Virus record (IMG/VR): IMGVR_UViG_3300020401_000027 | Location: 1 to 43,004 of that record | DNA from: a virus | DNA length: 43,004 nucleotides | Direction: 5' to 3' (one strand) | In this document: piece by piece, positions 1 to 43,004 of the stretch | Layout: each line of letters starts with the position of its first letter | Position numbering within the stretch: position 1 is the first letter of the stretch | The notes under the pieces: model-generated | What the model was told of the DNA's origin: nothing | The model's database searches: none | Seen by the model: the letters and a program-made list of their open reading frames with translations, nothing else | Translations under genes and position numbers: made by a program

Positions 1-2
1 AT

Positions 3-2120
3 AATGAAAAACAATGTGATCCCCTTATAACAACCCCTGAAAGTTATTTTAATACAGTTACCTACCAAACAGACGGCAGTTATGATAATATTACAGGAGT
101 AGGATTCAAACCTGATTTGGTGTGGATTAAAAGGCGTGACTCAGGAGGGAATCATTATGTATTTGATAGTGTTAGAGGTGTTCATAAAGCTGTATTTCCA
201 GATGAAACTTATGATGAATCAGACAATGGTAATTATTTAACAGCATTTGAAACAAATGGTTTTGCTTTAGGTTCAGCGGCAGCAGGAGCAAATGTAGCAT
301 TAGTAGGAAATAATAATACTTATGCTGCTTGGTGTTGGAAAGCAGGAGGAACTCCAACTGCTGATAATACAGCTTCAGCTGGATCAGCACCTACATCTGG
401 AAGCGTAATGATAGATGGTGTTGCGTCTACAACTTCATTAGCAGGTTCAATAGCTGCAAAAAGAATATCAGCTAACACAAGTGCTGGGTTTAGTATAGTT
501 GAATATGAAGGATCAGGTGCTAATAATACAGTAGCGCATGGACTTTCTAGCGAGCCTAGACTTATTTTTGCAAAAAGAACCGATAATACAGGAAACTGGA
601 TAGTATATTCCAAGCCAACAGGAGTAAATAGTTACTTATACTTAAATAACGATGGAGCTGCAGGCTCTTATACTGGCACATGGGGCTCGGCTATTACCTC
701 TACAACCTTTGGATTAACTGGTGCTTTTTCAGATCATAATAACGCTTCAGGAACTTACATAGCATATTGTTTTGCAAACGTAGATGGTCACCAGCGTATA
801 GACTCTTATATTGGGACAGGAACGCCTGAAAATTTTATTTATACAGGATTTGAGCCAGCTTGGGTATTAATTAAAAACACTAGTACTAGTTCAAGGCCTT
901 GGGTTATAATAGATAATAAAAGAGATAATGCAGACGAATGGCTATACGCTGACTCAAATTCTCAAACTTACGACGACGCTAATACTTATACTAGATTTTA
1001 TGAAAATGGTTTTAGTGTTGCAGCTAATGGAAGCTATGTAAATACTTCAGGTGATAATTATATATTTTTAGCTATAGCCGCAAATCCAGATACTACAGCA
1101 CCAACTAAAGCTAATAGTTTTAATATAAAATTATACACAGGTGATGATAGTAATAATAGATCAATAACAGGGCTTGGATTAAAACCAGATTTTCTTTGGA
1201 TAAAACGAAGAGCTAGTGGTTCTGAATCTCATGCTATATATGATAGCGTTAGAGGTCCAAATTTACAATTATCAAGTGATACTACTGGACAAGAAGCTAC
1301 AAATTCTGGATCATATTTAGGCATGTCATCTTTTGATGATGATGGATTTAATGTTGGAAATAATGGAGGAACAAATAGAGCTCCACATGATTATGTAGCA
1401 TGGGCATGGAAAGGTTTGGATCACGATAGAAATTTAGCTTCTATAAATAATGATGGTAGTATTGCAAGTGTGGTTAGTGCAAATCCTGCGGCTGGATTTA
1501 GTATTGTAAGATATGCAGGAAATTTATCTGGTGCAACTACAGCAACAGGCCAATCTGTTGGGCATGGTTTAGGAGGACCTCCTGATTTGATAATTTTTAA
1601 AAGAACAAGTGATGTATCCGATTGGTGGGTAATGTCTTCAGAGTTAACTAATTGGAGCACTAGATTAAGATTTGATACTAGTAATACAACTGACTATTAT
1701 AGTCAATATCCTATGGCTAATCCTACTTCTAATTTATTTTATACTAATTATTTAACAGCTATTAATGTAAGCGGTCATACTCATATGGCTTATTGCTTCC
1801 GTACGATTGCAGGGCATAGTAAGATAGGGAGTTATCAAGGGACAGGTGTGAGTGGCTTGGAGGTTACTCAATTAGGATTTGCTCCAAGTTTTGTAATGAT
1901 AAAAAATACAAGTGATACAGGCTCTTGGATAATACACGATAAAGTAAGAAACCCAAGTAATCCATCTACAAAGCATTTAAGATGGAACACAAGCGATGAT
2001 GAAGATACAGGTGCAAATGAGCAAATTGATTTTGATAGCGATGGATTTACATTAAATGGTACTGGCCAAAATATAAATCATTCTGACGGAGATACATACT
2101 TGTATATGGCATTTAAATAA
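3..2120 (+). CDS. Partial tail fibre/appendage protein with DUF7483-type repeats
   Basis: The frame is open from the left edge, so the N-terminus lies outside; 705 codons are visible. The protein is built from two copies of a three-part unit. Element A (ITGVGFKPD, VWIKRR, YDSVRG-like) is at about 90-180 and 1161-1260. Element B (HGL, PxLIxxKR) is at about 531-580 and 1557-1606. Element C (GFxPxxVxIKNTS, then W-I-I-x-D) is at about 840-930 and 1869-1960. This pattern matches the DUF7483-type domains I know from marine phage tail fibres and receptor-binding proteins. It is rich in Gly, Ser, Thr and Asn, with no signal peptide or membrane segment. The likely role is a virion surface appendage contacting the host. 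The exact receptor role is inferred; the repeat architecture is seen directly. Confidence 0.75.
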   Translation, partial: NEKQCDPLITTPESYFNTVTYQTDGSYDNITGVGFKPDLVWIKRRDSGGNHYVFDSVRGVHKAVFPDETYDESDNGNYLTAFETNGFALGSAAAGANVALVGNNNTYAAWCWKAGGTPTADNTASAGSAPTSGSVMIDGVASTTSLAGSIAAKRISANTSAGFSIVEYEGSGANNTVAHGLSSEPRLIFAKRTDNTGNWIVYSKPTGVNSYLYLNNDGAAGSYTGTWGSAITSTTFGLTGAFSDHNNASGTYIAYCFANVDGHQRIDSYIGTGTPENFIYTGFEPAWVLIKNTSTSSRPWVIIDNKRDNADEWLYADSNSQTYDDANTYTRFYENGFSVAANGSYVNTSGDNYIFLAIAANPDTTAPTKANSFNIKLYTGDDSNNRSITGLGLKPDFLWIKRRASGSESHAIYDSVRGPNLQLSSDTTGQEATNSGSYLGMSSFDDDGFNVGNNGGTNRAPHDYVAWAWKGLDHDRNLASINNDGSIASVVSANPAAGFSIVRYAGNLSGATTATGQSVGHGLGGPPDLIIFKRTSDVSDWWVMSSELTNWSTRLRFDTSNTTDYYSQYPMANPTSNLFYTNYLTAINVSGHTHMAYCFRTIAGHSKIGSYQGTGVSGLEVTQLGFAPSFVMIKNTSDTGSWIIHDKVRNPSNPSTKHLRWNTSDDEDTGANEQIDFDSDGFTLNGTGQNINHSDGDTYLYMAFK
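90..1130 (+). repeat. First A-B-C unit of the fibre protein repeat
   Basis: Protein-level repeat of about 1 kb containing elements A, B and C in order. The same order recurs from 1161. Similarity is clear in protein motifs (KPDxxWIKRR, HGL, IKNTS) but not at the DNA level. Confidence 0.7.
1161..2117 (+). repeat. Second A-B-C unit of the fibre protein repeat
   Basis: Second copy of the three-element unit, running to the end of the gene. It aligns with the unit starting at 90 by its KPDFLWIKRR, VGHGL and IKNTS motifs. Confidence 0.7.
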
Positions 2121-2130
2121 AATTAAACAA

Positions 2131-2352
2131 ATGAATAATTATATTAGAAAAATTTCTATTGGATCAGATTACAAAAATGCTATGCATTATGTTGTTGATC
2201 AAGATGTTATGGGTGGTTCGTGGAAGATCCACGCTGTATCGCAGGATGAAGAGGGATATCATTTGTGGATACAGAAAAATGAAGAAATAAAAAAATGGAA
2301 ATTTTTCAGTATAAATACTCCAATCACAATAGAATATAATGTTAACTTTTAG
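2131..2352 (+). CDS. Small hypothetical protein (73 aa)
   Basis: This is a 73-residue protein of unknown function, mixed alpha/beta in appearance, with no signal peptide, membrane segment or cysteine. It starts 10 bases after the fibre gene and its end overlaps the following co-chaperonin-like gene by 14 bases, so it belongs to the same transcription unit. Trp-Lys-rich stretches (GGSWKIHAV, IKKWKFFSI) suggest a small folded beta-rich domain. I do not recognise the family. Tight packing on both sides supports a real gene rather than a chance frame. Confidence 0.6.
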   Translation: MNNYIRKISIGSDYKNAMHYVVDQDVMGGSWKIHAVSQDEEGYHLWIQKNEEIKKWKFFSINTPITIEYNVNF

Positions 2353-2899
2353 GCCCACAAAATCTTTTTTAGTAAAGCCAAAAAACAATCAAGAATATAA
2401 TAGGGAGAAAAATGGTGTAATAATCACCTCTTCAATAGAAAATGCTAAAGACGTAAATCGTTTTGGTATTATAGAAAAAACCCCTTTGTCTTATATAGGA
2501 GATTTAAAAGAAGGTGATGAAATAGTTTTGCATCATAATGTTTTTCGTTCATATTACGACATAAAAGGCAACGAAAGAAAGAGCAATGAGTATTTCAAAG
2601 ATAATTTGTATCTTGTATCATCTAATAAAATTTATCTTGTTAAAAAAAATAATAACTGGGTTAGCTTTGATGATTATTGTTTTGTCTCTCCGAAAGGGGA
2701 GGAGAATATGGAAGTTTCGCTAGGAGCATACGAGCTTCATAAGGGTACTGTAAAATATACAAATGATAATTTAATTATTCAAGGATTGACAGATGGCATG
2801 GAAGTAGGGTACACAAAAGACAGCGAATATGAATTTGAAGTAGACGGTGAAATGCTATATAGAATGAGAAGGAAAGATATATGTGTGGAATTTAGTTAA
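2339..2899 (+). CDS. GroES-like co-chaperonin with a central insertion
   Basis: The two ends of this 186-residue protein read like the halves of a GroES/Cpn10 barrel. Residues 1-15 (FRPTKSFLVKP) match the first strand. Residues 53-70 (IGDLKEGDEIVLHHNVFR) match the VGDxVxVHHNVF segment of phage co-chaperonins. Residues 155-184 (VGYTK, EFEVDGE, YRMRRKDIC) match the GroES C-terminal strand pair. Between them lie about 80 extra residues, making it nearly twice the usual 95. Phage co-chaperonins cap the host GroEL to fold the capsid protein, as T4 gp31 does. No dedicated GroEL is visible here. It overlaps the upstream gene by 14 bases. The family call rests on motifs seen by eye; a GroES-fold protein of other use is possible. 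Confidence 0.6.
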   Translation: MLTFRPTKSFLVKPKNNQEYNREKNGVIITSSIENAKDVNRFGIIEKTPLSYIGDLKEGDEIVLHHNVFRSYYDIKGNERKSNEYFKDNLYLVSSNKIYLVKKNNNWVSFDDYCFVSPKGEENMEVSLGAYELHKGTVKYTNDNLIIQGLTDGMEVGYTKDSEYEFEVDGEMLYRMRRKDICVEFS

Positions 2900-2992
2900 A
2901 TGGGAAAATCATTAAACAGAAGAGGCAAATATAGTCATTGTACTCGTGCACAGAAAAACGGAAGAAATAAACCAGCAAAAAAGAATAAGTAA
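2900..2992 (+). CDS. 30-residue very basic mini-protein
   Basis: ATG at 2900 follows the previous stop codon directly, and its TAA overlaps the next ATG (TAATG at 2990-2994). It encodes 30 residues, about a third Lys or Arg, with one Cys and one His. The spacing on both sides argues for a translated gene. I cannot assign a function; a nucleic-acid or capsid-interior binding peptide is possible. Confidence 0.5.
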   Translation: MGKSLNRRGKYSHCTRAQKNGRNKPAKKNK

Positions 2993-3237
2993 TGGCAGAT
3001 ACGTTTTTAAAAAATAACATATCTATAGTTATATCATTCGTAGCTGCTGTATTTGCAGCAGGTGGTATATTTTCTGAATTTACATCTCTGAAAGATGAGA
3101 TACATTTAGTCCACGAAAGATTAGATGAAAAAATAGTTATTATAGAACGTCTTGAAGCGCGTATACTTCTATTAGAGAAACAAGTTGAATGGGAAAAAGG
3201 CTTTCTAGAGGCCACATCTAAATCTAAATCTAAATAA
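2992..3237 (+). CDS. Small membrane-anchored coiled-coil protein, candidate holin or i-spanin
   Basis: This 81-residue protein has one hydrophobic segment at about residues 9-27 (ISIVISFVAAVFAAGG). A long heptad-like helix follows at about 32-68 (DEIHLVHERLDEKIVIIERLEARILLLEKQ), then a short Lys/Ser tail. One N-terminal transmembrane segment plus a coiled coil is the layout of inner-membrane spanins and also of some small phage membrane proteins near lysis genes. A lipoprotein gene lies 118 bases downstream, strengthening the spanin reading. Its start overlaps the stop of the 30-residue gene (TAATG) and its stop abuts the next ATG. No endolysin gene is adjacent, so the lysis assignment is inferred. 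Confidence 0.5.
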   Translation: MADTFLKNNISIVISFVAAVFAAGGIFSEFTSLKDEIHLVHERLDEKIVIIERLEARILLLEKQVEWEKGFLEATSKSKSK

Positions 3238-3459
3238 ATGAGCAAGGAGGAGATAAAAATAAAATCTAACGGATTAAGAAATGAACTTAAGGAAATACGT
3301 AAAAGTATTGACAAACTAACCAACGCTATAATTATGGCGCAAACACACAAACAACATGAAAAAAATTATTATACCAGCTTTCATCCTCTTGATGATGGGA
3401 TGCGCTGGACAGAGACAAACACAAATGGAGGTCTACAGGAAGTTGACGAAGGACATTGA
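3238..3459 (+). CDS. Small hypothetical helical protein overlapping a lipoprotein gene
   Basis: This 73-residue protein starts immediately after the previous stop. Residues 3-40 are charged and helical (KEEIKIKSNGLRNELKEIRKSIDKL), suggesting a short coiled coil. The last 35 codons overlap the downstream lipoprotein gene in another frame for 104 bases and read as low-complexity polar sequence. No membrane segment is seen. Such nesting recalls the Rz/Rz1 arrangement, but here the outer frame lacks a membrane anchor. Function unknown. Confidence 0.45.
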   Translation: MSKEEIKIKSNGLRNELKEIRKSIDKLTNAIIMAQTHKQHEKNYYTSFHPLDDGMRWTETNTNGGLQEVDEGH

Positions 3460-3559
3460 CAGAGAAGATCCTGAACAAGTAAAATTAGCACAAGTACTAT
3501 GGCATGAAATAGTTATAGATGAAAAAAGATATAAAAAACACTATACAAAGAGTAATTGA
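3356..3559 (+). CDS. Small lipoprotein, candidate o-spanin
   Basis: The N-terminus is a textbook type II signal peptide: a Lys-Lys start, a hydrophobic core (IIIPAFILLMM) and a lipobox ending at Cys16-Ala17-Gly18. Lipidation of Cys16 would leave a mature chain of about 52 charged residues, similar to small phage outer-membrane spanin lipoproteins. The gene starts inside the preceding frame and its end overlaps the next gene by 41 bases. Mature o-spanins are often proline-rich, which this is not. Together with the membrane/coiled-coil protein at 2992 it could form a two-component spanin. The signal peptide is well supported; the lysis role is inferred from architecture. Confidence 0.6.
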   Translation: MKKIIIPAFILLMMGCAGQRQTQMEVYRKLTKDIDREDPEQVKLAQVLWHEIVIDEKRYKKHYTKSN

Positions 3560-3815
3560 TGCAGGAGAAAAAGCTGTAGAAGAGCTTATTAAAGTTGCGC
3601 ATGATGAAATAATTACTGATGATCCATCAGAAGATTTAGCAGCAGATAGATTGAAAAATGCAGCTGCTACAAAAAAACTTGCAATATTTGATGCTTTTGA
3701 AATATTAAGTAGGATAGAAATAGAAAAAGAAAAATTAGAAAATGGTGAGTCAGCAGATTCTAAAAAAGAAGAAACCTTTAAAGGTTTTGCTGAATCGAGA
3801 GGAAGAAAGTCTTAG
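3519..3815 (+). CDS. Candidate small terminase subunit
   Basis: This 98-residue, highly helical acidic protein lies directly upstream of TerL, where small terminase subunits are normally found. Residues 40-75 (AADRLKNAAATKKLAIFDAFEILSRIE) form an amphipathic helix suited to oligomerisation. Residues 76-98 are charged and disordered-looking. It overlaps the lipoprotein gene by 41 bases and TerL by 74 bases in different frames, so translation is probably coupled. No helix-turn-helix is obvious. The assignment rests on position, size and helical character. Confidence 0.45.
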   Translation: MKKDIKNTIQRVIDAGEKAVEELIKVAHDEIITDDPSEDLAADRLKNAAATKKLAIFDAFEILSRIEIEKEKLENGESADSKKEETFKGFAESRGRKS

Positions 3816-6036
3816 TCTTTATACTGTAATTGGGAGCATACCAGAATCAGATAAATTAAAGAAAAACAAATCCTCGTCTTGGGAATATGGCTATAATGCT
3901 AATTACGATGTAGTTGTAATATCTAAAAATGGAAAAGTAGGTGATGTAATCAACATAAACGGAGTAAAAATAGCATTACCTTTGCAACCAAAAAAGGTTG
4001 AGTCTAGAAGCAAAAAAACGTCAGAACAATATTGGGAAGCAAAAGAATACCCAAAAGAATTATTTAAGATCAAGACCGTTTTCCAGTGGAATGAGTACTC
4101 GTCTGCATTCAAAGAATCATGGGTTGATTACATCGAAAACGAATTTGAAAGGAGAGAAAATGGTTATTGGTTTAAAAACAACGGTGTCAATACTTATATT
4201 ACTGGCTCTCATTACATGTACTTGCAATGGACCAAGATTGATGTTGGGCTCCCAGAGTTCAGAGAATCTAATAGAATATTCTTTATCTACTGGGAAGCGT
4301 GTAAAGCCGACAATAGGTCTTATGGAATGTGCTATCTTAAAAACAGAAGGTCAGGCTTCTCTTTTATGTCTTCAGCAGAATCCGTCGCTCAAGCAACAAT
4401 TACTTCAGATGCACGGTTTGGGATATTGTCCAAATCTGGAGCTGATGCTAAAAAAATGTTTACAGACAAGGTTGTACCAATATCTACAAACTACCCCTTC
4501 TTCTTCAAACCAATTCAAGACGGAATGGATAGACCTAAAACAGAACTTGCCTACAGAGTGCCAGCATCAAAACTTACAAGAAAAAATATTGAACAAAAGC
4601 AAACAGATGAGTTGGCAGGACTCGATACCACAATTGACTGGAAAAATACTGGAGACAATTCCTATGATGGAGAAAAACTCAGACTCCTTGTACATGATGA
4701 ATCTGGGAAGTGGGAACGTCCAGATAATATCCTCAACAGTTGGCGTGTCACTAAAACTTGTCTTCGATTAGGAAGAAGGGTTATAGGAAAATGCATGATG
4801 GGCTCTACGTCTAACTCTTTAGATAAAGGTGGGGCAAATTTTAAAAAATTATTTTACGATTCTAATCCTTTAGAAAGAAATGCTAATGGTCAAACAAAAA
4901 CAGGGTTGTATAATTTATTTATTCCTATGGAGTGGAATATGGAAGGTTTTTTAGATAAGCATGGCCATCCAGTTTTTAGAACACCAGAAGTACCAGTAGT
5001 TGATATTCATGGAGAATATGTTTTTCAAGGTGTTTTGGATTATTGGGAAAACGAAGTTGAATCGTTAAAAAATGATCCAGATGCTTTAAATGAATTTTAT
5101 AGGCAGTTTCCTAGATCAGAAAATCATGCATTTAGGGACGAATCAAAAAACAGTTTATTTAATCTTCAAAAAATATACGAACAAATAGATTATAATGACA
5201 CAAATGGAACTCATAGCTACGTAGATAGAGGTGATTTTCATTGGGAAAACGGAGAGAGAGGAACAAATGTTGTGTGGACACCAACAAGAAATGGTAAATT
5301 TTACGTAACTTGGATACCGCCTAAAGAATTAAAAAATAATGTACGTCGAGACAATAACAAGTATTATCCACTTAATGTTCATATTGGCTCTTTTGGCTGT
5401 GATAGTTATGACATTTCTGGAGTAGTTGGAGGTAGCGGATCTAAAGGAGCTCTGCATGGTTTGACAAAAGTAAATTTTGATAACGCGCCATCAGAGTTGT
5501 TTTTTTTAGAATATATAGCAAGGCCACAAACAGCAGAGTTGTTTTATGAAGATGTTTTGATGGCTTGCCATTTTTATGGTATGCCAATATTAATTGAAAA
5601 TAACAAACCAAGATTGTTATATTATTTAAAAAATAGAGGTTATAGGGCATTTGCTATGAATCGCCCAGATAAATTAAAGAATGATTTATCAAAATCAGAA
5701 AAAGAATTAGGTGGAATACCATCATCACAACCAGTAATTTCTGTTCATGCAGAAGCAATTGAAGCTTATATTGAAAGAAATGTTGGTGTTGATGCTATAG
5801 GAACGTATAGAGAAATGGGGGATATAGGGAAAAAAATGTATTTTATGAGAACCCTTAAAGACTGGTCAAACTATAATATATTTAATAGAACTAAGTTTGA
5901 TGCAACAATTAGCTCTGGTTTGGCTATAATGGCAAACCAAAGGTATATAACAAAGCCTGAGAAAAAGCGTAGCAAAATAAGTGTTAACTTTGCAAAGTAT
6001 GACAACTCAGGTCTGAACAGCGAAATTATAAAATAG
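3742..6036 (+). CDS. terL: Terminase large subunit (DNA packaging ATPase-nuclease), crAss-like
   Basis: TerL translocates phage DNA into the prohead and cuts the concatemer. Residues 140-300 (YWFKNNGVNTYITGSHY, LQWTKIDVGLPEFRE, GILSKSGADAKKMF) read, from memory, like TerL of crAss-like phages. The P-loop position is YLKNRRSGFSF (198-208), a degenerate Walker A without the usual GKT/S. Walker B is LLVHDE with D319-E320. The nuclease half begins with an acidic residue at D554 (GCDSYD), followed by E619 in PILIENN. At 764 residues it is long for TerL, with about 100 extra N-terminal residues. The only early ATG is 3742, overlapping the upstream gene by 74 bases. The portal gene follows 4 bases after the stop. 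Confidence 0.9.
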   Translation: MVSQQILKKKKPLKVLLNREEESLSLYTVIGSIPESDKLKKNKSSSWEYGYNANYDVVVISKNGKVGDVININGVKIALPLQPKKVESRSKKTSEQYWEAKEYPKELFKIKTVFQWNEYSSAFKESWVDYIENEFERRENGYWFKNNGVNTYITGSHYMYLQWTKIDVGLPEFRESNRIFFIYWEACKADNRSYGMCYLKNRRSGFSFMSSAESVAQATITSDARFGILSKSGADAKKMFTDKVVPISTNYPFFFKPIQDGMDRPKTELAYRVPASKLTRKNIEQKQTDELAGLDTTIDWKNTGDNSYDGEKLRLLVHDESGKWERPDNILNSWRVTKTCLRLGRRVIGKCMMGSTSNSLDKGGANFKKLFYDSNPLERNANGQTKTGLYNLFIPMEWNMEGFLDKHGHPVFRTPEVPVVDIHGEYVFQGVLDYWENEVESLKNDPDALNEFYRQFPRSENHAFRDESKNSLFNLQKIYEQIDYNDTNGTHSYVDRGDFHWENGERGTNVVWTPTRNGKFYVTWIPPKELKNNVRRDNNKYYPLNVHIGSFGCDSYDISGVVGGSGSKGALHGLTKVNFDNAPSELFFLEYIARPQTAELFYEDVLMACHFYGMPILIENNKPRLLYYLKNRGYRAFAMNRPDKLKNDLSKSEKELGGIPSSQPVISVHAEAIEAYIERNVGVDAIGTYREMGDIGKKMYFMRTLKDWSNYNIFNRTKFDATISSGLAIMANQRYITKPEKKRSKISVNFAKYDNSGLNSEIIK

Positions 6037-6040
6037 CGAT

Positions 6041-8455
6041 ATGCTAAAAGACGATTTTAAAATTGCCAATATATCCTTTCCAGATCAGTTAGCTTCTGAC
6101 TCTGTAAAACAGTCAAAGGAATATGGGCTAACTGTAGGTAAAGCTATAGAATCAGAGTGGTTTAGAAAAGACAATGGGGCTGCTCGTTTTTACAATAACA
6201 GAGATAATTTTCATAAGCTAAGACAATATGCTCGAGGTGAACAATCTGTGCAAAAATATAAAAACGAATTAGCAATAAATGGAGACACATCATATCTTAA
6301 TTTAGATTGGACTCCTGTCCCTTTAGTTCCAAAATTTGTAGATGTAGTTGTAAACGGAATGTCAAATAGGTTATTTGACGTAAAGGTTGAAGCTATAGAT
6401 GACGTAGCAAGGTCTAGGAGGAATAATTACAGGCAAATTATCGAAGATGACATGATGGCCAAACCTGTTTTAGAAATGCTACAAGGGGCAAGCGGAAATA
6501 ATCTTTTTAATTCAGATCCAGAAAAACTTCCTGAAAGTGACGAAGAGTTAGAGTTACATATGCAGCTTTCGTATAAACAAAAAATAGAAGTTGCAGAGGA
6601 AAAAGCATTGGAAGCTATATTAGATGTTAATGACTACGAGCTTATTAAAAGACAGATTGATGAAGACGCTACTGTAATAGGTTTGTCAGCAGTAAAACAT
6701 TCTTTTAATACGCATGATGGTATAAAAATCGATTATGTCGATCCAACTCAAATGGTGTATTCGCCAACAGAAGATCCAAATTTTAATGATTGTTATTATT
6801 TCGGTGAAGTAAAAAACGTAAATATTACAGAGCTTAAAAAAATAGATCCATCATTAACACAGGAAGAAATAAAGGATATATCAAAACTAAGTGCCAAATG
6901 GGACGCTTATCAAGGAATTAGAGGTGGTTATAAAACAGATAACTTTGATTCCAATACTGCTACCTTATTATATTTCTGTTACAAAACAGATAAAAATATA
7001 ATTTATAAGGTTAAAGAAAATAATAACGGAGGTAAAAGAGCTATTAGAAAAGATGAATCTTTTAATCCTCCAAAAACAAAAGACGCAAGGTTTGAAAAAA
7101 AATCTAAAAGAATTGATGTTTGGTACGAAGGAGTAATTGTTCTTGGCACGAACACAGTTTTAAAATGGGATTTAATGAGGAATATGGTCAGACCTAAGTC
7201 TGGAATACAGAAAGCTTTAGCTCCATACATTTTAAGTGCACCAAAAATGTATAGAGGTCAGATTGATTCTTTAGTAAAAAGGATGATTCCTTTTGCTGAT
7301 CAAATTCAATTAACACATTTAAAATTACAGCAAGTAATTTCTAAAATGATACCAGATGGTGTTTATTTAGATTTAGATGGTATAGCGAGTGTAGATTTAG
7401 GGAATGGAGCTATGTATAATCCTAATGAGGCTCTGAATATGTATTTTCAAACAGGGAGCGTTGTTGGTAGGAGTTTTACAGAAGATGGAGAATTTAATAA
7501 TGCTAAAATACCAGTTCAAGAATTAAATGGATCTGGATCTAACGCAAAAATATCTTCGTTAGTTAATATGTATAACCACTATGTAACTATGATAAGAGAT
7601 GTGACTGGCATTAACGAGGCAAGAGATGGTACAATGCCTGATGCAAAAACTTTAGTTGGTGTTCAGAAATTAGCAGCATTAAATTCTAATACAGCTACAA
7701 GACATATTTTAGATTCTGGTTTAAGGTTAACAAAAAGACTTATTGATTCTGTGTCATATCGTTTTGCTGATATGATTGAATACACTGACATGAAAGAGTC
7801 TCTTATGAATATGATTGGAGCTAAATCAGTTGAAATTATAGATGAAATTAAAGATGTTCATTTGCACGATTTTGGTATTGAAATTGAATTACATCCAGAC
7901 GAGGAAGAAAGAAGTATACTAGAACAAAGTATTCAGTTGGCTTTATCAAATCAAATGATTGATTTGAATGATGCAATAGATGTGAGGAATATAAAAAACA
8001 TAAAATTAGCCAATGCTCTTCTTAAAATTAGAAAAGAGAAAAAAGAAGGGTTGGATATGAAGAAGAAAAAAGCAAACATTGATATGCAAACTCAATCTAA
8101 TGTTCAGTCTTCCACAGCTGCATCAAATAATAATATGAAAGAGATGCAGATGAAATCACAAACTGAAATGCAAATCTTACAACAAAAACATAATTTTGAG
8201 CTTGAAAGAATGAAACAACAAGCTGAAATAGATATGGCGTTGCAAGAACAAAAACTTCAATTAGCTATGATGACAAAGCAAAACGAACTATCACAGTTAT
8301 CAAGCAGAGAAAAAACTAGAGAAGATAGGAAAGATCAAAGGGTTGATAAGCAAAGTGAAAATCAATCTAAACTAATTGAGCAGAGAAAAAATAATCAAAT
8401 GGCTCAAAAATTTACAGATAATACACAAGGAATAGTAGATCAGTTACTTAGCTAA
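6041..8455 (+). CDS. Portal protein, crAss-like, with long C-terminal coiled coil
   Basis: This 804-residue protein directly after TerL is the portal, the dodecameric ring at the capsid vertex through which DNA passes. Residues 50-115 (FHKLRQYARGEQSVQKYK, GDTSYLNLDWTPVPLVPKFVDVVV) are characteristic of crAss-like portals as I remember them. The centre (residues 400-560) has the expected helical stem region (YRGQIDSLVKRMIPFADQIQLTHLKLQQ; INEARDGTMPDAKTLVGVQKLA). From about 660 on, the chain is Gln/Lys/Met-rich and strongly helical, like the barrel or internal extension of long portals. There is no signal peptide. It is probably co-transcribed with TerL. Confidence 0.85.
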   Translation: MLKDDFKIANISFPDQLASDSVKQSKEYGLTVGKAIESEWFRKDNGAARFYNNRDNFHKLRQYARGEQSVQKYKNELAINGDTSYLNLDWTPVPLVPKFVDVVVNGMSNRLFDVKVEAIDDVARSRRNNYRQIIEDDMMAKPVLEMLQGASGNNLFNSDPEKLPESDEELELHMQLSYKQKIEVAEEKALEAILDVNDYELIKRQIDEDATVIGLSAVKHSFNTHDGIKIDYVDPTQMVYSPTEDPNFNDCYYFGEVKNVNITELKKIDPSLTQEEIKDISKLSAKWDAYQGIRGGYKTDNFDSNTATLLYFCYKTDKNIIYKVKENNNGGKRAIRKDESFNPPKTKDARFEKKSKRIDVWYEGVIVLGTNTVLKWDLMRNMVRPKSGIQKALAPYILSAPKMYRGQIDSLVKRMIPFADQIQLTHLKLQQVISKMIPDGVYLDLDGIASVDLGNGAMYNPNEALNMYFQTGSVVGRSFTEDGEFNNAKIPVQELNGSGSNAKISSLVNMYNHYVTMIRDVTGINEARDGTMPDAKTLVGVQKLAALNSNTATRHILDSGLRLTKRLIDSVSYRFADMIEYTDMKESLMNMIGAKSVEIIDEIKDVHLHDFGIEIELHPDEEERSILEQSIQLALSNQMIDLNDAIDVRNIKNIKLANALLKIRKEKKEGLDMKKKKANIDMQTQSNVQSSTAASNNNMKEMQMKSQTEMQILQQKHNFELERMKQQAEIDMALQEQKLQLAMMTKQNELSQLSSREKTREDRKDQRVDKQSENQSKLIEQRKNNQMAQKFTDNTQGIVDQLLS

Positions 8456-8474
8456 AATGTATTATAAAAATGTA

Positions 8475-8482
8475 TATTTTTG
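8475..8482 (+). promoter_or_regulatory. TAnnTTTG box upstream of the scaffold gene
   Basis: The 50-base AT-rich gap between portal and scaffold genes contains TATTTTTG, a match to the Bacteroidota -7 promoter element, 23 bases before the ATG. I see no TTG at the expected -33 spacing, so this is a weak call. Confidence 0.35.
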
Positions 8483-8505
8483 TTTAATAAATTTAATTTA
8501 ATAAA

Positions 8506-9597
8506 ATGGCGGATATAAAAGTAAAAGTTCTGGAGGAAGACGCACCAGACGTAAAAGTTAAATCTGAAGCTCCACAAGAGGTGGAGACAAAGGTTGAAGA
8601 AAAAACACAGGAACCTGTAGAGGAAACTCAAAAGGAGCCTGAGAGTGAGCAGGTTGAAGAAGCTCAAGGTTCAGAAGAAAAAAAAGAAGAACCAAAAGTT
8701 GAAGCTCCTGCTATTAAAGAAGAGGTTCGAGAAGAGCCTCAAGAAGAAGTTCTTTCAAATACTGAAGAAAAACAAGTTGAGCTTCCAGAAGACGTAAAGT
8801 CTTTTTTAAAATTTAAAGAAGAGACTGGACGAGGGATGGATGAGTATGTTAAGTTGAATGTTAATTATGACGAAATGAATGAATCAGATTTATTACGTCA
8901 ATACATAAAACAAAACAAACCTCACTTTGATGATGATGATATAACTTATTTTATAGAAAGTAATTTTATTTCTAGAGAAGGAGATAATGATTCTGAAGTC
9001 AGAAAGAAAAAGCTTGATTTGAAAGAAGCTATTTACGAAGCTAAACAACACTTTAATAAGTTAAAGGAAGATTACTACGTCCCAGTTGAGTCAACTGACG
9101 CAGTACCTGAAAACTATAAAGAGGCGTTTAACTTTTATAGCGAATATAAGAAGAACCAGGAGAAGCAGGATATTATATCTAAAAAAAGAGGACAGTATTT
9201 TCTTGAGGAAACAGACAAGTTGTACAATCAGATCGAAGGTTTCGAGTTTGACTTAGGTGACAGCAAACAAGTTTACAAGATAAACGACAAAGAATCCGCA
9301 AAGAAACAAACTGCCAGTTTAAATGATTTCGTAGGAAGATTTTTAGACAAAGAAGGATATATTAAAGACACTGCTGGTTATCATCGTGCAATGACGATAG
9401 CTGCTCAACCTGATCAATTTGCCAAGTATTTTTATGAGCTTGGAAAAGCGAGTGCAGTCGATGGGATTGTAAAAGAAACAAAAAACATCGATATGACCGT
9501 AAAAGCAAATACAGGGCAAACAGATGATGGTAGAACTAAGTTTAGAGTCGTGGACAGTGGTTCTGGATCTTCGTTGAGAATAACAAAAAGAAATTAG
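8506..9597 (+). CDS. Putative capsid scaffolding/head assembly protein
   Basis: Residues 1-95 are extraordinarily acidic and low in complexity (runs of Glu, Val, Pro and Lys). Residues 96-330 are helical (DVKSFLKFKEETGRGMDEYV; DLLRQYIKQNKPHFDDDD; YEAKQHFNKLKEDYYVP). The C-terminus is short and basic (residues 340-363), a common feature of scaffolds that bind the capsid shell. The gene sits between portal and major capsid genes, the classical scaffold position. No protease motif is visible. The leader before its ATG is entirely A/T and ends ATAAAATG. The function is inferred from position and composition. Confidence 0.65.
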   Translation: MADIKVKVLEEDAPDVKVKSEAPQEVETKVEEKTQEPVEETQKEPESEQVEEAQGSEEKKEEPKVEAPAIKEEVREEPQEEVLSNTEEKQVELPEDVKSFLKFKEETGRGMDEYVKLNVNYDEMNESDLLRQYIKQNKPHFDDDDITYFIESNFISREGDNDSEVRKKKLDLKEAIYEAKQHFNKLKEDYYVPVESTDAVPENYKEAFNFYSEYKKNQEKQDIISKKRGQYFLEETDKLYNQIEGFEFDLGDSKQVYKINDKESAKKQTASLNDFVGRFLDKEGYIKDTAGYHRAMTIAAQPDQFAKYFYELGKASAVDGIVKETKNIDMTVKANTGQTDDGRTKFRVVDSGSGSSLRITKRN

Positions 9598-9619
9598 AAA
9601 CCTTTAAAAAATTATTATT

Positions 9620-10972
9620 ATGAGTGTAACAATGTCACCAACGCCAGCTAATGTACCCATTACGCCAGCGCCGACAAAGTCGACATTATCGACTAACTAC
9701 ATCACTAGCTTTGACTTTTTAAGTCAATATCTACCTGATGTTTATGAAAAAGAATTCGAAAGGTATGGAAATAGATCTATTGCGTCTTTTTTAAGACTAG
9801 TAGGAGCTGAAATACCTTCTAACTCTGACCTTATCAAATGGACAGAGCAAGGACGTTTGCATACAATCGTTAAGAGTGCCACAAGAAGTGGAGAAGTTAT
9901 TACTTCAACTGGTCACCCTTTCAGATTGAATCAAACTGTAATCATTTCTGATGGTACTAACACTGCCAAAGCTTTAATTACTTCTGTAAACGCTAACGGA
10001 AACGCATTTACTGTTTCTGCTTACGGTGCAGCTAATTTAACTGCTGCAGGAATGACTGGAACAACTGGACTAACTGTATTCGTTTATGGTTCTGAATTTA
10101 AAAAAGGAACTAACGGAATGGACGGAAGTTTAGAAGCTAACCCTGTTATCTTCGAAAACAACCCTATTATAATCAAGGACAAGTATGAAGTTGCTGGTTC
10201 TGATTTAGCACAAGTGGGTTGGATTGAAGTTACTACAGAGAATGGAGCTACTGGATATCTATGGTATTTAAAATCTGAGCATGAAACAAGACTACGTTTT
10301 GAAGATTACTTAGAAACTGCTATGGTTGAAGGTGAGCCTGCTGCATCTGGATCAGCTGCTGCGACTGCTGGTTACAATGGTACAAAAGGTTTATTCCATG
10401 AAGTTGAAAATAGAGGAAACGTTGCTACAGGTTCTATTGCTGCAAAAACAGACGTAGAAGCTATTGTAAAAGTTTTAGATAAGCAAGGTGCAATTCAAGA
10501 AAACGTTATTTTCTCTGCTAGAGATAAGTCTTTCGAAATAGACAATATGCTAGCAGCTCAGAATAACTTTGGTTCTTCAGGAGCATCTTACGGTTTGTTT
10601 GACAATGATAAAGACATGGCTTTAAATTTAGGATTTGCTGGATTTAATATTGGTTATGATTTTTATAAAACTGACTGGAAATATCTAAACGATGCTACAA
10701 CTAGAGGAGCAATCGGTGATATCGATGGTATCGTAGTTCCTGCTGGTACTACAACTGTTTATGATCAAGTACTTGGTAAAAACGCTAAAAGACCTTTCTT
10801 ACACGTACGTTTTAGAAAGAGTGAAGCTGAAGACAGAAAGTATAAGACTTGGGTAGTTGGTTCTGCTGGTGGAGCTGGAATGAGTAGCGACCTAGACGCA
10901 ATGCAAGTTCACTTCTTAAGTGAAAGAGCACTATGTGTTATGGGAGCGAATAACTTCGTTATCATGAAGTAA
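9620..10972 (+). CDS. Major capsid protein, crAss-like HK97-fold candidate
   Basis: This 450-residue protein follows the scaffold gene and is the likely major capsid protein. Residues 27-80 (ITSFDFLSQYLPDVYEKEFERYGNRSIASFLRLV, SDLIKWTEQGRLHT) resemble the N-terminal region of crAss-like capsid proteins as I remember them. Residues about 90-160 are beta-rich with Asn/Thr/Gly and may be a surface insertion. The remainder has the mixed pattern expected of HK97 P and A domains and ends in a hydrophobic strand (ALCVMGANNFVIMK). Unlike its neighbours the gene uses many GCT, AAC and GGT codons, consistent with very high expression. A strong terminator follows 9 bases after the stop, so transcription ends or is attenuated here. 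Confidence 0.85.
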   Translation: MSVTMSPTPANVPITPAPTKSTLSTNYITSFDFLSQYLPDVYEKEFERYGNRSIASFLRLVGAEIPSNSDLIKWTEQGRLHTIVKSATRSGEVITSTGHPFRLNQTVIISDGTNTAKALITSVNANGNAFTVSAYGAANLTAAGMTGTTGLTVFVYGSEFKKGTNGMDGSLEANPVIFENNPIIIKDKYEVAGSDLAQVGWIEVTTENGATGYLWYLKSEHETRLRFEDYLETAMVEGEPAASGSAAATAGYNGTKGLFHEVENRGNVATGSIAAKTDVEAIVKVLDKQGAIQENVIFSARDKSFEIDNMLAAQNNFGSSGASYGLFDNDKDMALNLGFAGFNIGYDFYKTDWKYLNDATTRGAIGDIDGIVVPAGTTTVYDQVLGKNAKRPFLHVRFRKSEAEDRKYKTWVVGSAGGAGMSSDLDAMQVHFLSERALCVMGANNFVIMK

Positions 10973-10981
10973 TTTGTATTA

Positions 10982-11036
10982 AGAGGGGGTATTGCCAAGC
11001 ATGTAAACGCCCTGCTAACGCCCCCTCTTTTTTTTT
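10982..11036 (+). terminator. Rho-independent terminator after the major capsid gene
   Basis: AGAGGGGG (10982-10989) pairs perfectly with CCCCCTCT (11021-11028) across a 31-base loop. Nine T residues (11028-11036) follow. It lies 9 bases downstream of the capsid stop codon. Confidence 0.8.
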
Positions 11037-11058
11037 AATCTAATAAAATTTAAATAAA

Positions 11059-11832
11059 ATGCCTACAACAAAAACAGCACGAACTAGTGCGAAGAAAAAA
11101 GACTCATGGGTGGTCAAAGAAAGACGTTACATTTTAAAAGGTAACGCTAGCCCAATATCATATTTACTTAGATCGTCTCATCATCCTAATAAACCTTTAC
11201 AGTATTTTGATGGAGATAATTATCGTCCTTTACGATATGCATCAAATTCAACTACGCCTTTTATGGATGAGCAAGATGGGTATGTTATATCACAAGCGAT
11301 AGAATTTGAAAACGGAGAGCTTGTTGTACCAGCAGCTAATGTAAATCTACAAAAGTTTTTAAGCGTTTTGCATCCTGATAAGGATAGAGTTTATGAAGAA
11401 TGGGATCCAAACAGAGATGCTAAAGAAGAATTAGAAGCTGAAGAGTACGCTTTGGATGCTCAAGTGGCAGCCAGGGATATGCCTATAGAGGAGTTAGAAG
11501 CAATCGGCAGAATAGTTTTTAGATCTGATGTAAATAAAATGACATCGGCAGAACTAAAAAGAGATATGCTTTTGTTTGCAAAAGATAATCCAAAAGAGTT
11601 TATTGATTACGCAAATGATCCAGATATAAAACTCAGAAACTTAGCTATACGTTCTATAGATTCAGGAGTGTTAGCTATTAAAGATGATAATAGAACTGTT
11701 GTTTGGAATGATAAAACACAACAAACTGTTCTTACTGTTAAATTTGGCGAAAATCCTATAGGAGAATTATCGGCATATTTCAAGACAGATGAGGGCATGG
11801 ATTTGATGGAAGCTATAGTTAAGAAGCTATAA
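11059..11832 (+). CDS. Conserved-looking virion-region protein between two terminators
   Basis: This 257-residue protein sits between the capsid gene and the ring proteins, so a head or neck role is likely. Residues 18-70 contain WVVKERRYILKGNASPISYLL and PLQYFDGDNYRPLRYASN. The middle (105-165) is an acidic helical segment (DRVYEEWDPNRDAKEELEAEEYALDAQ). Residues 176-205 (LKRDMLLFAKDNPKEFIDYAND) are helical. Similar proteins occur in marine Bacteroidota phages, but I cannot name a function. Terminators on both sides make it a separate transcription unit. The start follows an AT-only leader ending AAATAAAATG. Confidence 0.65.
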   Translation: MPTTKTARTSAKKKDSWVVKERRYILKGNASPISYLLRSSHHPNKPLQYFDGDNYRPLRYASNSTTPFMDEQDGYVISQAIEFENGELVVPAANVNLQKFLSVLHPDKDRVYEEWDPNRDAKEELEAEEYALDAQVAARDMPIEELEAIGRIVFRSDVNKMTSAELKRDMLLFAKDNPKEFIDYANDPDIKLRNLAIRSIDSGVLAIKDDNRTVVWNDKTQQTVLTVKFGENPIGELSAYFKTDEGMDLMEAIVKKL

Positions 11833-11849
11833 ATACTTTCTCCCTCTTT

Positions 11850-11881
11850 GAAAGCCCCTCACATGAGGGGTTTCTTTTTTT
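11850..11881 (+). terminator. Rho-independent terminator before the ring-protein genes
   Basis: GAAAGCCCCTC (11850-11860) pairs with GAGGGGTTTC (11865-11874) around the loop ACAT with one bulged G. Seven T residues (11875-11881) follow. It begins 18 bases after the stop of the 257-residue gene. Confidence 0.85.
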
Positions 11882-11883
11882 CG

Positions 11884-11891
11884 TAAATTTG
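11884..11891 (+). promoter_or_regulatory. TAnnTTTG box just downstream of a terminator
   Basis: TAAATTTG matches the Bacteroidota -7 element and lies between a strong terminator and the next start codon 12 bases on. That is where a fresh promoter would be needed. No clear -33 TTG is seen because the terminator occupies that position. Confidence 0.4.
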
Positions 11892-11902
11892 TTAAAAATT
11901 GA

Positions 11903-12616
11903 GTGATGATTAATAGCGTAAGAAATACCGTATTATCAATTATAGATAAAGATAACAGCGGTTTTATATCGCCCCTTGAGTTCAACCTCTACGCAAAAGC
12001 TGCGCAGTTAGAAATATATCAAGAATATTTTGATAATCACAGAAAAGCAGTTGTAGCAAAAAACCAAAGAAGAGGATCTAAGGGAGTGTTTGATGAGATA
12101 AAAGATATCAGACATAAGCTGGATATTTTTACAACAAAAAATAATTCATTAACATTAGTAAGTGGAACTACAAATAGATACACTTTACCAACCAACTTGT
12201 ATATGGTTGACAGTGTTTTGTGTGGAAACGATATAGCTGAAGAGGTAGATAAAACTGAATTTTATTATTTAAGTCAAGCTAATTTAGCTTCTCCTTCTGA
12301 TAAATACAAAATATATACTAGGTTTGGAAATGAACTTGAAGTGTCGCCTGTTTTAACTTCTGGAACTTATTTGTGTTTAATTTATTATAGAACACCAGTT
12401 GATCCAAAATGGACTTACCTTACAACAGCTGCAGGAGATCCAATTTACAATGCAAGCGCAACAGATCATCAAGATTTCGAATTGCATCCAGAAGAAGAAA
12501 CGCAACTAATTGTTAAAATATTAAGATATGCTGGTGTTAGTATTAGGGCAGAAGATGTTGTTAATACTGCAGAAAGTCAAGATGTAAAGGAATTTGAAAA
12601 AGAAAATTTAACATAA
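11903..12616 (+). CDS. Head-to-tail connector/ring protein with EF-hand-like loop
   Basis: This 237-residue protein is the first of two genes between the head genes and the stabilisation protein, the place of head-tail adaptors. Residues 15-27 (DKDNSGFISPLEF) form a near-perfect 12-residue EF-hand calcium loop, followed by a helix (NLYAKAAQLEIYQEYFDNH). Related connector proteins in Bacteroidota phages have a similar xxGxxxPxEFN stretch as I remember them. Residues 85-165 look beta-stranded (NRYTLPTNLYMVDSVL, LICLIYYRTP-like). It ends in a helical segment (ETQLIVKILRYAGVS). The next gene starts 4 bases after the stop. Confidence 0.65.
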   Translation: MMINSVRNTVLSIIDKDNSGFISPLEFNLYAKAAQLEIYQEYFDNHRKAVVAKNQRRGSKGVFDEIKDIRHKLDIFTTKNNSLTLVSGTTNRYTLPTNLYMVDSVLCGNDIAEEVDKTEFYYLSQANLASPSDKYKIYTRFGNELEVSPVLTSGTYLCLIYYRTPVDPKWTYLTTAAGDPIYNASATDHQDFELHPEEETQLIVKILRYAGVSIRAEDVVNTAESQDVKEFEKENLT

Positions 12617-12620
12617 ACTT

Positions 12621-13475
12621 ATGAGCACGTCACAACAGTATTATCAAGATTCAACAAAACACGGACAGTATCAGTTTGTAAACATGTCAGATGTGATAAA
12701 TAATTTTATGCTAATGTATGTGGGGGATGAGAAAGTTATAAATGATATACCCAGATATCAAGTTGTACATCATGCTAAAAGAGCAATACAAGAGCTGAAT
12801 TACAACGCCCTTAAAGAGGTGGTTCAAATGGAGATAGAATTAGGATCTAATTTGAAAATAATTATGCCAGAGGATTTTGTACAATTAGTAAAAGTTTCTT
12901 TCATAGATGAATTTGGAAGACTGTATCCTATGACAGAAAACCCTCATAACGCTGTTCCTAAAGCCTTTTTACAAGACAACAATGCAGATTTTACTTTTGA
13001 TAGCGATGGTGCATTACAACAAGGGACAAGCTTATCTGAAACAAGAATGGCTTTAAACCCCACAAAGCACAAAGATATAGACTCTTTAGAAGATGAACAT
13101 TCTGGAGGAAGATATGGGATGGATACAGGTCTTGCTAATAAAAACGGAAGATATTTAATAGATAAAAAATCAGGATTTATTAAATTTAGTTCTGATTTAC
13201 AAGATGGTGATATTATTGTTTTAGAATACATATCAGATGGTTTATTCGGAGGAACAGATACAACAATTAAAATTAATAAACTTGCAGAAGATTATGTTTA
13301 TGCATATCTTCAAGCTGCTATATTAGAAACTAAGTTTGGCGTTCAAGAATATATTGTTAGAAGAACTCAAAAGGCTGCATCAGCAAAATTAAAAAATGCA
13401 AAAATTCGGTTGATGAATATTAATATGGATAATCTGGTACAGCGCTTAAAAGGCAAGAATAAGTGGATTAAGTAA
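12621..13475 (+). CDS. Neck/ring protein of the tail assembly
   Basis: Residues 12-60 (TKHGQYQFVNMSDVINNFMLMYVGDEKVI; RYQVVHHAKRAIQELNYNAL) match a neck-protein family I know from crAss-like and marine phages. In that family a helical N-terminus precedes LPEDFVQLVKVSFID-like strands (here MPEDFVQLVKVSFIDEFGRLYP, about 80-102). Residues 215-284 are helical and basic (VYAYLQAAILETKFGVQEYIVRR, KLKNAKIRLMNI). It is likely one of the stacked rings between portal and tail muzzle. The TAA overlaps the ATG of the next gene (TAATG at 13473-13477), so the two are translationally coupled. Confidence 0.7.
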   Translation: MSTSQQYYQDSTKHGQYQFVNMSDVINNFMLMYVGDEKVINDIPRYQVVHHAKRAIQELNYNALKEVVQMEIELGSNLKIIMPEDFVQLVKVSFIDEFGRLYPMTENPHNAVPKAFLQDNNADFTFDSDGALQQGTSLSETRMALNPTKHKDIDSLEDEHSGGRYGMDTGLANKNGRYLIDKKSGFIKFSSDLQDGDIIVLEYISDGLFGGTDTTIKINKLAEDYVYAYLQAAILETKFGVQEYIVRRTQKAASAKLKNAKIRLMNINMDNLVQRLKGKNKWIK

Positions 13476-16400
13476 TGAAGATAAATAACATCTTCCTATC
13501 AGGCCGCATGAATAAAGATGCGGATGAGCGTATGTTGGAAAAGCATGAATATATACATGCTGAAAACATAAACGTAGCCAATGCTATTGATAGCGATACA
13601 GGAGTTGTAAAAAATACACCAAGAAACTTTTTAGCATATCCAACAGCTCTTTCTTTTACTGGAACTAATCCTAAAACAATTGGTTCAGTCGCCGATGACG
13701 CATCACATAAAATTTATTGGTTTGTTGCAACAGACACTTGTTCTTATATATGTGAGTATAGTAGGTTAGATGAAACTGCATCTATTATATTAGAAGACAC
13801 GAGAACAGGTGATGATAGAGTATTGCGTTTTGATAAAAACAGATATATTCATAGTGCCAAATTAATTATTGACACAGAAAATGAAAGAAAGTTTTTAGTT
13901 TGGACTGATGCTAAAAATCCGCCTAGAAAAATAAATATCGATAGAGCTAAAACCTATGGAGCAAACAATTTTACAGAAAAAGATATTTCTGTAATAAAAG
14001 CTCCACCCATATTTAGTCCTATAGCTAGATTAAGTAATTCTCAGACACAAAAAGAAAACTATATAAAAGATAAATTTATTCAATTTGCATATAGATTTAA
14101 ATATTTAGATGGAGAATATAGTGCATTAAGTCCGTTTAGTAATTATTCTTTTTTGGCTAAAGAATTTTTTTATGACTATGAGCAAGCCACTAACGAATCT
14201 ATGGAAAACGCATTTAATCAAGTTTTAATTACGTTTAAAACTGGAGATGCGAGAGTAACAGACGTAGAGCTTATTTACAGAGAGTCTAAAGGAACAACAT
14301 TATATGTTGTAGAAAAATTTAACAAAACTTTACTTGGTTTAGGCAATGATGAGGATTTTACTTTTAAGTTTTCTAGCCCAAAAGTTAATACAGTTTTAGC
14401 TCCAGATGAAGCAAATAGATTATACGACAATGTTCCTTTGGCTGCAGAGACAATGGAAGTTATAGGAAACAGAATTATTTATGCTAACTATACAGAAAAC
14501 TATAAGCTTTGTCATTACGGAAATGAAGAAATAAAATTTGATTTTACTGTCAATAAGATATCTTATCCTATAGTGTCAGGGGTAGCGCAAAGAAGCGTTA
14601 AGAGTAACAGAAATTATGAGGTGGGCTTGGTTTATGTAGACGAAAACGGAAGAATGTCTACTGTACAAACTTGCGAAGGAAATAATGTGCATGTATCGGC
14701 AGAAGATTCAAAAAACAAAAACACATTACAACTTACAATAAATCATTTAGCTCCATACTGGGCTAAATATTATAGAGCTTTTATAAAAGAAACTGAAACC
14801 ACTTATGATGTAATAACGCCAGTTATATTTCACAAAGACGAAGATTTTGTGTGGGTGAAAATAGAAAAAGCGGATGTAGATAAGGTAAAAGAAGGAGAGT
14901 TTTTGGTTGTTAAATCTGATACTGCTGGTATAAAAGATAAATATGTTGAAACTAAAGTTTTAGAGTTTGATCAAAAAGAAAGGAATTTTTTAGAATCAAG
15001 TAATGTTAATTATATAGCTCAAGAAGAAGGAACATATATAAAATTCAAACCAACTAAATTTTCTATTAATGATTCTAATTATGCAAAAATGCATAGCGAT
15101 AATGCTGATGACACTAGAAATAGATCTGGAGGTCAGACGCCTAGAATCACAAACGAAGCAACAGTAAATTATTTTGAGGGCCCAAATTTTTATGCTACAA
15201 CGGCAAACAGTTTAAACGATCTTATTGTAAGCGGTGCGCCAGCAGGAGTTACGGTAGACCAAAGATTTGAAGTTGTTGTGCAGTCTGATACAGGAGCTGC
15301 AGACAAATTTAAATGGAGAGTTCATGATCCAACAGGTGTTGGAGACTACACAGAAAATGTGACAATGACTACAAGCGCACAAGCTTTAAGTGGAGGATTG
15401 TCAGTTCATTTTTCTGCGACAACAGGGCATACAGTAGGAGACACGTGGTTTATTAATGGTAGAACAGGATGGACTGGATATGATGAAGATACAAGATCAA
15501 ATGTTATATTAAAAGGTTTTGATGGTAACGAAGAGGTGGGGCCAGGATCAATATTTAGAATTCAGTATTTTGAAAGCAAAGGATCTAATACTATATCTCA
15601 CACAGCAAGTTACACGTCATCAAGATCATTTCCAAATATAGAGGAGTTTTGGCATGAAGTTGTAAAAGATGAGATGACAAAATCGGTTCCAGAGGGAAGA
15701 ATTAAATGGAGAAGAGGGGTTTCAACAGACCTACCTTCTGGTGATTATAGGACAAGGGAGCTTGCTATATCAAATAATGTAAACCACGCCATACACATGA
15801 TAATAGAGTCTGACAATGCTCAAGGCGGAAATGTTACAATTAAAATATTTGGAACTACTATATTTGACGAAGAATTAGGTAAAAATGTTTATGCTAATGG
15901 ATCTTGGAATTTTGTTATAAAAGGAGAAGAGGATTCTTTAGTTGTTTTCGAAACGAAACCAAAAGTCAAAAATGATAATATTTATTATGAAATAGGTCAG
16001 ACATATAATATAGATGAAGAAGGATTTCATCAAGGAGCAGACACTGATCAATCGCAAAACGAAGAACAATCAGCCTTGGTTACTATTGATTGGTTTAATT
16101 GTTTTTCTTGGGGCAACGGAATAGAGAGTTTTAAATATAAAGATTCATTTTTAAGCGACTCATTACTTACAAACAATAGGGCGCTTACAAACTATGCTGG
16201 ATATCGAGAAAATAAAAGAATTGCTTCTTTAACTTATAGTGGTGTTTATAATCAAAGCACAAACTATAATGCTTTAAATGAATTTAATTTATCACTTGCA
16301 AACTTTAGAGATTTAGACGACCAGTTTGGTAAGATAATGAAAATAGAGTCTAGAGATACTGACTTAATTGTTTTTCAAGAAAATAAAGTTACAAAAGTTT

Positions 16401-17908
16401 TATTTGGTAAATCTGTTTTAGCAAATCAAGATGGCAGTGAAAATGTAGTGGCATCAGAATCAGTTCTGGGAACACAAGTTCCATTTGTTGGTGAGTATGG
16501 TATATCAACATCAGCTTCTTCTCTAGCAAAATGGTTTAATAACATTTATTTTGCTGACGAAAGACGTGGTGTTGTTATGAGGTTAGGTGGTCAAGGATTA
16601 GAAGAAATATCACAATTTGGAATGAGAGATTGGTTTAGAGAAAATATACGATCTAGAAACCATAAAAAACTTGTAGGAGGATATGATCCTCACAACGATA
16701 ATTATATTCTTTCAATAAAAGATCCTATTATAGAGTGGAGGGAGGATGATTATATTTGTTCGAAAGGAGCAAAAGATTGGAGACCAGATAAATATTATTG
16801 CAAACAAGATTTAGTTCCAATACCTGTTCCAGTACCAGTAGCCCCAACATTTACATGTACTACAGCTTTATTTAATTTGTCAGATGGTACAACTGGAGAT
16901 ACGATTGGAATAGGAACAGATGCTACTGTATCGTTAGGAACTTTAAATAGCGTTAGTCCTGCAACATATCAGTCTGGATCAACTACTTATACAGCGAATA
17001 TTACTGTGCCGTCTGGATATGCAAATGCAGGCGCAACAATTACTACTTGTACAACTACAGCATCAGGAGTTGCAGCACCAACACCATCGCCAACACCAGT
17101 GCCAGTAACTCCACCAACACCTGTTGCACCTCCATCTTGTATAGATTGCCCAGGTGATATAAATTCTATATCAAACTTTAGTGCTACTGCAGGAGATACA
17201 GGAACAATAACTCTTGGTGGAACAAATGTTTCGGTATCTAATGCAACAGCATATAACTTCAACACAAACTTAATATCAGTGAGTGTGTCAGGAGGAACTC
17301 TTAGCTGGACTGCTTTAAGCGCTGGAACTGCACAAGTAAGGGTTATAGCAAGTAATACATCAGGACAAGGAGGCGCAGGAGGTTGTTGTCAAGAATCAGA
17401 AGATTTCTTTGTAACTATAGCCGCTGCACCTGTACCAACAGCGCCAGCAGCAACTTGTAATGATGCTGGATTTACTGTAAGTAACGGAACAACAGGAGCA
17501 GCTGTTTCAGCATCTGTAAATAGTGGATTTACATTGAATAGTGTATCTCCAAGTACTTACACTGCTGGATCTGCAACATATACTGCAAGCATTACGGTTA
17601 ATAGTGCTTCATTTTCAAACAATGGAAGTCAACTTTCACCTCCATGTACTGCAACTGCAACAGGAACTACTGCTCCAACACCACCAACACCAGTACCAGT
17701 AGTTACTTGTACAGATTATGAGATTGCTAATACAGGTGGTTATGGTAATAATACAATAACATATATTCCTTGCTACCAATCAGGTGGACAACCTACAGGT
17801 CAACAGTCAAATACAATCCCTTATGGAGATAGTATAAACAGATGTATTCACCAAATAGTTAGTCAAGGAAGTAACTTAACATTAACAAACAATGGAAGTT
17901 GTCCGTAA
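13475..17908 (+). CDS. Muzzle/tail stabilisation protein with C-terminal Ig-like domains and proline-rich linkers
   Basis: This 1477-residue protein has the N-terminus of crAss-like stabilisation (muzzle) proteins: INNIFLSGRMNKDADERMLEKHEYIHAEN at 3-31, then repeated beta segments including FIQFAYRFKYLDGEYSALSPFS at about 201-222. Residues 1-1095 end at YDPHNDNYILSIKDP, where family members normally continue with a short C-terminal domain. Here the chain instead switches to a Cys/Thr/Pro-rich extension. It holds linker 1113-1125, Ig-like domain A (1125-1200), linker 1202-1222, a different Ig-like domain (1223-1316), domain A' (1327-1400), another linker and a final Cys-rich module (1412-1477). 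The displaced C-terminus seems to be encoded at 23226. The protein probably forms the tail tip tube and carries surface decorations. Confidence 0.75.
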   Translation: MKINNIFLSGRMNKDADERMLEKHEYIHAENINVANAIDSDTGVVKNTPRNFLAYPTALSFTGTNPKTIGSVADDASHKIYWFVATDTCSYICEYSRLDETASIILEDTRTGDDRVLRFDKNRYIHSAKLIIDTENERKFLVWTDAKNPPRKINIDRAKTYGANNFTEKDISVIKAPPIFSPIARLSNSQTQKENYIKDKFIQFAYRFKYLDGEYSALSPFSNYSFLAKEFFYDYEQATNESMENAFNQVLITFKTGDARVTDVELIYRESKGTTLYVVEKFNKTLLGLGNDEDFTFKFSSPKVNTVLAPDEANRLYDNVPLAAETMEVIGNRIIYANYTENYKLCHYGNEEIKFDFTVNKISYPIVSGVAQRSVKSNRNYEVGLVYVDENGRMSTVQTCEGNNVHVSAEDSKNKNTLQLTINHLAPYWAKYYRAFIKETETTYDVITPVIFHKDEDFVWVKIEKADVDKVKEGEFLVVKSDTAGIKDKYVETKVLEFDQKERNFLESSNVNYIAQEEGTYIKFKPTKFSINDSNYAKMHSDNADDTRNRSGGQTPRITNEATVNYFEGPNFYATTANSLNDLIVSGAPAGVTVDQRFEVVVQSDTGAADKFKWRVHDPTGVGDYTENVTMTTSAQALSGGLSVHFSATTGHTVGDTWFINGRTGWTGYDEDTRSNVILKGFDGNEEVGPGSIFRIQYFESKGSNTISHTASYTSSRSFPNIEEFWHEVVKDEMTKSVPEGRIKWRRGVSTDLPSGDYRTRELAISNNVNHAIHMIIESDNAQGGNVTIKIFGTTIFDEELGKNVYANGSWNFVIKGEEDSLVVFETKPKVKNDNIYYEIGQTYNIDEEGFHQGADTDQSQNEEQSALVTIDWFNCFSWGNGIESFKYKDSFLSDSLLTNNRALTNYAGYRENKRIASLTYSGVYNQSTNYNALNEFNLSLANFRDLDDQFGKIMKIESRDTDLIVFQENKVTKVLFGKSVLANQDGSENVVASESVLGTQVPFVGEYGISTSASSLAKWFNNIYFADERRGVVMRLGGQGLEEISQFGMRDWFRENIRSRNHKKLVGGYDPHNDNYILSIKDPIIEWREDDYICSKGAKDWRPDKYYCKQDLVPIPVPVPVAPTFTCTTALFNLSDGTTGDTIGIGTDATVSLGTLNSVSPATYQSGSTTYTANITVPSGYANAGATITTCTTTASGVAAPTPSPTPVPVTPPTPVAPPSCIDCPGDINSISNFSATAGDTGTITLGGTNVSVSNATAYNFNTNLISVSVSGGTLSWTALSAGTAQVRVIASNTSGQGGAGGCCQESEDFFVTIAAAPVPTAPAATCNDAGFTVSNGTTGAAVSASVNSGFTLNSVSPSTYTAGSATYTASITVNSASFSNNGSQLSPPCTATATGTTAPTPPTPVPVVTCTDYEIANTGGYGNNTITYIPCYQSGGQPTGQQSNTIPYGDSINRCIHQIVSQGSNLTLTNNGSCP
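16847..17074 (+). repeat. Ig-like domain A of the muzzle extension
   Basis: The domain contains F-x-L/V-S-x-GTTG, then SVSPATY..GS.TYTANITV, then Cys-Thr near the end. The same pattern recurs at 17453-17674, and each copy is followed by a proline-rich linker containing PTPVPV. This indicates duplication of domain plus linker. Confidence 0.7.
17453..17674 (+). repeat. Ig-like domain A' of the muzzle extension
   Basis: Second copy of domain A: FTVSNGTTG, SVSPSTY, GSATYTASITV, CTATATG, followed by a PTPPTPVPV linker. It is separated from the first copy by an unrelated Ig-like domain. Confidence 0.7.
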
Positions 17909-17927
17909 AAATATATAAACGCATAAT

Positions 17928-18743
17928 ATGGCAAACACAGGAGAAGTAGTTGTAACTAAATTAAGATTGTATGTAGATGGAAACGCTACAAAGACGGTCA
18001 AAAGAAATGCCCCAGGGGATCCTAATTATATTCCTCCATTTCTTGATACAGCTACATGTATTGTAAATGCAACTGCTGTTACTCCTACCCCAACACCAGT
18101 AGCTCCTACACCACCTACTCCAACGGCGCCACAAAACCCTACACCAACACAGTGTTTCTATGAGCAAATTAATGTATCTGCTACAGCGCAAGCCGACACA
18201 AACACTGCTTGTGCTGACACTAATCTTACACAAACGATAAGACATAATTCTACAGCAGCAGCATTTCCTAATTTAGGAACAATAGTATGGACGGATTGTG
18301 GAACCACTACTATTGCTAATGGGTATTATAAAGTTAATGGATCTAATAAAGTTTTTAGAACTAATAATGGATCAATAGTAGCTGTAAATAACTGTATTGC
18401 TTCATCAAACATGCCTTGTACAGGAAAAATAGTAGATGTTTTCTTATCAGAAGGTAAGGATGCAAAAGGAGATTTTTGTACTGGAACATACTCGGTAAAT
18501 CAAACACATCTCTTTGCAGGCGCTACATTAGCTGATGGTTTAAACCAATTTATATGTAAAAATGGTCAAGCTATAAATGGGGAAGGTAAATATTATATTG
18601 TATCTTTAAATCCATATTCAGCAAATCCTTCCCAAAACACCTTCCAATATTGGAGGATAACAGGAACTGGTAAGGTTGTGGAGACTGGAGCTTACGACTG
18701 TTCTACAGGTTCTGGAGGCTCTGGCGGAGGTGAAGCTGTATAA
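17928..18743 (+). CDS. Tail appendage protein with shared N-terminal domain and Thr/Pro-rich linker
   Basis: This 271-residue protein has three parts. Residues 4-44 (TGEVVVTKLRLYVDG to DTATC) are shared with the protein at 22057 (22 identities over 41 aligned residues). Residues 50-76 are a Thr/Pro linker (TPTPTPVAPTPPTPTAP). Residues 78-260 are a Cys-rich beta domain with many Thr, Asn and Gly, ending in a flexible GSGGSGGG tail. It follows the muzzle gene by 19 bases and precedes the modification genes. The common N-terminus is probably a virion attachment domain and the remainder an exposed head group. I do not recognise the C-terminal domain. Confidence 0.6.
   Translation: MANTGEVVVTKLRLYVDGNATKTVKRNAPGDPNYIPPFLDTATCIVNATAVTPTPTPVAPTPPTPTAPQNPTPTQCFYEQINVSATAQADTNTACADTNLTQTIRHNSTAAAFPNLGTIVWTDCGTTTIANGYYKVNGSNKVFRTNNGSIVAVNNCIASSNMPCTGKIVDVFLSEGKDAKGDFCTGTYSVNQTHLFAGATLADGLNQFICKNGQAINGEGKYYIVSLNPYSANPSQNTFQYWRITGTGKVVETGAYDCSTGSGGSGGGEAV
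17937..18059 (+). repeat. Shared N-terminal anchor domain, copy 1
   Basis: Encodes the pattern TGxxVVTKLRxYxxG, VKxNAxGD, YIxPxxD, then Cys. It is duplicated at 22069-22191 on the far side of the three enzyme genes. Confidence 0.75.
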
Positions 18744-18763
18744 ATGAATTTAAATTAAATAAA

Positions 18764-20008
18764 ATGTTACAAATAATCGACTCTTTTTTAAGTGACGAGC
18801 AATGTGATAGTCTTATAGAAATGATAGATAAACACAATGTTCCGTCAAGCGTTTCAGGAACAGGTAGCGAAAGATCTGTTAATAACAACGAATTCAGAAC
18901 TTCTAGCACATGTAATTTAATTAAAGATGATGCTTTAGTTTTGGAAGTAAAACAAAAAATTGCAGATCTCATAGCAAACCCTATCGATATGGGAGAAGAT
19001 TTGCAGGGACAAAAATATGAGCCTGGTCAATTCTTTAAACCACATTACGATTTTTTTGAAGGAGATTCTTACACAAATCACTGTTTAGCATCTGGAAACA
19101 GGACAAAAACAGTAATGATATATTTAAATGATGATTTTAAAGGAGGGGGTACAGATTTTCCTAATATTGACAAGCATATAAAACCCAAAAAAGGATCTGC
19201 TGTAATTTGGGAGAATATGAAAAATGGTGAACTTCAAAAAGACATGCTACATGAGGGAGTTGAAGTCGAAAAGGGATCAAAATATATTGTCACATCTTGG
19301 TGGAGAGAAAATGTGTGGGATCCTTTTTTAGATGATAAATTATCAAAAGAGCACCATCAAACGAAAATAGCTAAAGTAAGATCTTTAAATTCAAAAACAT
19401 TTAGTAGTTATGAAGATCTACCAAGGTTTTCTGAAAGAGGATATGAAGTAATAAAGCTTCCAGACAGCTTATGGAAAACAATTCTTGAGATGTATGAGGA
19501 AGTTAAACCTTTTGAAACAGAAGAACATTTCCCACATAAAAAAAGCGTTATACCATCAGTCAATGAGATTTCTAGTACGTTAATGGATTTAGGAGTCGTT
19601 CAAGAAAAAAGAGATGCGCTACATCAAGCATTAAGACCAATCCACGAGCAGTTTTGTGGTGTAAATTTAGAGCCGACATTTATATACGGAATACGTTCTT
19701 ACTTAAGAGGCTCTGGTCTTGTAAAACATAGAGACAGAATAGAAACGCATCATATATCAGGTATTATTATGGTGGATAGAGATTTAACCTGTGGGTGTGC
19801 AGACAAAAAATTTGCAGATAATTGGCCTTTGGATATACAAGATCATAATGGGATATGGCAAAAAATATTGCTTGAGCCAGGAGAAATGTTATTATATGAG
19901 TCAGCAACATGTGAGCATGGAAGAGAAGAATTGTTTACTGGAACTCATTATAGGAATTTTTTCGTTCATTATAAACTAAAGGACTGGATTTATGAGCCAG
20001 GAAAATAA
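18764..20008 (+). CDS. Tandem two-domain 2-oxoglutarate/Fe(II) dioxygenase (prolyl-4-hydroxylase-like first half)
   Basis: Both halves of this 414-residue protein carry an iron-binding facial triad. Residues 1-185 look like prolyl 4-hydroxylase: YEPGQFFKPHYD gives His94 and Asp96, MLHEGVEV gives His163, and GSKY gives the 2-oxoglutarate-binding Lys173. Residues 215-405 hold a second, divergent oxygenase: YLRGSGLVKHRD gives His322 and Asp324, CEHGR gives His385, and HYRNFFVHY gives Arg397 as the likely 2-oxoglutarate ligand. Such enzymes hydroxylate protein side chains, typically proline, lysine or asparagine. The glycosyltransferase start overlaps its end by 17 bases. An AT-only leader ending AAATAAAATG precedes the start. 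Neighbouring Pro-rich virion proteins are attractive substrates, but this is inference. Confidence 0.85.
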   Translation: MLQIIDSFLSDEQCDSLIEMIDKHNVPSSVSGTGSERSVNNNEFRTSSTCNLIKDDALVLEVKQKIADLIANPIDMGEDLQGQKYEPGQFFKPHYDFFEGDSYTNHCLASGNRTKTVMIYLNDDFKGGGTDFPNIDKHIKPKKGSAVIWENMKNGELQKDMLHEGVEVEKGSKYIVTSWWRENVWDPFLDDKLSKEHHQTKIAKVRSLNSKTFSSYEDLPRFSERGYEVIKLPDSLWKTILEMYEEVKPFETEEHFPHKKSVIPSVNEISSTLMDLGVVQEKRDALHQALRPIHEQFCGVNLEPTFIYGIRSYLRGSGLVKHRDRIETHHISGIIMVDRDLTCGCADKKFADNWPLDIQDHNGIWQKILLEPGEMLLYESATCEHGREELFTGTHYRNFFVHYKLKDWIYEPGK

Positions 20009-21071
20009 GTACATTTCTTTTTCTCCTTGGTGGGGTGGTTGGAATAATCAAAGAATGTCTTATGAAACAGCTGCTGCAATATCAGTTATAACAGGAAGAA
20101 AATTAATATTACCTTATAAAGAATATTGTTTATTTTTTAGTCAACATGAAAATAAATCAACATTTTTAAATGCATGGAATATTTTAGATAAAAATGCGTT
20201 TACAAAAGAATTTGATTGTGTTGATTTTTTTGATGTTCCAGAATACCAAAATTTAGGTAATAATACACATTATTTTTATGGAATTGAAAAAATAGCTAAA
20301 TGTTATTTGTTTCAAGACTACCCATATAAAGATTGGGGACACAATAGAGATCCCTCATCGAGTGAAGTTTTGGTTTGTGATATAGAAAATCAAGAAGACT
20401 TCCAAAATTTTTGTGGAAATAGGCGTGTTTACGACTTAAATGTAGATGATAGATTTATACATTTTCCCAGAAATCTATTTGCTCATTTTTATTATCATGT
20501 GTATGGATCAAATAAAGATGTTAGAAATTTAATTAAAGAAAAGATTGGTAGAGGTGTTGTGTTTAAAAAAGAATATTTTGGTTTAGCAAAAAAAGCTTTG
20601 AATGCTTTAGGAAATTTCAATGCTATACATTTTAGATCAGGAGACTTTAATAACACACATACATCTGACACAAAAAATTTAATACAAAATTTAAAACAGA
20701 TGCTGGACGGAAGGATTCCTAAAGGTTCTAATTTATACATAGCAACTGATGAGGTTAATAAAACTATTTTTGATTCTTTAAGATCTGATTATAAAATATA
20801 TTTTAGGGAAAGTTTTTATAATTTTTTGGATCAATATGAAGCCTTAGCTTTAGACCATATAATACCATCAGAAGCAGATGTTTTTTTAGGCACAAAATGG
20901 AGCACATTTTCTGATGCCATACATATTATGAGAGGGTTTTCTGGCAAAAAAGACTTTAGTAGAGAAGGAATTAATTTTAATTTGCCTAAATTAGATACTA
21001 CGATATTACCTTGGAATCAAGAATCATATCAATGGTTTAATTTATACGATATACATTGGAAAAATGAATAA
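19992..21071 (+). CDS. O-fucosyltransferase-like glycosyltransferase (GT-B, GDP-sugar dependent)
   Basis: This 359-residue protein shows the signatures of the protein O-fucosyltransferase superfamily. GGWNNQRMSYETAAAISVITGRKLILP (15-41) corresponds to the GGxNNQR nucleotide-sugar entry motif. AIHFRSGDF (211-219) is the conserved HxRxGD donor-binding arginine region. LYIATDE (248-254) and FLGTKWSTFS (298-307) match later family motifs. These enzymes transfer L-fucose from GDP-fucose to Ser/Thr or to another sugar. No signal peptide is present, so it acts in the cytoplasm. It overlaps the dioxygenase gene by 17 bases and the epimerase gene by 8, indicating one coupled operon. The donor may be the GDP-L-galactose made by the neighbour. 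The family call is good; the acceptor is unknown. Confidence 0.75.
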   Translation: MSQENKYISFSPWWGGWNNQRMSYETAAAISVITGRKLILPYKEYCLFFSQHENKSTFLNAWNILDKNAFTKEFDCVDFFDVPEYQNLGNNTHYFYGIEKIAKCYLFQDYPYKDWGHNRDPSSSEVLVCDIENQEDFQNFCGNRRVYDLNVDDRFIHFPRNLFAHFYYHVYGSNKDVRNLIKEKIGRGVVFKKEYFGLAKKALNALGNFNAIHFRSGDFNNTHTSDTKNLIQNLKQMLDGRIPKGSNLYIATDEVNKTIFDSLRSDYKIYFRESFYNFLDQYEALALDHIIPSEADVFLGTKWSTFSDAIHIMRGFSGKKDFSREGINFNLPKLDTTILPWNQESYQWFNLYDIHWKNE

Positions 21072-22029
21072 AAACATATTAGTGCTTGGAGGTGGAGGAT
21101 TTATTGGAGGACACCTTGCAAAAAGATTAAAATCAGAAGGGAACTGGGTTAGAGTAGCAGATATAAAAAATGAACCATCTTTTTTCAAAAAAGAAGATAT
21201 ATGTGATCATTATGTAAGTTTAGATTTACGTCACGCTTATGACGTGGATGTTGCTTTTGCAGGAGAAGAATGGGATGAGGTTTATAATTTAGCTGCAGAT
21301 ATGGGAGGTGCTGGATATATATTTACAGGTGAAAATGATTTAGATATAATGAATAACTCTTTACGTATTAATTTAAATGTCATTGATAATTTAAATAATA
21401 GATGTAAAAGATTTTTTTATTCAAGTTCAGCTTGTATTTACCCACAACAAAATCAAACTAATCCAAATAAAAACACTACAGAAGAATCAACGGCATATCC
21501 AGCTAATCCAGATTCAGAGTATGGTTGGGAAAAATTAATTAGCGAAAGGTTGTATTTAGCAGCAAAACGTAATAAAAATATAACAATTAGAATAGCTCGT
21601 TATCATAATGTCTATGGTCCATATGGTGCTTTTAATGATGGAAAAGAAAAAGCTCCTGCAGCTTTATGTAGAAAAGCGATAGAGGGGGATAATGAAATAG
21701 AAATTTGGGGTGATGGAGAACAAACAAGATCTTTTTTATATATAGAAGATTGTCTTGATGCAACAATACAATTTATGAGACAAAATAATTTTTGTGGTCC
21801 AATAAATATAGGCTCAGAACAAATGGTAACTATTAATGGATTGGCTCATGCAGTTATAAAAACATCTGGTAAAGATTTGAAAGTCAAGCATATAGATGGG
21901 CCTTTAGGAGTCAGAGGTAGAAATTCACATAACAAATTGATTTATAAGCTTTTGAAGTGGAAACCAAAATACACTTTGATAGAAGGACTGAAACCAACAT
22001 ATGAGTGGATAAAAAATCAGGTTTGTTAA
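21064..22029 (+). CDS. GDP-mannose 3,5-epimerase-like nucleotide-sugar epimerase
   Basis: This 321-residue extended SDR enzyme has the NAD motif GGGGFIGG (9-16), SSSACIYP (120-127), the Tyr-x-x-x-Lys pair Y153/K157 (SEYGWEK) and KEKAPAALCRKA (194-205). It resembles plant GDP-mannose 3,5-epimerase along its length as I remember that sequence: NLAADMGGAGY, RYHNVYGPYG, IWGDGEQTRSF, NIGSEQMVTIN and GPLGVRGRNS all match. C124 and K196 fall at the catalytic Cys and Lys positions of that family. The reaction converts GDP-D-mannose to GDP-L-galactose (or GDP-L-gulose). L-galactose is L-fucose with a 6-hydroxyl, so a fucosyltransferase-type partner fits well. The start overlaps the glycosyltransferase by 8 bases. 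Confidence 0.85.
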   Translation: MNKNILVLGGGGFIGGHLAKRLKSEGNWVRVADIKNEPSFFKKEDICDHYVSLDLRHAYDVDVAFAGEEWDEVYNLAADMGGAGYIFTGENDLDIMNNSLRINLNVIDNLNNRCKRFFYSSSACIYPQQNQTNPNKNTTEESTAYPANPDSEYGWEKLISERLYLAAKRNKNITIRIARYHNVYGPYGAFNDGKEKAPAALCRKAIEGDNEIEIWGDGEQTRSFLYIEDCLDATIQFMRQNNFCGPINIGSEQMVTINGLAHAVIKTSGKDLKVKHIDGPLGVRGRNSHNKLIYKLLKWKPKYTLIEGLKPTYEWIKNQVC

Positions 22030-22034
22030 TTTAG

Positions 22035-22042
22035 TATCTTTG
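22035..22042 (+). promoter_or_regulatory. TAnnTTTG box after the epimerase gene
   Basis: TATCTTTG lies in the 27-base gap between the epimerase stop and the next start codon, 15 bases before the ATG. It matches the Bacteroidota -7 element and is followed by TAAAA. The -33 element is not evident. Confidence 0.4.
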
Positions 22043-22056
22043 TAAAAAATTACGCG

Positions 22057-23226
22057 ATGTCATTACGGACAGGTCAAAAAGTTGTCACCAAGCTTAGAAA
22101 ATATATTAATGGGTATCCAACTACAGAGGTAAAAGATAATGCTTCAGGAGATGCCGATTATATAGCTCCGTATGTAGATGAAGAGTCGTGTCCAAAATAT
22201 AAAGTCGAAACAGTTGTAACCCCTACACCTGCGCCAGTAGGAAGCGAAGTTGTACCAGCTCCTATAGGTGTAACAGAAGAACCGCCACCAGATCAAAGTA
22301 CTGTTTGCGCACCTTGTTTTACAAGAGATTTACCAGAGAATGAGTGTAGGACATATGAGATTAGTCATCAATATCAATTTAATCAACCAGGAGTTGATCC
22401 AGGATTTATGGATGCAAGTTATTCATACACTAATTGCGAAAACAATGAAATTATTGAAGGGGAGTTAAGTCCTGGTGGCACGGTAAACATAAACAGTTTA
22501 ACAAGACCTGATATAGTTTTTGGTCCAGGTCTTACTATTACAGAAGGTCAGGTAGTTTCAGGCTTTTCTAATATTGATATAAATCAATATCATTATTTGG
22601 CTTCTGGTTGCTATGATTCAGACGATAGGTTTTTAAGATCTACAAGACAATTTAACGTAGGAGATATCGTAAAAACAGCCAACAGTACTTGTTGTTGGGA
22701 AATAATTCAGATTGTAAGTCCAAGACCAGCATACAATATTATATACAACTCAAGCAGTGATGTATATGCAAGTTGCACAACTTGTTGTGACTTAGCTTCA
22801 CCAGCAAGCACTTATGGTCAAGAACCAAGCGGATCTGCTGAAATAACTGGAGGTAATGTAACTTTATCTCATAGTGTTGGACAAGCGTTTTCGAGAGTCA
22901 AGGTCTTCCAAGTAAGCAACACAGGTACTGTAGAAATAAAACTAACTGTACAATTAACAACAGGAAATTATATAAATGCGGCTGCCAGAGTCAAAAAAAG
23001 CGATGGTTTAACTAAAAATGCTATTGTAGAATTCCCTCAACACAGAAGCTCAAGAGTTTTAAATTATGTTGAAAACAAAGCAACAAGATATGGTGGTACA
23101 GGAAGTGATGTAGTTGAAACAAAAACAGTAAAATTAGAGGCAGGAGTATATAGGGCAGAGATAGATCCGTTGGTCGCAAGCAGTAATGCTTTTGGATCAG
23201 CAACTTTAACAATAAATACAAAATAA
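22057..23226 (+). CDS. Tail appendage protein with shared N-terminal domain, second paralogue
   Basis: This 389-residue protein begins with the same roughly 41-residue domain as the one at 17928 (TGQKVVTKLRKYINGY to DEESC). A shorter Pro-rich linker (VTPTPAPVGSEVVPAPIG, about 53-70) follows. Residues 83-250 are Cys-rich, with several Cys-Cys or Cys-x-x-Cys pairs (CAPC, CC, CTTCC). The last about 135 residues look like a beta-sandwich (GSAEITGGNVTLSH, VKVFQVSNTG, KTVKLEAGVYRAEI). A C-x-x-YEI module near residue 106 recurs at the end of the muzzle protein. It is probably attached to the tail tip. Its TAA overlaps the next ATG (TAATG at 23224-23228). Confidence 0.6.
   Translation: MSLRTGQKVVTKLRKYINGYPTTEVKDNASGDADYIAPYVDEESCPKYKVETVVTPTPAPVGSEVVPAPIGVTEEPPPDQSTVCAPCFTRDLPENECRTYEISHQYQFNQPGVDPGFMDASYSYTNCENNEIIEGELSPGGTVNINSLTRPDIVFGPGLTITEGQVVSGFSNIDINQYHYLASGCYDSDDRFLRSTRQFNVGDIVKTANSTCCWEIIQIVSPRPAYNIIYNSSSDVYASCTTCCDLASPASTYGQEPSGSAEITGGNVTLSHSVGQAFSRVKVFQVSNTGTVEIKLTVQLTTGNYINAAARVKKSDGLTKNAIVEFPQHRSSRVLNYVENKATRYGGTGSDVVETKTVKLEAGVYRAEIDPLVASSNAFGSATLTINTK
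22069..22191 (+). repeat. Shared N-terminal anchor domain, copy 2
   Basis: Second copy of the domain found at 17937-18059. The protein similarity (22 of 41 aligned residues identical) is much clearer than the DNA similarity, so the duplication is not recent. Confidence 0.75.
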
Positions 23227-23969
23227 TGGCAGAAAATACAATATCATATAGTCACTCAGCAAAAGGGTTTCCAACTTTTCATAGTTTTATTCCAGATTGG
23301 ATTGAAAATTTAAATGATTCTTTTTTTACTTTTAAAGATGGACAGCTATATATCCATCATATTATCGAAAATCAAAGAAACAATTATTATGGTGTTGACT
23401 GCAGCAGTGTGTTGGAATTTGCTGCCAATGAAGGTCCATCTGACATTAAAATGTTTCGTGCAATAAAAACCGAAGGGAATAGTAATAACTGGGATGTTAC
23501 TGTTGAGACGGAAAATGAAAAAGGTTTTGTAAATAAAGATATGTTTCAGAAAAAAGAAGGATTTCATTATGGATATGTTAGAAATGAAAACACTTCAGTT
23601 GATTATAAAAAATTAAGCGTTCAAGGTTTAGGAACTTGTGCATCATCAACATCTACAACTGTTACTGTTACAGGTTTAAATCCTGGTATAGTTTCCGTAG
23701 GAGACAATATTTATCAAGCAACTGTTTCAGGGGAAACTATAGGAACACCAGCTTTGTTAGGCACTATAAGCTCTATATCTGGAGATGTAATTACACATGG
23801 TGGATCAACTGCAGCAACGGCAAGTAATTTCATTTTGTTTGCTAAAAATCAAACTGCAGAGTCTGAAGGAGTGAGAGGTTATCATGCGAAAATAAAACTT
23901 ACTAATAACAGCACTAGCCCAGTGGAGCTGTATAAGGTAGATTCTGAAGTTACAAAGAGTAACTTGTAA
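23226..23969 (+). CDS. Detached C-terminal segment of the muzzle/stabilisation protein, plus extension
   Basis: Residues 4-115 (NTISYSHSAKGFPTFHSFIPDWIENLNDSFFTFKDGQLYIHH, RNNYYGVDCSSVLEFAANE, KMFRAIKTEGNSNNWDVTVET) look, from memory, like the C-terminal domain that in related stabilisation proteins directly follows the YDPxNDxYxLSI segment. In this phage that segment ends the core of the gene at 13475, and this domain is a separate 247-residue protein some 6 kb downstream. Residues 135-200 are a Thr/Ser/Gly-rich beta insertion (TSTTVTVTGLNPGIVSVGDNIY), and the last 40 residues form further strands. It starts at an ATG overlapping the previous stop. Association with the muzzle protein in the virion is expected. 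Confidence 0.6.
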   Translation: MAENTISYSHSAKGFPTFHSFIPDWIENLNDSFFTFKDGQLYIHHIIENQRNNYYGVDCSSVLEFAANEGPSDIKMFRAIKTEGNSNNWDVTVETENEKGFVNKDMFQKKEGFHYGYVRNENTSVDYKKLSVQGLGTCASSTSTTVTVTGLNPGIVSVGDNIYQATVSGETIGTPALLGTISSISGDVITHGGSTAATASNFILFAKNQTAESEGVRGYHAKIKLTNNSTSPVELYKVDSEVTKSNL

Positions 23970-23975
23970 AATTTG

Positions 23976-23983
23976 TATATTTG
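23976..23983 (+). promoter_or_regulatory. TAnnTTTG box before the ejection-protein genes
   Basis: TATATTTG sits in the 29-base gap before the 253-residue gene, 16 bases upstream of the ATG. It matches the Bacteroidota -7 element. It may start transcription of the 9.4-kb block encoding the three ejection-type proteins. Confidence 0.4.
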
Positions 23984-23998
23984 TATTAAATTATTTAG

Positions 23999-24760
23999 AT
24001 GGATCCATTTACAGCAATATCTTTAGGAGTTAGTTTCGTGGGAGGCGCAGCCAAAATGGTGGATGGTATAATTAGCGCAGAGGCATCCAGAAAAAAATTG
24101 CAGGAACTAGAAAATGCCGCCCTTCCTTTAAATGCTTTTGAGGCACTGCAAGTAAACACAGAGCAGCAAGAGATTATGAGAGAAGAGCTGCAAAGAATGG
24201 CTATGGGGCAAACAGAGATGTTGCAACAAGCTGGAACAAGAGCTATTATTGGTGGTTCAGGAGTCCTTAGCGAACAGCTTAGAGAGGGATACAGGCAAAT
24301 TGCTGCTGATGTTGGAAATAAAATGGATGAGAAAAACTTATTGATTGCTGAAGAAGACGCTAATATTCAAAGAGTAAAAGAAGCAAGGCTACAAGGGCAA
24401 ATTAAGAGAACAGGAGAGCAACTAGCAGCATCTAAAGAACAAGCATTTAGTGGATTGGCTGATATTGGAAGTGCACTCGGTACATTTGGAGCTATAAGGT
24501 CAGAAGAAAGCGGTGAAAAATATGGAGACACAGAGGCTGGAAGATTACAAGCGAAACAAGGCAGAATAGAAAACAGAAGAGCTAGAGCTGAAAAAAGGGT
24601 GAATATAGCTAGAGGAATTGGTAGTGATAAAGGTTCTAAAGTGGGTAATTTCCTAAGAAAAGCTACAGGAGGAACAGTTGCTGGTCAACAATCAAAAATA
24701 GGTAGACTTTTATCCTCTCCATTTAGACTTATTGGAAGACTTTTTACAGGAAAAGGTTAA
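23999..24760 (+). CDS. Putative internal virion/ejection protein (T7 gp14-like position)
   Basis: This 253-residue protein opens with a hydrophobic, Gly-rich segment (AISLGVSFVGGAAKMVDGII, 5-24). A long Gln/Glu/Arg-rich helical region follows to about residue 160. The basic C-terminus (200-253) contains repeated short motifs (KGSKVGNFLRKATGG, KIGRLLSSPFRLIGRLFTG). It is the first of three genes ordered small, medium and very large, like the T7 internal core proteins gp14, gp15 and gp16. The N-terminal hydrophobic segment and amphipathic C-terminus would suit membrane insertion during DNA ejection. The assignment rests on gene order and composition only. Confidence 0.55.
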   Translation: MDPFTAISLGVSFVGGAAKMVDGIISAEASRKKLQELENAALPLNAFEALQVNTEQQEIMREELQRMAMGQTEMLQQAGTRAIIGGSGVLSEQLREGYRQIAADVGNKMDEKNLLIAEEDANIQRVKEARLQGQIKRTGEQLAASKEQAFSGLADIGSALGTFGAIRSEESGEKYGDTEAGRLQAKQGRIENRRARAEKRVNIARGIGSDKGSKVGNFLRKATGGTVAGQQSKIGRLLSSPFRLIGRLFTGKG

Positions 24761-24770
24761 ATAATATTAT

Positions 24771-27020
24771 ATGGCAAACGGCAGAAACAGAAGACAAACA
24801 AGAAGCGCTTTGGATAGAATGGCAAGAGTCCAAAGGTTTCCTGGTATAGGTACTTATGACTACGGTCCAGCAGCTGCTATAAAAACTGATTTTGGTCAGT
24901 TAGCCAGAGATAATCTTTCTGATTTCAAAAGCGCTCAAGAAACAGCAAGGAAGGCTAGAGAAAGAATTGATGCAGCTCAAAAAGAAGCACAAGATGCTCA
25001 GGATTATGAGCACACTGGAATTGCTAGTGTAGACGGAGCTACTATGTCATTAGCTACTAGCTATAGAAATTTATTGCGTGATAAAAGCTCTATGATAGGC
25101 AAGGAAATTAATCCAAAAACAGGAAACTTATATACAATAAATGATTTTGTTGCTTTCAAAAACAATGTTATAAATAACTCAAAAATATGGAAGGGACATC
25201 CAGAGTTAATTAAAAATGTGCTTGAAGAGTATGCTAAAAATGAAAAATTAGATCCTATCACTACGGAAGCTTTTTCAAAGAGCGTTGGTACTTTAGTGGA
25301 TTCTGGAAGCAAGTATACCATAGAAGCTGATGATAATGGTGATATTATTATAAAAGGAAAGGATAGAGATGGAAACCCTAAAACATTCAATCTAAAAACT
25401 CTTGCAATAAATAGGGTAGAGGAAATTGAAAAGTTTGATACTTTAGGTAATATAGAAGAGTTTCAAGATATTTATGCTAAAACTCAAAAGAAATTTCAAA
25501 TTGACGGTAGAACGTATACTGTTGGTGAAATAAAGGGTAACCCTTTGCTTTTTACTAAACATATAAAAACAGAGCCACCAGCGTTTAAAAAAGCACTTAA
25601 AACTCATTTAGATGGTTTCTATAACGATCGCCAAGCTATGGTTTCTTACCTACGACAAAAATTTGGTACAGAGGTAGAATATGATCATGATGAGGTTGAG
25701 GCGTCAAGGGCAAAATTTAAAAGAGGATATACTAAGGAATTTGGAAAAGACACAGGTGAACTTAACTTTCCTGAAAAATTTAACAAAATATATTTAAATA
25801 GAGATGGTCGTTTTGAGATTCCTAAAGCATTGAAGGAAAAAGCCAAAAAAGCTTACGAAGCGCAGCTGTTAGGTGCATTTGGTGTTGAAGAAACAGTCCA
25901 AGTAACAAAATTGGCTAAAGCTACCTCAGGAGGTTCTGGTTCTACAAAGGAAATAGCTGTAGGTGAATTATTGTCCGATGAATACAAAGGACAAACTGAA
26001 GCATCTGATTCTGTTTTCTATACCAAGAATGAAAAAGGTGAAATTATTGAAAATGTTGGTACGTCATATAAAACTTTTAATCCTCCATATGGAGCTAGAG
26101 ACCTTAATTTTTCTTTAAATTTTAGCTCAAAAGGAGCGGATAAAGACATAGTGATTCCATATGATGATTTCAAATACGGTGGAACAATTATAGATCCTAC
26201 AACTAAAGAAGAAAAAGTTATAGATGGTGCGCCTAATGTTATTAATGCCTCAACATATAAGCTCATGCAAGAGAATCAAACACCTGGCAACAATCCATTT
26301 AAAAGAAACGCTGATTTATTTAAGTATATAAAAGGTCAAAAAGAACCAGAAATAAAAAAATTAGGGTTTTTTCCTATAGATCGTAACAAACCGCTTTCTG
26401 AACAAAGATCAGCATTAGAAAAGTTCGAAAAAGATGTCAGGGGTGGAAATATAGGTATGCAAGGCTTTAGTATAGCTGCAGACTTAAGTGATAATGATAT
26501 TAGTCAAATGGGAATTAAAGCCTCTTCTGTAGGTGGTGAAGGAAGGAATTTTACAATGATAGATGGTCTTGTTTTCACATACGAAAGGGGACAGACACGC
26601 CAATCCAGTGCTGGTAATCCTGAGCAATCTTTCACTGATATAGAAAGAAGGTTTCCTAAAATTCCAATAGCTGTTCGTTTGGTTGGACGTGTTAATGTTG
26701 TTGCAGGTCAAGAAAAAATCCAAACAAGCAGAATTATTGAAAATAAACTTATTAAAGAATCAGGTGAACCAGTAGAAGATCAAAGATCTGGAGCTTTTAG
26801 CAAAGCATCTATGTCTGATGTTGCTGGGTATGGAAAAACAAAAACTGTAAATTCTGACGCGATTCCTCCAAGCGCAATTTTAGGTATAGTACAAAAAATA
26901 ACTGCGTCTGGGAAAAATTCTATGTTTGAAAAAATATTCTTAGAGAATAGGAGATCTAATAATCCTATAGTAGCTCTATATAAAACAATGCAACAAGTTC
27001 AAAACATGCAAATACAATAA
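24771..27020 (+). CDS. Putative internal virion/cargo protein (T7 gp15-like position)
   Basis: This 749-residue hydrophilic protein has no recognisable catalytic motif, signal peptide or membrane segment. The N-terminal 100 residues are helical and rich in Ala, Arg and Lys (LARDNLSDFKSAQETARKARERIDAAQKEAQDAQD). The centre is a Lys/Asp/Glu-rich mix with Gly-Asp turns (DDNGDIIIKGKDRDGNPK). The C-terminal 120 residues include LVGRVNVVAGQEKIQTSRIIENKL. It starts 10 bases after the preceding gene and ends 2 bases before the 2136-residue gene, so the three are one unit. Position suggests a capsid-internal ejection protein. Confidence 0.5.
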   Translation: MANGRNRRQTRSALDRMARVQRFPGIGTYDYGPAAAIKTDFGQLARDNLSDFKSAQETARKARERIDAAQKEAQDAQDYEHTGIASVDGATMSLATSYRNLLRDKSSMIGKEINPKTGNLYTINDFVAFKNNVINNSKIWKGHPELIKNVLEEYAKNEKLDPITTEAFSKSVGTLVDSGSKYTIEADDNGDIIIKGKDRDGNPKTFNLKTLAINRVEEIEKFDTLGNIEEFQDIYAKTQKKFQIDGRTYTVGEIKGNPLLFTKHIKTEPPAFKKALKTHLDGFYNDRQAMVSYLRQKFGTEVEYDHDEVEASRAKFKRGYTKEFGKDTGELNFPEKFNKIYLNRDGRFEIPKALKEKAKKAYEAQLLGAFGVEETVQVTKLAKATSGGSGSTKEIAVGELLSDEYKGQTEASDSVFYTKNEKGEIIENVGTSYKTFNPPYGARDLNFSLNFSSKGADKDIVIPYDDFKYGGTIIDPTTKEEKVIDGAPNVINASTYKLMQENQTPGNNPFKRNADLFKYIKGQKEPEIKKLGFFPIDRNKPLSEQRSALEKFEKDVRGGNIGMQGFSIAADLSDNDISQMGIKASSVGGEGRNFTMIDGLVFTYERGQTRQSSAGNPEQSFTDIERRFPKIPIAVRLVGRVNVVAGQEKIQTSRIIENKLIKESGEPVEDQRSGAFSKASMSDVAGYGKTKTVNSDAIPPSAILGIVQKITASGKNSMFEKIFLENRRSNNPIVALYKTMQQVQNMQIQ

Positions 27021-27022
27021 TT

Positions 27023-30000
27023 ATGGCAAATGGAAACCCTTTTGTAGCCGACAGGCTTAATTATATCAGAGAAAAACACAAAGATTTGTATGATACAGGA
27101 CAATTTGATTTGCTATTGGATAAATATAATGAAGATTGGGACTATCAAATAGAAACTCCTGGGGCATTACAAGAGTTTTACAATTACTACGATCAAAACC
27201 CTATTCCTCTTGATGATAGTGAAAAAAAAAATCCAAACCTCAACGCAGATTCGGAATCAGATTCACAATCAGAGGGACAAGACACTTCCTTGGATATATT
27301 CGAAACGAATAAAGAAACAACAAAACTTCTCAGAGATTACGTTGCAAGTTTAGAGGCTGTAGATGGCAGCTACAATTCATATCAAGGATCTCATTTAAAC
27401 AACACAAAACAATATGATTTTTCAAGTATGACCTTGAAAGGTGTATTGGATTGGCAAGAAAGAAATAACAACAAAGCTGTTGGTCGTTATCAAGTAAAAC
27501 CACAAACGCTTAGGGATATAATGAAAAAAACAGGTATGACTGAAGATGAGTTGTACAATCCAGAAAATCAAGATAAAATCTTTGATGCATTAATAAAAAG
27601 AAGGGGATATGAAAAGTATCTAAAAGGTGAAGGCTACGAGGATTTTGCTTTAGGTTTAGCAAAAGAATTTGCTGGTGTGCCTTTAATATTCGATTATGAA
27701 GGTAAATCTGTTGGTGAATCTTACTACGAAAATCAAGGCTCTAATAGATCGCATGGAGATCCACAAGACCTTATAGATATTTTAAAAACAAATAGATCTT
27801 ATAGATCTAAACATTCAGAAGATTATTATACTAGGCAAAATATACAGCAAGTGGATGATATATTCAATGCTGTAACCCCTGATTTTATAAAAGAAAAAAC
27901 CGAAGAAGAATTCGAGGTAGATTTTAAAAAGCAATTTTCTAGATATGGGTTTGATGTAAAACAAGCTGAATCTGGCATAACAGGAATAGGAACGGAAGAT
28001 GAAGTAATAATTTCCCATCCAGATATCCAAGAAGATTTTCCTTTACGTTTAGAAGAATTTATTACAGATAAATTTTCTATTCCCACGAAATTTGGGACTT
28101 TTTCTATGAATTATGGCGACGAACCTAATAAAGCAAAATTAAAATTGGCAGCTGATGAATTAAAAAAATGGATGAGAGGAGCAGCTTTGTCAATGGCGCC
28201 TGAAGCACGATATCAAGTTGATTTTGAAGAAAACCCAACAAACGTGTTGCTAGATATTGCAAATAAAACACTTTTAGATCCTAACGAGTTGCAAGAGTTA
28301 AAAGCACAGATAGAAGAACAAAGAAAGCTTTTAGCGGAAACAGAACAAAGTATTCCTATTCAAGATAGACAGAATATATATCCCTCACCATATGGTCCAC
28401 AATATAAACCAAATCCTGAGTATGAAAAAATTGAACTAGATTTAAGAAAGCTAGAAAATAAGCTTTTAAATGAAGAAAAGTTAAAAGGAAAGGTTACAAG
28501 AGAATTTCAAGCGCTTGCAGATAAGTTTGGGGGATTAGAAGAAGCTATGAAAAGCAATCCTGAATTAGATGAATATGTCACACAATTTGCTAAGTTAAGA
28601 TTGTTAGATACAGGAGAATTAAAAATAAATACAATTTTAATAGATGGAAGAGCTTCATCTCATAATGAATTAAAAAGACTTACTGAAGATCCAGATATGA
28701 GAGAAGCTATATTTGATGGAGAAGTAACTGTAAAAATAATTGAAGATCATAGTACAGGGTTTGAGGGTACTGGTTTGGAAAGACAAGCAAAAAATATTAC
28801 AGGTTTAGCTGCAAGAATGTTCAAAAGAAACACTTACGGTGTAGCTTCTACAGATGAAAATCCTTTAGTAGCATTTATTGAGAATAGAGCAGCTAAAACA
28901 GAGTTTATTATGCGTTCTGTGCTTCCTTCAATAATGGCAGGTACAATAGATATAGCTGCAAATTTGGGAGATGCGTTTTTTGATATAGGAAAAATATTAT
29001 ACGATATTCCTGCAAATATAATTCCTGACAAATTTATAAAAGATGCTGATAAAGTTAGAAACTACCTAGACGATAAAACAGCAGCACATTATGATACATG
29101 GTTTGACACATGGAGATCTTTTGCTCAAAACAATATTAGAAGTGTAATTCCTGAAACAGCAGGAGATTTAGCTTCAGATTCAGAATCATTGACTGAATTT
29201 TTTCAGAAAGGCAGTACTGCTGCTGGCGAGTCAGCGCCCTATTTTCTTGCCTTTATGGCAAACCCTGCCGTTGGTTTAGGCACAGTTGGTTTAAGCGCTT
29301 ATGGAGGAAGTCTTGAAGATTCATACCAAAACCAAATCTTTGCTAGAGATTTGGAAGAGAAAGATATTTTTATTCCATCTCAATTACAAACTTATTTAGA
29401 TCAAAGTACTTTGTCACAAAGAGGAATAGCGTTTTCAAAATCTGCATTAGAAACCGCTACGACATATGCTTTTACATTTAAGTATTTTAAAAACCTTGCA
29501 AAAATAACTAAACCAGGGATGGATATAAAAGCTTTTAGAGAAGCGGCAAGAGAGTATAGAAGAGGTTTTCTTGAATCTTATGGATATATGACTTATAAAG
29601 CTGGGAAAAATGAAAGTATAGAGGAATTATTGGTGTCAATTGAAAACAATGCAGTAGATCATATATTTGGAATTAGAGATGTAACTTTTGAAGATTACTG
29701 GAGAGATGCTAAAAATGCAGCTGGTCATGCTCTTTTTAGTTCCACAGCTATGGGTTTAGCAGGTCAACACGCAAAAAGAACACAAGCAAGAGACCTCGTT
29801 GAAACACAAATTTTTAATACTGTACGTGATAGAAACACGAGTCACAGTCAACTGTATAAAAATTATTTACAGGTTAAAAATAAAATTATTGAACAAGCAG
29901 CAAAAAAGGGTACGGTAAATAAAACTTTAGAACAACAACATGACCAACTAAAAAATGAGCTAGAACTTATAGAGGCTGATTTGGAGAAAAAGTTAAATGG

Positions 30001-33000
30001 GGCTGATAGAGAAGATTTAATAGAATTTGCGAAAGGCGAATTACAAATAGCCAATATTATAGATAATTTAAGAAGCGCTGACACAGAAATAAATTTAGAT
30101 GAAGTCGCGGATGAAACTAAGGTCGAGAAAGACAACACCGTAAAACCAAGTATATCTAATGATATAAAAGATAGGGCTGTGAATAGGATTAGAACTATCC
30201 TTATAAATCAGAAAGAGATTATGAAAAAAATTGATCCGCAAAATCAATATACAGCATCAAATGATCTTAAAAATTATTTAAACACTATTCTTGTAGAAGC
30301 AAATCAAAGCGATGATGAAGATGAGGAAACAGAAACAGTATCAGAGGAAATAGAAACAGTTTCAGACGAGGGTATAAACAAACTATTAGATTTTGGTAAT
30401 GCTACACAAAACAGGTTAGGTACAAGAGAGCCTGTCACGGATCAAGATAAAAAATATAGAAATGGTGCTGAAATTTTAAAAGGGTTAAGATCAATGGCTC
30501 TTGGCAGGATTGCATTTAACGAAAATGAAACACCTTTAGGAGACACATTTTTCTCAAGAGCACCACAAGACGTGCAAAATATAATTAGATTTTTGGAGAA
30601 TGTTACTGAAGATGATTTAAATATAGATGAAAAAAGAAAATTAAATTCTTTTATGAGCAAACTTACTGATGTAAAATCATATGAAGATATAGATAAATTA
30701 GGATTAAGCAGATTTTCTAATGAGTTTCAAGGTCCTTTTGAAATACTAAATGATATATTTGGAGCCACACCTTCAGAATTTGTTGGCAAAAAGGTTAAGC
30801 CAATGAGTGTTATTGAAAAATCATTTGTCGTAACAGGATTTGCTGATATTAGACACCTCATAAGTATGATGTTTAAAAACTCTGCTATGGCAGAGCCAAT
30901 GAAATTAGTTAACAGCCGAATTGATGTTAGTATGCAAACCTTGATAGATGAAGGTGTTAGAATTAAAACAGAATATGAAAGTTTAAGTTGGCTTGACGAA
31001 AAAGTTAATAACGAGACTTATTTCAGTGATGAAAATCAAATTGAAAGACATTTGCTTGCGCATTTAGGAAAGTTTGAAAACAGAAATAGAGAAGGTCAGC
31101 AAAAAATAGATGATCGTAATGATCAGTTTACAAAAAAGGTGAAGTCTTACCAAACCATGATTGACAACATGGCTGACGAAAACTCAAATGAAGATGTAAA
31201 AAATAAGCAAAAAGCAGAACAAGAAGTTTTTGATAGATTGTTAAGCAATGCTAGCACATATGACCAAGTTGTACAAAATGCTAAATCCTATAACAATAAA
31301 GGGGTTCAATGGTTGAGAAATTTATTTTTAGATGATGCAAAAGAGGTTTTTGCTTTCATGAGAAACATGTATGGAACCACTCCTACTGAGTTTGAAAACT
31401 ATTTACCCACAGTTTTAACTGGTGTAAAAGGACAAATGAATCAGATTGGGACTGATTATTCTGTTCTTCAAGCAGGAGATCAGTTTGGTAGAACTTCACC
31501 TAACTTAAAACAATCTTCAGATCAAACTGATGACCTCGGAGGAACATTGAGTTTTGAAAACTACGAGCAAGTTATAATAGATTATTTAATTGCATCAAGA
31601 ATGCAAATGCAAAACATGGGAGATATTTTCAAGCTTAAAGGATTATTTGAATCTAAAGGATTTTCAGATTTATTTGAGCCAGGACAGGATTTTGTTACCA
31701 TGAGAGATATGTTGGTTAAGATTCTAGGACAAAAGGTACAAAGAATGAATAGAGTTTCAACAAACGAAAGGATTAAACCCTCTTTTGTGAGAGGTATGGA
31801 AAGACTTGGGGCCACTATTGTTAAAATGACATCTGCTAGGAGATTAGGATCTTTAACTATGAGGCCTAGACAATATTATTCTGCAACTTTTGCTGCACTT
31901 CCAGTTTTAGGAGGAAGATCAGCGCAGTTTTTGATGGAACAAATAGCATTATTTTCAGTTGGTTTAAATACAGAAACACAAAGAAATGCCAAGTTTAGAC
32001 AAGCTTTGCTATCAGCTTCTTTAACAAAAGGCAGAAGTGGTTTGTCTAAAACAGGTATGGAGCCTTTGTATAATTTAAAATTTGAAAAACCCAAAACAAT
32101 AAAGGGTAAAGTTGTAGATAAGTTGTTAAACGGAGCTGATTTTCTTACAGATAAGGTATTACAAACTACACTTTCAAATACAGATATTTTAGCAGCTCAA
32201 AATACATTTTTAGCATTTTACATGGATTATGCAATGAAAAGAAATCCAAGCCTACAGAGCATGACTGATAATGAGTTTTTTGAATATGCTGCAAGCAATA
32301 TAGATCAAAAAGCAATAGCACATGCAGATGAGCAAGTTGCAAGATCTCAAACTCAATCAGACGAATGGAATAGCACAGGTATTTATGGTCAAGGACAAGG
32401 AGGTGCAGGAATCTGGAACTCGTCAAATACTAAACAACTAATAGCTAATATGTTTTTTACTTTTGGTCGATTTCAAAATAACAGAAAGGTTGGTGTGGCT
32501 AATGATATGTCTATTTTAAATTCAGATATAGCTTCTGAAGCTGATAAAGCTGTTGCTGCTAGAAGATTGGTTTCAGCGGCAATTGAAATTGGTGTGTTTA
32601 AAGCAACAGGTCCAATGGTAGGAGCAGCATTAACTGCAGTTATTACACCATTGCTAGCGGAGCTTCTTGGGTTTGACGAAGAGCTGGATGTTTTGATAAA
32701 ACAAATTCAAGCTAAACAAGGTGTAGAGGGAGCAGATGAAGTAAGGGCTCAAAACGAGTTTGTATTAAGTAAGTATGGTAGGAATATTTCCAAAGAATTT
32801 GGTACATCTCTTTTTGATGGATTCGCGCCAGCTCCAATACCACCAATAATTTCGGAGTTTGGGTTTGCAGCCATAAATAGGTTTATGGAGTCTGCTGGCA
32901 TCGAGCCATATTTTAATGTTTATAATCCTAGAGCAAGGAGTTTGTTCAGTGATGATGATTCATCTACTGTAAATACTGATTTTTTAGGACAAAACTTTAT

Positions 33001-33433
33001 GAATTCACTCGGTATATACACTATGGCTACTGAAGATCTTACAAATGCCTATAATTCAATCATATGGTTAAGTAATGCAAAATTTCCAGCATATCGTGGT
33101 TCTGGAAAAGACAGATATGTTTACGATATAGCAGCAAAAGGAGCAGATGTTTTGGCAGCCACTACATTTGCAAATCTTATATTTCCATCAGCAGATTTAA
33201 ATGCTTTTAATAGAAAATTAAGAGGAAAATTAGAAAGAGATTACACAACAAGCATGCCATCTCAAAGAGCATTAAAAAGAGCCAAGAAGAAACAAGATGA
33301 GGTTTATGAAAAACAAAAAAGAAAACAAGAGCAAGAACAAAGGGATCGAGTGTTTACACCTCAAAAGAAAGCAAAAACTTTAAAAGGTAATTACGAGTTG
33401 CAACAATCTTTAAAACAAGCTTTAGATAACTAA
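27023..33433 (+). CDS. Giant internal virion protein with N-terminal muramidase domain (T7 gp16-like)
   Basis: This is the largest gene in the window, at 2136 residues. Residues 100-220 look like a lysozyme-like peptidoglycan-cleaving domain. YVASLEAVDGSYNSYQG (106-122) offers Glu111 as the catalytic acid, followed by KAVGRYQVKPQTL (151-163), matching the AxGRYQFxPxTW element of phage muramidases, and helices to LGLAKEFAGVPL. Downstream is a long helical region with charged coiled coils (about 480-560 and 960-1080), a hydrophobic Ala/Gly stretch (about 1850-1890: GVFKATGPMVGAALTAVITPLLAELLGF) and a Lys/Gln-rich tail. T7 gp16 likewise pairs a transglycosylase domain with a giant ejection protein. 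I searched for RNA polymerase DxDGD-like motifs and found none. Its stop overlaps the stop of the opposite-strand nuclease gene. Confidence 0.7.
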   Translation: MANGNPFVADRLNYIREKHKDLYDTGQFDLLLDKYNEDWDYQIETPGALQEFYNYYDQNPIPLDDSEKKNPNLNADSESDSQSEGQDTSLDIFETNKETTKLLRDYVASLEAVDGSYNSYQGSHLNNTKQYDFSSMTLKGVLDWQERNNNKAVGRYQVKPQTLRDIMKKTGMTEDELYNPENQDKIFDALIKRRGYEKYLKGEGYEDFALGLAKEFAGVPLIFDYEGKSVGESYYENQGSNRSHGDPQDLIDILKTNRSYRSKHSEDYYTRQNIQQVDDIFNAVTPDFIKEKTEEEFEVDFKKQFSRYGFDVKQAESGITGIGTEDEVIISHPDIQEDFPLRLEEFITDKFSIPTKFGTFSMNYGDEPNKAKLKLAADELKKWMRGAALSMAPEARYQVDFEENPTNVLLDIANKTLLDPNELQELKAQIEEQRKLLAETEQSIPIQDRQNIYPSPYGPQYKPNPEYEKIELDLRKLENKLLNEEKLKGKVTREFQALADKFGGLEEAMKSNPELDEYVTQFAKLRLLDTGELKINTILIDGRASSHNELKRLTEDPDMREAIFDGEVTVKIIEDHSTGFEGTGLERQAKNITGLAARMFKRNTYGVASTDENPLVAFIENRAAKTEFIMRSVLPSIMAGTIDIAANLGDAFFDIGKILYDIPANIIPDKFIKDADKVRNYLDDKTAAHYDTWFDTWRSFAQNNIRSVIPETAGDLASDSESLTEFFQKGSTAAGESAPYFLAFMANPAVGLGTVGLSAYGGSLEDSYQNQIFARDLEEKDIFIPSQLQTYLDQSTLSQRGIAFSKSALETATTYAFTFKYFKNLAKITKPGMDIKAFREAAREYRRGFLESYGYMTYKAGKNESIEELLVSIENNAVDHIFGIRDVTFEDYWRDAKNAAGHALFSSTAMGLAGQHAKRTQARDLVETQIFNTVRDRNTSHSQLYKNYLQVKNKIIEQAAKKGTVNKTLEQQHDQLKNELELIEADLEKKLNGADREDLIEFAKGELQIANIIDNLRSADTEINLDEVADETKVEKDNTVKPSISNDIKDRAVNRIRTILINQKEIMKKIDPQNQYTASNDLKNYLNTILVEANQSDDEDEETETVSEEIETVSDEGINKLLDFGNATQNRLGTREPVTDQDKKYRNGAEILKGLRSMALGRIAFNENETPLGDTFFSRAPQDVQNIIRFLENVTEDDLNIDEKRKLNSFMSKLTDVKSYEDIDKLGLSRFSNEFQGPFEILNDIFGATPSEFVGKKVKPMSVIEKSFVVTGFADIRHLISMMFKNSAMAEPMKLVNSRIDVSMQTLIDEGVRIKTEYESLSWLDEKVNNETYFSDENQIERHLLAHLGKFENRNREGQQKIDDRNDQFTKKVKSYQTMIDNMADENSNEDVKNKQKAEQEVFDRLLSNASTYDQVVQNAKSYNNKGVQWLRNLFLDDAKEVFAFMRNMYGTTPTEFENYLPTVLTGVKGQMNQIGTDYSVLQAGDQFGRTSPNLKQSSDQTDDLGGTLSFENYEQVIIDYLIASRMQMQNMGDIFKLKGLFESKGFSDLFEPGQDFVTMRDMLVKILGQKVQRMNRVSTNERIKPSFVRGMERLGATIVKMTSARRLGSLTMRPRQYYSATFAALPVLGGRSAQFLMEQIALFSVGLNTETQRNAKFRQALLSASLTKGRSGLSKTGMEPLYNLKFEKPKTIKGKVVDKLLNGADFLTDKVLQTTLSNTDILAAQNTFLAFYMDYAMKRNPSLQSMTDNEFFEYAASNIDQKAIAHADEQVARSQTQSDEWNSTGIYGQGQGGAGIWNSSNTKQLIANMFFTFGRFQNNRKVGVANDMSILNSDIASEADKAVAARRLVSAAIEIGVFKATGPMVGAALTAVITPLLAELLGFDEELDVLIKQIQAKQGVEGADEVRAQNEFVLSKYGRNISKEFGTSLFDGFAPAPIPPIISEFGFAAINRFMESAGIEPYFNVYNPRARSLFSDDDSSTVNTDFLGQNFMNSLGIYTMATEDLTNAYNSIIWLSNAKFPAYRGSGKDRYVYDIAAKGADVLAATTFANLIFPSADLNAFNRKLRGKLERDYTTSMPSQRALKRAKKKQDEVYEKQKRKQEQEQRDRVFTPQKKAKTLKGNYELQQSLKQALDN

Positions 33434-33885
33434 ATAATATTTTCTTTAATTATTTTAATAACCTCTAAGCAATCTTTTTGATTCCTAGGCATAAAAAGGT
33501 CGGCTTTTATGTTTTTGTCCATTAAATACCTCTTAAAAAGCTTCCAGCGTATAGGAAAAGCCTCGTTTGGATTACCTTTACATTCTATAATAAATCTAGG
33601 GGGCTCCTGAGCATCTAAAAAATCTGGTGTATATTTGATTGGTAGTATATTTTTATTACCCCTATCATGCAGGTGTTTTTTCACACGAGTTTTTTCGTAG
33701 CTTGCATTCTCAAAATTAAAACCATCAACCAATGAAAATGTTTTTCCTTCGTACAAAGTTTTTATTTTGGCTTTTTCTAGCGCTTTGTACATATATAATT
33801 CTAGCTTGGAAGCAAATTTATATTGTTTATATGTTACTTTGGTACTCCTGGTAATTTGTTTGTTTTTTGATTTTCTTCTTCTCAT
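33430..33885 (-). CDS. PD-(D/E)XK nuclease, DUF1064-like (resolvase-type)
   Basis: This 151-residue basic protein carries a complete PD-(D/E)XK core: KFASKLELYMYKAL with E29, KYTPDF with D88, and FIIECKG with E101 and K103, followed by the helix PIRWKLFKRYL. Order and spacing match DUF1064-type phage nucleases, small enzymes proposed to cut branched DNA. The role would be trimming recombination or replication intermediates before packaging. It is the last gene of the minus-strand module. Its start overlaps the upstream YkgJ-like gene by 4 bases (ATGA). Its TAG stop overlaps the stop of the convergent 2136-residue gene. Confidence 0.75.
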   Translation of the reverse strand: MRRRKSKNKQITRSTKVTYKQYKFASKLELYMYKALEKAKIKTLYEGKTFSLVDGFNFENASYEKTRVKKHLHDRGNKNILPIKYTPDFLDAQEPPRFIIECKGNPNEAFPIRWKLFKRYLMDKNIKADLFMPRNQKDCLEVIKIIKENII

Positions 33886-34166
33886 AGTTTCACTCTTTCG
33901 TATGGTGATTTATCTTCATCCATCCATTTGTTACAGGTTTCAGCAACTATTTTGTAGTAAAAATCTGGGTTGATTTTCCATTTTTTATGATCAACAATAC
34001 ACATTTCTGGTCTGTCATCATATATTTTACATTTATTATTATCTAAAAGATTTTCACACCGACCTGTTTCATCAGCTTTTAATCCATTCTTTTGTAAAAT
34101 ATCTTCGGTAACTAAATTTAATCTTCTGCAACAAGCACCACAAGACGTGCAAGGAAATTTATTCAT
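33882..34166 (-). CDS. YkgJ/UPF0153-type cysteine-cluster protein
   Basis: This 94-residue protein has eight cysteines in the YkgJ pattern. CTSCGACC places C6, C9, C12 and C13 at the N-terminus, and C37, C46 (CKIYDDRPEMC) and C56 follow, with C78 in a C-terminal helix. Members of this family are thought to bind zinc or an iron-sulphur cluster; the biochemical role is unsettled. Standalone copies occur in phage early regions. It overlaps the upstream gene by 8 bases and the downstream nuclease by 4, so it is part of the minus-strand operon. Confidence 0.75.
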   Translation of the reverse strand: MNKFPCTSCGACCRRLNLVTEDILQKNGLKADETGRCENLLDNNKCKIYDDRPEMCIVDHKKWKINPDFYYKIVAETCNKWMDEDKSPYERVKL

Positions 34167-34617
34167 CTATATCTACTACGTACATAAGATTGTTGTAGCC
34201 TATGTCTTTGAATAAAAGCTCTGCTTCATTTTCAGTTTTAGCAAAAACACAATCCTTTTCTACAACACGCTCTGTACCTTTTGTTGTTTTTATTTCGCCT
34301 GTACAAGGTACATATTTTTTAAATTCTCCTATATTATTCCAATACAAAATTTCACGCAACTCTTGGAAAAACGTAAAAGATGTAAAAAGATAATCCATTG
34401 CATCAATTTCAGAAAGCCCACTTGTTTCAATTAATTTAGAAACTTTACTTGATTTATATAATTTAAAAAATATATCTCGAGGTCTGTTACTTAGAAAAAC
34501 AAACATGTGGTTTTTTTCAAGAAGATGATAAAAATTATTTTCTTTTAAATAAGTTATAATTAAAATCTCCTGCTCTAAAGAAGGAACTTCGTTGTAAAAT
34601 ATCTTATGGTTGTACAT
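34159..34617 (-). CDS. Hypothetical protein (152 aa)
   Basis: This 152-residue acidic, aromatic-rich protein has no family I recognise. The N-terminal half is helical (LEQEILIITYLKENNFYHLLEKN; DIFFKLYKSSKVSKLIETSGLSEIDAMDYL). The C-terminal third is beta-stranded (KKYVPCTGEIKTTKGTERVVEKD). No signal peptide or membrane segment is present. It overlaps the cysteine-cluster gene by 8 bases. A 31-base gap upstream contains a TATCnTTTG-like sequence that could be a weak internal promoter. Confidence 0.55.
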   Translation of the reverse strand: MYNHKIFYNEVPSLEQEILIITYLKENNFYHLLEKNHMFVFLSNRPRDIFFKLYKSSKVSKLIETSGLSEIDAMDYLFTSFTFFQELREILYWNNIGEFKKYVPCTGEIKTTKGTERVVEKDCVFAKTENEAELLFKDIGYNNLMYVVDIDE

Positions 34618-34629
34618 AAGGCTAATTTA

Positions 34630-34638
34630 CAAAAGATA
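34630..34638 (-). promoter_or_regulatory. TATCTTTTG, imperfect -7-like box
   Basis: On the minus strand the gap before the 152-residue gene reads TATCTTTTGTAAATTA, close to the TATCTTTGTAAAA of the box at 22035 but with one extra T. Weak candidate for an internal promoter. Confidence 0.25.
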
Positions 34639-34648
34639 CAGAAGCACT

Positions 34649-34825
34649 CTATCTATACCATATAAATGATGTTCCGAAAAATAAAAAGAAAACCTGGATC
34701 ATGTGCTGCTCTTCATCTTCTTGTGTGTCAACCCAGTCAGGCCATTCATCCATTTCGCTATTCCAATAATTAATTCCGACTGTTAATCCGTATATTGGAA
34801 AAAAAACAACTTCAAATCCTAACAT
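34649..34825 (-). CDS. Small two-segment membrane protein (58 aa)
   Basis: ATG at 34825 to TAG at 34649 encodes 58 residues. There are two hydrophobic segments, 1-20 (MLGFEVVFFPIYGLTVGINY) and 43-57 (IQVFFLFFGTSFIWY), joined by a very acidic loop (EMDEWPDWVDTQEDEEQ). The predicted shape is a membrane hairpin. It begins 2 bases after the stop of the phosphoesterase gene, supporting real translation. A holin-like or host-membrane-acting role is possible, but its place in the early module does not favour lysis. Function unknown. Confidence 0.5.
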   Translation of the reverse strand: MLGFEVVFFPIYGLTVGINYWNSEMDEWPDWVDTQEDEEQHMIQVFFLFFGTSFIWYR

Positions 34826-34827
34826 GA

Positions 34828-35973
34828 TTAAAATAAATGTGTGATTCTAGCAATTTGTCCATGCTCTTTGGCATGTATAAAGCCCTCAACGGCTTTCGGT
34901 ACGTGTTGATATCCATTTCTGTGATGCCAGGAATCTGTTCCAGAAGGAGATCGTAAAGCTTCGACAGTAACACCAATAAAATCTTTAGACATCTTATGAT
35001 GAATGTGATGTATGTAAACGTATCTATTTTTTGCATTACCCCAGTCTTTTTTTGCTTCTTGAGCCATTAGTAATGGCAAATCTTGTGCTTTTGCCCCATC
35101 ACCATGAGTCGTACCTATTAAGTTATTAAAATATTTGTAATACTTTCGGTGAGCAATACTCACATCAAAAGTTACATTTTCGCAGTTTTTATACCAAGAG
35201 CTTATTGAATCAGCTAAAAAAAATCCACTTTGATAATCGTGATTTGATGGATTAAAAACAAAATGAACATCTGCAACTTGTAGTAATTGATCTACAACAT
35301 CAACATATAATCTTTTTGCAAGTAAAAAATTATCATACCACATTCCATCTGTATCTTGTACGGTTCCTGATGTTGTGGTTTTTTTAGGGGTGTCTACATG
35401 CATTATGTCGTTACCAGCTATGAATAATATTTTATCAATATTAAACCCATTTGTTTTGTCTAAAATGCCTTGAACTCCATCTTTAACTCTTTTAACAGCA
35501 ACTTGGCTGTTATATTCTTCACCTGTTTCAAAACTTCTAGCTAACTTCCCAATATGCACATCAGCAGGATCAATAACAAGTAAACAAGCATCAGTATAGT
35601 TTGTTCTGACAATCGGTTTATAATCGAACGTATGATTTTTAACATCTTCTATATGTTCTTTTAACATTTCCTCAAAAGTTGGTCCTGTTGCTGAAGGCTT
35701 AAAGTTTATACTCCAATGTTCACCTTTATACCAAGCGTGTCTTACATCGTTTGGATCTATACCAACTGTTTCACATTCCTCTGCTAAAGCAGGATTGTCT
35801 TTTTTAATTGCATTCCTATTCAGCCATGATGATAGTGAACGCCTGAGTTTTTCCACAGGTATATCTAAATTCCATTTCTGGATTATCATCCTTGCAAGCA
35901 GAGTTTTATTAGTAAAGCCTGCGTCATAATGATCTAACGCATACTTTTTCTGCTCTTCATTCATTGTTGTCAT
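34828..35973 (-). CDS. Calcineurin-like metallophosphoesterase with N-terminal helical domain
   Basis: This 381-residue protein shows the ordered motifs of the calcineurin-like phosphoesterase fold: DVH (138-140), GND (187-189), NHD (244-246), HGD (290-292) and a His cluster HHIHH (322-326). These coordinate two metal ions. Residues 1-60 form a helical, possibly helix-turn-helix domain (FTNKTLLARMIIQKWNLDIPVEKLRRSL). Phages often carry such enzymes; SbcD-like nuclease activity or removal of phosphates from nucleotides or RNA ends are options. It lies among replication and recombination genes, favouring a DNA-processing role. Its start lies within the end of the upstream 57-residue gene (17-base overlap). 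Confidence 0.8.
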   Translation of the reverse strand: MTTMNEEQKKYALDHYDAGFTNKTLLARMIIQKWNLDIPVEKLRRSLSSWLNRNAIKKDNPALAEECETVGIDPNDVRHAWYKGEHWSINFKPSATGPTFEEMLKEHIEDVKNHTFDYKPIVRTNYTDACLLVIDPADVHIGKLARSFETGEEYNSQVAVKRVKDGVQGILDKTNGFNIDKILFIAGNDIMHVDTPKKTTTSGTVQDTDGMWYDNFLLAKRLYVDVVDQLLQVADVHFVFNPSNHDYQSGFFLADSISSWYKNCENVTFDVSIAHRKYYKYFNNLIGTTHGDGAKAQDLPLLMAQEAKKDWGNAKNRYVYIHHIHHKMSKDFIGVTVEALRSPSGTDSWHHRNGYQHVPKAVEGFIHAKEHGQIARITHLF

Positions 35974-36130
35974 GCAAGTGTCTTCTTAGTTCTTGCAGCT
36001 TAAATATAAATTTGTTTATTTTATTTTTAGCTGTATCAAATTGCTGATCCATAATATCTTCAAAAACCTCATCCATCAAAGGATGTAGCTCTTTTTCAAA
36101 GTAGTAGTTAACAAAATCAGCAGCTTTCAT
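35957..36130 (-). CDS. Small helical hypothetical protein (57 aa)
   Basis: ATG at 36130 to TGA at 35957 encodes 57 residues that look entirely helical and charged (FVNYYFEKELHPLMDEVFEDIMDQQ, then KNKINKFIFKLQELRRHLH). It fills the space between the 83-residue gene (stop at 36131, immediately before the start) and the phosphoesterase gene (17-base overlap). This packing supports it as a gene. No family recognised. Confidence 0.5.
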   Translation of the reverse strand: MKAADFVNYYFEKELHPLMDEVFEDIMDQQFDTAKNKINKFIFKLQELRRHLHDNNE

Positions 36131-36382
36131 TTATATTGTTAAATCTTTTTCCATCATATGTGCTTCTAAAGTATACCCATCCTTTGGGCTTACTTGCATA
36201 ATAGCACGATATATCCTACGGCTTCTTTTTTTGGTTTCTAGAATCTCTTTTTTTGTTGATTCTAAACCTAGTTCCATATACATTTCATGATCCATTTTTA
36301 ATAATGAATCAACTTTTCTTTTTACACTCCAGGTTTTATAACCTAGAATTTTTTTTATTTTATCATCTATAATATCATCCAT
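36131..36382 (-). CDS. Small basic helical hypothetical protein (83 aa)
   Basis: This 83-residue protein is Lys/Met/Glu-rich and likely helical (IDDKIKKILGYKTWSVKRKVDSLLKM; STKKEILETKKRSRRIYRAIM). It has no cysteine, signal peptide or known motif. It overlaps the MazG-like gene upstream by 8 bases and ends one base before the next start, so it lies within the same operon. Nucleic-acid binding is possible from its charge, but there is no direct evidence. Confidence 0.5.
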   Translation of the reverse strand: MDDIIDDKIKKILGYKTWSVKRKVDSLLKMDHEMYMELGLESTKKEILETKKRSRRIYRAIMQVSPKDGYTLEAHMMEKDLTI

Positions 36383-36764
36383 CTTTTAATATTTTTAGCA
36401 AATCTGGTTTAAAATAATTTTTCCCCTTGAGAACTTTACCATCATCACGACGAAGTACTTTCCCATTTTCAAGTTTACTCATATTGGACTCATGAACCTC
36501 TTGAAATAACTTGTCAAATTTGTTGTGAATTCCATGAGCTATAACAATGCCAGATAATATATACTGCATATCTATTATAGCATCAGCTATAGCTACTATA
36601 TCTTTATTTTCACAAGCCTCTATATACTCGAAAAGTTCTTCTTTCATTAGGTTGGCTTTGAGAGACCAATCTTCTTCCTGAAGAACTTCTGGGGTTTTGT
36701 TGATTATTACACCAAACGATTTATTGAATTGTTTTACTAATTCTATGGGGTTTTTAAATTGCAT
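36375..36764 (-). CDS. MazG-like all-alpha NTP pyrophosphohydrolase
   Basis: This 129-residue protein has the metal-binding pattern of the all-alpha NTP pyrophosphatase superfamily: KEELFEYIEA with E42, E43 and E46, then IADAIIDMQYILSG with D61 and D65. The tail (FQEVHESNMSKLENGKVLRRDDGKVLKG) matches the phage type that ends in an SNMxK-like substrate loop. Such enzymes hydrolyse nucleoside triphosphates to monophosphates, cleaning the nucleotide pool or lowering the ppGpp-type stress response. It fits the nucleotide and replication module. A 34-base gap separates it from the upstream 85-residue gene. Confidence 0.8.
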   Translation of the reverse strand: MQFKNPIELVKQFNKSFGVIINKTPEVLQEEDWSLKANLMKEELFEYIEACENKDIVAIADAIIDMQYILSGIVIAHGIHNKFDKLFQEVHESNMSKLENGKVLRRDDGKVLKGKNYFKPDLLKILKDG

Positions 36765-36798
36765 AAATAACGAATTCTAACAATCATAGGCCCATAAG

Positions 36799-37056
36799 TT
36801 ACGAATTTTTATTTAATCTTAAAAATATCGTCTCATACAGCACCCATATAGCGTTACACGCTTCCCTTTGTGTATCGTATAAAATATCACCTTTTTTAAT
36901 CTTACCCTTGTAATTTAATTCTATTGCGCATTGATCCCCTACTAGTATAATATATGCTTTTATATCGTTTTCAAAACAATAAGAACAAGCTTTATACATT
37001 CTCTCTGTTGGAACCCAATATTTAATTTCTTTAGAAAGGCGCTTCTTTGATTTCAT
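36799..37056 (-). CDS. Hypothetical protein (85 aa)
   Basis: This 85-residue basic protein has four cysteines (CSYC at 24-27, C44, C67) and alternates helix and strand (YIILVGDQCAIELNYKGKIKKG). I do not recognise the family; the layout resembles a small mixed alpha/beta fold. Its start overlaps the end of the primase-helicase gene by 26 bases, so it is translated from the same message. Metal binding through the CxxC pair is possible but unproven. Confidence 0.55.
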   Translation of the reverse strand: MKSKKRLSKEIKYWVPTERMYKACSYCFENDIKAYIILVGDQCAIELNYKGKIKKGDILYDTQREACNAIWVLYETIFLRLNKNS

Positions 37057-38818
37057 CTAATTCTTTTTCGATTAATAATGTTTGATTTATTTTATTTCTT
37101 TTGTTTTTTAACCAATTTGAATTATCCCAATGTGGAGTATCACCTTTGATGCTGTCATACCTACCATTGTTTACATTCCAAACAAAATTGCACGTAGCAT
37201 CATTCGTTCCGAGATTAGCAAACTTAACTTTTAAAACTTTTATAGTTACAGAGTTATTTTGCAAACCCTCATCAGTTCTATCTCTATGCACAAGAATACC
37301 ATGAGGGCTCATATCATAAAATTCACCCCCACCTTTCACATCATAAAATGTTGGAGGCTGTAATTTACCATCAATTTTTTCAGGTTTTGTTGGATGTGCT
37401 ACAAGTATTACAAGCACATCATGTTTTTTACAAAAACTATCAATTTTATTTAAATATTCATTTGTGTAATCGTTTATTGATAAATTTTTTCCATCTTTAA
37501 ATCTGACCTTGTTGTATGGATCTATAACAAGACAACGTATCCCTTTTCTTTTAACCAATTCCTCACCTTTCTTTAAAACTTTATCCAAATCATATCCATC
37601 ATCATAATTTATATGATAAAAATTGTCACTTACATATTGTACAATGTTTTGCCAATCTTTATTTTTAACTTGATTAGAGTCTGGCTTGTTTCCATAAAAT
37701 TTTCTTACAATTTTATCAACGTGTAAATATGCAGGGAAATTTTCAGTTGATGCATATGCTATTTTCCAATTGTAAAGCAAATTATATCCAACACACATTT
37801 GATCTACAAAATCAGATTTTCCAGAAGAAGGAAATCCTGTTACTACAATAAATTGTTTCGTGTAAGTTGTGAATATACTATCAAATTCTTGCAACCCAAC
37901 ACCATACCCTTTTTGATGTCCGTTTAAATAAAAATTCTCTAAATCATTAGCTACATCTTTAGCTGTAACAACATTTTCTAATGGGCATTGTGGTGCTGAA
38001 ACTATTTTTTCTCTTAATGAATCTTTACCATACTTAATTAAATATTCATTTGCATCTTTACAGTCATCTAAATCTACAATATAACAACTTTCAGCTCCAA
38101 ACCTTCTGATTAGTTCAGCCTGACCTTTCCTGCCAGCATCATCATTGTCAACACATAAATATATTTTCTTTTTATTTTCAAACATTTCATAATAATCCGT
38201 GAGAAAATCAAGATTTACATTTCCATTCGAAGTAAATCCGTTTGGCACACTTATACAGTTATTCATACCGCACTCTATAACTGATGCCACATCCATTTCT
38301 CCTTCTACGATTATAACTTGATCAGAAAACCTTATTGAATCTAGATTGTAGAATATCTTTTCAGCATCTTTAATCATCTTAAAATTTTTCCTACCATCTC
38401 GGTATTTAGTATTTACTAATTTTGAATCTAAATAATAATTAAATTGAATTGTGTGCGATTCTTTTCTTGTTTGTGGCATCCATTCTATGCCATCAGATAT
38501 TCTTAGGTATTTTAGGGTTTTTTCAGATATACCTCTTGATTGAAACCAATCAATAACTTTTTGATTTAGTTCTGTTTGTTTTTTTTCAACAGGTATTTTA
38601 TATGTTTTGGTTTGATTTTTCTTTTCATACTCATGCATTTGCATTACAACTCCACAGTGTTGACAAGTAGCTAAAGCTCTTTCCCAATCGAGCATTACGC
38701 ATTTATCTTTTTTCTTTTTTCTAGTGTGACTACATTTTGGACATGTGCTGGTTTTTGCACCATCCTTAAATTTGTATTGATTGTAGTTCTTTATTTTGAA
38801 TCCATTAATTTCGATCAT
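37031..38818 (-). CDS. Primase-helicase (zinc finger, TOPRIM, DnaB-like RecA domain; T7 gp4/Twinkle type)
   Basis: This 595-residue bifunctional replisome protein unwinds the fork and probably makes primers. A zinc-binding domain has CPKC (26-29) and CQHC (52-55). The TOPRIM domain shows IIVEGEMD (169-176) and CVDNDDAG (222-229), holding the metal-binding Glu and Asp residues. The RecA-like helicase domain has Walker A GFPSSGKS (328-335), Walker B LVIDPYN (430-436) and the sensor region LVILVAHPTKP. The layout matches T7 gp4. Its start overlaps the winged-helix gene by 14 bases. No DNA polymerase gene is within the window. Confidence 0.9.
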   Translation of the reverse strand: MIEINGFKIKNYNQYKFKDGAKTSTCPKCSHTRKKKKDKCVMLDWERALATCQHCGVVMQMHEYEKKNQTKTYKIPVEKKQTELNQKVIDWFQSRGISEKTLKYLRISDGIEWMPQTRKESHTIQFNYYLDSKLVNTKYRDGRKNFKMIKDAEKIFYNLDSIRFSDQVIIVEGEMDVASVIECGMNNCISVPNGFTSNGNVNLDFLTDYYEMFENKKKIYLCVDNDDAGRKGQAELIRRFGAESCYIVDLDDCKDANEYLIKYGKDSLREKIVSAPQCPLENVVTAKDVANDLENFYLNGHQKGYGVGLQEFDSIFTTYTKQFIVVTGFPSSGKSDFVDQMCVGYNLLYNWKIAYASTENFPAYLHVDKIVRKFYGNKPDSNQVKNKDWQNIVQYVSDNFYHINYDDGYDLDKVLKKGEELVKRKGIRCLVIDPYNKVRFKDGKNLSINDYTNEYLNKIDSFCKKHDVLVILVAHPTKPEKIDGKLQPPTFYDVKGGGEFYDMSPHGILVHRDRTDEGLQNNSVTIKVLKVKFANLGTNDATCNFVWNVNNGRYDSIKGDTPHWDNSNWLKNKRNKINQTLLIEKELDEIKEAPF

Positions 38819-39509
38819 TTTTTACCACCTTTAATAATTTAAAATCAAATCCTGGCATATCATATGTCTTTTTAGCTCTTTCGTATTGGTCTTTTGTTCC
38901 TTTCATTGTTGCTTGACCTTGCCACTTGTAATGATATACATCTTGACTTTCTATTTCATATTTTTTTACATCTTGATATTTTAACCAATTTAAAAAATGC
39001 AATCTAAACTCTTTATAGCTTGGCTTTCTGTCATCAGCCGATTCAATTTTACTATAAAATTTATCTAACATTATTTTAACCTGTACTATCTTTATTTTAT
39101 TATGCATGCATAGTTGTTCATGCCAGCCAATATCTTTCAAAGACATCTCGTAAAAAACTTTATTGTTGTTTGTGTGTTTTACTAAATGTTTTGTTCCAAT
39201 TATATCTGCTTGATAATTTTCGTAGTTTAACAAAATTACTTTTGTAAATCTTTTTGATTTAATTGTGTCTATTTCTCCTGTTTGTGACAATTTATTTAAT
39301 GATGTCCTTATTTGTGAAACAGTCATGCCAAGATCGGATGCAAGTTTCCTGTATGATGTCATGGTTTCTCCACGTCCAACTAAAACATCATTTTGAAAAC
39401 ATTTATCTTGGCATGCCGTTAAAAGCAAGTGAAAAAAAACAGATTTAGTCAAGGGCTCCTTGTACCATTTCCATTTCAAGATTTTGTTGTGGATCTTGAT
39501 TGGTTGCAT
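38805..39509 (-). CDS. Winged-helix replication initiation/organiser-type protein
   Basis: This 234-residue protein begins with HNKILKWKWYKEPLTKSVFFHLLLTAC and GRGETMTSYRKLASDLGMTVSQIRTSLNKLSQTGEI. This arrangement is common in phage and prophage replisome organiser proteins: a winged helix in which ASDLGMTVSQIRTSLNKL (57-74) is the recognition helix-turn-helix. The central strand VILLNYENYQAD completes the wing. The C-terminal half is helical and basic with no further motif. It lies directly upstream of the primase-helicase (14-base overlap) and may load it at the origin. It overlaps the DnaA-like gene by 65 bases. Confidence 0.7.
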   Translation of the reverse strand: MQPIKIHNKILKWKWYKEPLTKSVFFHLLLTACQDKCFQNDVLVGRGETMTSYRKLASDLGMTVSQIRTSLNKLSQTGEIDTIKSKRFTKVILLNYENYQADIIGTKHLVKHTNNNKVFYEMSLKDIGWHEQLCMHNKIKIVQVKIMLDKFYSKIESADDRKPSYKEFRLHFLNWLKYQDVKKYEIESQDVYHYKWQGQATMKGTKDQYERAKKTYDMPGFDFKLLKVVKNDRN

Positions 39510-40059
39510 TTTCTTCTCTTTTCTTTTTTAATTTTTTAATTAAATAGTCTGCTTCTTCTGGATCATGTCTTTCACTTAAATTAGTTATCAAGTGCCCTAA
39601 CATTTCAAAATAATGTAACGAAGGGTTTTTTGGATCCATTGCTCTATCTACTATATCAAACTGCCTAAGCATACTTTTAATTGTAGATTCATTTTTGCTC
39701 ATGTATTCACTGAACATTTTATCCACACTACACCTATCTTCTATTGTCCTTACGGCATGTAAAACAGATGCGTGATCCCATTTTTGATTTAAGTTCCACA
39801 ATGAAGAAATACATCCTAATTCTGAAAGTGAAACTTTATTGCCAGCTGCTGACCTGATATTTCTTCTTAAAAGATACCAAGCTTCCTGTCTTGCATCAAC
39901 AAGTTGGCGTTTTCTTGATGGCTTCCAAAGTGTTATAGGATAGAGCCCATGCCATTCACAGACTCTATCTACAACACCAATGATTTTTTCATCACGCCTT
40001 TTAATGACGCTAGAATGGTAAGTCATCATCAACTTCTTTATCATCGCCTGCAGGTACAA
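39445..40059 (-). CDS. DnaA domain IV-like DNA-binding protein
   Basis: Residues 47-107 of this 204-residue protein look like the DNA-binding domain IV of DnaA. RKRQLVDARQEAWYLLRR resembles the lead-in helix (RxxIVxARQxAMYL), and KWDHASVLHAVRTIE (93-107) resembles the DnaA signature (DHTTVLHAxxxIE). The AAA+ ATPase domain of DnaA is absent. The rest is helical with an acidic tail. It could bind DnaA boxes at a phage origin or compete with host DnaA. The annotated ATG gives a 50-base overlap with SSB; later ATGs at 40029 or 40026 would reduce this. Neighbours are SSB and a replication initiator-type protein. Confidence 0.7.
   Translation of the reverse strand: MYLQAMIKKLMMTYHSSVIKRRDEKIIGVVDRVCEWHGLYPITLWKPSRKRQLVDARQEAWYLLRRNIRSAAGNKVSLSELGCISSLWNLNQKWDHASVLHAVRTIEDRCSVDKMFSEYMSKNESTIKSMLRQFDIVDRAMDPKNPSLHYFEMLGHLITNLSERHDPEEADYLIKKLKKKREENATNQDPQQNLEMEMVQGALD
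39719..39727 (+). other. Perfect DnaA box TTATCCACA
   Basis: TTATCCACA, the consensus DnaA box, lies inside the coding sequence of the phage's DnaA domain IV-like gene. A single box can occur by chance in 43 kb, but its location is notable. Confidence 0.3.
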
Positions 40060-40339
40060 AAGCAGTTGTCTGCTGTTGTGGCTGAGTCATTTCTTTTGAG
40101 GTCTTTGGGACAGCCCCATCAGTCCAATATGTTGATCCATTACCTAACCAAATAGGAGCAGCATCTGGATCATTCATGTCTTTTGAAAACTTGACACTTA
40201 TATTTTGATTGTACTGATCGACTTCATCTTTGACTGCGATTTCTAAATTAGCCCATTTCTCACCTTTTTTCGATGTAGAAATCTTGGCTTTGTTTTGACC
40301 TAATTTGGTCAGATTGATTGATATATTTGCTTTAATCAT
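40010..40339 (-). CDS. ssb: Single-stranded DNA-binding protein
   Basis: This 109-residue protein has an N-terminal beta-rich domain (NISINLTKLGQNKAKIST, KWANLEIAVKDEVDQYNQNISVKFSK) consistent with an OB-fold. A Gln/Pro/Thr-rich linker (about 83-95) leads to the acidic tip DDDLPF (104-109), the hallmark interaction tail of bacterial-type SSB. It protects single-stranded DNA at the fork and recruits partners through its tail. The gene lies between the recombination pair and the initiator-type genes. It is preceded by a 71-base AT-rich gap. At 109 residues it is shorter than typical host SSB (about 150 or more), common for phages. Confidence 0.8.
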   Translation of the reverse strand: MIKANISINLTKLGQNKAKISTSKKGEKWANLEIAVKDEVDQYNQNISVKFSKDMNDPDAAPIWLGNGSTYWTDGAVPKTSKEMTQPQQQTTAFVPAGDDKEVDDDLPF

Positions 40340-40410
40340 AGTAAATAAAATTATAAATTATTAAATAAATTATAAGGTGTATGAATATAAGAACCCACAC
40401 ACCTCTGTTG
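40340..40410. promoter_or_regulatory. AT-rich intergenic region with hairpin upstream of SSB
   Basis: This is the longest gap in the minus-strand module (71 bases). Positions 40340-40374 are almost entirely A/T. Next to them, AGGTGTATG (40375-40383) can pair with CACACACCT (40396-40404); read as minus-strand RNA, the one A-C mismatch becomes a G-U pair. It could be an attenuator after the exonuclease gene, a promoter region for SSB, or an unwinding element. Confidence 0.35.
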
Positions 40411-41139
40411 CTAGAAAATTCCATACTCTACGTATTGTAATGGATCAGAAGTTTTATTGAGAATCATATCAATATAATTTTGTTCTGCTTCCATTGCTTT
40501 AATTTTCCCTTTCTCGTAAGTTTCATCTGAAACATCAATACGTTTCATTCGTAATGAGTTTTTTTCAATTACAAAAAACATTACTTCCATTCCAAATAAC
40601 TCACGGTAAATCCAAGCTTGACTATCGTAATTAAACATTCGACCTTTGCTTGTAAAAGCATCTATATTACTCGTAGATTTCAGATCGATTACTCTGTCGA
40701 TATTTGAATTTATAATATCAGCCTTACCTTTCCATAAAACACCATTTCCAAATAAGTCTTTTATCATTGGCTCTTCATAAACATTCTCTTTGTCAAATAA
40801 AATATCAGCTGCTTTTGTATTGCGTAAAGTTTTAGCAATATTGTGGCATGCTTCCATTTCTTTTGCCAACAAAATATGTTCTTCAGTTCCTCTTTCACGA
40901 TAAACTTTAGTAGTTCTTGTTGAAGATTCAATAGAAGGTAAGTTTGTTGATCCAAAAAAAGTTATTTCATGAATTGCATTACCCATTATCATATCAACAC
41001 TCTTTGGCTCAACAACGTGAAAGTCTTTTGGGCTTTTCAGTAGAGTGCTTATGTCAGAATTAGATAAATAATTTTTACCAATTCCGTTGTAGTATTCTTC
41101 ATCTTTGCGAAGAACTTCTATAGCTTCTTTAGTTTCCAT
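40411..41139 (-). CDS. RecE/lambda-exonuclease-type PD-(D/E)XK nuclease
   Basis: This 242-residue protein shows the ordered motifs of the lambda exonuclease/RecE/YqaJ group: LSNSDISTLLKSP (25-37), MGNAIHE with H57 and E58 (52-58), GKADII with D141, DLKST with D152 and K154, and QAWIY (174-178), matching the QxxxY motif. These enzymes digest one strand of double-stranded DNA 5' to 3', exposing a tail for an annealing protein. It overlaps the ERF gene by 11 bases; the two form the usual exonuclease/annealase recombination pair. The short upstream lysine-rich end of ERF encodes the overlap. Confidence 0.85.
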   Translation of the reverse strand: METKEAIEVLRKDEEYYNGIGKNYLSNSDISTLLKSPKDFHVVEPKSVDMIMGNAIHEITFFGSTNLPSIESSTRTTKVYRERGTEEHILLAKEMEACHNIAKTLRNTKAADILFDKENVYEEPMIKDLFGNGVLWKGKADIINSNIDRVIDLKSTSNIDAFTSKGRMFNYDSQAWIYRELFGMEVMFFVIEKNSLRMKRIDVSDETYEKGKIKAMEAEQNYIDMILNKTSDPLQYVEYGIF

Positions 41140-41635
41140 CTTTATCTTTATCTTTTAACATTTTTCTATGTTCAGGTTTTACAGTCCTAGTCGCTAAAGC
41201 TTTTTGTATATCAGCTTTAGTTCCTTTTTTTAGAAGGTATTGAAGACCTTCATTACTTAACATGGGTTTGGTTTTAGCAACACCCACCGTAGTATTAGCA
41301 TCATCATCTGTGCTTTTAAGCCCTAAAAGACTTGCTAATGTGTATCTACGGAAGTAAGTAATAGCACTACCTAATTTTTGCGGATCAGCAATATCTGGTA
41401 ATGGTATTCCGCTTTCTACAAACATACCTTTTTCAACACATACTAGTCTGGTCATCACTTCTCCGTTTTCTATAGGTTGTAAAAGCAACACCTTGTGTTT
41501 CTTCAACAACGGCAGAACCTGTGATATCAAACTATTAATGTCAAAGTAATCTGAATTGTAAAAAGGGTTTTTTGAATCCTTCGAAATAGATCCTATTTCC
41601 TGCTGGATTGCAAACAGTTTTGTATTTATACTCAT
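41129..41635 (-). CDS. erf: ERF-family single-strand annealing protein
   Basis: This 168-residue protein matches the ERF superfamily: LFAIQQEIGSISKDSKNPFYNSDYFDINSLISQVLPLLKKH (7-47), TRLVCVEKGMFVESGIPLPDI (62-82), DPQKLGSAITYFRRYTLASLLGL (84-106) and the acidic DDDAN (110-114). ERF proteins anneal complementary single strands and promote recombination or circularisation of phage DNA. The RecE-like exonuclease encoded just downstream (11-base overlap) supplies its substrate. Its ATG overlaps the TGA of the upstream 48-residue gene (ATGA). The C-terminus is Lys/Asp-rich. Confidence 0.9.
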   Translation of the reverse strand: MSINTKLFAIQQEIGSISKDSKNPFYNSDYFDINSLISQVLPLLKKHKVLLLQPIENGEVMTRLVCVEKGMFVESGIPLPDIADPQKLGSAITYFRRYTLASLLGLKSTDDDANTTVGVAKTKPMLSNEGLQYLLKKGTKADIQKALATRTVKPEHRKMLKDKDKDGN

Positions 41636-41778
41636 ATTTCAATTATTTTGTTAGTTTTATTGTCTAAAATTTCATAATGCTCACCTCTTTTGGCGATACG
41701 CTTGGCATCATCAAGCGATTCTGCGAACCATATTTCATCATCGCATTCGCCACCGTGATAAATGTTTATTTTGTACAT
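41632..41778 (-). CDS. 48-residue hypothetical protein
   Basis: ATG at 41778 to TGA at 41632 encodes 48 residues: a strand-like start (MYKINIYHGGECDDEIWFAES), then a helix with LDDAKRIAKRGEHYEIL. Both ends are coupled to neighbours: the ATG shares its A with the previous TGA (TGATG) and the TGA overlaps the ERF start (ATGA). Small phage proteins of this beta-alpha-beta type are common; function unknown. Confidence 0.55.
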   Translation of the reverse strand: MYKINIYHGGECDDEIWFAESLDDAKRIAKRGEHYEILDNKTNKIIEI

Positions 41779-42191
41779 CATTTGTTATAAATTATTTTAT
41801 TTTTATGTTTCAAAAGTCGCATATTAATTAAGAGCTTTGTTATTTCTAATTCTTTTTCTTGATATTTTTTAAATGCACCACGAGCTTTATTTAAATACAT
41901 TTGCTCTCTCAATGCTTTTAATTTTTTCCAAGACCTATTTAAAGCTAATTCCTGTACTCCTTTCTCAACACCTTTTTTGATTATTAAATCAATGTCCTGG
42001 TCCACAATATCAGGATACAGATTTGAGTCTGTGTAAACAGCATTCAATTCTCCTTCTTCTATTGTCACCTTCATGAAGGGTAAAATAAACCCTATTTCAC
42101 CTGTATATACGTTTAGTATTTGAGGTGAAGTATAGGCCGCTAAAAGCGACCACAGCTTCTCTTTTTTACTTAAATTATCTAATTTTCCCAT
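41778..42191 (-). CDS. Hypothetical protein (137 aa)
   Basis: The N-terminal half of this 137-residue protein is mixed (KEKLWSLLAAYTSPQILNVYTGEIGFILPFMKVTIEEGELNAVY). The C-terminal half is a long basic helix (ELALNRSWKKLKALREQMYLNKARGAFKKYQEKELEITKLL) suggestive of a coiled coil. There is no recognisable catalytic motif, signal peptide or membrane segment. It overlaps the upstream 82-residue gene by 13 bases and shares one base with the downstream start. It is possibly a nucleic-acid or protein adaptor of the recombination module. Confidence 0.55.
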   Translation of the reverse strand: MGKLDNLSKKEKLWSLLAAYTSPQILNVYTGEIGFILPFMKVTIEEGELNAVYTDSNLYPDIVDQDIDLIIKKGVEKGVQELALNRSWKKLKALREQMYLNKARGAFKKYQEKELEITKLLINMRLLKHKNKIIYNK

Positions 42192-42427
42192 TTATTAATA
42201 ACTAAATTTACTATGTACAAGATTTTATCGTAATAAAACTTTGATCGAATCGCAGATATTTCAGGAATTACCTTATCATCTTCATTTAAATTAAAAGCTT
42301 CTATTTCCATTTTCACTCTTTCATCTACAATGTCGCTAATACTCTGATAAACCTCGTTAAATATTTTCATATTACTTCCTTTGTGTAATTTATCAGAGTG
42401 AAATATATCTTTTATTGGCTTACTCAT
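42179..42427 (-). CDS. Hypothetical protein (82 aa)
   Basis: This 82-residue protein is mainly helical (MKIFNEVYQSISDIVDERVKMEIEAF; AIRSKFYYDKILYIVNLVINKWEN). It may be translated from ATG 42427 or from an internal ATG at residue 20. It overlaps genes on both sides (8 and 13 bases), as expected in a compact phage early operon. Family and function are not recognised. Confidence 0.5.
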   Translation of the reverse strand: MSKPIKDIFHSDKLHKGSNMKIFNEVYQSISDIVDERVKMEIEAFNLNEDDKVIPEISAIRSKFYYDKILYIVNLVINKWEN

Positions 42428-42617
42428 ACAATTTTGGTTTTAAATCATTTTTTATTATTTCAAAATCAGATAATTCTTCTGGTTCAGCACCATCTGCTAC
42501 TCTTTCTTTGTTGTGTTCTAACAACCATTTTTCTGGGTTATCAGTTATTGCCACTAACTCTTTCTCTCCATCATGAACACCTAAAGTAGTGTAGTCAAAA
42601 TATATATAGTATTTCAT
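42420..42617 (-). CDS. Hypothetical protein (65 aa)
   Basis: This 65-residue acidic protein begins MKYYIYFDYTTLGVHDGEKELVAITDNPEKWLLEHN, a short beta hairpin followed by helix, ending in acidic and Lys-rich sequence. It starts one base after the stop of the 44-residue gene and overlaps the next by 8 bases. Several neighbouring mini-proteins share this beta-then-helix look. Function unknown. Confidence 0.5.
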   Translation of the reverse strand: MKYYIYFDYTTLGVHDGEKELVAITDNPEKWLLEHNKERVADGAEPEELSDFEIIKNDLKPKLYE

Positions 42618-42618
42618 T

Positions 42619-42753
42619 TTATTTAGTTTTTATTGTTATTTCACATTTTTGTAATTCGTTGATGAACAAACCTAATTTTTTACCCATTTTTGTTTCATCA
42701 TATTCTAAATGATCTTCAAGATCATATAATATTTTCCAGAGTTTTTTTTCCAT
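42619..42753 (-). CDS. 44-residue charged mini-protein
   Basis: ATG at 42753 to TAA at 42619 encodes 44 residues, helical and charged (MEKKLWKILYDLEDHLEYDETK, then GKKLGLFINELQK). Its ATG shares a base with the preceding TAA (TAATG on the minus strand) and its stop lies one base before the next ATG. The coupling supports translation. No function assigned. Confidence 0.5.
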   Translation of the reverse strand: MEKKLWKILYDLEDHLEYDETKMGKKLGLFINELQKCEITIKTK

Positions 42754-42908
42754 TATGCAGGTGTAAAAAGTTGTTTTCTCATTTTTAATACAAAATCTTT
42801 TGCTTGATTAATTGTATTAAAATCTTCATGTCCTGCTCTGATTCCATCATCAGCTTTCCATAATACTCTGAATGTTCCGAAAATTGTTTCTTGAATTTTA
42901 TATTTCAT
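42753..42908 (-). CDS. 51-residue mini-protein
   Basis: ATG at 42908 to TAA at 42753 encodes 51 residues: a strand pair (YKIQETIFGTFRVLWKADDGIRAGHE), then a basic helix (INQAKDFVLKMRKQL). The start overlaps the upstream TGA (ATGA), and the stop shares a base with the next start. The fold suggestion is a small beta-hairpin plus helix; function unknown. Confidence 0.5.
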   Translation of the reverse strand: MKYKIQETIFGTFRVLWKADDGIRAGHEDFNTINQAKDFVLKMRKQLFTPA

Positions 42909-43003
42909 TTCTTTATATTTTCGTATTGATCAATAAGTTTTTCTAAATCCATCTCTGTTAAATGAGAATATTCTTTTGGGCAAGGACAAAGCCAAGTGCC
43001 TCC
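42905..43003 (-). CDS. Partial gene at the right edge, C-terminal 32 residues
   Basis: The frame is open from the window edge and ends in TGA at 42905-42907, overlapping the next ATG. The visible end reads GTWLCPCPKEYSHLTEM, then a charged helix (DLEKLIDQYENIKK). It continues beyond the window. The CPCP pair may be part of a metal-binding or zinc-ribbon tail. Too short to identify. Confidence 0.4.
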   Translation of the reverse strand, partial: GGTWLCPCPKEYSHLTEMDLEKLIDQYENIKK

Positions 43004-43004
43004 A

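Follow-up and report, generated by a model that had tools for sequence, protein, structure and literature searches.

A candidate phage cassette for proline hydroxylation and glycosylation of proline-rich virion linkers

What might three enzyme genes be doing among the tail genes of a crAss-like phage? The question is raised by the stretch of DNA analysed here (the window), a 43,004-base virus record of such a phage, probably a marine one. The window leads from the terminase, the portal and ring-like structural proteins to the muzzle and then to replication genes on the minus strand. A search for near-identical DNA among phage records gave no match, and the cultured phages closest by their muzzle have Maribacter, Cellulophaga, Tenacibaculum and Flavobacterium as hosts. 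The features of the window described below are all on the plus strand. The muzzle, a tail-tip protein of 1477 aa (13475..17908; PF25731 at 2.2e-17, phrog_14478 at 1e-247), is followed by an ORF for a putative tail protein of 271 aa with linker-bearing orthologues (17928..18743) and by the cassette itself (18764-22029). The latter consists of a two-domain 2OG-Fe(II) oxygenase (18764..20008), a POFUT-like glycosyltransferase of the O-fucosyltransferase family (359 aa; 19992..21071) and a GDP-mannose 3,5-epimerase (GME, 321 aa; 21064..22029). Overlaps of 17 nt and 8 nt between the ORFs, together with the domain matches, confirm the adjacent, overlapping enzyme genes beside the muzzle that an initial annotation had described. 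Downstream are an ORF for a putative tail protein of 389 aa (22057..23226), whose N-terminus resembles that of the 271-aa protein, and the muzzle C-terminal domain as a gene of its own (23226..23969; PF25729 at 1.5e-9, phrog_18548 at 2e-41). In other words, the cassette is located inside a split muzzle region. The C-terminal domain is fused to the muzzle in the cassette-less phages phi40:1, Gundel and elemoA, and has its own gene in Panino and phi13:2. Because of this genomic placement, the virion is the apparent target of the cassette. Our main reading, to which we assign a probability of roughly 0.7, is that the phage modifies its own virion, the predicted function being hydroxylation of linker prolines and glycosylation of the linkers.

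The linkers in question are composed of AP, TP, VP and SP dipeptides. Four of them lie in the C-terminal extension of the muzzle (16808-16852, 17072-17134, 17426-17455 and 17672-17701); their maximum of 10 prolines per 20 residues was reached in 0/2000 shuffles of the muzzle, so that the four linkers noticed earlier are real. The linker of the 271-aa protein (TPTPTPVAPTPPTPTAPQNPTPT; 18081-18149) has up to 9 prolines per 20 residues, a density likewise reached in none of 2000 shuffles of that protein. In the 389-aa protein the linker (22219-22290) is weak, with 6 prolines per 20 residues that recurred in 107 of 2000 shuffles; in its orthologues the linkers are stronger. Thus, of the two flanking linker-bearing virion proteins previously proposed, the 271-aa protein clearly has its linker, but the 389-aa protein has a weak one. 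Family searches identified neither ORF, and it is from their position and shared N-termini that we infer both to be virion proteins.

The oxygenase has two halves. Statements specific to either half are based on single-sequence searches, since profiles built from whole fused proteins were cross-contaminated. The first half (aa 1-190; PF13640 match of the gene product at 4.6e-17) matches solved prolyl 4-hydroxylases (P4Hs) at 7e-28. The top Foldseek match of its predicted model is 3gze, an algal P4H crystallised with (Ser-Pro)5, and the other top matches are P4Hs as well. Its iron/2OG residues H94, D96, H163 and K173 align with those of the algal enzyme and are invariant in 25 homologues. The same invariance holds for R45, S47, E78, F91, R113 and W179, which correspond to R93, S95, E127, Y140, R161 and W243 of the algal P4H, positions that we take to form the groove for proline-rich peptides; five of the six are identical, the exception being Y140, replaced by F. 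By family, fold and sites this half is a prolyl 4-hydroxylase, for which hydroxylation of peptidyl proline is predicted. The second half (aa 215-414) shares homology with a 2OG protein of a cyanophage and has conserved H322, D324 and H385. The initial annotation was right about the P4H-like half and left the other unassigned; the latter is a separate oxygenase domain. It is also matched by phrog_2954 and phrog_3531, labelled ferrochelatase, and this label looks like a mis-annotation.

The transferase matches PF10250 at 1.4e-15 and a POFUT2 profile at 3e-12. Its AF2 model (pLDDT 93.8) retrieves POFUT2 and POFUT1 in Foldseek with E-values of about 1e-10, and H213, R215, D218, S304 and T305 are invariant in the alignment. 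Family, predicted fold and motif residues, which it shares with POFUT1 and POFUT2, bear out its earlier designation as O-fucosyltransferase-like, but identity to them is about 15%, and no EGF or TSR target domains were recognised in the neighbouring phage proteins. It is the only transferase of the window, in which neither PF11397 nor PF23452 was found. Two pattern-based scans of bacterial and archaeal genomes, which may miss distant relatives, gave no relative of this enzyme and hence no trace of a cellular origin. As for the epimerase, the proposed identity is firmly supported by a match of 2e-82 to Arabidopsis GME in the PDB and by an alignment with the plant enzyme through the SSACIYP, EYGWEK and GKEKAPAA motifs. 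The presence of GME beside the transferase suggests GDP-L-galactose as the predicted donor of the latter. However, GME is not the fixed part of the cassette that it had been taken for. In the close relative L004 its place is occupied by a protein of 194 aa, probably another oxygenase, in which an HxD...H...K pattern is conserved, and elsewhere GME is optional: among 33 crAss-like cassettes the epimerase is present in 21, the L004-type protein in 11 and both in none. Being optional, GME was set aside as a key component. The L004 protein (10192-10776) belongs to a family of 181-194 aa with conserved H110, D112, H174 and K184 and without a Pfam match, which in many relatives stands where the epimerase would be and is possibly a new family of 2OG oxygenases.

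The association between cassette and linkers was assessed from both sides. Starting from the enzymes, and counting as Pro-rich any ORF with at least 9 prolines in 20 residues and no PPPP run, we found such an ORF in 43/44 crAss-like cassette loci, as the initial annotation, which had proposed this co-occurrence search, anticipated. The controls gave 0/18 for loci with P4H only, 0/6 for GT only, 0/46 for muzzles lacking the cassette and 0/8 for cyanophage glyco-islands. When 48 muzzle loci were collected blind to the cassette, by the muzzle core and regardless of enzymes, strict xP repeats were found in 3/3 cassette loci versus 0/43 others (Fisher p 6.6e-5, the rows not being independent), and two loci having PF11397 alone carry Pro-rich linkers of a looser kind. 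Six cassette changes fall on the muzzle tree, at least two of these being forced, and the linkers change likewise in nearly all pairings; near-copies inflate these counts, and the two supported pairs are too few for a significant sign test. A cassette without Pro-rich tail proteins had been named as a refuting observation, and here the picture is ambiguous. L086 and L140 are fragments in which no linkers are visible. In the cyanophage S-SCSM1 the genes for a 2OG enzyme (PF13640), an O-FucT and the second oxygenase are arranged in a row. Islands of this type are located away from linkers, yet two S-SCSM1 proteins encoded elsewhere, SSCSM1_19 and SSCSM1_217, have Pro-rich linkers and are annotated as belonging to the virion. 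The published reading for S-SCSM1 and T4-like cyanophages is a different one, the 2OG genes being regarded as metabolic and such transferases as modifying the cell wall (PMC9602691, PMC3037559). Accordingly, the cassette might remodel host surface glycans (LPS or capsule) or host metabolism, with the linkers being incidental, and polysaccharide synthesis does also use GME and carbamoyltransferases. We nevertheless consider this improbable, as the cassette is embedded in the structural operon, abuts linker-bearing tail genes in unrelated phages and changes together with the linkers, while its transferase families are protein-directed.

The unrelated phages just mentioned show several arrangements. 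In one, a tail protein with VPVPVP/PTPTP repeats is followed after 12 bp by P4H-OG2 and then, with a 4-bp overlap, by a 276-aa HPAT-family gene (PF23452, matched by 5/6 members of the 276-aa family, weakly and at best at 2e-6). All nine retrieved HPAT loci with enough upstream sequence have the order Pro-rich protein, P4H-OG2 or the second oxygenase alone, HPAT. In L249 no linker is within reach, and a P4H-like gene lies downstream of the HPAT gene. L109, L112 and L113 have O-FucT 2 bp after the Pro-rich protein and P4H 8 bp after O-FucT. Apart from this, the linker-bearing tail proteins differ between phage types, the enzymes and the linker being what they have in common. Modules near tail genes are often exchanged jointly, and neither the second oxygenase nor the alternative one has an assigned substrate, so the enzymes could modify other residues of tail proteins, the Pro-rich linkers simply co-travelling in a mobile tail-tip module. 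That seems unlikely to us given that the linker is the feature shared by otherwise different tail proteins and that the closest fold is a hydroxylase of Pro-rich peptides with a conserved groove.

Gene order is kept in close crAss-like relatives, and the enzymes themselves vary. The cassette recurs in a second crAss clade (muzzle identity 55%), where the linker repeats differ and the transferase is fused to PF11397 (Skp1-Gnt1 family, GT60). PF11397 is fused or adjacent in 17/33 crAss-like cassettes, and other relatives have it as a separate gene together with a carbamoyltransferase, sometimes fused; the PF11397 set, searched as a profile among solved structures, gave no match. L075 (11253-13823) joins the O-FucT domain and an entire carbamoyltransferase (PF02543 + PF16861) in one protein, which suggests carbamoylation of the sugar. 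A 305-aa gene of L045 (14085-15002), located between the muzzle and a Pro-rich protein and weakly matching PF03407, is a possible further glycosyltransferase. Six crAss cassettes lack the P4H half. The cassettes of L116, L117, L119, L120, L141 and L152 have the second oxygenase alone, with no P4H half seen and the linkers still present, a hint that linkers may be a substrate of the second half. In L010 the transferase accompanies PTPTP linkers, and no PF13640 oxygenase was detected in 111 kb; hydroxylation is therefore perhaps not required, and the hydroxylation-dependent L-sugar of the initial annotation stays conjectural. L010 also fits a variant of our main reading, which allows hydroxyproline or Thr/Ser as acceptor. 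In this variant the enzymes would act on the linkers independently, prolines being hydroxylated for stiffness and Thr/Ser in TP/SP being glycosylated in a mucin-like manner, with hydroxyproline free of sugar. Known POFUT-family members do act on Ser/Thr, and GT60 includes a Thr/polypeptide-directed enzyme of Trypanosoma cruzi that is not hydroxyproline-specific (PMC6939170). However, the same cassettes contain the HPAT and Gnt1-like families, whose names refer to hydroxyproline acceptors, and Thr/Ser are scarce in many linkers, which consist of VP/AP repeats. On balance we regard independent action as possible but doubtful.

Several known systems resemble the one proposed here. The Skp1 pathway of Dictyostelium and Toxoplasma (PhyA, Gnt1 of GT60, PgtA) likewise has a cytoplasmic P4H followed by glycosyltransferases, and the Gnt1 family PF11397 is present in the relatives of the window; it differs in modifying a single site on a ubiquitin-ligase subunit, whereas repetitive linkers are proposed for the phage, and the window itself has no PF11397. 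The plant and algal pathway for hydroxyproline-rich glycoproteins (P4H, HPAT) shares the P4H fold, AP/TP/SP/VP repeats, the HPAT family found in phage relatives and a plant-like GME. Yet it acts on wall proteins in the secretory pathway and not in the proposed bacterial cytoplasm, and the transferase of the window is POFUT-like. The prolyl 4-hydroxylase of chlorovirus PBCV-1 is virus-encoded, a close structural match and reported to be active on proline-rich viral peptides; PBCV-1, however, is a eukaryotic virus without a linker glycosylation cassette, and an amino-acid analysis of its virions, as cited in a review, detected no hydroxyproline. Glycosyltransferases of mycobacteriophages are thought to modify virion proteins, and we know of no prolyl hydroxylase partner or association with Pro-rich linkers described for them. 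If a hydroxyproline glycosylation pathway is defined as a P4H plus a hydroxyproline glycosyltransferase, the window has the P4H, with no match to PF11397 or PF23452, and relatives have PF11397, as well as PF23452 in 5/6. As the initial annotation supposed, the searched literature, which stops short of most subscription journals and preprints, gave no account of a phage system like this. The cassette is likely to represent a hydroxyproline-type glycosylation of virion linkers that is phage-encoded and new, its function being predicted.

From the genes, predicted folds, catalytic residues and co-occurrence we infer an activity, acceptor, sugar, order of steps and benefit as follows. During late expression, and in the cytoplasm, the P4H half would hydroxylate the repeat prolines (AP/TP/VP/SP) of the C-terminal muzzle linkers and of the tail proteins beside them, and the second oxygenase half may target the same linkers. 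The POFUT-like enzyme would then add a GDP-activated L-sugar to the linkers, either on hydroxyproline or on neighbouring Thr/Ser, the donor being GDP-L-galactose where the epimerase is present and otherwise probably GDP-L-fucose. Related phages would swap or add GT60/Gnt1-like and HPAT-like transferases and a carbamoyltransferase. The linkers at the tail tip would thereby become stiff, resistant to proteases and coated with sugar. That the phage modifies its own tail linkers, as first proposed, is strongly supported by the co-occurrence, the muzzle tree, the unrelated phages, the hydroxyproline-type transferase families and the P4H fold, with the activity being predicted.

Many marine phages thus have, beside tail proteins with Pro-rich linkers, enzymes that look built to hydroxylate prolines and then to glycosylate, a protein modification in the style of plants and protists. 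It is tempting to see here a modular, phage-specific hydroxyproline O-glycosylation of virion linkers, spread over several unrelated lineages and made of enzyme families otherwise typical of eukaryotes, and we would give this broader view even odds. If true, it would be the first phage-encoded hydroxyproline-type glycosylation within the searched literature and could serve to armour tail tips or to tune them. The 2OG oxygenases of marine phages, for which host metabolism is the usual explanation, also gain a role that can be tested.
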